From Gemmatimonadota bacterium (GTDB taxonomy: Bacteria; Gemmatimonadota; Gemmatimonadetes; Gemmatimonadales; Gemmatimonadaceae): a DNA stretch of 42,114 nt. Location of the stretch: assembly GCA_003223455.1 (NCBI GenBank), contig QHVE01000046.1, positions 1 to 42,114 of the forward strand, read 5' to 3'. Numbering within the stretch: position 1 is the stretch's first letter; every line of letters starts with the position of its first letter. Below are positions 1-42,114 of this stretch, piece after piece. The position numbers were made by a program, and so were the translations under genes. Below the pieces are notes generated by a model. It saw only the letters and a list, made by a program, of their open reading frames with translations, was not told the origin of the DNA and did no database searches.

Positions 1-1561
1 GGCTGCTCGTGAGCCCTTCCACCGGAGCGCCCGACTGACGATGCCCGCTCACCCACCTCGCACGTGCCGACTCGAAATAGGTGGGGCGAATCGCGTTGCG
101 CGCGAGCGCGCTCGCACGACTCGCGGCGTCGGCGAGCTGGCCATGGTGCGCGAGTCGCGCGAGTGCGGCGAACGACTCGGCGGCGTCGATCCATGCGAGT
201 GAGAGCGTCAGCTCGTCGCGCTGTGCATCCTGTTCGTTTCCTCCCTGCTTGCCCGATGGAATGCGGGGCAGCGAGCCGCCGGGCGGAATCGTCGAGCGAC
301 AGTAGTCGTAGGCGGCGCGGATCGAGCGCCAGTGGGCGTTCACGAAGTCGACGTCGCCCGTCGTGCGCACGTAGTCGCGCATCGAGCGGAGAAAGTCGAA
401 GCTGATGTCGACGTGCACGAACATGTAGGGATACGATCCGGCCCAGTCCACCAGTCCGGCGCTCTGCGACATCTCGTGCCAGATGGCACCAGTGCGCTCG
501 TTCTGGTAGCGCATGATGAACGCGAGCTCGTCGCGCGCGCGCTCGTACGCTCCCTCGCGAAGCAGCGCGTCGACGGTGACGAGGCCATCGCCCGCGAAGA
601 ACCAGGCGTATTGCGGGCGGCGAGCGCCTCGCGACGGCCCGTATCCGGCCACGAGCCCGCAGCCGAGCTGCGGGTTGCAGGTCCAGGCTTGCTCCAGGCT
701 GACCTGCGCCCAGCGCAGCGCCCGATTCACGGCGCTGTCCGGAGTCTCGATGTCGATGAGATGCAGGCCCGAGTAGCGCGCACGCGCGCGCGACTCGTCC
801 TCTGCCCGCTGCGCCGTCAGCTGTTGGGCGATGGCGAGCGGATCCTCTTCGCGCGTGCTCGATCCCACGAAGGCGACGACGAGCTCGCGCTTGGTCCCGG
901 GCGTCCATCGGAGTGTGAAGGCGTGGTTGCGCTCGAACTCCGCGCCTCTCGTGTTGTTCTGCGGCTCGTCGTGCGTCACGATGTCGCGCGAGACGATTGC
1001 CGCGCGGAAGCGACGCGTCGGCTCGTCGAGGACATACGCCGCGTGGGTCGAGTCCCAGTGGATCTCCTGTCCGCCGATCGCTGCCGGCCACATCAGGTTG
1101 AGCGACGGAGTGAAGTGCACCGTGATCTCGACGGGACGGCTCGACTCGACGGAGTAGCCGATCGTGGCGCCCGGCGAGTCGACCGGCGTGAAGATGCGCT
1201 CGCGCACGACGAACCCAGTCCCGCGGTACTCTCGCATCGTCGCCATGGGAGTCTGCTCGATGCTGCGCAGCGCCGAGCGCCCATCGATCTCGCTCGTATC
1301 GCCTTCGACGCGAACGGTGATCCGGTAGCCCCGGAGGAGCTGAAGCGGCGGCGTCCACACCTCGAGCCCCGGCGAGTTGTACCCGGCGACGAAGGCGCGC
1401 CGACCCGGCACGATGGTGAATCGTCCGGACGTGGTCTCCAACGCGTTCCATCGAAGATCGGCGAGCGAGGCGGCACGCTGGCTGCGCACGGGAGGCGCGG
1501 ATAACGACAGCCCGCCGATCACGAGGGCGGCCAGACACCGCCAAACAGAGAAGCGGTGCAC
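1..1561 (-). CDS. Exported glycoside hydrolase of the glycogen-debranching (amylo-alpha-1,6-glucosidase) type, C-terminus cut by window edge
   Basis: The reverse strand reads open from a GTG at 1561 to the left edge, giving 520 codons with no stop. It begins with a short basic stretch and a hydrophobic segment ending in SLSAPP, which is a signal peptide, so the enzyme is probably periplasmic or secreted. Residues 30-290 form a beta-rich N-terminal domain. From about residue 295 an alpha/alpha-barrel-like region carries YAWFFAGDG (residues 318-326), close to the WFxGRD-type motif of amylo-alpha-1,6-glucosidase and GH63/GH15-like six-hairpin enzymes. Further on are MRYQNERTGAIWHEMSQ and SYPYMFVHVD. 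It probably trims alpha-glucans or related oligosaccharides; the exact substrate is not visible. A GGAG sits 7 bases before the chosen GTG; an adjacent GTG at 1564 is possible. It is divergent from the propeller-protease gene at 1722. Confidence 0.82.
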   Translation of the reverse strand, partial: MHRFSVWRCLAALVIGGLSLSAPPVRSQRAASLADLRWNALETTSGRFTIVPGRRAFVAGYNSPGLEVWTPPLQLLRGYRITVRVEGDTSEIDGRSALRSIEQTPMATMREYRGTGFVVRERIFTPVDSPGATIGYSVESSRPVEITVHFTPSLNLMWPAAIGGQEIHWDSTHAAYVLDEPTRRFRAAIVSRDIVTHDEPQNNTRGAEFERNHAFTLRWTPGTKRELVVAFVGSSTREEDPLAIAQQLTAQRAEDESRARARYSGLHLIDIETPDSAVNRALRWAQVSLEQAWTCNPQLGCGLVAGYGPSRGARRPQYAWFFAGDGLVTVDALLREGAYERARDELAFIMRYQNERTGAIWHEMSQSAGLVDWAGSYPYMFVHVDISFDFLRSMRDYVRTTGDVDFVNAHWRSIRAAYDYCRSTIPPGGSLPRIPSGKQGGNEQDAQRDELTLSLAWIDAAESFAALARLAHHGQLADAASRASALARNAIRPTYFESARARWVSGHRQSGAPVEGLTSS

Positions 1562-1721
1562 CACGCGGCTCCGGTCGAGGAATCGCGATTGTATCCGGCG
1601 GCCGGACCCGCGGCAAGAACGACCGAGACCTCGCCACACTGGTAGGCGGACGAGTCGGGCGCGAGCTTCCGGATCAACGCCGCTCGCCGCTCCGACGTCC
1701 ATCGCCTTTCGTATCGCATCG

Positions 1722-3743
1722 ATGAATCCGCATCCTCGCCTCGCGCGTGCGCGCTCGATACTCGGCGGATCCCTGCTGCTGGCTACGAGCGCTACGGCGG
1801 CGCCCGCGCAGGCCGTGAATCGGGCGACGGTGCTGTCGCCCGCGACGATCTCCGTGGGCAACGTCTTCCGCGGCACCTTCTCGCCGGACGGGAAGCGGCT
1901 GCTCTACTTCCGCCGCACGGCGCCCATGGGTGAGCAGTACGAGATCGTGGAGTCGCGTGTCACCGCGCGAGGATGGTCGGCGCCCCGGCGGGTCGACCTC
2001 GGTGCCGCGAGCTCCGATCTGTATCCGAGCCTCAGTGCCGACGGTCGCCACCTCGTGTTCGCGTCGTACAGATCGGCCGACAGCTCCGCGACGGGAGCAA
2101 CGCAGCTGTGGATCGCCGATGCCGTGGGGGACCGATGGGGCGTGCCGCGTCGCATCGCCGAATCTCCGACATCGGCCTATAACGCGGAGCCGCAGTTCGC
2201 CCCGGACGGCAGCATCTGGTTCACCTCCACGCCGAAGGACGGAGCGCCGCGACGGTTCCTCCGCGCGTGGCCCGATGGGCGCGTCGAGGCGAACGCGATC
2301 ATGTCTCGATGGAGCGATTGGCGGCGCGACCGTTTCGTGTGGAGTGGGTCGCCGAGTCCCGATGGGAGAACCATCGTGCTCACCGTCTCGCGCATCGACA
2401 GCGTCTCGGGCCGAATGCTGCCGTCCGATCTCTACGTCACGGAACGCGTGAACGGTGGATGGGCCACGCCACGACCGCTCGGGGGTGTCAACACGCCCGG
2501 TCTCGACAACTTTCCGTTCTTCCGAGACAGCGAGCTGTATTTCGTGCGTGACTTCGAACGCATCGAGCATCTGCCACTCGTGGCGGCGCTGAAGGACAGC
2601 GTGCCGGCCGTCGATGCCGAGCTGGTGATGCCGTTCGAGTACGAGGACACGCGTCTCTACGTGCCCGTCGAGGTTCACGGTCGGCTCTGGTGGTTCATCC
2701 TCGATACCGGTGCGCAACCCACCGTGCTCGACGACCGTGTCGCGGCCGCCGCGCACGTCGCCGGCCACGACACGACGTCGACGACGGGCGCCGGCGCGGG
2801 CCGACTGCGTCGATCGACGGGCGACGAGATCGCGCTTCGCCTCGGCGGGAGCACAATGACCGTGCACCAGCCGGCGATCGCGCCGATCGACTCGGTGCTC
2901 TCGCGGTACACGGGTCGTCACGCCCCCGGCATCGTTGGATCGCAGTTCTTCGCCAACCGCGCGGTCACGGTCGACTTCGAGCAGCGCCTCGTGTACGCGC
3001 GGCCCTCGGCCGACGCGTACGAGCTCGCCAACAGCGTCGTGCTTCCGATCGACGTCGACGGTGCGATTCCATATCTGTCCGCGACGCTGCGCTTCGCCGG
3101 AGGCAAGACGTTGACCGCCAGGTTGCTCGTCGACCTCGGCGCGAAGTCGACGCTGCTGCTCACGGAGCCGTTCATCGAGCGGGCCGGACTGCGCGAGCTC
3201 CGGGCGTCCGGAACTCGCTCGTCGCTGGGTGCGGGCATCGGTGGAGAGACGCGGTACGCGTTCGTGCGACTGCGATCGCTCGAGCTGGCGAACACCCCGA
3301 GCATTCATCTCGATTCCGCGGTGATTGGACTCTCGATAGGCGGCACGCTTCGCGCGCGCGGCTACGACGGCCTGCTGGGCGCCGAATTCCTGCGGCGCTT
3401 CCGCGTCACGTTCGACTATCCGAGGAAGCGCCTCATCCTGCGTCCGCGCGTGCCCGCACCGCCGAACCTCGACTTCGACATGAGCGGAATGTTCATCGTC
3501 GCCGAGGGCGCCGATCTGCACGATCTCGTGGTCGCGGATGTGGCGCCCGGATCGGCCGCCGCCGTGGCAGGCGTGGCGGCGGGGGATCACATCGTATCGA
3601 TCGACGGTCGCGACGCTCGGAGCATGTCGCTCGGAGCGGTGCGTTCGCTCCTTCGCGGTCCGGAGGGAAGGCGGGTCGTCGTCGAGATGCAGCGCGGCGG
3701 AGAGCGAAGATCTGGACGGTTGGCACTGGCACGTCGCGTGTGA
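1722..3743 (+). CDS. Exported TolB-like propeller / tandem retropepsin-like aspartyl protease / PDZ fusion
   Basis: The 673-residue product starts with a signal peptide (cleavage near PAQA, residue 30). Residues 45-290 contain PD40/WD40-like blades (FSPDGKRLLYF, LSADGRHLVFAS, FAPDGSIWF, PSPDGRTIV). Two retropepsin-like domains follow: the first has the active-site triad ILDTGA with Asp328; the second has LVDLGA with Asp471, where Thr is replaced by Leu. A PDZ domain occupies about residues 590-670 (GVAAGDHIVSIDGRDA). Bacterial proteins of this kind usually carry one DTG domain and work as homodimers; the two copies here suggest a single-chain pseudo-dimer, possibly with only one fully canonical half. 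It probably acts in the periplasm as a protease or as a binding protein derived from one. The ATG at 1722 is chosen because the signal peptide starts there; upstream in-frame sequence is low-quality. Confidence 0.88.
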   Translation: MNPHPRLARARSILGGSLLLATSATAAPAQAVNRATVLSPATISVGNVFRGTFSPDGKRLLYFRRTAPMGEQYEIVESRVTARGWSAPRRVDLGAASSDLYPSLSADGRHLVFASYRSADSSATGATQLWIADAVGDRWGVPRRIAESPTSAYNAEPQFAPDGSIWFTSTPKDGAPRRFLRAWPDGRVEANAIMSRWSDWRRDRFVWSGSPSPDGRTIVLTVSRIDSVSGRMLPSDLYVTERVNGGWATPRPLGGVNTPGLDNFPFFRDSELYFVRDFERIEHLPLVAALKDSVPAVDAELVMPFEYEDTRLYVPVEVHGRLWWFILDTGAQPTVLDDRVAAAAHVAGHDTTSTTGAGAGRLRRSTGDEIALRLGGSTMTVHQPAIAPIDSVLSRYTGRHAPGIVGSQFFANRAVTVDFEQRLVYARPSADAYELANSVVLPIDVDGAIPYLSATLRFAGGKTLTARLLVDLGAKSTLLLTEPFIERAGLRELRASGTRSSLGAGIGGETRYAFVRLRSLELANTPSIHLDSAVIGLSIGGTLRARGYDGLLGAEFLRRFRVTFDYPRKRLILRPRVPAPPNLDFDMSGMFIVAEGADLHDLVVADVAPGSAAAVAGVAAGDHIVSIDGRDARSMSLGAVRSLLRGPEGRRVVVEMQRGGERRSGRLALARRV

Positions 3744-3823
3744 GGCAAGGGCGGTCACTCGCCCAGCGAGCGTCTCCCTCCGCAGATTACCTTGCACCAC
3801 CATCACCCACAGGAGGCATCGGA

Positions 3824-4306
3824 ATGACGTCCAGCTCCACTGACGCACCGATCATGACGTCGCAGCAGTTCCTCGAGCATTGGCAGGGACACCGCGCGCT
3901 GACGCGACGCGTCATCGACGCCTTTCCCGAGGACAAGCTGTTCAACTACTCCGTCGGTGGGATGCGCCCGTTCTCCGCGCTCGCCATGGAGTTCATCGGC
4001 ATGGCGGTGCCGACGCTCAATGGCGTGATCACCGGTGAATGGTCCCAGTATGCCGAGGCCAAGGCGACGACAAAGGCGGAGCTGCTCCGGCAGTGGGACG
4101 ACGCGACGGCCCAGATCAACACCCTGTGGCCGACGATTCCCGCGGCCCGCTTTCAGGAGGTGGATACGGCGTTCGGGCAGTGGAAGATGGCGATCTATGA
4201 CCTGCTCCTGTACATCCGCGACAACGAGATCCACCATCGCGGCCAGGGCTACGTCTATCTCCGAACGCTCGGGATCGAGCCGCCGGCGTTCTGGGAGCGT
4301 GGCTGA
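3824..4306 (+). CDS. DinB-like four-helix-bundle protein
   Basis: This 160-residue protein has the length and helical pattern of DinB/YfiT-like putative metal-dependent proteins, and its C-terminal half contains the family signature IHHRGQGYVYLRTLG. An AGGAGG at 3811-3816 sits 7 bases before the ATG, so the start is well supported. DinB proteins normally coordinate a metal with three histidines. Here the position expected for the first one reads MEFIG, with Glu instead of His, and the position before the HHRGQ block reads DNE, with Asn where His is common. The metal site may therefore be altered or lost. The next gene starts 4 bases after the stop, so the two are probably co-transcribed. The role is unknown; members of the family include thiol transferases and stress-induced proteins. 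Confidence 0.87.
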   Translation: MTSSSTDAPIMTSQQFLEHWQGHRALTRRVIDAFPEDKLFNYSVGGMRPFSALAMEFIGMAVPTLNGVITGEWSQYAEAKATTKAELLRQWDDATAQINTLWPTIPAARFQEVDTAFGQWKMAIYDLLLYIRDNEIHHRGQGYVYLRTLGIEPPAFWERG

Positions 4307-4310
4307 GTCG

Positions 4311-5543
4311 ATGCGTCTGCCCTCCATGCAATTCACCGCGCCCAGATCCGCTCGGCGAGCGGGCCTCCGCGCGTTGCTGCTCTCGTCCCTGCTCGCCGGT
4401 CGCGCGCTCGCGCAGTCGGACGCCGGCGAGACCGCCGCGCGGCCAGGTGCGGGCTGTCCAGCGGGGAGCACGGAGGTGCGCCCTGGCGCGTGCCGAGCAC
4501 CGCAGCTTCCGCCGCCGAGCATCGTCGACTACCGGCCGCGGTCGACGCTGATCACGGCGAGGCACGATGTCCGCCGAGCGAAGTATCCGGTGATCGACTT
4601 CCACGGGCATCCCGAGGACCGTCTGCGCTCGGCGGACGCGCTCGCCGCGATGGTGCGCTCGCTCGACAGCATCAACGTGCGGCTGATGCTCTCGGCCGAC
4701 AACATGTCGGGGCAGGCGCTGGCGAGCACGGTCGCGCTGGTGAACGGAACTCCGTACAAGGATCGCGTGCGCGTGCTCGCGGGGATCAACTTCCGCGACG
4801 TGGGCCCGGGATGGGCCGAGAAGGCGGTGGCGCAGCTCGAAGCCGACGTCGCGGCTGGCGCGGTCGGTGTCGGCGAGATCTCCAAGGGCTTCGGCCTGTC
4901 GATCAGAAAGCCGGACGGCAGTCGGCTGCACATCGACGACCCCGCGCTCGATCCGATCTGGGACGCCTGCGCGCGGCTCCGCCTTCCCGTGTTCATCCAC
5001 ACGGCGGACCCCGAGGAGTTCTTCCGGCCGCTGGACTACGCGAACGAGCGGTGGCTGGAGCAGGCGCTCTTCCCGTATCGCCACTACGCCCCGGAGCGAT
5101 ACCCGAGCTTCGAGGATCTGCTCACGGAGCGCGACAATCTCTTCCGCCGGCATCCGAAGACGACGTTCGTCACGGCGCACATGGGCTGGCAGGCGAACGA
5201 CCTCGCGCGACTCGGCACGCTGCTCGACGAGCTGCCGAACGTGTACACGGAGATCGGCGCCGTGCTGTACGACATCGGGCGCCAGCCGCGCGGCGCGCAC
5301 GACTTCTTCGTCAAGTACCAGGACCGGGTGCTGTTCGGAAAGGACTCGTTCCAGCCGTCGGAGTATCCGTACTACTGGCGCGTGCTCGAGACGCGCGACG
5401 AGTACTTCGACTACTACCGCGGCTACCACGCGTTCTGGAAGCTCTACGGCATCGACCTTCCGGACACGGTGCTGCAGAAGGTGTACTTCCGGAATGCGCT
5501 CAGGATCACGCCGCGACTGCCGAAGACGGGGTGGCCCGAGTAA
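4311..5543 (+). CDS. Exported amidohydrolase-2 family metal-dependent hydrolase
   Basis: The 410-residue product has a signal peptide ending near GRALAQS (residue 34) and then a short Cys-containing segment. The rest is a TIM-barrel of the amidohydrolase-2 family, whose members hydrolyse or decarboxylate cyclic or aromatic acids. The expected metal ligands are visible: DFHGHP gives His98 and His100 after strand 1, VFIHT gives His230, VTAHMGW gives His290, and LFGKDSF gives Asp345 near the last strand. Export is unusual for the family, although secreted members occur. It follows the DinB-like gene by only 4 bases, suggesting coupled expression. An alternative start at 4326 would shorten the basic N-region of the signal peptide. 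The substrate cannot be told from sequence. Confidence 0.9.
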   Translation: MRLPSMQFTAPRSARRAGLRALLLSSLLAGRALAQSDAGETAARPGAGCPAGSTEVRPGACRAPQLPPPSIVDYRPRSTLITARHDVRRAKYPVIDFHGHPEDRLRSADALAAMVRSLDSINVRLMLSADNMSGQALASTVALVNGTPYKDRVRVLAGINFRDVGPGWAEKAVAQLEADVAAGAVGVGEISKGFGLSIRKPDGSRLHIDDPALDPIWDACARLRLPVFIHTADPEEFFRPLDYANERWLEQALFPYRHYAPERYPSFEDLLTERDNLFRRHPKTTFVTAHMGWQANDLARLGTLLDELPNVYTEIGAVLYDIGRQPRGAHDFFVKYQDRVLFGKDSFQPSEYPYYWRVLETRDEYFDYYRGYHAFWKLYGIDLPDTVLQKVYFRNALRITPRLPKTGWPE

Positions 5544-5593
5544 GGCTCGAGTCCACTGAACGCGACGTCAGCCACAGCGAGCGATCCGCCGAC

Positions 5594-6202
5594 ATGTTCC
5601 GCCATCTTCTCTATCCCTTTCTTCCATACCGCTCGCTCGTCGTTCCGATTCTCGTCCTGAGCGCGATCGTCGTTCCCTGCTGGCTGCTCTTTCGACTGTA
5701 CCGCGTTCGCACTTCCGGGCACCGCCCGTCGGTCGGACGCGAACTCGTGCTCCTGATCTTCGTCGTCTATCTCTCCAGCCTCGCCGCGGTCACGCTCGAA
5801 CCCAACCATCCCTCGCGGATGGTTGCCGAGGCTTCGGTGGCGATCGACCTCCGCCCCAGTCTGGGATCGCTGACCTGTTCGTCCGCCTTTCTTCCCAGCG
5901 GTTCGACCGCCCAAGGGTTCTGCGTGCGGAATGCGCGGGGCAATCTCCTGCTCTTCATCCCGCTCGGCTTCCTGCTCACGCTGGTCTGGAAGCGACTTCG
6001 GTTCTGGAAGGGAATGCAGATCGCGATCGTGCTTTCATGCTGCATCGAGCTGCTTCAGTACATCTCGCGAGCGTGGGGGAGCTATCGAACGGCGGACATC
6101 AACGACGTCATCCTGAACGTCGTGGGGGCGGCAATTGGCCTGGGACTCGCGTCTCTGCTGCGGTTGCGGCAGGGTAGGCGACCCACGATTTCCCACGCGT
6201 GA
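5594..6202 (+). CDS. VanZ-like family integral membrane protein
   Basis: This 202-residue protein has four to five hydrophobic segments: residues about 15-35, 52-72, 117-133, 138-158 and 180-195. The central signature NARGNLLLFIPLGFLL, then CIELLQYI and TADINDVILNVVGAAIG, is characteristic of the VanZ-like family, named after a teicoplanin-resistance protein. Most family members have unknown roles in envelope biology, so resistance should not be assumed. The ATG at 5594 has no strong ribosome-binding site; it is chosen because the first membrane segment follows directly. It lies 50 bases downstream of the amidohydrolase and may belong to the same transcript. It converges on the small membrane protein gene that ends at 6242. 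Confidence 0.88.
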   Translation: MFRHLLYPFLPYRSLVVPILVLSAIVVPCWLLFRLYRVRTSGHRPSVGRELVLLIFVVYLSSLAAVTLEPNHPSRMVAEASVAIDLRPSLGSLTCSSAFLPSGSTAQGFCVRNARGNLLLFIPLGFLLTLVWKRLRFWKGMQIAIVLSCCIELLQYISRAWGSYRTADINDVILNVVGAAIGLGLASLLRLRQGRRPTISHA

Positions 6203-6241
6203 TCCGCCTCGCCACTCGTCCTCATGGTGCGTTTCGACCTC

Positions 6242-6571
6242 TCAACGGCCGAATCGGCCGATCACCCACCCGATCACGGCGCCTCCGACGGCGCCCAACA
6301 CGAGGATCGGTGCGTACGCCTTGGTGATCACCGCGTCGGCCGCGCTGAGCAGCACTCCAATGGCGAGGCCAATCATCCAGGACGGGAAGCCGAGCGCGTC
6401 GACTTGCGGCGCCCCGACGACGGCGCCGATGACGACCCCGATGGCGAGTCGATTCACGAACGCGCCGAGCAACGCCGCCCGCTTGTCGGGGAACTGGAGC
6501 GGGAGCATCGACGCCGCGGAGAGCGCACCGTAGACGAGACCAGCCAGCAGGCCGAGCGAGAGGCGGGACAT
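6242..6571 (-). CDS. Small four-helix membrane protein, function unknown
   Basis: The 109-residue product is almost entirely hydrophobic. Four Gly/Ala-rich membrane segments are visible: LSLGLLAGLVYGALSAA, AFVNRLAIGVVIGAVVGA, WMIGLAIGVLLSAADAVI and YAPILVLGAVGGAVIGWVIG. Glycine-zipper-like spacing in segments 2 and 4 suggests tight helix packing. I do not recognise the family. The ATG at 6571 is the natural start because the membrane protein begins there; the upstream in-frame extension is Pro/Thr-rich and unlike a coding N-terminus, and no clear ribosome-binding site is seen. It is divergent from the S9 peptidase gene, with about 210 bases between start codons, and converges with the VanZ-like gene. 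Confidence 0.72.
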   Translation of the reverse strand: MSRLSLGLLAGLVYGALSAASMLPLQFPDKRAALLGAFVNRLAIGVVIGAVVGAPQVDALGFPSWMIGLAIGVLLSAADAVITKAYAPILVLGAVGGAVIGWVIGRFGR

Positions 6572-6783
6572 GAACAGGGTAGTGGCGGGAGACCCCAATC
6601 GTTCACCGGCCGGCGGAAGGACACAAGGTCGCCGTACGAATCCGTGTCCCGCGGTGATTGCGCCACGTCCTGGCGGACATGGAAACGGGAAGCCGGACCG
6701 CGCGTGCAGACTCCGTCGGTCGCCAGCCTTGACCTCGTCGCACACACGTGAGACTCTCGGGCACGCCACCCATACCGCTTTCC

Positions 6784-9075
6784 ATGACCCGCGTCCTGCT
6801 CACGCCACTTCGTATCGCCCTCGTCGTCGCGCCGCTCACGTTCTCTCCGCTGGCGCCGAGCGCGGCGCAGCAGCCCGCGACCGATCCCTCCCGCCTCACC
6901 GTCGACCGCATCGTCTCCGGCGAGTTCCGCCACGAGGATGCAGGGCAGCTCCGCTGGCTCGACGACTCGACGTTCACCGCGCTCGTTCCCGTCGCGGGGG
7001 GCCAGGGGACCGACCTCGTGAAGGTCGACGCGTCGGGGCGGCAGACGGTGCTGATTCCGGCGTCGCGCTTCGTCCCCGCCGGTGCGTCGGCGCCGCTCGA
7101 GGTGGAGGACTACACGTGGAGCGACGACCACGCGCATCTCCTCGTCTTCACCAACTCGGCGCGCGTGTGGCGCGAGAACACGCGCGGCGACTTCTGGGTG
7201 CTGAGCGTGGCCGGCGGCGCGCCACGCAAGCTCGGCGGGGCGGCGGCGAAACCGAGCACGTTGCAGTTCGCCAAGTTCGCCCCCGATGGCCGGCGCGTCG
7301 CCTACGTGCGCGAGCACGACCTCTGGGTCGAGCCGGTGGCGGGGGGGCCGATCGTGCGGCTCACCCGCGACGGCTCGCGCACGACGATCAACGGCACCTT
7401 CGACTGGGTGTACGAGGAGGAGCTGTTCCTCCGCGACGGCTTCCGCTGGAGCCCCGACGGACGGTCCATCGCGTACTGGCAGCTCGACGCGACCGGCGTC
7501 CGCGACTTCCTCCTCATCAACGACACCGACTCGCTGTACTCGTTCACGATCCCCGTGCAGTACCCGAAGGCGGGGACGACGAACTCCGCGGCGCGCATCG
7601 GCGTCGTGAGTGCCGCCGGCGGACCGACGGCGTGGATGAAGATCCCCGGCGACCCGCGGAACAACTACCTCGCGCGCATGGACTGGGCGGCGAGCTCGAC
7701 GCAGCTCACCGTGCAGCAGCTCAACCGCCGGCAGAACCAGCGCACGATGTGGATCGCCGACGCACGAGGCGGCGCGGCGCATTCGCTGCTCGTGGAGCGG
7801 GACAGCGCGTGGATCGAGATCCACGACGACGTCGAGGACTTCGGCCCGGGGCCATCGCTGCACTGGCTCTCCGACGGCTCGGCGTTCGTGTTCCTCAGCG
7901 AGCGTGACGGCTGGCGACACGCCTGGCTCGTCGACCGCGCGGGCACGACGAAGCTCATCACGCCGGGCGACTACGACGTGATGCAGGTGGCGAAGATCGA
8001 CCTGCGCGGAGGCTGGCTCTACTTCGAGGCGTCGCCCGAGCGCGCGACGCAGTCGTACCTCTGGCGCACGCGGCTCGACGGGAGCGGGCGGCCCGAGCGC
8101 CTCACCCCCGCCTCGCAGCCGGGCACGCACGACTACGACGTCGGACCGAACGCGCGCTACGCCGTGCACCGCCGTTCGGCGTGGGGGACACCGCCGACGG
8201 AGGAGATCGTGCGGCTGCCGACGCACGAGACGGCGCGCACCCTCGTCACCAACGATCGCCTGCGCGAGCGGCTCGCGCCCCTCGCCAAGGGTGCGGTCGA
8301 GTGGTTCCAGGTGCCGACGGTCGACGGCCGCACGATGGACGGCTGGCTGATGAAGCCGGCGAACTTCGACTCGACGAAGAAGTACCCCGTGCTCTTCTTC
8401 GTCTACGGCGAGCCAGCCGACATGACGACGCGGGACGAGTTCGGCGGCGGAACGTGGCTCTGGCACCTGATGCTGACGCAGCAGGGGTACGTCGTGGCGA
8501 GCGTCGACAATCGCGGCACGCCGGCGCCCAAGGGACGCGCGTGGCGTCGGGCGATGCTGAACCGGTTCGGGGTGGTGCGCGTGGAGGACCAGTCGGCAGC
8601 GGCGCGCTACCTCATGCGCCGGCCCTGGGTCGACTCGACGCGCATCGGCGTGTGGGGGTGGAGCGGCGGGGGCTCGTCGACGCTGCTGCTCATGTTCCGC
8701 GCGCCGGCGATCTTCGCGACGGGGATGTCGGTCGCGCCTGTCGCGGACACGCGCAACTACGACACGATCTACCAGGAGCGCTACCTCGGCCTTCCCAGCA
8801 CCGATTCGCTCGCCTACCACGACGCGTCGGCCATCCACTTCGTGAACGGGCTGCGCGGCAATCTCCTCGTCGTTCACGGCACGGGTGACGACAACGTGCA
8901 CTACCAGGGCACGGAGCAGCTGATCAACGCGCTCGTCGCCGCCGGCAAGCAGTTCCAGATGATGGCGTACCCGAACCGGACGCATGGCATCTCCGAGGGG
9001 CCGGGGACGACGAAGCACCTCTACACGCTATTGACCCGATACCTGAACGAGCACCTGCCGGCGGGCGGACGCTGA
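6784..9075 (+). CDS. Exported dipeptidyl-peptidase IV-type serine peptidase (family S9)
   Basis: The 763-residue product has a signal peptide ending at PSAAQQ (residue 30), an eight-bladed DPP IV-type propeller (about 60-500) and a C-terminal alpha/beta-hydrolase domain. The catalytic triad is complete: Ser627 in GVWGWSGGG, Asp702 in HGTGDDNVHYQ, and His734 in NRTHGISEG. The pair VYEEELF (nucleotides 7411-7431) matches the Glu-Glu motif that in DPP IV anchors the free N-terminus of the substrate. It therefore probably releases N-terminal dipeptides, typically X-Pro, from peptides in the periplasm or outside the cell. An upstream GTG at 6748 would add 12 residues ahead of the signal peptide and is less likely. 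The gene ends 20 bases before a convergent lipoprotein gene. Confidence 0.95.
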   Translation: MTRVLLTPLRIALVVAPLTFSPLAPSAAQQPATDPSRLTVDRIVSGEFRHEDAGQLRWLDDSTFTALVPVAGGQGTDLVKVDASGRQTVLIPASRFVPAGASAPLEVEDYTWSDDHAHLLVFTNSARVWRENTRGDFWVLSVAGGAPRKLGGAAAKPSTLQFAKFAPDGRRVAYVREHDLWVEPVAGGPIVRLTRDGSRTTINGTFDWVYEEELFLRDGFRWSPDGRSIAYWQLDATGVRDFLLINDTDSLYSFTIPVQYPKAGTTNSAARIGVVSAAGGPTAWMKIPGDPRNNYLARMDWAASSTQLTVQQLNRRQNQRTMWIADARGGAAHSLLVERDSAWIEIHDDVEDFGPGPSLHWLSDGSAFVFLSERDGWRHAWLVDRAGTTKLITPGDYDVMQVAKIDLRGGWLYFEASPERATQSYLWRTRLDGSGRPERLTPASQPGTHDYDVGPNARYAVHRRSAWGTPPTEEIVRLPTHETARTLVTNDRLRERLAPLAKGAVEWFQVPTVDGRTMDGWLMKPANFDSTKKYPVLFFVYGEPADMTTRDEFGGGTWLWHLMLTQQGYVVASVDNRGTPAPKGRAWRRAMLNRFGVVRVEDQSAAARYLMRRPWVDSTRIGVWGWSGGGSSTLLLMFRAPAIFATGMSVAPVADTRNYDTIYQERYLGLPSTDSLAYHDASAIHFVNGLRGNLLVVHGTGDDNVHYQGTEQLINALVAAGKQFQMMAYPNRTHGISEGPGTTKHLYTLLTRYLNEHLPAGGR

Positions 9076-9095
9076 ACCACCCGCTTTCGAAGTCA

Positions 9096-9515
9096 TCACG
9101 GCGAGAAGAGCGTCACGCTGTAGACGCCGACCGCGGGCATGACCGTCTTCTCCTGCACTCGCCCGCTCGGTGTGGTGGCCCGGATGGTCATCTCGACGCC
9201 CGGCGTCAGATTCTGGAACAGGACGCCGCCGTCATAGCTCCAGGCGTCGCAATTCGCATCCTGCACGACGCTGGGACCGACGCTTTGCCCGCCCACCACT
9301 TGCACCGTCGCATCGTCGATGCAGACGCCAGTCCCGTCGATCACCATGACCCAGACTATCCCCGATTGACCGCCCCCGGCTTTCGGAGCGACCGGCGCGG
9401 GCGATGCCGGCGCCGCGGCGGCTGGCGCCACTGGAAGCGTCGGTGGCCGCAGAGTGTCGTCCGCCGCACATCCCGCGAGAGCTAACGCGGCCAGCACCAA
9501 GTATGACGTTCTCAT
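9096..9515 (-). CDS. Small lipoprotein with Ala/Pro-rich spacer and carboxypeptidase-regulatory-like beta domain
   Basis: The 139-residue product starts MRTSYLVLAALALAGCAADD, a lipoprotein signal with lipobox LAGC, so it is lipid-anchored after cleavage. A low-complexity Ala/Pro spacer (residues 28-48) precedes a small beta-domain with two cysteines (GTGVCIDDATVQV and DANCDAWSYD) that could form a disulphide. The pattern VQVVGGQ ... NLTPGVEMTIRATTPSG resembles carboxypeptidase-regulatory/CnaB-like folds, but this is weak. A GAGGAGGA sits just before the ATG at 9515, so the start is secure. It lies 100 bases downstream of the other lipoprotein gene on the same strand and may share its transcript. 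Confidence 0.85.
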   Translation of the reverse strand: MRTSYLVLAALALAGCAADDTLRPPTLPVAPAAAAPASPAPVAPKAGGGQSGIVWVMVIDGTGVCIDDATVQVVGGQSVGPSVVQDANCDAWSYDGGVLFQNLTPGVEMTIRATTPSGRVQEKTVMPAVGVYSVTLFSP

Positions 9516-9615
9516 GTCCTCCTCCTCATTGCTCCGCACTCGAGACGGGAGCAGATGCACTGGTGAGCCGGGATGTGCGCTCGCGGGCCTCGGCGCGCCG
9601 CAAGTAAGGTCGAGG

Positions 9616-11061
9616 TCAGGGACGCCAGGCCGGTGCGCTGTGCGAGCCGCTCGTCAGGCGCGTGCGATTCGTGCCGTCGGCGTTGATGATGAAGATCCCA
9701 TCGCTCCCGGCGAATGCGAGCTTGCTCCCGTCCGGCGACCAGGCGGGATCGGTGCCCTTCGTGAGTATCGTGATGACGCCGGTCGCGAGATCGAACAGCG
9801 CAACGTCGCTCGACGTACGATCGGACGGGTCCGCGCCGCGTCGAGCGAACGCGATCGTCTTCCCGTCGGGACTCCATGCAGGATCGCGGTCCTCGATGGC
9901 GTCATCGGTGAGGCGCACGATTCCCGAGCCGTCACGATTGACGAGGCACAGATCCGAATGGAGCCAGGTGCACGTCGCCGCGAGCCGCGCGCCGTCGGGC
10001 GACCATGTGGGCCGCTCCAGCGGGTATGGTATGGGTCCCTTGACCGACAGCTGCACCACCGACGAATCGCTCGTGCGCATCAGCACGACCTGAGCTGGAC
10101 CGTCGGCGTAACCCCGGAGCTCGTATGCGATCGCGTCGCCGGTCGGAGCCCACGCAGGCCGGAATCCCGTCTTCGCCGCGTTCAGGTCGGTGCGGTTCCC
10201 GACCTCCGGATCCACGAGCGCGAGTCCGCCGACACAGACGTCGTAGTCCCAAGGGGTGCAGCTGCCGATCGAGAAGATCAGCTTCGTTCCGTCTGGCGAC
10301 CATGCGGGAGCGTCTCCGGCTGTGAGCTGCATGCGCGCCGAGCCGTCGAGCCTGATCGATTCGATGTACCCTCGCCCGTTTCCGTTCTCGGTGTCCGTGC
10401 TGACGTACGCGATGCGTGGATACCGCACGGCCGGCGTGCAGGCGACATGGAAGGCCGGCACGACGGCCACCGTGCCGGCAACCACGTCGACGGCCGCCGG
10501 AGGTCCGCCGCTCACGGTGCAGTTCTCCGGCATGACTAGCTCCACCGCGTAGCTGCCGGGTGCGAGCCGGCCGACGTCCAGCCTGTCGATCTTGGCGATC
10601 GAGTACGTCTGGCCACCCACGAGCACGCTGAAGCTGTCGGGTGTATCGGGCCCCTCGGTGGACATCGTGACGGTGAGGCCTGTCGCGACGCACACGACAT
10701 CGAACGTGACGTCGACGATCGTGCCCTCTTCAGCCGTCACCGATCTCACCGCCGCGCCGCCCACGGTGCAGTTCTTTGCGACGCCGTTCAGCGCGACAGA
10801 GTGGACGCCGGGTTGCACGAGCACCGAAGCGGGCGATGTGCCCCCAAGGAGGTCCCGCTCTTCACCGTCCACGACGGCCCTGTAGCCGTCCAGGTCCAGG
10901 TCACCACCGCTCGTGCGCGCCCTGACGCTCAGGAAGGTGTACCTCGGCGCCGTCGGAGCTTCCTTGCCGCTGCACGCCACGCCGAGGAGGAGAAGAAGTT
11001 TCAACCTCGATCTCCGCCACCACGATGTGGTGCTCGGCCTCACGCCTCTTCGCTCCGCCAT
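9616..11061 (-). CDS. PD40/TolB-like beta-propeller lipoprotein
   Basis: The 481-residue product has a basic N-terminus and a hydrophobic stretch ending LLLLLGVAC, a probable lipobox. Residues 45-220 contain two related beta modules, each with an NCTV-GG block followed by a Val-rich strand ending in a Cys (NCTVGGAAVRSV...VVCVATG and NCTVSGGPPAAV...HVACTP). Residues 225-481 form a propeller of PD40 blades (PAWSPDGTKLIFS, PAWAPTGDAIAYE, PTWSPDGARLAAT, PAWSPDGKTIAFAR, PAWSPDGSKLAFAG). Such propellers bind proteins or ligands in the periplasm or at the surface; no catalytic residues are apparent. GGGAGG lies 5 bases upstream of the ATG at 11061. It is divergent from the BTAD regulator, 130 bases away, which may control it. 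Confidence 0.87.
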   Translation of the reverse strand: MAERRGVRPSTTSWWRRSRLKLLLLLGVACSGKEAPTAPRYTFLSVRARTSGGDLDLDGYRAVVDGEERDLLGGTSPASVLVQPGVHSVALNGVAKNCTVGGAAVRSVTAEEGTIVDVTFDVVCVATGLTVTMSTEGPDTPDSFSVLVGGQTYSIAKIDRLDVGRLAPGSYAVELVMPENCTVSGGPPAAVDVVAGTVAVVPAFHVACTPAVRYPRIAYVSTDTENGNGRGYIESIRLDGSARMQLTAGDAPAWSPDGTKLIFSIGSCTPWDYDVCVGGLALVDPEVGNRTDLNAAKTGFRPAWAPTGDAIAYELRGYADGPAQVVLMRTSDSSVVQLSVKGPIPYPLERPTWSPDGARLAATCTWLHSDLCLVNRDGSGIVRLTDDAIEDRDPAWSPDGKTIAFARRGADPSDRTSSDVALFDLATGVITILTKGTDPAWSPDGSKLAFAGSDGIFIINADGTNRTRLTSGSHSAPAWRP

Positions 11062-11191
11062 GTGTCCTCCCGTCGTCGTGAAGCGAGAATCTCGGCGGCG
11101 ACGCACATGAGCCGATCAGACTTCGGTCAGACAACGGTCAGAGAGGCGCGATCTGCTTGCCCGGCTTCCGTTGCCGGGCTACGTTCGGCGC

Positions 11192-13615
11192 GTGACCGAT
11201 AGCCGAGCGACGCCGGTGGCCGCCCCACGCTATCTCCTGGGGACGTTCGGCACGCTGACCCTCATCGGTCCCGGCAATGTCACGGTGCTCGGCCAGCACG
11301 GACATCATCGGCGGCGCCTCGCACTGCTCGCGGTGCTCGCGGCGGCTGGAGAGCGGGGACGGACCCGCGACCAACTGCTCGTGCTGTTCTGGCCCGAGGC
11401 GGCCCAGGCGCGTGCGCGCCGCTCGCTCGATCAGCTGCTCTACGAATTGCGCAGCACGATCGCCAGCGCATTGTTCGCCAGCGCCGATCCGGTGCGGCTC
11501 AACCCGGAGGTGCTGGAGAGCGACGTGGACGCGTTCAACACCGCGCTCGCGCGCGGCGAGCTCGAGGCGGCGGTCACCGCGTACCGCGGACCCTTTCTCG
11601 ACGGCGTCCACATCGGCGGCGCGCCGGAGCTGGATCGCTGGCTGGAGACCGAGCGCGCCCGGCTAGAGCGGAGCTATACCGGGGCATTGGAGAAGCTCGC
11701 CCAGCGCGCGGACGCGGACGGCGATCATGCCAGGGCGATCGAGTGGTGGCGCCGACTCACCGAGTCCGATGCGCTGAGCAGCAAAAACGCCACAGGACTG
11801 ATCCGTACGCTGATGAACGCCGGGGAGCATGCTGCGGCGTTGCGCCATGCCGAGCGCTTCGAGGCATTGGTCTCGCAGGAGCTTGGAACGAGCGCAGGTC
11901 CGAATGTCGCCGCGCTCGTCGCAGAGGCCCGTGCCGGAGCAGGGCCCGACCGCGTCGTTGCGCGAATCTCGTCGTCGGAGGCCGCGGCGGCGTCACCGCC
12001 GCCGGAGATGGAACCCGGCGGCGCATCTGACGAGCCGTCATCAGTCGCAACGCTTTCGCCATTCCGACCCGCACACGTCGCGAACGCGCCGCGCAGGCAT
12101 CACAGGACGGTGGTCGTGGCGGGACTCGCGCTCGTCGCGGCCGTCACTGCGGCGAGCGTCGCAATGGCACGTGTCCGACAGTCGACGCGGTCGCAGATCG
12201 ATGCGGAATCGTCGATCGCCGTGCTTCCATTCGAGAACGTCAGTCGAGATCGGGAAGACTCCGTGCTCGTGGATGGCCTGAGCGAAGAGCTGACCTCCGC
12301 GCTCTCGAAGTTGCAGAACGTGCGAGTCATCGCGCGCGCGTCCACCGTCGCGTTCAGGAATCGCGGCCTCGGCGCGCGCCATATCGCCGACAGCCTCGGC
12401 GTTGCCCACCTCGTGGAGGGCAGCGTCCAGAAGAGTGGATCGCACTTCCGGGTGCGCGTGCGGCTGGTGAATGCATCGGATGGTGCGACACGCTGGTCGG
12501 ACACGTACGACCGCGAGCGCGGGGACATTCTCGTGGTCGAGAGCGAGATCGCCGCCGCCGTGGCGCGCGAGCTGGGTCTCCGCATGCTCGGCGGCGGCAC
12601 GGCACCGAGGCCGCATCGCGGCACACACGACATCGCTGCCTACGAGCTGTACGTTCGCGGCCGCGACCCGATCCATTTCAGGTCGGCCACGGACAGCGGA
12701 CCTCTCGAAGGGCTCGCGCTGCTTCAGCAGGCCGTGGCGCTCGACTCCGGGTACGCGGCCGCGTACGCGCATATGCCGGCGATGTACTATGCGCTGACCA
12801 CGTACGCCGACCTCGATCGGGCCCGCCGGCTCAAGCGACTCGCCGACTCCACCGCGCAGCTTGCGGTGCGCCTCGATTCGTCGCTGCCGGAGGCGTACAT
12901 GGCGCTCGGGAAGGCGGATCAGATCGGGCTGAGCGATCTTCCCGGGGCGGAAACAGCGTTCCGCCGCTCGATCGCGCTCGGTGGCTCGCCGCGGGTACAC
13001 GAGCTTCTCGCCGACAATCTCAGCTGGACCGGCCTCCCAGAAGAGGCGCTCGAGGAGGCGACGCGTTCGGCGAAGGAGGATCCGCTCTCGGCATCGGCGG
13101 CGGCGGAGGTGGGCAAGCATCTCTGCCTCAATCACCGCTACGCAGAGGGGATCGCCGAGCTCGCACGCGTCGCGGCCGTGCGTCCTCCGCTCCAGCGCGC
13201 GTCGTTGTACACGGCGATCTGCTACGTCATGCAGGACAGGTGGCCGGACGCGATCGCCAAGCTTCGCGGGACGTCCGATCCGCGCGGATCGAAGGATCCG
13301 CGCGTGCGATCGGTGCTCGGCTATGCACTCGCCCGGTCGGGCCGCACCGCCGAGGCGCGACAGATTCAGTCCGAGCTGCTCGCGGAGTGGCGATCCAAAC
13401 GAAGAGGTGCGTACGAGCTCGCCGTGGTGACCGCGGGGCTCGGCGATGACGATCAGGCGTTCGCGTGGCTCGATCGTGCCGTCGGGGATCTCTCGCTGTA
13501 CGGCTACATCATGTATCCGCTGTTCAAGGAGCTCCAGGCGGATCCGCGGTTCGAGCAGTTTCGTGCGCGACTCGGCGCCAGTAGTCGGGAGCGGCGCGCC
13601 GTACCAGCTCGATAG
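11192..13615 (+). CDS. Membrane-anchored BTAD-type transcriptional regulator with TolB-N-like and TPR region
   Basis: The 807-residue product begins with a winged-helix-like DNA-binding domain (about 10-105; HRRRLALLAVLAAAGERGRTRDQLLVLFW) and a bacterial transcriptional activator domain (about 110-260), as in AfsR/SARP regulators. A single hydrophobic segment at about 304-323 follows. After it comes a TolB-N-like domain (from residue 341, SIAVLPFENVS, VLVDGLSEELTSAL, LVEGSVQKSG) and TPR-like helical repeats (about 480-790). One membrane segment between the DNA-binding and C-terminal parts suggests a ToxR-like topology, with sensing outside the cytoplasm. The GTG at 11192 is chosen because domain similarity begins just after it; a TTG at 11171 is possible. 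Likely targets are the divergent lipoprotein gene and the barrel gene downstream (inference). Confidence 0.88.
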   Translation: MTDSRATPVAAPRYLLGTFGTLTLIGPGNVTVLGQHGHHRRRLALLAVLAAAGERGRTRDQLLVLFWPEAAQARARRSLDQLLYELRSTIASALFASADPVRLNPEVLESDVDAFNTALARGELEAAVTAYRGPFLDGVHIGGAPELDRWLETERARLERSYTGALEKLAQRADADGDHARAIEWWRRLTESDALSSKNATGLIRTLMNAGEHAAALRHAERFEALVSQELGTSAGPNVAALVAEARAGAGPDRVVARISSSEAAAASPPPEMEPGGASDEPSSVATLSPFRPAHVANAPRRHHRTVVVAGLALVAAVTAASVAMARVRQSTRSQIDAESSIAVLPFENVSRDREDSVLVDGLSEELTSALSKLQNVRVIARASTVAFRNRGLGARHIADSLGVAHLVEGSVQKSGSHFRVRVRLVNASDGATRWSDTYDRERGDILVVESEIAAAVARELGLRMLGGGTAPRPHRGTHDIAAYELYVRGRDPIHFRSATDSGPLEGLALLQQAVALDSGYAAAYAHMPAMYYALTTYADLDRARRLKRLADSTAQLAVRLDSSLPEAYMALGKADQIGLSDLPGAETAFRRSIALGGSPRVHELLADNLSWTGLPEEALEEATRSAKEDPLSASAAAEVGKHLCLNHRYAEGIAELARVAAVRPPLQRASLYTAICYVMQDRWPDAIAKLRGTSDPRGSKDPRVRSVLGYALARSGRTAEARQIQSELLAEWRSKRRGAYELAVVTAGLGDDDQAFAWLDRAVGDLSLYGYIMYPLFKELQADPRFEQFRARLGASSRERRAVPAR

Positions 13616-13729
13616 TGCGCTGACGCGACAGACACCGGTCGCATCCCGTTGTTCCGTTGCGAAAGTCCAATGTGCTGGTCTCCGGGTGGCGGATACTCTC
13701 CCCTCCATACTTCCACCGGGAGGCGCTTC

Positions 13730-14500
13730 GTGCGTCCAGGAATCCGTATAGTCGTGCTGGCTTTCGGCGTGGCGGTGGCATTGCCCGCCGGCGCGCAGAA
13801 GACGACGAACGATTCGTATGTATCCGACATGGTCACCACCCTGACCGATGCGTCTCGCTGGAGTCTGTCCGGCAACGTTGCCGCAAACACCTACGAGACG
13901 TTTTTGATGCAGAACGTGCCGGGAGGCCAGCGCGCCCTGCGCGGCAACAGCAACCTTGGTTGGGGTCTTGCGGCCGGCTTCGACATCGACGACAAGCTCG
14001 GCGTGCGTCTCGGCTGGACGTACACGAACGCGAAGCTGCAGTTCAAGGATTTCAGCGGTACGGGCGCCGAATTGCTGGAGTCCGGCGATCTCGGAAAGCT
14101 GAAGAGCAACATCGCCGCGCTCGACGTCGTGCACTACTTCGTGGGCTCGCGCTCGCTGATCGCGCCCTATGCCGGCGCGGGCGTCGCCGGCGTGTGGTCG
14201 TCACTCAGTCCCGAGGATGCGGTGCTGATCACGCCGGGTGGCTCGCAGCAGTTCCACCTGGGGATCACTGCGAACGTCGGCGTGCAGGTGCGATTCATCC
14301 CGCAGCTGTTCGGCCGCCTCGAGTGGAATACCCTCGGCGCGGGCAACCCATTCAACGGCAATCGCTCGTACAAGACGAACGTCGGAGACACCTTCGACGA
14401 GCCGAGCCGCGTGGCGAAGACGGAGTGGCGGTTCGCGGCGGCGTACTACTTCGGCACGCCGACTACGCAGCCGACGGTGACGGCGACCAAGACGAAGTGA
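13730..14500 (+). CDS. Outer-membrane beta-barrel protein (OmpA/OmpW-like small barrel)
   Basis: The 256-residue product starts with a signal peptide (VRPGIRIVVLAFGVAVALPAGAQ, cut after residue 23). The mature part alternates polar and apolar residues in beta-hairpins: WSLSGNVAANTYETF, LGWGLAAGFDIDDKLGVRLGWTYTNAKLQF, LIAPYAGAGVAGVW, HLGITANVGVQVRFIPQLFGRLEW. It ends in WRFAAAYYFG plus a Thr-rich tail. This is the pattern of a small eight-stranded barrel. The GTG at 13730 is supported by GGGAGG 5 bases upstream. It lies 114 bases after the BTAD regulator on the same strand and could be its target or co-transcribed. A long hairpin follows the stop codon. The ligand is unknown. Confidence 0.85.
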   Translation: MRPGIRIVVLAFGVAVALPAGAQKTTNDSYVSDMVTTLTDASRWSLSGNVAANTYETFLMQNVPGGQRALRGNSNLGWGLAAGFDIDDKLGVRLGWTYTNAKLQFKDFSGTGAELLESGDLGKLKSNIAALDVVHYFVGSRSLIAPYAGAGVAGVWSSLSPEDAVLITPGGSQQFHLGITANVGVQVRFIPQLFGRLEWNTLGAGNPFNGNRSYKTNVGDTFDEPSRVAKTEWRFAAAYYFGTPTTQPTVTATKTK

Positions 14501-14504
14501 GTCG

Positions 14505-14534
14505 ATGGCGTGCGACGATGTCGTGGCACGCCAT
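14505..14534. terminator. Hairpin between convergent genes, probable shared terminator
   Basis: ATGGCGTGC (14505-14513) pairs with GCACGCCAT (14526-14534). After a G-G mismatch, ACGA pairs with TCGT around a two-base loop. It begins 4 bases after the barrel gene stop and lies between the convergent barrel and YncE-like genes. There is no clear U-tract, as is common in very GC-rich genomes. Confidence 0.55.
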
Positions 14535-14567
14535 GAGCGCGGCAGGCGTCGGAGCGGCGACTGAGGC

Positions 14568-15626
14568 TCAGTGCGTGATGGCGAAGAACCACGTCCCGAC
14601 GATCGGACCGCGCGGCGGACGCGTGCCCGGCGCCGGCGGAGGCGAGCCCGGGGCAGGCGTGGGCGCGGGCCCGTACTCCGGCTGGAAGAGATACGCGGTG
14701 TGCTTCACCGGATCGACGGCGATCGTCTTCGCGCCGCGCATCGTCGGCACGGTCGCCACGACGGTGTACTTGTCGGGCGAATCCTGGTGGACGACGGTGA
14801 CGGTGCCGTCGCGTCCCGCCGGGATGTAGATGAGCTTCTCCGCCGGGTCCCAGCCGAGGGCGTCCACGCCGTCGCCGTTCGCGATCGTCGCCACGATCTT
14901 GCCGGTGCTCGCGTCGACGACGACGGACGTCTTGCCGCAGCCTGAGAAGATGCGGTTCGACGCGCCGTCGTAGGCGATGCCGGTCGGGCCGTCGCACGGA
15001 GCGATCGGCCAGGATGCGACGGCCTTCATGGTCCTGGCGTCGATCACCTGCATCGTACTCGTCCCTTCGTTGTTGACGAAGATCCGCCCCTTGCCATCGG
15101 ACGCCGCGCCCTCGGGTGCGTTGTCCTCGAGCTGCGCCTCGCCGGTGATCTCGCCGGTGTTCGGATCGATCGCCGTCGCCGTGCCGATGGGCCGGCTGTG
15201 ATTGGTGAGGATGATTCGGTCGTCGGCCGCGTCGTACATGATGCCGTCGAGGCCCCCCGACGGGACCTTGATCTTCCTGATCGGCGCCAGCGTCGTGAGG
15301 TCGAACATCGTGACCGTCGAGTCGCCGGCGTTGGTCGTGAAGCCGCGCTTGAGCTTCGGGACGAGCGCGATGCCGTGCATGCGCGGTGTGTCGGGGATGT
15401 CGCCGAGCACCTTTCCGGTCGTGCCGTCGATCACCATCACGTGCGTGCCGCGGGAGACGAACACTCGCCCCGTCCCGGGCTCGGCGGTGAGGTAATCGGT
15501 GCCGCCGTCGCCGCCGATGCTGAACTTGGCGACATGGAACGTCTGCGCCGCGGCGCGGTGCGGTGCGAGGAGCACGGCGCAGGCCGCGAGCGCCGCCGAC
15601 AACGCCGGGAGATCGATCCGTTTCAT
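14568..15626 (-). CDS. Exported YncE-like beta-propeller protein
   Basis: The 352-residue product has a signal peptide ending HRAAAQT (residue 28). The mature part is a seven-bladed-type propeller of YncE/NHL style, with repeats such as GTGRVFVSRGTHVMVIDGTTGKVLGDI, TNAGDSTVTMFDLTTLAPI, IFVNNEGTSTMQVIDARTM, IFSGCGKTSVVVDASTGKIVATI and IYIPAGRDGTVTVVHQDS. A Pro-rich tail (about 320-345) precedes the C-terminal WFFAITH. These proteins bind partners or ligands in the periplasm and have no known enzyme activity. The ATG at 15626 directly precedes the basic and hydrophobic parts of the signal peptide. It is divergent from the small ORF at 15665 and the 91-residue gene at 16030. Confidence 0.88.
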   Translation of the reverse strand: MKRIDLPALSAALAACAVLLAPHRAAAQTFHVAKFSIGGDGGTDYLTAEPGTGRVFVSRGTHVMVIDGTTGKVLGDIPDTPRMHGIALVPKLKRGFTTNAGDSTVTMFDLTTLAPIRKIKVPSGGLDGIMYDAADDRIILTNHSRPIGTATAIDPNTGEITGEAQLEDNAPEGAASDGKGRIFVNNEGTSTMQVIDARTMKAVASWPIAPCDGPTGIAYDGASNRIFSGCGKTSVVVDASTGKIVATIANGDGVDALGWDPAEKLIYIPAGRDGTVTVVHQDSPDKYTVVATVPTMRGAKTIAVDPVKHTAYLFQPEYGPAPTPAPGSPPPAPGTRPPRGPIVGTWFFAITH

Positions 15627-15664
15627 TGCGAGCCGCACTCGGAAAAGGGGAGGGTAGGAGCGAG

Positions 15665-15808
15665 ATGACAGCGGAGGTCGATTGTATCCGACTCCTCGGC
15701 CAGCGGCAAGCACTGCCGGTGCTCCTGCTCGAGGGCGACTCGCACGTGTTCGAGGTAGATCATCCGTACTCGGCCAGCTCGCCGCTGCAGCGGGAGCCGC
15801 TCGAGTGA
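15665..15808 (+). CDS. Possible small protein, 47 residues
   Basis: An ATG at 15665 with GGAG 5 bases upstream opens a 48-codon frame ending in TGA. The product (MTAEVDCIRLLGQRQALPVL...) has a hydrophobic start, a central acidic/His part (EGDSHVFEVDH) and mostly GC-ending codons, as expected of real genes here. There is no recognisable family. It lies in the 400-base interval between the divergent YncE-like and 91-residue genes and could equally be non-coding promoter DNA. Confidence 0.35.
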   Translation: MTAEVDCIRLLGQRQALPVLLLEGDSHVFEVDHPYSASSPLQREPLE

Positions 15809-15849
15809 CCGATGAGGGCGTGGCGAGCGAGTCGGGACGCGGCGTTGCC

Positions 15850-15878
15850 TTGTTCGGGCGCCGTCCGAGGGCTATCTT
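15850..15878 (+). promoter_or_regulatory. Possible sigma70-type promoter
   Basis: TTGTTC (15850-15855), a 17-base spacer and TATCTT (15873-15878) form a fair match to -35 and -10 elements. Transcription would start near 15885 and run into the hairpin at 15958 and then the gene at 16030. The call rests on motif match and spacing only. Confidence 0.4.
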
Positions 15879-15884
15879 CAATGT

Positions 15885-15987
15885 GAGGCGAGGAGCCGTC
15901 TCGCCGCCCGAAGTCTGGTTCTGATCGCCACGAGAATCCGATTCAATCGAACGAGCCAAGGGTCCGGCACTGTCCGGGCCCTTTCTA
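15885..15987 (+). ncRNA. Candidate leader RNA or small RNA ending in a terminator-like hairpin
   Basis: Downstream of the possible promoter, the sequence starts with a short stem (GGCGAG/CTCGCC around 15886-15905). It ends in a strong hairpin at 15958-15983 with a U-rich tail (TTCTATTTG). A transcript of about 100 bases would be released there, or would read through into the 91-residue gene. No annotated gene precedes the hairpin on this strand, which is why a leader/attenuator or sRNA is considered. I cannot assign it to a known riboswitch family. Confidence 0.3.
15958..15983 (+). terminator. Intrinsic-terminator-like hairpin upstream of the 91-residue gene
   Basis: AAGGGTCCGG (15958-15967) pairs with CCGGGCCCTT (15974-15983) over 10 bp including one G-U pair. 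The loop is CACTGT and the tail is TTCTATTTG. It lies 46 bases before the start codon at 16030, so it may act as an attenuator. Confidence 0.55.
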
Positions 15988-16029
15988 TTTGTCGGCGCGG
16001 TCCGCGCGTCGAACTCTTCCGGAGCGAAC

Positions 16030-16305
16030 ATGGACTTCATGCAATTCGAGGACGACGGCCGCACGCTCACCTGCCGCAGTGCGTCGTCGCCAGCCACGCC
16101 TGGCACGAACTGGTGGTGGCTCGAGGTTTCGGGGGAGAATCAGCGGTACGCCGCGTTCCGGACGGAGCCGACCGACACGCCGGAGAACCTCCGGCCGCGC
16201 ATCGTGGCGCACTACGCGCATCTGCTCGCCGAGCGTGCGCGTCCGCAGATCCACCGTCCGCACTGGTCGGGCCGCCCGAAGGCAGTGGCCCCGACCGAGG
16301 GCTGA
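16030..16305 (+). CDS. Conserved-looking small protein, 91 residues, function unknown
   Basis: The product starts MDFMQFEDDGRTLTCR and continues with GTNWWWLEVSGENQRYAAFRTE and ENLRPRIVAHYAHLLAERARP. It is soluble, with a Trp-rich central strand (NWWWLEV) and a C-terminal helix, and has no signal peptide. The order is probably beta-beta-beta-alpha. I do not recognise a named family. GGAG lies 10 bases before the ATG. A terminator-like hairpin 46 bases upstream suggests that expression could be controlled by attenuation. It converges with the TPR-TonB gene; a GC-rich hairpin lies between them. Confidence 0.75.
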   Translation: MDFMQFEDDGRTLTCRSASSPATPGTNWWWLEVSGENQRYAAFRTEPTDTPENLRPRIVAHYAHLLAERARPQIHRPHWSGRPKAVAPTEG

Positions 16306-16324
16306 CGCTGAGCCGTTCTGGTGT

Positions 16325-16358
16325 GCACGTCGGGCGGCGCTCCCACGCCGCCGCGTGC
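16325..16358. terminator. GC-rich hairpin between convergent genes
   Basis: GCACG (16325-16329) and GGCGGCG (16333-16339) pair with CGCCGCC (16346-16352) and CGTGC (16354-16358), with small bulges. It lies between the convergent genes ending at 16305 and 16362. There is no U-tract on either strand, so it is a terminator candidate of moderate strength. Confidence 0.45.
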
Positions 16359-16361
16359 GCC

Positions 16362-17948
16362 CTAGTTCCGTGCGGTAAACCTGGCCCGGAACTGCACCCA
16401 CGCTGACTGCGGCTTCGACCCCGGCGCCGGGGTGTGCGCCGGCTCGAACCGGAAGCTCGACAGCGCGTTTCGCACGGCTGCGGTGAACAGCTCGTGCTCC
16501 GATTGCATGACCCGCATGCTCGACGGGTCGACGCGCCCCTTCTCGTTGACGCGGAGCTGAACGACGACTTCGCCCTCGACGCGCTGCGCGCGCAGCTCGT
16601 CGGGAAAGCGAAGAGTCGGCGCGGTGATGAGCACGGGGGGCGTCACTGTGGCGTCGTCGTTCCGCGCGGCGGACAACACACCACCTCCCGCTACGATCGG
16701 ATCCGGCTCGGCGTCGCGTCCGAGCTTCGTCGCGGCGCGCACGAGGGAATCCACGCTCGGCACGGCGATCTTCGGAACGACGAGCCGGCGGAAGCTGGGC
16801 AGGGCGATCGAGAGGCCCGCTGCGGCTGAATGCGCGTCCGGCGCCGACTGCGTGGCCGTAGGCGTCGGAGTGGTGCGTGATCCGCTCGGTGTCGCCTCGG
16901 GCCCGGACGCCGCCGCCGCGTACGATCCCGCGCTCGACGCCGGTGTGAGAATCGCGTTGTGCGGCGCCGCGCCGGACGGGGCCCGCTCGGTCTCGCTCCT
17001 GCCGATGGATCTGAATCCGAAGCCGGCGACGGTGAGCACGACCACCGCCGCGGCAGCCGATGCGAATCGAATCGTCCGCGTGTCCGACCATCGTCGCCCC
17101 CGCATCGTGCTCGGCGAAATGTCCACGACGGGGATGATCTGCGTCTGCGCGAACAGTGCTGCCGTGTCGGCTGTCGGTGATACCAGCTCGACGCCATGCC
17201 ACGGCGTCGGCACGCGCGGTGTGGGTAGCGGCGGCGCGACTTCGGGCGGCACGATGGGCGCCGGTGCCGGCTCGGCTCTCGAAGTCTGGGCGACGAAGGG
17301 ATGCTCGGCCGCTGCCGCGATCGACTCGATGTGACGGCGATGCAGATCGATCAGACGGGCGTGCAGCGCGTGCACGGTGGAGTGATCCGCACCGAGCGCG
17401 CGCTCGCGCCTGAGAAGCGCGCGCTGCAGATGCACGAGCGCCTCGGCGATCTTTCCGCGCGCCGCACACGTCTCCGAGAGCTGCTCGAGCGTGATGACGA
17501 TCGCCATGTGATCCGGCGCGAGCACGTCCTCGCGAATCCGCAGCGCCTGCCGGTACAGCTGTTCCGCGCCTGCCTCGTCACCGAGTCCGCGCTTCGCGAC
17601 GGCGAGTCCGGAGAGCGCTGTCGCAACGTCGGGATGACGGTCGCCCTTGGCGCGCGCGATCAGGAGCAGCCGCTCGAGAATCGGCTCGGCGCGCGCGTGA
17701 TCCGACTGTCGGAGGTGCAGCCGACTCAACTCGTTCAACGCCGGGCCGAGTGTCGGGTGCTCCGCGCCCGGATGCCGGTCAACGATAACAATCGCTTCCG
17801 AGATGAGTCGGTCGGCTTCCGAGTATCGGCCGAGCTTCTGCTCGAGCGTGCCGAGTCGAACGAGCGCCGCGACGTGCTCCCGCTGGAGGGTCGGATCGCT
17901 ACGTGTCGCTTCGATGTCCGCGTTCAGCGTCTCGCCCGCAACATCCAT
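16362..17948 (-). CDS. TPR / transmembrane / TonB C-terminal domain fusion
   Basis: The 528-residue product has an N-terminal TPR-like helical region (about 1-195; VAALVRLGTLEQKLGRYSEADRLI, ATALSGLAVAKRGLGDEAGAEQLYRQAL, EALVHLQRALLRRERALG), as in kinesin-light-chain-type repeats. A Pro-rich stretch precedes one membrane segment at about 293-313 (FASAAAAVVVLTVAGFGF). Then comes a long Ala/Pro/Ser/Thr-rich span, and a TonB C-terminal domain at about 440-527 (LRFPDELRAQRVEGEVVVQLRVNEKGRV ... RFEPA). Classical TonB has its membrane helix at the very N-terminus; here some 290 cytoplasmic residues come first, so the protein could couple a cytoplasmic partner to the periplasm. No ExbB/ExbD genes are nearby. 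The start lacks a clear ribosome-binding site. Confidence 0.85.
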   Translation of the reverse strand: MDVAGETLNADIEATRSDPTLQREHVAALVRLGTLEQKLGRYSEADRLISEAIVIVDRHPGAEHPTLGPALNELSRLHLRQSDHARAEPILERLLLIARAKGDRHPDVATALSGLAVAKRGLGDEAGAEQLYRQALRIREDVLAPDHMAIVITLEQLSETCAARGKIAEALVHLQRALLRRERALGADHSTVHALHARLIDLHRRHIESIAAAAEHPFVAQTSRAEPAPAPIVPPEVAPPLPTPRVPTPWHGVELVSPTADTAALFAQTQIIPVVDISPSTMRGRRWSDTRTIRFASAAAAVVVLTVAGFGFRSIGRSETERAPSGAAPHNAILTPASSAGSYAAAASGPEATPSGSRTTPTPTATQSAPDAHSAAAGLSIALPSFRRLVVPKIAVPSVDSLVRAATKLGRDAEPDPIVAGGGVLSAARNDDATVTPPVLITAPTLRFPDELRAQRVEGEVVVQLRVNEKGRVDPSSMRVMQSEHELFTAAVRNALSSFRFEPAHTPAPGSKPQSAWVQFRARFTARN

Positions 17949-18069
17949 GTGTCACACCGTGATGTGGCCCCGAAACCTTACGTCAGCGACGTCGCCTTAT
18001 CCGGACGAATCGTTCGGGCGGAGGATACGAGGGTAGCGAGCACAGCAATTCACGGGATCGCTTGCGATC

Positions 18070-20733
18070 CTACGACGTCAGCAACGGCGCGAGCCGCGCC
18101 AGCGCGCCTGTCAGGTCCGGAATCTCGCTCAACACAGCATGCATCGGATCCGCACCGAGGCGCTCCATGCGGTCGATGGCATTGCGCATCGTGTAGTCCC
18201 GCGGATCCAGGCCGTCCACGACTTCGTCCCACTGCAGCGGCATCGACACCGTCGCTCCGGGCTCCGGACGAACGCTGAACGGCGCAACGATCGTCTGGCC
18301 GTGTCGGTTCTGCAGATAATCGAGATACACCTTGTCGCCGCGCCTCGTCACCTGACGCGTGATCGTCGCCACATCGCCGACTTCGCGCAGCATGACGCGC
18401 GCGAGCAGCTCGCCGAGGGTGCGCGACTGCTCGTACGTGCACAGGCGGCCGAGCGGCACGAGGACGTGCAGCCCCGTCTTGCCCGTCGTCTTCACGTAGT
18501 GCTGGAGCCCGATCTGCTCGCACAGCCGGTGCAGCACCTGCGCGCAGCGGATCACGTCGGAGAACGGCGCCTCTTTCGGATCGAGGTCGATCACGCACCA
18601 GTCGCATTGCTCGAGCGACCCGACGCTCGACGCCCAGACGTGAACAGGGATGCAGCCAAGGTTCGCGATGTAGAGCAGGGAATCCTCGTCGTCGCAGACG
18701 AAGTACTTCACGGTGCGCTGGCTCTCCTCGCTCCAGATGGGATGCGTGCGGATCCACTCGGGCGCGAACTCGGGCGCATCCTTCTGATAGAACTGCTTGC
18801 CGTGGATGCCGTCGGGGAAGCGCGTCATCACCAGTGGGCGGTTTCTCAGGTACGGCAGCATCCATCCGGACACGGCGCGGTAGTAGTCGATCAGATCGCC
18901 CTTCGTATAGTTCTCGGCCGGCCAGTAGACCTTCTTGAGGTTGGAGAATGACGTGAGGTGCGGAGTCCTCGACTCCGCGCTTCGCGCTGCGCTCGGAATG
19001 ACGACTGTTGCCGTCATCCCGAGCGCAGTCGAGGGATCTGCACTTCCCGTCGTCATCCCGAGCGAAGTCGGGGGATCCGCACTCGGTGCTCTCGGCGCCC
19101 GCTCGCACTCATCCGGCCGCTTGTCGTCGCGGAGGCGCACGAAGGACGAGTGCCTCAGCAGCCCGTCCGGCGTGATGTCGCGGTACCGCACCTCGCACAC
19201 GTATCGCGGCTCGACCCATGTGGTGGTCGCCGTCTCGGGGATGCCTTCGCTCGGCAGCGGTGCCTGGCCCGGCGTGACGGCCATGCCGTGGCAGGGCGCA
19301 TCCCGCCGGATGTCGGGCGAGATCAGGGCGATGAGCTCCGCGAGCGTCGCGTCGTCCATCCCGGTGCCGACGCGGCCGACGTAGCACGGGTGGCCCTCGA
19401 CGAACTCCGCGAGCTGCAGCGCACCGATGAACGCGCGCGTGCCCTTTGGTTGCGTGTAGCCGACGATCACGAAATCGCCCGTGCGGTCGGCCTTGATCTT
19501 GAGCCAGCTGGCCGAACGACCGGCGGTGTATCTGCTCTGCGTATTCTTGGCGATGATCCCCTCGAGCCCGAGCTTCTCGACCTCGCGATACATCGCCTCT
19601 CCCTCGCGCGGTATGTAGTCGAGCCCCCGCACGGCGCCGAGCCGCGGGACGATCTCCGCCAGCAGCCGGCGGCGCTCGAGAAGTGGAACGTCACGCAGAT
19701 CGAAGTCCTCGAACGCCACGAGGTCGAAGGCGAAGAACGCCGCCGGCCGCTCCACCGCGGCCTGACGGATGTCGAGCGTGTTCGAGAGCCTGCCGCGCCG
19801 CTGGAGCTGGGCGAAGCTCGGCTTCCCCTGCGCATCGAGCACGGTGACTTCGCCGTCGAGGATGCAGGCGTCGTGCGGCAGTGCCTTCAACGCGCGCACG
19901 ACCTCAGGGAAGACGGCCGTGTAATCGATCCCATTGCGCGAGAGGAGCAGTACCTCGTGGCCCCGCTTAGCGGCGAGGATGCGGTAGCCGTCCAGCTTGA
20001 GCTCGAAGATCCAGTCGTCGCTCGTGAAGGCGTCGTCGCGCGACTCGGCGAACATGAGCTCCATCGAGCGCGGATCGACACGAGATTTCGGGGCGCCCGT
20101 CGCCGCCACGGCCGCGCGCAGCGTCGTCGCCGGCCGTTCGCCCGCCTTCACCTGCTCCACGGTGAGCCCCGAGAGCACCGACGTCTCGTCGAACTCGTCG
20201 CCCGGCGACTTCACGAAAGCGTCGCGCTCCTTGAGCAGGAGCCAGTCCTTCTCGCTGCGCTTCGTCTTCACCAGCGCCCACTTGCCGCGGAGCTTGTATC
20301 CCTTCAGCTCGAACGCGAGCTTCCCTTTCTCCAGTCCTTCCCGCCAATCCTCCAGCGGCACCCACTCGCCGCGGTCCCACACGATGATCCCGCCGGCGCC
20401 GTAGTTGCCCTCGGGGATGATCCCCTCGAAGTCACCGTACTCGATCGGATGATCCTCGACGCGCACGGCGAGGCGCTTGTCGGCCATGTCGTACGACGGA
20501 CCTTTCGGCACCGCCCACGATTTGAGCACGCCGTCCATCTCCATCCGCAGATCGAAGTGGAGATGACTCGCTGCATGCTTGTGCACGACGAACAGCCGCC
20601 CGGGGACGACCGAGACGGTGCCGACCGGCTCCGGCGATGAATCGGGGGAGCGCTTGGCGCGATATCCGGCGAGGCTGTCCACCGTCTGAGCCGGAGTTTC
20701 TTCGGGTCGCGGAGGGTCACCTTGTCGTGGCAT
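18070..20733 (-). CDS. ligD: ATP-dependent DNA ligase D (NHEJ), phosphoesterase-ligase-polymerase
   Basis: The 887-residue protein has the three LigD modules in the order phosphoesterase, ligase, polymerase. The 3'-phosphoesterase (about 40-185) shows HKHAASHLHFDLR and HPIEYGDFEG. The ligase domain carries the adenylation motif FELKLDGYR with nucleophile Lys246, then DGEV and EGIIAK, and an OB-fold to about residue 530. The primase-like polymerase (about 597-880) has catalytic Asp716 and Asp718 in IDLDP. LigD with Ku fills, trims and seals double-strand breaks. The ligase-polymerase linker (about 551-592) is encoded by three copies of a short repeat and reads SADPPTSLGMTTG, SADPSTALGMTAT, then an inverted copy. 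This linker is unlike the rest of the protein but keeps the frame. It is divergent from ku, with 109 bases between start codons. Confidence 0.96.
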   Translation of the reverse strand: MPRQGDPPRPEETPAQTVDSLAGYRAKRSPDSSPEPVGTVSVVPGRLFVVHKHAASHLHFDLRMEMDGVLKSWAVPKGPSYDMADKRLAVRVEDHPIEYGDFEGIIPEGNYGAGGIIVWDRGEWVPLEDWREGLEKGKLAFELKGYKLRGKWALVKTKRSEKDWLLLKERDAFVKSPGDEFDETSVLSGLTVEQVKAGERPATTLRAAVAATGAPKSRVDPRSMELMFAESRDDAFTSDDWIFELKLDGYRILAAKRGHEVLLLSRNGIDYTAVFPEVVRALKALPHDACILDGEVTVLDAQGKPSFAQLQRRGRLSNTLDIRQAAVERPAAFFAFDLVAFEDFDLRDVPLLERRRLLAEIVPRLGAVRGLDYIPREGEAMYREVEKLGLEGIIAKNTQSRYTAGRSASWLKIKADRTGDFVIVGYTQPKGTRAFIGALQLAEFVEGHPCYVGRVGTGMDDATLAELIALISPDIRRDAPCHGMAVTPGQAPLPSEGIPETATTTWVEPRYVCEVRYRDITPDGLLRHSSFVRLRDDKRPDECERAPRAPSADPPTSLGMTTGSADPSTALGMTATVVIPSAARSAESRTPHLTSFSNLKKVYWPAENYTKGDLIDYYRAVSGWMLPYLRNRPLVMTRFPDGIHGKQFYQKDAPEFAPEWIRTHPIWSEESQRTVKYFVCDDEDSLLYIANLGCIPVHVWASSVGSLEQCDWCVIDLDPKEAPFSDVIRCAQVLHRLCEQIGLQHYVKTTGKTGLHVLVPLGRLCTYEQSRTLGELLARVMLREVGDVATITRQVTRRGDKVYLDYLQNRHGQTIVAPFSVRPEPGATVSMPLQWDEVVDGLDPRDYTMRNAIDRMERLGADPMHAVLSEIPDLTGALARLAPLLTS
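18958..19002 (-). repeat. Interspersed repeat copy A (long form, inverted relative to B and C) inside ligD
   Basis: Read on the reverse strand it begins GTCATTCCGAGCGCAG and ends TCGAGGACTCCGCAC. Between them is a 14-base insert with a GCGCGAAGCGC palindrome, absent from copies B and C. Together with B it can form a long stem. It lies in frame within the ligase-polymerase linker of LigD. Confidence 0.8.
19013..19043 (+). repeat. Interspersed repeat copy B inside ligD
   Basis: A 31-base unit starting GTCATCCCGAGCGCAGTCG and ending GGGATCTGCAC. It matches copy C at 28 of 31 positions and copy A in inverted orientation. B and C are spaced by exactly 39 bases (13 codons), so the protein shows a 13-residue tandem repeat. 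Confidence 0.85.
19052..19082 (+). repeat. Interspersed repeat copy C inside ligD
   Basis: A 31-base unit starting GTCATCCCGAGCGAAGTCG and ending GGGATCCGCAC, a direct copy of B. On the reverse (coding) strand of ligD it encodes part of SADPPTSLGMTTG. Confidence 0.85.
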
Positions 20734-20755
20734 CTTCGTCTGTCAGTCGCCTGTT

Positions 20756-20774
20756 GAGGTGCGGAATCCTCGAC
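20756..20774 (-). repeat. Degraded repeat fragment between ligD and ku
   Basis: Read on the reverse strand this is GTCGAGGATTCCGCACCTC. It differs by one base in 19 from the end of repeat copy A plus its flanking CTC within ligD. A possible far end (CGCTCGGAAC) lies near 20807-20816. It sits in the divergent ligD/ku promoter region. Confidence 0.6.
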
Positions 20775-20842
20775 GCGCGAATCCCGCCTTGAGCGATGTC
20801 GATGCTCGCTCGGAACGCCCCACACCTTGTCCGGTCGCCACC

Positions 20843-21652
20843 ATGCCGCCACGCTCGATCGCCAACGCCACCATCTCGTTCGGTCTCGTCTCCGTCCCGG
20901 TGAATCTCTACTCGTCCGCCGAGTCGAAGACGAGTGTGTCGTTCAATATGCTGCACAAGAAGTGTGGGGGGCGGCTGAAGCAGCAGTACATCTGCCCCAA
21001 GGACAACAACGAAGTGGTCGGCCGCGACGAAACGGTCAAGGGCTACGAATTCGCCAAGGACCAGTATGTCGTCTTCTCCGCCGAGGAGATCAAGGCGGTG
21101 GAGGAGAAGGCGACGAACATGATCGACGTCATCGAGTTCATCCCTCTCGCGCAGGTACAGCGCGAGTACCTCGACAAGGTCTACTTCCTCGGCCCGGACA
21201 AAGGGGGCGAACGGGCCTATCGGCTCCTCTGCGAGGCGCTGATGCAGACGGGCCGTGCAGCGCTCGGTCAGTACGCCGCGCGCGGCAAGCAGAACCTGAT
21301 TCTCATTCGCCCCGTGAACGGCATCCTTGCGATGGAGTGCCTTCACTACGCGGATGAGGTACGGTCCACGACCGACGTGCCCGTGCCCGACGGCGAGGTG
21401 AAGCCACTCGAGCTGGCGCTGGCGAAGCAGCTCATCGAGGCGGCCGCGAACGATGCATTCGAGCCGAGCAAGTATCGCGATACGGTGCGCGATCGCGTGA
21501 TGGAGACGATCCAGCGCAAGGTGGACGGTCAGGACATCACGACGGATCTCGCCGTCGACGGCGGGAGCAAGGTGCTCGACCTGATGGAAGCGCTCAAGGC
21601 GAGCCTCGCCGGCGTGCAGAAGGACGCGGACGCCAAGGTGAAGGTCTCGTAG
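20843..21652 (+). CDS. ku: Bacterial Ku, DNA-end-binding protein of NHEJ
   Basis: The 269-residue protein begins MPPRSIANATISFGLVSVPVNLYS, the conserved Ku core start, followed by HKKCGGRLKQQYICPKDN, VKGYEFAKDQYVVFSAEEI and FLGPDKGGERAYRLLCEALMQTGRAALGQYAARGKQNLILIRP. Ku forms a homodimeric ring that threads onto broken DNA ends and recruits LigD, encoded divergently next door. The length is normal for the family; there is no long Lys-rich C-terminal tail of the type some Ku proteins use to bind DNA. The two cysteines near residues 41 and 50 are not enough for a zinc site alone. The ATG at 20843 is chosen by homology to the family start; an in-frame extension of 28 residues upstream is unlike Ku. 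A 7-bp hairpin follows the stop. Confidence 0.96.
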   Translation: MPPRSIANATISFGLVSVPVNLYSSAESKTSVSFNMLHKKCGGRLKQQYICPKDNNEVVGRDETVKGYEFAKDQYVVFSAEEIKAVEEKATNMIDVIEFIPLAQVQREYLDKVYFLGPDKGGERAYRLLCEALMQTGRAALGQYAARGKQNLILIRPVNGILAMECLHYADEVRSTTDVPVPDGEVKPLELALAKQLIEAAANDAFEPSKYRDTVRDRVMETIQRKVDGQDITTDLAVDGGSKVLDLMEALKASLAGVQKDADAKVKVS

Positions 21653-21660
21653 CGCTCAGT

Positions 21661-21681
21661 CGATCCGCACGCCTCGGATCG
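21661..21681. terminator. Small hairpin between ku and the convergent patatin gene
   Basis: CGATCCG (21661-21667) pairs with CGGATCG (21675-21681) around a seven-base loop. It starts 9 bases after the ku stop codon. No U-tract follows on either strand, so this is only a possible shared terminator. Confidence 0.35.
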
Positions 21682-21696
21682 GTGCGCGACTGCGGC

Positions 21697-23928
21697 TCAA
21701 CGCCACAGGCGCCCGAACCCGACGTGAAGCATCCGCTCTCCACTGCCCACGCTGTAGCTGATCACGGCAGGGCCGAGCAGTGTCTCGAGGATCGTCCCGA
21801 ATCCGAGTTGCGTGTAGATCGGCGTCGACGCGTGCAGGTCGAACGCGGATCCCGATTCGAGCCAGCCGCCGACGATGATGGGGCCACCCAGAAAGTCCGG
21901 TAGCCGCCCGACGACGCGGAGATATCCGCCCGTGAGAGCCGCGTAGTAGTCGCCGCGCCGTGCTCCGAGGGAGAACGCGTCGAGGCGGAACGGAACGCCG
22001 AGCACGAACTGGTCGGTCGGAAGCGGCGATGCGCCGAACGACGAGCCCACGCCTCCCACGGCGAAGACGCGTTGCGACTTCTCGGCCCAGGGCCAGAAGT
22101 AGGAGCTCACGAGCTCCGCCTGGGTGAGCCCGACGTTGGACCGAGCACCATCGAACGACGCCGGCAAGCTCGGCGTGCTCATGACGTGCCGCGCGTATCC
22201 CACGACGCGAAGCCCTTCGGACGGCACCACCGGGCTGTCCTGGTCGTCGTAGATGGCCGACGCCAGAAGCTGGGACTGCGGTCCGCTCAGCGAGGGAAGA
22301 CCGGGATTGCCGACGTCGACCCGCGCCGAGTAGTGGCCGGCCTGTACCCCGGCGCGCAGCTCGAGGTGCCGGCCGGGTGTGAGCCCCACGTCGAGCTGAC
22401 CGAACTCCACCGTCTCGCCGTATTGGGCGACGATCGCGTCGCCATTGTTCGTGAAGTCGAACCGGCGCTTCGCTGCGCCGAGCGTCACCGCGCCGAACAC
22501 CATCGAGCTGCCGAACCCGTCGCGCAATTCGGCGCCCAGCCGAGGGTTCGTGCCGAGCGCGCCATCGACACGAAGCTCCGATCCCGGCGTGAGGACGTCG
22601 AAGGCGAGAAATCGTCCCGCGACCTGAAGCGTGAACTCGTCGCTCGTGAGGTTCTGAGCGCTGAGACCGACCATGAGGATCGGCGGGGCGCCGCGACGCG
22701 GGATGGCGCGGATCAACAGGACGTGACCGCCCTCGTCGTCGCGCACGAGCTCCCATTTGATCGTGAGATACCGATCGAAGCCGCTGAAGTAGTTGATGTC
22801 GTGCTCCAGCGCGCGGACATCGAGGGCCCGACCGACGAGCGGAGCGAGACGGCGCCGAATCAACCGCTCGTCGTTCCGGGTCGCACCTCGAACGTCGAGC
22901 GCGGCAATGGACGGCAAGTGCGGGCGACGGCGGGCGGCGCGTGTCGACTGATACCGCTGCCACGTGGCGTCGTCGACCGCCAGAGTGAGGAGTTGCGTCC
23001 GCTGCGCTTCGGCGCCCTGGTACCCCGCCTCCTCCAGCGCCTTGGCGTGGCGCCAATCGAACCCGCTGAACATCCGCACGGGAGGATTGACGACGATGTC
23101 CGCCGCCGCCATGCCGCGCCGGGTGTTCGCGCGCATCATCGCGCCCGTCGTGCTGTTGATGAGACCGAACGCCGAGTAGCTCACGTCGCTCGTGTCGGCC
23201 AGCGTACCGACGGAGACGGCGATGACGACATCTGCGCCCATGCTCCGAACGACATCGGCGGGCACATTGTTCATTGCCCCACCATCGACGAGCACCCATG
23301 CTCCCGTCTCGACGGGGGGAAAGATTCCGGGCAGGGACATCGTCGCGCGCATGGCGGTCGGCAGAGGACCGCTGTCGAGCACGATCGGGAGCGACGTCCT
23401 GAGGTCCATCGCGACGCAGCGAAACGGCGTCGGCAGCGAATCGAAGCTGGCGAGGTTGCCGTAGATGCCGCCGATGCGCGCGAGCATCAGATCCACTTGC
23501 TGGCCGTTGTTCAGTGCGACGGGGAAGGCGACACCGTGGCCCATCTGCAGCTCGATGCGCGACGGATACGCACGCATGTCCTCCTTCCGCCGGATGCTCT
23601 TGTACCGGTACGCGGTGCTCCCGAACATCTCGTCCCAGTCGGTCCGGCCGAGCATCGCCTCGAGCTCGTCTGACGACATACCGGCGGCATAGGCGCCGCC
23701 TACGAGGCCGCCCATGCTCGTCCCGGCGATGAGATCGATCGGAATGTGATGCTCCTCGAACCAGCGTATCACACCGACATGCGCGAGTCCCCGCGCGCTG
23801 CCGCCGCCGAACGCGATGCCGATCGTCTTCCGAATCGGCGCGACGGACTGAGCGTGCAGGGTCGACGACAGGAGCACGGACGACAGCAGCGCACGTCCGG
23901 ACAGACGTCGGAGAAGAATCGTGTCCAC
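21697..23928 (-). CDS. Patatin-like phospholipase with POTRA-like and outer-membrane barrel domains
   Basis: The 743-residue product has a signal peptide ending TLHAQS (residue 28). A patatin domain (about 35-300) shows the oxyanion loop GGGSARG, the nucleophile elbow GTSMGG with Ser71, and the dyad partner Asp215 in DGGAMNN. Residues about 325-400 resemble a POTRA domain (AALDVRGATRNDERLIRRRL). The rest is beta-rich with repeated barrel strands and ends in HVGFGRLWR, a typical C-terminal outer-membrane strand with a terminal aromatic/basic residue. The architecture matches PlpD-type (type Vd) and RssA-like barrel-linked patatins, which hydrolyse phospholipids; whether the patatin domain is released cannot be told. 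It converges with ku and follows the divergent-facing NHEJ pair without an evident functional link. Confidence 0.92.
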   Translation of the reverse strand: MDTILLRRLSGRALLSSVLLSSTLHAQSVAPIRKTIGIAFGGGSARGLAHVGVIRWFEEHHIPIDLIAGTSMGGLVGGAYAAGMSSDELEAMLGRTDWDEMFGSTAYRYKSIRRKEDMRAYPSRIELQMGHGVAFPVALNNGQQVDLMLARIGGIYGNLASFDSLPTPFRCVAMDLRTSLPIVLDSGPLPTAMRATMSLPGIFPPVETGAWVLVDGGAMNNVPADVVRSMGADVVIAVSVGTLADTSDVSYSAFGLINSTTGAMMRANTRRGMAAADIVVNPPVRMFSGFDWRHAKALEEAGYQGAEAQRTQLLTLAVDDATWQRYQSTRAARRRPHLPSIAALDVRGATRNDERLIRRRLAPLVGRALDVRALEHDINYFSGFDRYLTIKWELVRDDEGGHVLLIRAIPRRGAPPILMVGLSAQNLTSDEFTLQVAGRFLAFDVLTPGSELRVDGALGTNPRLGAELRDGFGSSMVFGAVTLGAAKRRFDFTNNGDAIVAQYGETVEFGQLDVGLTPGRHLELRAGVQAGHYSARVDVGNPGLPSLSGPQSQLLASAIYDDQDSPVVPSEGLRVVGYARHVMSTPSLPASFDGARSNVGLTQAELVSSYFWPWAEKSQRVFAVGGVGSSFGASPLPTDQFVLGVPFRLDAFSLGARRGDYYAALTGGYLRVVGRLPDFLGGPIIVGGWLESGSAFDLHASTPIYTQLGFGTILETLLGPAVISYSVGSGERMLHVGFGRLWR

Positions 23929-24014
23929 GTCGCCTGCTCTACCGCAGGTGAAGTGCCGTTCCGGCGCGACTCACTGCCGACGATGCTCGGAGGTTGCGTA
24001 CTACGGACGGCGTT

Positions 24015-25652
24015 CTAGTTCCGCCGCGAGATCGATTGCAGCAGTGGCGGCGCGGTCGCCGGCGGCTTGCGGTGGTGCGTTGCCTGTTCGTAGCCGAAGG
24101 CGAGCTTGAACAACGTCGGCTCGCTCCAGGCGCGTCCGAAGATCGTCATCCCGGCTGGCAACGAATCGCCGCGCGTGTAGCCCATCGGTACCTGCACCGC
24201 GGGCCACCCGGTGCCGGGAGCGAAGATCTGGCTGTTGTCACCCGCCGGAGTGTTCAGGTCGCCGATGAGCCGCGGCACGTTGCTCCACGTCGGATAGATC
24301 GCCGCGTCGAGACCCAGTTGGTCCATCGCTCGGCCCACGGCGACGCGAAAGCCGGCGCGCCTGGACTCGATCGCCGCGCACGCGGGGTTCTGCTCGGGCG
24401 GTGTGGTCGCCTTCTGCGCGTACGTCAGTCGCGGCTCGATCGACGGGTGGAAGCGGCGCGACGTGACGATCTCGTCGAGCGACTTCACCGGGGTGCGACC
24501 ACCGTTGCTCGCGATCCATCGCTCGAGGTCGTACTTAAAGCGGTTGCACTCGCCCGTCTGGACCTTGAAGAGCGAGTCGAGCTCGGGAATCGGCATGCTG
24601 TCGAGGACGATCGCACCAGCGCGACGGAGATCCGCGATCGCGCGGCCGAACACGGCGATCACCTCCCGGTCGGCCGTCGACGCGTCGTACGCCTGGCGGA
24701 GCACGCCGAGGCGCGCGCCGCGGAGACCGTCCTTCACGAGCGAGGCGGCGTAGTTCGGCGTCGGGTGCGTGCGCGCCGCCTCGGTGACCGGGTCGTCGGC
24801 ATCGTAGCCCGCCACCACCTGGAAGATGGCGACGGCGTCGGCGACGGTGCGCGCCATCGGACCGGCGATGTCGTAGGCGAGATTGAGCGGCACGACACCG
24901 GCTCGGCTCGTGAGTCCCATCGTCGAGCGGATGCCGACGAGCGCGAGGTGCGACGACGGTCCGCGGATGGAATTGCCCGTGTCGGTGCCGAGCGCCGACT
25001 CACCGAGGTTGGCGGCGACGGCCGCCGCCGAGCCGCCGCTCGATCCGGCGGTGACGCGGTCGAGCGCGTAGGGATTCTTCGTGTAGCCGGGAAGGATCGA
25101 GCTCACCGTCTCGTACGGCGTGAACGCGAACTCCGCCATGTTCGACTTCGCAAGGACCACCGCGCCCGCCTCGCGCAGTCGTCGCACCATGAATGCGTCG
25201 CGCGCCGGCACGAACCCCGCGAGCGAGAGCGAGCCCGCGGTGGTCGGCAGGTCGGTCGTCTGGAAGTTGTCCTTCACGATCATCGGCACGCAGTGCAGGG
25301 GAGTGGTGATCCCCTCGCGCCGGACGCGCGCGTCGAGCGAGTCAGCCACGCGCAGCGCGTCCGGGTTGACGACGACGATCGCATTGATCCCCGGTCCGCG
25401 CTTGTCGTACGCGTCGATGCGCCGGATGTATTGGTCGACGAGGGCGTGACAGGTCAGCGTTCCGGCCCGCATCGCGGCGTGCACGTCGGCGATCGTCGTC
25501 TCCTCGATGCGGAACGAGCGCGCGTCAGCGGCGCGTCGCCGCTGTGCGCCCGCCGGCGACGCGATGCCCGCGACGAGGAGCAGCGCGAGGGCGCCGAGGC
25601 GCGCTTGCGCGAGCGGGGACTGGCGTGCGCGACGGCGTGCGGTGGTGGGCAT
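24015..25652 (-). CDS. Exported amidase-signature family enzyme
   Basis: The 545-residue product has an Arg-rich N-terminus and a signal peptide ending SPAGAQ (residue 36). The amidase signature catalytic triad Lys-cisSer-Ser is complete: Lys127 in MIVKDNF, Ser204 in TAGSSGGSAAA, and nucleophile Ser228 in GTDTGNSIRGPSS. The Gly to Asn change beside the nucleophile (GTDTGNSIR rather than GTDTGGSIR) is mild. The length and sequence style match exported amidases rather than the GatA subunit of tRNA amidotransferase, which lacks a signal peptide. It probably hydrolyses small amides or peptides in the periplasm. Its start codon is 16 bases from the divergent DUF202 gene. It precedes the patatin gene on the same strand by transcription order, 86 bases apart. 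Confidence 0.93.
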   Translation of the reverse strand: MPTTARRRARQSPLAQARLGALALLLVAGIASPAGAQRRRAADARSFRIEETTIADVHAAMRAGTLTCHALVDQYIRRIDAYDKRGPGINAIVVVNPDALRVADSLDARVRREGITTPLHCVPMIVKDNFQTTDLPTTAGSLSLAGFVPARDAFMVRRLREAGAVVLAKSNMAEFAFTPYETVSSILPGYTKNPYALDRVTAGSSGGSAAAVAANLGESALGTDTGNSIRGPSSHLALVGIRSTMGLTSRAGVVPLNLAYDIAGPMARTVADAVAIFQVVAGYDADDPVTEAARTHPTPNYAASLVKDGLRGARLGVLRQAYDASTADREVIAVFGRAIADLRRAGAIVLDSMPIPELDSLFKVQTGECNRFKYDLERWIASNGGRTPVKSLDEIVTSRRFHPSIEPRLTYAQKATTPPEQNPACAAIESRRAGFRVAVGRAMDQLGLDAAIYPTWSNVPRLIGDLNTPAGDNSQIFAPGTGWPAVQVPMGYTRGDSLPAGMTIFGRAWSEPTLFKLAFGYEQATHHRKPPATAPPLLQSISRRN

Positions 25653-25668
25653 GTAGAAGGTCCAATGT

Positions 25669-26175
25669 GTGACCGAGGAGATGCCGGATCAGATTTCGGC
25701 CATGGTGGAACCGACGATCGCAGCCATCGATCCCGGCGCGAAGCTCGACGATCCATCCGTCGAGCTGGCGTCGCGGCGAACCGGCATGTCCTTTCAGCGC
25801 ACGCGACTGAGCGCCGAACGGACGATGATGGGGGTGGTGCGGACCTCGCTGTCGATGATCAGCTTCGGCTTCACAATCTTCTCGTTCTTCGGCCAGTTGC
25901 AAGAGCGACACATGCTCAAGCGGGCCAACGCGCCGCGACACTTCGGGATGGCACTCATCATCCTCGGCGTCGGGATCCTCACCGTGGGCATCGTCTACCA
26001 TCTCGCATTCATGCGCGAGCTGAGGAATGAACGACAGGCGTTGGCGGACGAGGGCCTGATCCGCGCACAGACTGCATATCCGGTCTCCTACACGCTCATC
26101 GTCGCCGTGCTGCTGCTCCTGTTCGGCCTGACGGCGATCGCCGACATGGTGTTCGACGTCGGGCCCTTCACGTAG
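25669..26175 (+). CDS. DUF202 / YidH-like inner-membrane protein
   Basis: The 168-residue product has about 55 soluble residues and then the DUF202 signature LSAERTMMGVVRTSLSMISFGFTIFSFF, with two more membrane segments (FGMALIILGVGILTVGIVYHLAFM and YTLIVAVLLLLFGLTAIADMVF). Proteins of this family are small inner-membrane proteins of unknown function. The GTG at 25669 is preferred because AAGG lies 8 bases upstream; the ATG at 25681 has GAGGAG directly abutting it, too close to serve. The amidase gene starts divergently only 16 bases away, so their promoters must overlap coding sequence. A strong hairpin at 26252 follows. Confidence 0.9.
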   Translation: MTEEMPDQISAMVEPTIAAIDPGAKLDDPSVELASRRTGMSFQRTRLSAERTMMGVVRTSLSMISFGFTIFSFFGQLQERHMLKRANAPRHFGMALIILGVGILTVGIVYHLAFMRELRNERQALADEGLIRAQTAYPVSYTLIVAVLLLLFGLTAIADMVFDVGPFT

Positions 26176-26251
26176 TCGCTCGCGCGCGCGGCGTCTGCGG
26201 CGAAGCAGTGGCCTGATGGTTCAATGGGAGGCCCGCCGGTCACGACGTGCG

Positions 26252-26284
26252 ACAAAGGGCGGAGACACTGTCTCCGCCCTTTTG
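26252..26284. terminator. Strong bidirectional intrinsic terminator
   Basis: ACAAAGGGCGGAGAC (26252-26266) pairs with GTCTCCGCCCTTTTGT (26269-26284), with a run of T on the plus strand and of A before the stem for the minus strand. It lies between the convergent DUF202 and outer-membrane protein genes and can serve both. Confidence 0.85.
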
Positions 26285-26292
26285 TCGACATC

Positions 26293-27057
26293 CTACCACG
26301 TGCGGTACGATGCCTCGGCGATGAATCCCTTCGTGCGCGTGTCGAACAGGAAATCGCTCTGATCGTAATTGACCGAGAGGACGCGATAGGCGAGTCCGAG
26401 CGTCCATCTCGTCCACGGGTCGTAACCGAGAGAGCTGTACGCCTGCCAGGTGCCCTTCGAACCACCGCCACCACCATCGCCGGCGGCGACGAAGCGCACC
26501 TTCTCGATCGGCGTCCAGTGGAACTTGAAGCCACCCGTCGCGTCGACCCATTGCTTCGTCATCGAGCGTGAATTGGACGGCCGCCTCGTCCGATCGACGT
26601 CGAGCCCCGTGCCGAGATTCCAGTAGCGCATTCCGAGCAGGAAGTCGACACTCCAGGTCCCGTCGCCGATCGTGTAGCCGCCCTGCGGCTGGATGATCGC
26701 CTCGCGCTGGGTGAGCTCGAGCAAGCCGGTGTCACCGAGAATCGCCAGGGCCCGCTCGGCGCCGAGCTTCGCGTAGATCCCGTCGAGTGCGAGCACGTAC
26801 GGCCCCCTGCGTGCCTCGCCGGCGCCCATGACCCCGAACTTCAACTTCCGCAGAAGGTCGGATGGGCTCAGGTCGACGTGCGAGCTCACGCGTCCGACGC
26901 CGATGTCGCCCTCGAGTCCGCTCAGCCACATGTAGGGCGTGACGGAGTAGCGCCACTCGTTGCCGTTGATCGACTGTGCGCGTGCGCCGTCGCTCCATGC
27001 GGTCGCCGCGGTCGCTACGACCGCCGTCCACGCCGCCGACCTGCACCGTCCGTGCAT
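26293..27057 (-). CDS. Outer-membrane beta-barrel protein (VTPYMWLSGLEGDIGV type)
   Basis: The 254-residue product has a signal peptide ending GARAQS (residue 26). The mature protein starts with WRYSVTPYMWLSGLEGDIGVG, an opening shared by a family of proteobacterial-type outer-membrane proteins, and continues as amphipathic strands (GPYVLALDGIYAKLG, WSVDFLLGMRYWNLGTGLDVD, GGFKFHWTPIEKVRFVAAGDGG, WTLGLAYRVLSVNYD). It ends in AEASYRTW, with a terminal aromatic residue as needed for barrel insertion. The ATG at 27057 has GGAG 7 bases upstream; a longer in-frame extension is Arg-rich and lacks a signal peptide. Cargo or function is unknown. It is divergent from the giant-protein operon. Confidence 0.87.
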   Translation of the reverse strand: MHGRCRSAAWTAVVATAATAWSDGARAQSINGNEWRYSVTPYMWLSGLEGDIGVGRVSSHVDLSPSDLLRKLKFGVMGAGEARRGPYVLALDGIYAKLGAERALAILGDTGLLELTQREAIIQPQGGYTIGDGTWSVDFLLGMRYWNLGTGLDVDRTRRPSNSRSMTKQWVDATGGFKFHWTPIEKVRFVAAGDGGGGGSKGTWQAYSSLGYDPWTRWTLGLAYRVLSVNYDQSDFLFDTRTKGFIAEASYRTW

Positions 27058-27382
27058 ACGCACGCTCCGATTGAGTGTACGTGGAACGTCGGCCGCGAAC
27101 CGCGAGGCGACCATACGACCATCGACGAAGTGACGGTGCGGGAGTCCGCGCGCGCTCGATGTCGAGATCTCGCGCCGATGTCCAAGGCGATGCGCGCACC
27201 GCATTTCGTTGGCGGCGTGGCGCGCATCGCGACTAGTGCACGGCTCGCTTGCGACGGCGTTTCTGGCCGCGTCAGACTTATCGCCCACGTGAATGGCCAA
27301 TCGCGACGCTGTGATTGACCCTCGACACGATGCTGTCGGTCGAGCAAGCGCCACGAGTGTGTTGCTGCGGAGTGCGATCGCG
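27058..27382. other. 325-base intergenic region upstream of the giant-protein operon
   Basis: It separates the divergent outer-membrane protein and the first giant gene. I see no convincing -35/-10 pair. An inverted repeat (CTCGAC near 27322 with GTCGAG near 27339) lies about 40 bases upstream of the operon start and could be an operator. No ORF with normal codon use is seen. Confidence 0.4.
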
Positions 27383-30300
27383 ATGCCGTTTGAATTGTCA
27401 CTGGTCGATCTCGTGTCACCCTACGTTCTGCAGGGTGACACGTTCGGTTCATGGCACGCCGTGCTCAGCGCGCTGCGCGTCGCGGAGCACGAGATCGCGT
27501 CGGACGAGAACGGCGTCACGATCCGCGGCACCGTGGAGTTCGAGGGGCATCCCTGGCTCGATCCCCGGCACATGTCGCTGGGATGGGACAACACGGAGAA
27601 CCATCCGGAGCAGGATTCGTCGCGACGCGATCCGTGGCTCGACGTGCGCGACACGAAGCTCGACTTTCAACTGCTCGTGCCGCGCGTCGCGTCGCAGAAG
27701 GTGGCGACCGCCGTCGCGGCGATCGGCGCCTCGCCGGCATTCGCCAACGCGGCGCAGGTGCTGGCCGCGTACGACAACGTGCCACTCGACGCGCCGCCGT
27801 CGGACTACCCGTCGACGAGCTTCGTGCTCGACCTGTTGCTCACGTCGGTCGTGCTGCGCCCGCCGTTCCTGCGCGGTGCCAAGCGCGAAGCGAACGGACA
27901 GCTCGTACTCGACCCGGAGCACGAACAGGTCAAGTTCACACTGCCGAAGATCAAGTTCCGGTTGACCCAGGGCCCGCTGAACGGCGATCCGATCGTCCCG
28001 ACGCTGCTCTCGGCCGGCGCGAGTGGATTGGACGATCCGGGTGATCTGGCCGTGGCGGAGCTGATCACGATGGATCCGCCGTACGCGTTCATCGGCTCGA
28101 GCCAGACGGTGGGCTTCGGATTCCGCTCCGGCGTGCTCGATCTCTCCGACCAGTCGACGCCGCCGGACGTGCTCGCGCAGTTCGGCTTCGACGAATCATG
28201 GACCGGATTGTACCTGCCCGAGATCCGCCTCTTCGTCGCTCCGCACGGCGCCCGCGACCTGGCCGTCGAGGGAGGCGTGGAGAATCTGCTGATCGGGATC
28301 GGCGCGTCGTCGGGGATCACGGGCGACTTCAATCTGCAGGTACTCGATCAGGGCGCCGGCCCGCTGAAGATGGGCGCGCGCTTCTACGGTCCCGACCAGC
28401 GTGGCTACGGCATCGTGCGCACGTCCGACACGGCGGCCACGGTGCAGCTCCCCGAGCTGTCGCGGATGGTCGCGGACGTTGGAGGCGGACGCACACCGAT
28501 CACGACGACGATCACGATCGACGGAGGCGCGCCGATCTCCGGCCGCGAGGCGACCATCGACATGTCGGGCGCCGACACGCGCACGATCGTCATCACGTCG
28601 ACGGACACGAGTGCCCCGCCGCGCACGGCGACGTTCACCGTCACCGCGAGCCGGCGTCCCGCGCCGGTCCCGGTTCCGGGCGCCTCCACACCGGGACCGC
28701 AGAAGTCGGTCCGGATCGTGTCGCGCACGTCCACGCAGAGCGGCGTGGCGGTGTCGAAGCCTCGGATCGAGGTGATCAGCGAATCACCATTCACACTCTC
28801 GTTGAGCGACGACGTGCCGGCGGCGCGCGCGGCGCTCACCGAGTGGAAGGTCGACGGTGTGGCAAAGGGGACGAGCGCGACGCTTCAGGTGGACGTGCCG
28901 AGCGGCGGGCCGGATGTCGTCGTCACCGCGAAGCTGCCGGCCGACCCGTCGGTCACGAGCTTCACCGGCTACTTCCGGTTCGACAAGCCGCCGTACGAGG
29001 CGAACAATCGCGTCCAGACCGACGCGGACACGCGCGCTTTCGCCCTCGACCCGGCGAACACGCACACGACCACCGCCGGCGACGAAGGGACGACGTCTTC
29101 GTGGCTCGGAGGGAGCGACGTGAAGGCGGCGCTCCTCCCGCTGCTGAAGGCGCTGCCGGACAGCGCCAGCACGCCGCTCTCGATCAAGGGATTCTCGAGC
29201 TACGAGGGGCCCCCGCCGCCGGCGGTCGACAACACCAAGCGTGCGTACAACGAGGATCTCGCGCGCCGTCGCGCGCTCGGCCTTCGCGCGATCGTCGAGC
29301 AGCTGATCGCCGAGAATCCATCGCTCGCCGCGAAGAACATCGTCGTGAGCCACGCGGCCGACATGTCGGGCTGGTCGAGCCAGGGCTATCCAGCGGTCGA
29401 GACGCGCCGCATCTGGTGGAAGTCGGTCGTGGGACTTCCATCCGCACCCGAGACGCAGGCGACGATCACGCTGCACCGTGACGCGCCCGACAGCGTGCCG
29501 GGCCCGCCGACGGTGAATGACCCGCCGCCGCCGGAGAACGCGCAGCCCGCGCCGCCGCCGCGCTGGTTCCGGCAGATGGGCGCGAAGGTGCGCATCGTGC
29601 GCGACCAGTTCGTCGCGTGCGAGGTGTCGGCGAAGATCGACATCCAGACCGCGGCGGAGGATCGGTTGCAGTCCGGGATGCCAGCCGGCAGCTCGGGGAC
29701 GTTGCCCGACGGCCAGCCACTCGGCGCGAATCCAGCCGACGGCCTGATCGACTTCCGCCTCGTCGTCCAGATCGACGACGCGACGGACACGGTGACGGTG
29801 ATCGGCTACTACGGTGCCGATCCCGCCGACGTCGACGGCCTCTATCTGTGGGGCACGCCGCCGGGTGGCATGCCACCGGACAATCCGGGCTTCGGGCTCA
29901 ACTTCTTCGGCACGACGATCGTGTTCATGCCGCTGCTCTCGGCGACCGCCGGCGCGGTGGCGAACGACGGTGCGCTCGCCGAGATCGGCCTGACGGCCGC
30001 GATGCTGGGCATTCCCGCCGGCATCGCGGCGCTCGCCGAGGCGGGTGGGAGCCCGATCAAGGTGCACTGCGAGCGCGTCACGTGGTACGGCGGCGAGATC
30101 CAGTTCCGCAACAGGCCATCGGGCACCGAAGCGGTGATCCTGTTCGATCTGGAAGCGGCGCTCAACATGAACGTGACGATCGCCGGCAAGAAGCTGATCG
30201 AGATCAAGAAAGGCTCCCCGCTCTCGGTGCGCTACAAGGCCGTCGGCATCCGCATCGGCGACGATCCGGCGCAGCCGCGCTTCCAGTTCCGCCCCGTGTT

Positions 30301-33300
30301 CGACGCGTCGAAGGGCTACACGATCGACGTGTCGAAGCCGGGCGCGATCACGGTCGCGTCGCCGCTCGATCAGATCCTCACGATCCTCGGCGCGCGCATC
30401 GCGCGCAACAACCCGCTGGTGTTCGAGATCGATCTCGGCTTCGCGGTCGATCTCGGCGTCGTCACGATCGAGCGCGCGCGCGTGCGCCTCAAGTTCGACC
30501 CGCTCGGCGTGCCCGAGCTCACTGCGTTCGCGGCGGGGGTCGACATACCCGGCGCGCTGCAGGGCCGCGGCTACATGGAGATGAACGAGAACGAGATCAA
30601 GGGGCAGATCGATCTCACGATCGTTCCCGTGCAGGTGCGCATCGCGGCGGGCGTCGGCGTCGCCAACATCAACGAGGCCGGCCGCAAGGCCGTCGGCGTG
30701 ATCGTGTCGCTCGAGGTCGAGTTCCCGGTGGCGATCCCGCTCGCGAACTCGGGGCTGGGCATCTATGGCTTCCTCGGCCTCTTCGCGATGCACTACCGCC
30801 GCAAGGAGCCGGCAGCGTCCGCGATGGCGCCGGCGCTTGCGTGGCTCAAGGACCTCGCGGCCAACAACCCGACGAACATCGCGGCGTGGGAGCCGAAGAT
30901 CGACAGCTGGGCGTTCGGCATCGGCGCCATCCTCGGCACGATGGGCGTGAGCGTCATCTTCAACTTGAAGGGCGTCGTGCTGCTGGAGCTGCCGGGGCCG
31001 CGGCTCATGCTCGTGATGCGCGCGAACCTGCTGTACCTGATGCCCAAGCTGAAGGAGAACGCCGAGGGGACGTTCCTCGCGGTGATCGATCTCGACATGG
31101 GGCGCGGCACGCTCACGATCGGGATCTCCGTCGAGTTCGGGATCACGCCGCTGTACGAGGTCCGCATCCCGGTCGAGGCGTTCTTCAACTTCAACGAGCG
31201 CAAGGACTGGCACCTGTATCTGGGCCGCTTCGCCGATCAGGTGCACGCCAAGGTCTTCGAAGTGTTCGAAGGCTCCGGCTATCTGATGCTGTCGGGGAAA
31301 GGGTTCGTCGCGGGTGACATCGAGAAGAGTCTTCCGGTGCCCGTCGCCGGCTTCGCGATCTCCACCGGGCTGCACATCTCGATCGTGTGGGGCAGCAAGA
31401 GCGTCGGGCTGTACGCCGAGGTGGCCGGCGGGTTCGACGCCGTGCTCGGCTTCGATCCGTTCCTGCTCGCGGGCATGCTCTACATCCGCGGCACGCTGCA
31501 CCTGTTCATCCTCGACATCAGCGCGTCGGCGGACCTCACCGTCCGGATCGGCGAGCTTCCCGACAAGACGAAGGTGTCGCGCATCGACGGGCAGATCTGC
31601 GGCAAGGTCGAATTCCTCTTCTTCTCCGTCGAAGGGTGCGTCGACTTCAAGCTCGGTCCGACGAGCAGCCCGACGATCGCGTCGCCGAACCTGTTCGACT
31701 CGCTGCGTCTCGTGAGCCGGTCGCCGGCGCTCGCGATGGGGACGGGGGTGGACAAGCCGATCGACGGCGCGATCGCCGAAGGGATCGCCGGCGATGCGAT
31801 GCCCCCCGCGCCGCCGCCCCCGCCGCCACCGGCGCCGATCGGGCAACCCGCGCCCGATGTGCCGATGAATCAGCGGCGCGTGCCGATCGATGCCATCCCG
31901 CTCGCCATGCTCGCGATGCCACCGGTGACTGCCAGCGCCGAGTACTGGTTCAGCGGCGCGAAGGTGAATCAGACACCCGGCACCCCGGGCGCGCCCGCCG
32001 ACGGCTGGGTACAGCGCGGCGAAGACGTGTTCCAGTACACGCTCAAGAAGGTCGAGCTGATCGGCGAGCTGCTCGACGGGAAGACGCCGGTGGTGTGGTG
32101 GCCGCAGAAGGCGGGTGAAGCCGCATCCGCCGCGCAGCTGGGTCTCCTGAGCTGGGTGCCCGATCCGACACCCAAGGCGCTGGTGCGGAGCGATCTCCTC
32201 GACGAGGGGATCACGGAGACGTGGGGCACCGTGTGCCGGCCCGCCGCACCGGCGACGTCGGTGTTCTTCACCTTCCTGCACGAGCCGCTCGGTCCGTCGG
32301 CGCTCGGATGGGTCATCGATGGCGAAGCATGGCCCGATCCACCAGGCACGATACGCTCGATGCCGCCGGTGCTGACGCTGAAGGTGACGGAGCGGTGGCG
32401 CAGCGGCTCGGAGCAGGTCGACAACCTCGTCGGTGTCGTTCCCGCCGTCGTGGAAGGGATGTCCGTCACCTGTCCACCGCGCCGTGTTCCAGTGCCTCCG
32501 CGGATCCGACCGATCGACCGCATCGCCCTCAATCCCGTCGTCGCGACGCGCGGAGCGAAACGAGCCGACGAGTTCGCGCCGGAAGAGCTGACGCTCATCG
32601 ACGTGGCGGGGCGTCTCAACGCCGGCACGGCGGTCACGAGAGCGAATCTGACGCGCCTCGTCACCACGGCCACCACGGCTGCGGTGAACGTCACGCCCAA
32701 GTGCACCAGCCGCGTGCTCGCCGCGCCCGTGCTCGACTCGCGAGACATCCAGCCGTTCGGGGGACCCGAGCGACTGGAGCCGGCGATCTTCGCTCGACGC
32801 AAGCGGCAGTTCCGCCCGGGTCCGTTCGACGACGCCGTCGTGTTCCACACGGGCGCGATCGAACGGAGCACGTTCTATCTGTTCGTGCGACGCGATCTGC
32901 TCTCGGAGCGGCTCGTCGTCGTCGCGCTGACGGACGCGAAGGACGTCGTGCTCGACCAGATCCTCGTCGATCCGTCGATGGCGATTCCGCCCACGGCATT
33001 CCCGCCGCGGTGGACCGACGCGACGGGACCCTGGTTCGACGAGGCGTCGCTCGTGGCGCAGCATCAGCTCGGGCTGCTGCGACGCGGCTACATAGGCGTG
33101 CTCGTCACCCCAGTGGCACCGCGCGCGCATGTATCGCCCGTTCTACGTCGCGGCGGTCGAAGTGCTGACGTCGGCCGAAGCGCTTCGCTTCGATTACGAC
33201 AGGAAGGAGCAGTCGAGCAAGCAGTCGGTGCTCGAGGCCGCGCTGAGCGACAGCAGCTCGGGGCAGGCCCTGCTCAAGCCGAACACGGCCTACGCCGTTC

Positions 33301-33355
33301 GCGTCGAGTACGACGCGCAGCGTGGCACGCGCAAGGCTGGCCAGACGACGCCTGA
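27383..33355 (+). CDS. Giant protein A, N-terminal part: OmpA-like domain plus long DUF6603-like beta region; frame broken near 33,120
   Basis: The frame encodes 1,990 residues, but only about 1,912 (to ~33,120) look genuine; the last 78 are Arg-rich and typical of an out-of-frame read. The N-terminus (MPFELSLVDLVSPYVLQGD) has no signal peptide. Residues 366-423 resemble an Ig/PKD module. Residues about 552-683 resemble an OmpA C-terminal domain (IKGFSSYEG ... NEDLARRRALGLRAIVEQL). A Pro-rich linker follows (693-727). Residues about 890-1430 are long amphipathic strands with PKIDSWAFGIGAILGT and LLELPGPRLMLVMRANLL, similar to DUF6603 proteins as I recall them. A polyproline stretch (1468-1503) precedes more beta sequence. 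GGAG lies 10 bases before the ATG. The function is unknown. The true protein continues in the frame opening at 33129. Confidence 0.75.
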   Translation: MPFELSLVDLVSPYVLQGDTFGSWHAVLSALRVAEHEIASDENGVTIRGTVEFEGHPWLDPRHMSLGWDNTENHPEQDSSRRDPWLDVRDTKLDFQLLVPRVASQKVATAVAAIGASPAFANAAQVLAAYDNVPLDAPPSDYPSTSFVLDLLLTSVVLRPPFLRGAKREANGQLVLDPEHEQVKFTLPKIKFRLTQGPLNGDPIVPTLLSAGASGLDDPGDLAVAELITMDPPYAFIGSSQTVGFGFRSGVLDLSDQSTPPDVLAQFGFDESWTGLYLPEIRLFVAPHGARDLAVEGGVENLLIGIGASSGITGDFNLQVLDQGAGPLKMGARFYGPDQRGYGIVRTSDTAATVQLPELSRMVADVGGGRTPITTTITIDGGAPISGREATIDMSGADTRTIVITSTDTSAPPRTATFTVTASRRPAPVPVPGASTPGPQKSVRIVSRTSTQSGVAVSKPRIEVISESPFTLSLSDDVPAARAALTEWKVDGVAKGTSATLQVDVPSGGPDVVVTAKLPADPSVTSFTGYFRFDKPPYEANNRVQTDADTRAFALDPANTHTTTAGDEGTTSSWLGGSDVKAALLPLLKALPDSASTPLSIKGFSSYEGPPPPAVDNTKRAYNEDLARRRALGLRAIVEQLIAENPSLAAKNIVVSHAADMSGWSSQGYPAVETRRIWWKSVVGLPSAPETQATITLHRDAPDSVPGPPTVNDPPPPENAQPAPPPRWFRQMGAKVRIVRDQFVACEVSAKIDIQTAAEDRLQSGMPAGSSGTLPDGQPLGANPADGLIDFRLVVQIDDATDTVTVIGYYGADPADVDGLYLWGTPPGGMPPDNPGFGLNFFGTTIVFMPLLSATAGAVANDGALAEIGLTAAMLGIPAGIAALAEAGGSPIKVHCERVTWYGGEIQFRNRPSGTEAVILFDLEAALNMNVTIAGKKLIEIKKGSPLSVRYKAVGIRIGDDPAQPRFQFRPVFDASKGYTIDVSKPGAITVASPLDQILTILGARIARNNPLVFEIDLGFAVDLGVVTIERARVRLKFDPLGVPELTAFAAGVDIPGALQGRGYMEMNENEIKGQIDLTIVPVQVRIAAGVGVANINEAGRKAVGVIVSLEVEFPVAIPLANSGLGIYGFLGLFAMHYRRKEPAASAMAPALAWLKDLAANNPTNIAAWEPKIDSWAFGIGAILGTMGVSVIFNLKGVVLLELPGPRLMLVMRANLLYLMPKLKENAEGTFLAVIDLDMGRGTLTIGISVEFGITPLYEVRIPVEAFFNFNERKDWHLYLGRFADQVHAKVFEVFEGSGYLMLSGKGFVAGDIEKSLPVPVAGFAISTGLHISIVWGSKSVGLYAEVAGGFDAVLGFDPFLLAGMLYIRGTLHLFILDISASADLTVRIGELPDKTKVSRIDGQICGKVEFLFFSVEGCVDFKLGPTSSPTIASPNLFDSLRLVSRSPALAMGTGVDKPIDGAIAEGIAGDAMPPAPPPPPPPAPIGQPAPDVPMNQRRVPIDAIPLAMLAMPPVTASAEYWFSGAKVNQTPGTPGAPADGWVQRGEDVFQYTLKKVELIGELLDGKTPVVWWPQKAGEAASAAQLGLLSWVPDPTPKALVRSDLLDEGITETWGTVCRPAAPATSVFFTFLHEPLGPSALGWVIDGEAWPDPPGTIRSMPPVLTLKVTERWRSGSEQVDNLVGVVPAVVEGMSVTCPPRRVPVPPRIRPIDRIALNPVVATRGAKRADEFAPEELTLIDVAGRLNAGTAVTRANLTRLVTTATTAAVNVTPKCTSRVLAAPVLDSRDIQPFGGPERLEPAIFARRKRQFRPGPFDDAVVFHTGAIERSTFYLFVRRDLLSERLVVVALTDAKDVVLDQILVDPSMAIPPTAFPPRWTDATGPWFDEASLVAQHQLGLLRRGYIGVLVTPVAPRAHVSPVLRRGGRSADVGRSASLRLRQEGAVEQAVGARGRAERQQLGAGPAQAEHGLRRSRRVRRAAWHAQGWPDDA
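33111..33131 (+). other. GC-dinucleotide run at the frame break of giant gene A
   Basis: The stretch CCGCGCGCGCATG (33119-33131) lies exactly where coding quality passes from one frame to the next. Adding one GC pair would restore a continuous reading through TPVAPRARMYRPFYV. This could be a sequencing or assembly error, a true mutation, or slippage. Confidence 0.7.
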
Positions 33356-34460
33356 TGCGGCGTCGATCACGAAGCAGAACGATCAGCACCAGACATTCTG
33401 GTTCTACACGGACAACGAGCCGCCGCGGCGACTCGATCCCTGGGTGATGTGCTGCACGCCGGAGGACGGCGAGCAGCACTACTTCGGCGAGACGCCGATC
33501 CACATCGCGTTCAACACGCCGGATGTGGGACGCATCTACGACGCGTACGGCAAGCGGCTCCAGGTGCGTCTCCGCGCCGCGTCGTTCCGCCCGTTGCCCA
33601 GCACGGCCTCCGTGCCGCATCCGTTCCCGCTCACGCCGTCGACGCTCACGCCGATCAAGGCGAGCATCCTCTCACCGTGGGAGGCGGCGACGGTGGAACA
33701 GCTCACGGGAAGCTGCGTGCCGATCAGTGGCGATCGCGTGCGCCACGTCATCACCACGGTGCCGATCCCGCTCGAGCCGTTCACGGACTACGTGCTGGAC
33801 ATCGAGATGGTGGACAAGACGGCGCCCGATACGGCATCGGGCCCGGTCGTGTGGCGCAACGGCTTCACGACGGGGCGGTTCCCGACGATCGGCGAGTTCG
33901 CGAAGTCGTTCCAGCTCAATCGCGTGCTGCACCGCTTCTCGAGACCCGGTGCGCTCCAGGCCATCGGCACGCAGCCGTGGGCGACCGACGCGCAGGGCAA
34001 CCAGCTCGACGCCGCGATGATCGCCGCGGGGCTCGAGCCGATGGGTGTGCCGACGGCGGCGCGCGTGATCGTGTTCTGGGAAGCCGGCACACCGGCGCCG
34101 CAGCCCGCCGCGGTGCTCGTGGATTCCTCGGCACCGATGTGGCGCAGGCGTACGATCCCGGTCGAGGTCACCGCGCCCACGCCTCCGTTCATGAAGCAGT
34201 ACGAGATGCAATCGATCGCGTGGCTCGAGATGGGCGAGGAGACGGGCGGGGACGCGATCGTCGACAAGGTCGTTCGGGCGCCGGGCGGGCAACGAGCGCT
34301 CATCACCCTGAAGCCGAACGCGCGCGGGAAGACGCTGCGGCTGGCGCTCACGAAGGTGGCGATGACGCAGACGTTCCTCGATGGACCGACCGCGGTGAAC
34401 GAGAACTTCACAATCGTCGATACCAAGCTCACTCGCGCGCCGTGGGAGGAGGTCGACTGA
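33129..34460 (+). CDS. Giant protein A, C-terminal part (separate frame)
   Basis: This frame encodes 443 residues of normal composition (MYRPFYVAAVEVLTSAEALRFDYDRKEQ to LTRAPWEEVD). It overlaps the tail of the preceding frame by 227 bases, but the codons here end almost always in G or C, as in real genes of this genome. There is no ribosome-binding site before the ATG at 33129, so an independent gene is unlikely. The sequence is beta-rich, with modules such as LLKPNTAYAVRVEYDAQRG and QTFWFYTDNEPPRRLDPWVMCCTPEDGEQHYFGETPIHIAFN, Ig/fibronectin-like in style. It is best read as the C-terminal 440 residues of giant protein A. Its stop codon overlaps the start of giant gene B by one base (TGATG). 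Confidence 0.72.
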   Translation: MYRPFYVAAVEVLTSAEALRFDYDRKEQSSKQSVLEAALSDSSSGQALLKPNTAYAVRVEYDAQRGTRKAGQTTPDAASITKQNDQHQTFWFYTDNEPPRRLDPWVMCCTPEDGEQHYFGETPIHIAFNTPDVGRIYDAYGKRLQVRLRAASFRPLPSTASVPHPFPLTPSTLTPIKASILSPWEAATVEQLTGSCVPISGDRVRHVITTVPIPLEPFTDYVLDIEMVDKTAPDTASGPVVWRNGFTTGRFPTIGEFAKSFQLNRVLHRFSRPGALQAIGTQPWATDAQGNQLDAAMIAAGLEPMGVPTAARVIVFWEAGTPAPQPAAVLVDSSAPMWRRRTIPVEVTAPTPPFMKQYEMQSIAWLEMGEETGGDAIVDKVVRAPGGQRALITLKPNARGKTLRLALTKVAMTQTFLDGPTAVNENFTIVDTKLTRAPWEEVD

Positions 34461-37400
34461 TGGCATTCGTGTTCGACGCCACCCGGTTTCAGGCAGAGGG
34501 CGCCGCTCTGCAGTGGCAGGTGATCGCCAAGCGGCTCGGCATTCCCGGCCTGGCCAATCGTGTCCTCGCGCCGGTGCTGCAGCTGCGATGGACGTTGCAT
34601 CCGGAGCTCGGGTTTCCCACCGAGCCGTTCATCGTTTGGCGGCGTCATCGCAGCCGAAACCAGCTCAAGCCGGTCCAGGCGGAGATCAACTCGTCGCTCC
34701 TGTTCGGTGCCGGCTCGATCGTCGATCTCCGCGGCACCTTCACGTACGTCTCGCTCGCCGTGTCGGGCAGCGGTGGCGTGGCGTACGGATTCGTCGGCTC
34801 GCCATGGGCGAGCACCATCGTCGCGACCGCGACGATCGCTGCGGGCACGACGCAGGTGATCATCGCCGCGCCGGCGATCGACGGCCTCGTCGTCTCGAGC
34901 GGGATCACGATCAACGCCGTCTCCGGGGTGCGCGCCGACGCGCAGGCCGCCGATTCGGGATGGGAGCAGTTCGAGATCGTCGGGATCCCGGTGAAGAAGG
35001 CCGAATGGACGGGTCAGGGCATCGGCCGGCACGGCGTCGATCAGGGGATGGTCTCGGCGCTCACCACTGCCGAGGCTGCGGCGGGTCAACGTCTCGAGCG
35101 CGGCGCACCGCCGCTGGGGTGGGGGTCGCTCATCGCGCCCGGGCTTCCGGCGCCGCCGTGGAGCGCGCCGCCGACACCGGCGCTCATCGCCGAGCTTCAA
35201 CAATCGGTGCTCGGCGACTTCCGCGGCGTGGCGGCGCTCGCTCCGTCCGCGCAGGCGGCCACGAAGGTGAAGAAGCTCATCCCGCCACCGGAGAACTCGT
35301 CCGGCGATCGGATGTCGGGTGCGGACAACGAAGCCGAGGTGTCGCCACTCAGCATGCTGTACCTGGCGGCGGGCACCGATTGCTTCAACGCCCTCGGACT
35401 CGGCTTCGGCACGGCGTATCTGATCAAGGTGCGCGACCCGAACGAGCCCAACGTGCTCGACTTCGACTACATGATCACGGCGCGGTACGAGCGCGGCCCG
35501 ACCGGCGCCGGCGCGCCCGTGGAATACGCCGCGCTCGTGCCGTCGCCGCAGCAGGCGATCGCCACGCCCGCACCGTCGTCGATGGCGCAGGAGATGGTCG
35601 GCGTGCTGCGGCCGCGCAGCCGCGACGACAGCTGGCTCGCGTCGGTGCGGATCTCGTGGGATCGCCCTGTGCCGATCCCGTTGTTCCGTCCGAGATCGTT
35701 CGCCTTCGCGCGCGCGGGCGTGGCCCCCGCGTCCCCGGCCGCGCTCCTCCTCGGCAAGCGCGCCGGCGGCGCGCCGCTCCCCGTCGCGGTCAACTACTAC
35801 GTCCCGCCGGAGGATCCGGAGCCGAACCGCCTCAGCGCCGTCGATCGGGAGATCGCAATTCCGAACGACCCCGGCAACCGCACGCTCAAGTACGCCGTCG
35901 CGCAGCAGGACATCTACGGACAGTGGAGTCCGTGGGTCGCGATCGACTCCACCATCACCCAGCCGGCGCCCGACGACGTGCGCATCGTCTCGGCGGAGTT
36001 CAAGTACACGAGCGTTCCGGTGCCGCCACTCGGCAGGTGCGCCGCGAACCTGGTACTGGAGTTTCTCTGGGATTGGCGCATCCGCAGTCCACTGGTGATC
36101 AACTTCCGCGGACGCATCTACGCCGCCGCGTATCACGGCGCCCCACCGCCGGACAAGACACTGCCCGGCGGCCTGCAAACCAGCCTCACGGGGCCGATCA
36201 CGACCACGCTCACGCTGCGGTTCGACATCACGACCGCGGCGGGCGCGCCGACCTCGTCGTGGCCGGGGTACAATCCCAACGCGCACTGCATCGCCCTCAA
36301 CCCCGAGGGCGATCAGCAGGTGGCGTTCGGCAACGCGCAGGGCACGGGAGCGCGGCGATATCGCGTCACGATCCCGGGGTTCGAGCTCGACTTCGCGTCG
36401 GCCGGTCACATCGGGCTCGCACTGTGGGCGCAGGGGCAGGAGGCCATCGCGCCGATGCGCGTCGGTAACTGGAGCGCGGAGCCCAGCGTGATCGCGGCAT
36501 CGGATCCGCGGCCGCCGCTCATCGTGCCCGACATCGTCTCGCTTTCCAGCCTGCCGGATGCGTCGGGTGAATCGCACGCGGTGCTCAGCTGGACCGGCTC
36601 GCCGGGCGCAGACGGCTACTTCATCTACGAGTCCACCGAGACCAAGCTGCTCACCGCAGTGGGCGATCCCGAGCCCGCGCCCTCGAAGACGTTGAGCGAG
36701 CGGCTCACTCGGCTGAAGCAGATCTTCGACGCGCAGCCCGCGCTTCGGCGCTCCGACTTCACGCGGCGAAACAGCAAGTTGATCAAGGCCACCTCCGCCG
36801 ACGTGACGCTCCCGCGCGGCTCGACGGCGATTCATCTCTACGTCGTGCTCGGCGTGAGCGCGGGGCAGGTGGAAGCGGCGTGGCCGACGTCATCCAGCGC
36901 GCTCTACGCGTTCGCCGTGCCGCGCGTGCCGAAGCCCGGTGCGCCGACGGTGGAGGTCGCGCGCGCGCTCGTCCCCGGCGCGACGCCGCCCGCGTTCCGC
37001 TCGCAGCTCAAGATCGCCACACGCGTCGGTCCGCGCGTACGTCGGATCGACCTCCATCGCGTGCGCGTCGACGATGCGGCGAAGGAGCTCGACACGATGG
37101 GGCCGCCCGTGCTCACGCTCGATGCGTCCACCCCCGGATGGAACGTCGCGTCGACGTCGGACGCGCTGGGCACGCACATCGTGACGGCCGACGGCTTCGA
37201 CACGCCGGCGGGATCGTGGAAGCGGGTCTGGTACCGCGCGGCGGCGTGGTCGGACGCCGATCTGCTGCGCGGTACGCTGCCGGCGCGCTCGCCCGCGAGC
37301 TCTACCGCGTGGGTCGTCATCCCTCCGACGACGCTTCCGGACCTCTCGGCGATCACGATGGACTGGCCGGGCACCGCACCAGCCGACGTGCTGCTCAAGT

Positions 37401-38089
37401 GGACGAGCAGCGAGCCGGTGGCGAAGACGGCGCTCGGGCCGCACACGATCTCGATCCGCGCGCGGCGGGCGGGCGCACCGCCGGATGAAGCACCGCTCCT
37501 CGCGTTCGAGGGACCGATCGCCGACCTGCCGCTCGTGCAGCCCGCGACCGACTCCGGTGCGTGGCGCGAGGACGGCACCAAGCCGGCGCAATACCGCGCG
37601 ATCATCCGTCGTGCCGCGCTCGCCGACGCCGTCGACGTCAGCGTGCGCATCACCGACCCGATCGGCCGCACCTCCGAATCGCTCGCACGGATCGAGTCGG
37701 GGCACATCCTGCCAGACCCGGAGCTCAACTCGATCTCGCTGCAAAAGGTGCTGGCGCCGCCCGGCTCGCAGTTGAACTGGTCGAGCACCACGCCGATCAC
37801 GCCCGGCGCATACACGCTGCGCGTCACGGTGAGTCGGCCACCGATCCAGTTCGGCGGCATCCGGCTGCCTCGGCCAGCCGTGTCGCTGCAGCTCTCGCTC
37901 TCCGACGTCCCGCTCGACGAGCCGGGTCCCGTGCCGCCGGGCACCGATCCGCTCCGCGTGCGTCGCATGCCGGGCCCAGGCCCGAACTTCAGCTACTACG
38001 CATTCGTCCGCGTCGCGTACACGCAGATCGCCGTGCGGCTCACGTCGCCCGACGGCCGCGTCGCCGAGCACGTTCAGCTTCCGGAGTGA
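34460..38089 (+). CDS. Giant protein B: multi-domain fibronectin/Ig-like protein, function unknown
   Basis: The 1,209-residue product has no signal peptide (MAFVFDATRFQAEGAALQWQV). A GGAGGAGG at 34445-34452 lies 7 bases before the ATG, which overlaps the stop of gene A, so the two are translationally coupled. Residues about 25-300 are beta-rich and Gly/Ala-rich. From about residue 460 on, repeated fibronectin/Ig-like modules are visible, e.g. LKYAVAQQDIYGQWSPWVAI, HAVLSWTGSPGADGYFIYES, VWYRAAAWSDADLLRGTLPARS and DVLLKWTSSEPVAKTALGPHTISIRAR. No catalytic motif is seen. Such modules usually serve as spacers or adhesion units in extracellular or phage-tail-like structures. I do not recognise the full-length family. 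It probably works together with proteins A and C. Confidence 0.85.
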   Translation: MAFVFDATRFQAEGAALQWQVIAKRLGIPGLANRVLAPVLQLRWTLHPELGFPTEPFIVWRRHRSRNQLKPVQAEINSSLLFGAGSIVDLRGTFTYVSLAVSGSGGVAYGFVGSPWASTIVATATIAAGTTQVIIAAPAIDGLVVSSGITINAVSGVRADAQAADSGWEQFEIVGIPVKKAEWTGQGIGRHGVDQGMVSALTTAEAAAGQRLERGAPPLGWGSLIAPGLPAPPWSAPPTPALIAELQQSVLGDFRGVAALAPSAQAATKVKKLIPPPENSSGDRMSGADNEAEVSPLSMLYLAAGTDCFNALGLGFGTAYLIKVRDPNEPNVLDFDYMITARYERGPTGAGAPVEYAALVPSPQQAIATPAPSSMAQEMVGVLRPRSRDDSWLASVRISWDRPVPIPLFRPRSFAFARAGVAPASPAALLLGKRAGGAPLPVAVNYYVPPEDPEPNRLSAVDREIAIPNDPGNRTLKYAVAQQDIYGQWSPWVAIDSTITQPAPDDVRIVSAEFKYTSVPVPPLGRCAANLVLEFLWDWRIRSPLVINFRGRIYAAAYHGAPPPDKTLPGGLQTSLTGPITTTLTLRFDITTAAGAPTSSWPGYNPNAHCIALNPEGDQQVAFGNAQGTGARRYRVTIPGFELDFASAGHIGLALWAQGQEAIAPMRVGNWSAEPSVIAASDPRPPLIVPDIVSLSSLPDASGESHAVLSWTGSPGADGYFIYESTETKLLTAVGDPEPAPSKTLSERLTRLKQIFDAQPALRRSDFTRRNSKLIKATSADVTLPRGSTAIHLYVVLGVSAGQVEAAWPTSSSALYAFAVPRVPKPGAPTVEVARALVPGATPPAFRSQLKIATRVGPRVRRIDLHRVRVDDAAKELDTMGPPVLTLDASTPGWNVASTSDALGTHIVTADGFDTPAGSWKRVWYRAAAWSDADLLRGTLPARSPASSTAWVVIPPTTLPDLSAITMDWPGTAPADVLLKWTSSEPVAKTALGPHTISIRARRAGAPPDEAPLLAFEGPIADLPLVQPATDSGAWREDGTKPAQYRAIIRRAALADAVDVSVRITDPIGRTSESLARIESGHILPDPELNSISLQKVLAPPGSQLNWSSTTPITPGAYTLRVTVSRPPIQFGGIRLPRPAVSLQLSLSDVPLDEPGPVPPGTDPLRVRRMPGPGPNFSYYAFVRVAYTQIAVRLTSPDGRVAEHVQLPE

Positions 38090-38095
38090 CCGAAC

Positions 38096-41000
38096 ATGAC
38101 CATGCCCGTGCTCACGCCGAATGCGGTGCAGCAGAGCCTCCAGACCAACGGCCTCGCCGCGCTCGGCTTCACGTCGGTCGCGCTGGGAACGCGATGGGCC
38201 GACGTCACGCCCGCGAGCGGCGACTTCGATCCGGCAGCGCTCACCCTGAACATCGCCGGTGTGGTGCGCGCACCGTTCACCGGGATTCGCGAGAACCTGT
38301 TCCGCGACGCCGCCTCGACGCTCGCCAACCCAGTCGGCGCGACCGACACGTCGCTCGTGCTGGATACTGGCACCGGCGGCGATTTCCCGTCGCCGGTGAC
38401 GCCGGTGACGACTCCACCTTCACCGCCGGGGCGCGTCCGGCTCACGCTCTCCAACAGCTCGGGCAGCAAGGTGGAAGTCGTCGAGTGCACGGCGCGCAGC
38501 GGCGACACGCTCACCGTGATCCGCGGCGCGATGGGCAGCGCCAAGCAGGCGTTCGACGCCGGTGACCGCGTGACGCTAAGGCTTTCGCTCGCGCAACGTG
38601 TCCATGAGTTCTACGACGCGACTGGCAGCGCGCTGAACGTGAACGCCACCGTGCTGCGCCTTCATCCACAGGCCTACGTGCGGCTGCGCACGATCTGTGC
38701 GGCACGCTACGCGGCGCCGGGCCAGCCGGCGATCCTGCCGATTCCCGCCGCGATGATCGTGCGCGGTGCCGAAGGGTTCCGCGCCACGCGCTGGTATCGC
38801 GCCGACGACGAGCTCGATGACGTGAGCGGTGCCGTCTCGTTTCACGACGCGCGTGGATATTCGATCGACCCCGTGTACGTGGCCGGACTGTTCGCGGACC
38901 TGATCGGCGCCGGTGCGCTGCCTGGCCTCGTCCCCGCCGGCGTGACGGCGACCGCTGCCGGCGCCGGTGGCGTGCAGGCCATCGCTGGTTTGGGCGCGGC
39001 GGAGGTGCGCCTCCACCTCATCGATCCGCACGGCAATCCGCCGAACAGCGCCTCGTTCATCACCGACGACGGCAGCGGCGTGCAGACCAGCGTCGTCTTC
39101 ACCACGCTGCTCACGCTCCCCGCCGGCAACCGCCTCGTGGCGAACGACGCCAACGGACCTACGACACTGCGGTTCGGCTTCGCCACCAACAGCGTGCTCA
39201 CAGCCAATCCGCTCGCCGTCCCCGCGCTCGCCAACGGGACGATTCCTCGTCGGTACTATCGCGTGATGGTCGTGGACCAGCCCTACTATCTGATGGGGAA
39301 CCGATCGACGAGCGGCGCCAACCCCGACGACGGACGCATCCCGGCGGACCTGCTCCCCGTGGTGCGCGAGCAGGTGAACATCACGTACCTCGCCGACGGT
39401 CCGGACACGCTGGCCGAAGCGACGCGCATCCTCACTCGGCCGGCGCAGTCGATGATCGTTGCCGTCTCGCCCAACATCGACCAGACGCTGGTCACCCCCA
39501 ACACGCCGGGCGCCGCCGCGCACTGGCCGCAGTTCCCGGGGACCAACACGAACGCGCCGTTCCCCTCACCGCCGGTGACACCGTCCGCGGCGAACGTGAC
39601 CGCGGCGTGGACGGCGACGAACGACGTGGTCGTGACGATCGCCGGCGGCGCGGCGCCCGACGGAGCGACGGTGCGCATCTTTCCGCAGCAGTTCGTGGAG
39701 ATCGCCTCGATCAACGGCGCCGAACCGTCCTTCCTGCGCGGCGACGGCGGGTCGAACATCGTCACGGGCGCCAACCCGGTGAGCATCCTGCTGCGCAACC
39801 CGTTCAACCTCGGTGCAGCCCAGCCAAGACCGAACCCCGCCGTCCTCACGATGGACATCGTCGTGGCGCCTCGGCTCGGACGGCGACGCCTCACTGGCGC
39901 GGTGTCCGTGCCGGTGGGCACCGGACCGGCGACGACTCCGGCGGATCCGTTCTTCCAGCCCGCCGCCGGCAACGTGATGGGCGTGATGCCGATCTCGATG
40001 CAGGGAGTGAGCGAGTCGCCGCTGTTCGGCATCCCGCGCACGGTGAGCCCGCCGCCCACGCCACCGTCCAATCTGCGCGACCTCGTGCTGAGCCTCGCCG
40101 CCGAGCCGTCGCCGCGAAAGGCGCCCCGTCTGCCGACGATGGCGCGGCTCGAAACCATCGCCGCCACGGGGACCACGGCGGGCGCGCCGCCGGACGGCAC
40201 GCTGCTCTGGCAGGCCGTGCTCACCGGTGCGCGATGGGCGGGCGAGTCGCGGTCGGCGCTCCACGCGGACGGGAATCCCGGCAACCCGGCCGGCCCGGAC
40301 GTGCACGCTCCCGGCATCTCGGTATCCGGCGCGCTCGCCTACGATCTGGCCGTGCATGCGCTCAAGCGCGCGCAGCCGATCATCCCGCTGCCCGCGTCGA
40401 ACGCCGGTACGGTGCTGGGATGGGTAGCCACGTCGGGCGGCAACAACTTCAACGTGCCGTCGGACGCGGCGAACGTCGCGAACACGGGCGTCGGCGTGAT
40501 GCTCGAGACGGTCGCGGTGGGCTGCGAGACGCCGTGGCTCGAGAATCTCTCGCCGCCGCCGGCCGGCAACACGGTGAATTCGATGATCGCCAGCGCCGCG
40601 TCGGCGATCGGCGTTCCAGCCCCGGCGATCACCGTCACGGTCGCGAACGAGCCGCGCCTCCAGCGCGAGGTGCGCCGCGAGTTCTTCGCCGCAAAGCACG
40701 GGTTCCGCGATGCGCAGTGGGCCCTGCGGCGCGCGTTCTCGGAGGCGCGCGAGCTGGTGTACATCGAGTCGCCGCAGTTCGCCATGACGGCGCGTCCCGG
40801 TGCCGGCGGCCCCCAGAATTACGAGGTGGACCTCGTCGCGGTGCTGGCCGACCGTCTCGAGGCGCTTCCCGCGCTGCGCGTCGTGATCTGCACACCGCGC
40901 CTCGCGGACTTCGCCGACGACTACCGCACGTTCCATCGGCAGCACTACGCGGCGCGACTGGAGGCGTACAATGCGCTCCGCGCGAAAGCGCGCGATCGGG

Positions 41001-41476
41001 TACTGCTCTTTCATCCGGTAGGCTTTCCGGGACGAACGGCGTACATCCGCACGACGTCGGTGATCGTCGACGACGTGTGGTGCCTCGTCGGGGCGACGCA
41101 CTTACGCCGGCGAGGGATGACGTTCGACGGGAGCGTGGCGATCGCGAGCTACGACCGACAGATCACGGAGGGGTACTCCACCGGGGTGCGCAACTACCGG
41201 CGAGAGCTCATGGCGGCGAAGCTGCGCGTCCCGGCGCCGTCCGGAGGTCAGCCGTTGAGCGGCGAATGGGTGCGGCTCGGACGGCCGGCGTCGGCGTTCG
41301 ACGTCGTGCACGATCTGCTGGAGCAGGGGGGCTACGGGAGGATCCAGAGCATCTGGCCCGGACCCTCGGACACCAGTGTGCTGCCGGCGCAGCCCGACGT
41401 GGCCGATCCCGACGGGTCGAGCGGCGTCACCATGTTCAACACGCTGGCCGGGATGCTGAACGAGGCGGGGACCTGA
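38096..41476 (+). CDS. Giant protein C: stalk-like N-terminal module and degenerate phospholipase-D-like C-terminal domain
   Basis: The 1,126-residue product starts 6 bases after the stop of B, with GGAG at 38083-38086. It has no signal peptide. Residues about 80-165 (ATDTSLVLDTGTGGDFPSP ... VVECTARSGDTLTVIRGAMGSAKQAFDAGDRVTL) resemble a module common in phage tail and stalk proteins. The middle is beta-rich. Residues about 862-1045 resemble the second half of a phospholipase D fold: ALRRAFSEARELVYIESPQF, LRVVICTPR, then YIRTTSVIVDDVWCLVGATHLRRRGMTFDGS. The HxKxxxxD motif reads Arg985-x-Thr987-x4-Asp992, so His and Lys are lost and catalysis by the normal route is not expected. No intact first HKD motif is seen. 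The last gene of the operon; a 12-bp hairpin follows. Confidence 0.85.
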   Translation: MTMPVLTPNAVQQSLQTNGLAALGFTSVALGTRWADVTPASGDFDPAALTLNIAGVVRAPFTGIRENLFRDAASTLANPVGATDTSLVLDTGTGGDFPSPVTPVTTPPSPPGRVRLTLSNSSGSKVEVVECTARSGDTLTVIRGAMGSAKQAFDAGDRVTLRLSLAQRVHEFYDATGSALNVNATVLRLHPQAYVRLRTICAARYAAPGQPAILPIPAAMIVRGAEGFRATRWYRADDELDDVSGAVSFHDARGYSIDPVYVAGLFADLIGAGALPGLVPAGVTATAAGAGGVQAIAGLGAAEVRLHLIDPHGNPPNSASFITDDGSGVQTSVVFTTLLTLPAGNRLVANDANGPTTLRFGFATNSVLTANPLAVPALANGTIPRRYYRVMVVDQPYYLMGNRSTSGANPDDGRIPADLLPVVREQVNITYLADGPDTLAEATRILTRPAQSMIVAVSPNIDQTLVTPNTPGAAAHWPQFPGTNTNAPFPSPPVTPSAANVTAAWTATNDVVVTIAGGAAPDGATVRIFPQQFVEIASINGAEPSFLRGDGGSNIVTGANPVSILLRNPFNLGAAQPRPNPAVLTMDIVVAPRLGRRRLTGAVSVPVGTGPATTPADPFFQPAAGNVMGVMPISMQGVSESPLFGIPRTVSPPPTPPSNLRDLVLSLAAEPSPRKAPRLPTMARLETIAATGTTAGAPPDGTLLWQAVLTGARWAGESRSALHADGNPGNPAGPDVHAPGISVSGALAYDLAVHALKRAQPIIPLPASNAGTVLGWVATSGGNNFNVPSDAANVANTGVGVMLETVAVGCETPWLENLSPPPAGNTVNSMIASAASAIGVPAPAITVTVANEPRLQREVRREFFAAKHGFRDAQWALRRAFSEARELVYIESPQFAMTARPGAGGPQNYEVDLVAVLADRLEALPALRVVICTPRLADFADDYRTFHRQHYAARLEAYNALRAKARDRVLLFHPVGFPGRTAYIRTTSVIVDDVWCLVGATHLRRRGMTFDGSVAIASYDRQITEGYSTGVRNYRRELMAAKLRVPAPSGGQPLSGEWVRLGRPASAFDVVHDLLEQGGYGRIQSIWPGPSDTSVLPAQPDVADPDGSSGVTMFNTLAGMLNEAGT

Positions 41477-41481
41477 CTCCA

Positions 41482-41510
41482 TTCCGGGGCGCGGCCGTCG
41501 CGCCCCGGAA
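41482..41510 (+). terminator. 12-bp hairpin closing the giant-protein operon
   Basis: TTCCGGGGCGCG (41482-41493) pairs perfectly with CGCGCCCCGGAA (41499-41510) around the loop GCCGT. It begins 5 bases after the stop of gene C. There is no U-tract, but stem strength and position support termination. Confidence 0.65.
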
Positions 41511-41664
41511 GCCACCTCATCCATAGTGACGCAAGCGAGCTCGTGTCGTCCACCGAGGCAAACACGAGTGCGCCAGGTCCCGCGATCGTTGCCGTAGCCG
41601 AGGCCCGCGCCGGCCCGTCGGACCCTCTCGCTCGTGCCCGAGTCGTACCACCCCTCCCGGCACC

Positions 41665-42114
41665 ATGCACACCTCCCGACATCTGCTGCCGCTCTCGGTG
41701 GCTCTGCTGTGCTCCCTCCCCGCCGTGCCCCTCCTGGCGCAGCAGCGAGCCGGCCGCCCTTCGGCGAGTGAGGCCCAGGCGCTCCTGCAGAGCGACCCCG
41801 CACTCGTCGCCAAGCTGCGCAATCGGCTCGCCGGCAGCGGGATGACTCCCGATCAGGTGCGGGCGCGTCTCCGCACCGAGGGTTATCCGGAGCACATGCT
41901 CGACGCCTACATGAGCGGCGGAGCCGGCGCGGCCGCGGGCGAGGTGCCGAGCGACAGCGTGTTCGGCGCCGTTGCCGCGCTCGACCTGCCCGCGGACAGC
42001 ACCGGCGCAATCGAGCGGCAGTGGCTCGAGAGCCGCGTCACCCGCGACACCGCCGCGGTGACCGAGGCGCCGACCGACACCTCCGGCCGCACGATCTATG
42101 GCCTGAGCATGTTC
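41665..42114 (+). CDS. N-terminus of a probable SLBB-type polysaccharide export protein, cut by window edge
   Basis: The 150 visible codons start with a signal peptide (MHTSRHLLPLSVALLCSLPAVPLLAQQ). The next segment, QALLQSDPALVAKLRNRLAGSGMTPDQVRARLRTEGYPEHMLDAYM, is a small helical region that in Gemmatimonadota-type proteins precedes the Poly_export and SLBB domains of Wza-like exporters; IYGLSMF at the edge fits the start of the export domain. These proteins form the outer-membrane channel for capsule or exopolysaccharide. The SLBB part itself lies beyond the window, so the call rests on recall of the N-terminal pattern. It is separated from the giant-protein operon by a hairpin and about 150 bases, and probably has its own promoter. 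Confidence 0.7.
   Translation, partial: MHTSRHLLPLSVALLCSLPAVPLLAQQRAGRPSASEAQALLQSDPALVAKLRNRLAGSGMTPDQVRARLRTEGYPEHMLDAYMSGGAGAAAGEVPSDSVFGAVAALDLPADSTGAIERQWLESRVTRDTAAVTEAPTDTSGRTIYGLSMF

What the first reader, a model, noticed from the sequence alone, without database searches (positions are those of the whole stretch)
18953..19083. Interspersed repeats captured in frame as the LigD interdomain linker
Seen: two direct 31-base copies (39-base period) and one inverted long copy lie inside ligD and encode a 13-residue tandem repeat and an inverted read between the ligase and polymerase domains. The frame is kept and both domains look intact. Repeats of the GTCATCCCGAGCG type are normally intergenic. 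This looks like insertion tolerated at a flexible linker. The A/B pair could form a strong mRNA stem between the domains.
Basis: seen in the sequence. Interest (0 to 1): 0.66.

Follow-up and report, generated by a model that had tools for sequence, protein, structure and literature searches.

The report
Repeat DNA captured in LigD linker
In a bacterium of the Gemmatimonadaceae, scattered palindromic repeat DNA has landed in frame in the flexible joint of the DNA-repair enzyme LigD, and the same joint in dozens of relatives has been filled by other hairpin-forming repeats whose sequence changes between species while the hairpin stays.

Summary
Three copies of an interspersed palindromic repeat (two direct, 39-base period; one inverted) fill 44 of the 57 residues between the ligase and polymerase domains of an otherwise intact LigD. 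The element is scattered in the same genome (24 strict matches), mostly between genes (6 of 26 places inside genes, although about 90% of the DNA is coding). A profile built only from copies outside ligD, run over 80 ligD genes, has its 8 best hits all in linkers. Eight species carry such copies there, in several reading frames, with at least 6 changes on the tree. AlphaFold gives residues 547-592 no structure. The kind is known: REP/RPE-like elements, probably near the CGTC-tagged type, are already reported inside DNA-repair genes. Less ordinary is what relatives show. In a sister clade the same linker almost always codes an inverted heptanucleotide hairpin (period 7 in 30 of 80 linkers, in 1 of 80 rest-of-genes). 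Its heptamer differs even between genes 92% identical, yet both arms change together. Similar coding heptad arrays occur in other conserved genes there. A function for the mRNA stem is neither shown nor excluded.

The parts
18070..20733 (-). ligD, 887 aa: phosphoesterase - ligase - (linker) - polymerase
20266..20583 (-). LigD_N phosphoesterase domain (residues 51-156)
   Evidence: Pfam PF13298, 1.6e-42
19120..20028 (-). ATP-dependent DNA ligase domains (residues 236-538), KLDG motif intact
   Evidence: Pfam PF01068, PF04679; invariant K246, D248, G249
18949..19119 (-). interdomain linker, residues 539-595; 547-592 predicted disordered (pLDDT under 50)
19051..19083 (+). repeat copy C (direct), codes residues 551-561
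19012..19044 (+). repeat copy B (direct), codes residues 564-574; profile match E 8.5e-12 from copies outside ligD
18954..19003 (-). repeat copy A (inverted, longer variant), codes residues 578-594; CGTC ends of A and B face each other
18987..19028 (.). A/B stem: 17-nt arms 94% complementary, 8-nt loop
18145..18906 (-). LigD primase-polymerase domain (residues 610-863), DLDP motif intact
   Evidence: Pfam PF21686, 8.9e-87
20755..20774 (+). fragment like copy A (20 nt, 95%) just upstream of ligD, on the side of ku; weak (E 0.10)
20843..21652 (+). ku, divergent neighbour and NHEJ partner (own gene call)
   Evidence: Pfam PF02735, 5.1e-48

Best explanation
The stretch is an interspersed palindromic (REP-like) element, a head-to-head pair plus one extra direct copy, that entered ligD as DNA and was kept because it fell into the disordered ligase-polymerase spacer with the reading frame intact. 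It is translated as part of that spacer, and both enzyme domains are unaffected in sequence. Shown: dispersal of the element, its place in the linker, the open frame, predicted disorder, and repeated occupation of the same linker by dispersed repeats in relatives. Inferred: that each occupation was an insertion or conversion filtered by tolerance, that the protein is functional, and that the encoded peptide and the mRNA stem have no selected role here. What moves the element is unknown.
For: Dispersed copies in the same genome (24 strict matches against 0 for the reversed control). A profile from copies outside ligD finds its 8 best hits in 80 ligD genes (209 kb), from four genomes, all in linkers, which are 5.3% of the sequence. 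Copies are strongly depleted in genes (6 of 26 places, coding about 90%); those left inside genes lie mostly in a linker, loop or terminus: ligD, a LysE-type exporter, a CtaA C-terminus, a Y-family-polymerase-like protein. Eight LigDs carry such copies in the linker in different frames (SADPSTALGMT, EQVLRSAQDDT, ARHPERSEGSA, GVIPRERKRPRD), at least 6 changes on the tree, and several of their genomes hold many copies (G001 64 and G006 68 BLAST pieces; G041 56 and G235 73 strict matches). Residues 547-592 have pLDDT under 50. Domains and key residues are intact.
Against: No relative is close enough for an exact empty site (nearest 73% identical in protein). No target-site duplication was identified. 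Linkers without repeats are as long in other members, so some repeat may have replaced rather than extended the linker. The copies in G003 and G005 are degenerate and weakly supported. The tree counts changes, not gains. In the sister clade the hairpin persists, which simple tolerance does not predict.
Confidence: 0.82

Rival explanations
1. The hairpin is selected: an mRNA (or DNA) stem between the two domains slows ribosomes for domain-wise folding, tunes expression of the polymerase domain, or forms a G-quadruplex. Different repeats are recruited because any strong stem will do.
For: The best gapless inverted repeat of the whole gene lies in the linker in 38 of 80 ligD genes. Arms are complementary within species and not across species (12.95 against 6.55, 0 of 2000 permutations). 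All 24 members of one clade keep heptad arrays although the heptamer differs. 14 of the 29 linkers with the strongest inverted repeats carry a four-G-run motif. The window stretch folds far better than shuffles.
Against: Many LigDs of the same family have no stem. Other orders have none. Similar arrays occur in intergenic DNA and in unrelated genes, which points to a genome-wide repeat process. No expression data.
Confidence: 0.2
2. The peptide is selected: repeat-coded, Ala/Pro/Ser/Thr-rich segments set linker length or flexibility and are positively retained.
For: Repeat-filled linkers remain open and, in the window, predicted disordered.
Against: Sequence, frame and length vary widely (29 to 78 aa). 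The same repeat is read in several frames.
Confidence: 0.08
3. Chance or artefact: low-complexity coding DNA or a misassembly, not a dispersed element.
For: The genome is a draft in 127 contigs.
Against: Zero expected matches, dispersed copies, intact frame, same behaviour in independent genomes.
Confidence: 0.02

Closest known systems
CGTC-tagged REP repeats, including intragenic ones in DNA-repair genes (PMC3733652)
   Same: CGTC (or TGTC) end, AT at the start of the stem, mostly head-to-head pairs, mostly intergenic, some in frame inside genes, notably repair genes; no dedicated transposase found next to them
   Different: Stem here is about 5 bp plus G-A mismatches, not 8-9 bp, and the CCA tail is missing; Gemmatimonas is not named in that paper; the paper names one DNA ligase gene with a REP but no recurrent use of one linker
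Rickettsia palindromic elements (RPE), as reviewed in PMC2229807
   Same: Palindromic repeats in frame inside conserved genes, apparently tolerated
   Different: RPEs there are 105-146 bp and Rickettsia-specific; here short units, several reading frames, unrelated sequence
GGGAATC / GGGGA(C/T)T heptad repeats of Xanthomonas and Nostoc (PMC4692102)
   Same: 7-nt G-rich arrays, often as inverted pairs, conserved places with changing sequence, G-quadruplex potential; matches the sister-clade linkers
   Different: There strongly biased to non-coding DNA; here often inside conserved genes, in frame, with heptamers that differ between close species
Coding palindromes in Nematomorpha mitochondrial genes (PMC6649704)
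   Same: Inverted repeats inside coding DNA with the protein preserved
   Different: Mitochondrial, long and perfect; here bacterial and short

Membership tests
CGTC-tagged REP | CGTC/TGTC/CCTC at one end of the unit | tested here: met
   CGTCATCCCGAG in copies B and C; CGTC or TGTC in other genomic copies
CGTC-tagged REP | stem of 8-9 bp starting with AT, loop 4-5 nt | tested here: not met
   AT start met (ATCCC/GGGAT), but a single unit folds with at best 5 bp plus G-A mismatches around GC pairs
CGTC-tagged REP | unpaired tail fitting CCA | tested here: not met
   copies continue CTGCAC or CCGCAC
CGTC-tagged REP | predominantly head-to-head dimers | tested here: met
   A/B and most paired genomic copies (L003, L004, L006, L011) have CGTC ends facing; L014 is the reverse; read
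CGTC-tagged REP | no flanking dedicated transposase | tested here: met
   the one Y1 transposase of G000 has no copy within its 3.3-kb locus; repeat-rich G041 and G235 have none
RAYT-mobilised GTAG REP | GTAG tag and RAYT flanked by the repeat | tested here: not met
   no GTAG end
LigD (DNA ligase D) | ligase, polymerase and phosphoesterase domains with motifs; ku neighbour | tested here: met
Heptad repeats (relatives' linkers) | period of 7 nt in tandem | tested here: met
   30 of 80 linkers against 1 of 80 rest-of-genes; other periods 0-4; not met in the window's own linker (score 7)

The most novel reading that the evidence does not exclude
In one clade of the order, the ligD linker is a long-lived coding hairpin whose two heptad arms are rewritten together between close species, drawing on a heptamer vocabulary that is partly genome-specific and also written into other conserved genes (AroA, ObgE, QueA, FtsK, PurL). 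An active process (template switching, slippage with conversion, or selection for the stem) thus edits coding DNA in concert.
Probability: 0.4. Interest if true: 0.8.

Novelty: new variant of a known kind. Interest (0 to 1): 0.58.

Why it matters
It gives a countable natural experiment: one linker of one repair enzyme, sampled in 80 genes, shows where dispersed repeats can survive inside a gene, how often they arrive and how fast they turn over. The sister-clade hairpins make it testable whether coding palindromes are homogenised by a DNA process or kept by selection. It also adds LigD, and a Y-family-polymerase-like gene in the same genome, to the reported but unexplained excess of REP elements in DNA-repair genes (PMC3733652).

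Tried and rejected
Rfam: nothing credible (best is a mir-1289 match at E 0.36, far below its cut-off). A RAYT as mover: presence of Y1 transposases does not follow repeat abundance. Linker length as proof of insertion: rejected, since repeat-free linkers in the family reach 78 aa. Literature search by repeat sequence found only unrelated papers. A search for orthologues of the heptad-bearing genes among the contigs held gave only ligD itself. In AroA the heptads are not insertions: length is nearly unchanged and the heptamer differs by species. Heptamer counts favour the genomes whose linker carries that heptamer (GGGATGC p 0.0008, GGGGACG p 0.018), but not significantly for GGGAAAC (p 0.09).

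Full report
OBSERVATION. The window lies in a draft Gemmatimonadaceae genome (G000, 127 contigs, 4.96 Mb; close relatives are titled Gemmatimonadetes or Gemmatimonadaceae). ligD runs from 20733 down to 18070 and codes 887 aa in the order phosphoesterase, ligase, polymerase. The linker between ligase and polymerase is residues 539-595. Two direct 33-nt copies (19012-19044, 19051-19083; 91% identical, 39-nt spacing) and a longer inverted copy (18954-19003) fill residues 551-594. The tandem peptide ADPPTSLGMTTGS / ADPSTALGMTATV is as described. The core pattern is not expected by chance (0.00 in shuffles). As mRNA the stretch folds to -80.7 kcal/mol, z -6.7.

THE ELEMENT. BLAST of the linker DNA against the same genome gives 46 pieces at E up to 10, about 20 of them at E below 1e-5; a strict pattern gives 24 matches with 0 for the reversed control. 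Of 26 distinct places read with a simple codon-usage gene caller, 18 are intergenic, 2 at gene edges and 6 inside genes, although about 90% of the DNA is coding (binomial p about 1e-15). The six are ligD, a loop of a LysE-type exporter, the C-terminus of a CtaA-type protein, a C-terminal tail of a repeat protein, an N-terminus of a protease-like protein (these two named from sequence only), and a Y-family DNA polymerase-like protein. Units carry CGTC or TGTC at one end, start their stem with AT, and occur mostly head to head, like the CGTC-tagged REPs of PMC3733652. The stem is shorter than defined there and the CCA tail is absent, so I call it REP-like rather than a member. A Y1 transposase exists in the genome, but no copy lies near it, and repeat-rich relatives lack one.

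RECURRENCE. LigD genes were collected from the order. Linkers were taken from a protein alignment; 80 were distinct. A profile built from 15 copies outside ligD in G000 was run over all 80 genes (209 kb): the eight best hits, from four genomes including the window's own, are all in linkers. By profile, by strict pattern, by own-genome BLAST or by eye, eight LigDs carry the element (L031, L036, L039, L040, L042, L096, L099, L113), a ninth (L033) doubtfully; L036 rests mainly on reading by eye. Different frames and orientations are read, for instance SADPSTALGMT in G000, EQVLRSAQDDT in G006, ARHPERSEGSA in G041 and GVIPRERKRPRD in G235. On a tree built without the linker the trait needs at least 6 changes. 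Most host genomes are rich in the element: G041 56 and G235 73 strict matches, G001 64 and G006 68 BLAST pieces with the G001 linker as query, against 4 short ones in repeat-free G004. In other orders of the class, linkers are mostly about 30 aa and without these repeats.

A SECOND REPEAT TYPE IN THE SAME LINKER. In the sister families, linkers mostly hold inverted heptanucleotide arrays: a G-rich arm, then its C-rich complement. Period 7 is found in 30 of 80 linkers, and in 1 of 80 genes outside the linker; other periods give 0 to 4 linkers. In 38 of 80 genes the best gapless inverted repeat of the whole gene lies in the linker, which is 5.3% of the gene on average. The heptamer differs between species (GGGATGC, GGGAAAC, GGGAGGC, GGGGACG, GGGCTCG and others). 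Arms match their own partner (mean 12.95), not those of other species (6.55; 0 of 2000 permutations), also within genera g17 and g52. L111 and L130 are 92.1% identical outside the linker and carry different heptamers in both arms. One clade of 24 LigDs keeps heptad arrays throughout (one of them, L127, scores 8, just under the threshold). The heptamer in a linker tends to be one that is common in that genome: clear for GGGATGC, weaker for GGGGACG, not significant for GGGAAAC.

BEYOND LIGD. In two long contigs of relatives (358 kb) the linker hairpins were the strongest inverted repeats lying wholly inside a gene. In G207, 14 of 20 loci chosen by GGGATGC arrays lie inside genes; Pfam confirms PurL, an E2 acyltransferase, a uracil-DNA glycosylase, QueA, RsmB, methylmalonyl-CoA mutase, EPSP synthase, FtsK and ObgE. 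That set was chosen by the array, but 373 kb of G207 (its three contigs, taken whole) also shows 20 of 31 period-7 arrays inside genes. In AroA the same site carries different heptamers in different species with almost no length change. So the arrays there are not simple insertions.

HOW IT WORKS. For the window I favour neutral capture. A dispersed palindromic element entered the spacer; the frame stayed open; the product is a disordered tether (residues 547-592, pLDDT under 50) between intact domains. Whether the stem matters is open. The sister-clade data show that hairpins at this site persist and change in a concerted way, which tolerance alone does not predict. A DNA process (slippage plus template switching or conversion) and selection for a stem both fit; recoding and population data would separate them.

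LIMITS. Drafts and metagenome-derived genomes; own gene caller; no expression or activity data; no close empty site; change counts cannot tell gain from loss; the quick tree has branches without good support; the literature library holds open-licence papers only.

Noticed in passing
L200-L219 (G207), e.g. L219:1335-2714, L207:1289-2353, L212:3-773, L215:987-3101: GGGATGC / GCATCCC heptad arrays sit in frame inside many conserved genes (PurL, QueA, AroA, ObgE, FtsK, RsmB, MCM mutase, UDG), often with both arms in one gene.
   Followed up: partly
AroA loci L232-L238: The same AroA site carries a different heptamer in each of several species (GCATCCC, GTTTCCC, GGCTCCC, GCCTCCC) with nearly unchanged protein length; G033 has none.
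   Followed up: partly
L003 (G000:C70:58528-58618): Another in-frame copy of the window's repeat lies in a Y-family DNA polymerase-like (ImuB-like) gene of the same genome, a second DNA-repair-type gene.
   Followed up: partly
L006 (G000:C86:10014-10098): A head-to-head pair of the repeat is read in frame in a loop of a LysE-type exporter.
   Followed up: partly
window 20755-20774: A 20-nt fragment like copy A (95%) lies just upstream of ligD, on the side of the divergent ku gene.
   Followed up: no
L119 (G253 ligD linker): This linker holds yet another repeat type, direct GCGCAAAGG/GACGCGAAGG-like units coding SAKDAKGAKG.
   Followed up: no
G220:C31:131495-131554 and G208:C57:4620-4679: A second inverted repeat (14-nt arms GGAGCGAGGACTCG) lies inside the polymerase domain of ligD in both species.
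   Followed up: no
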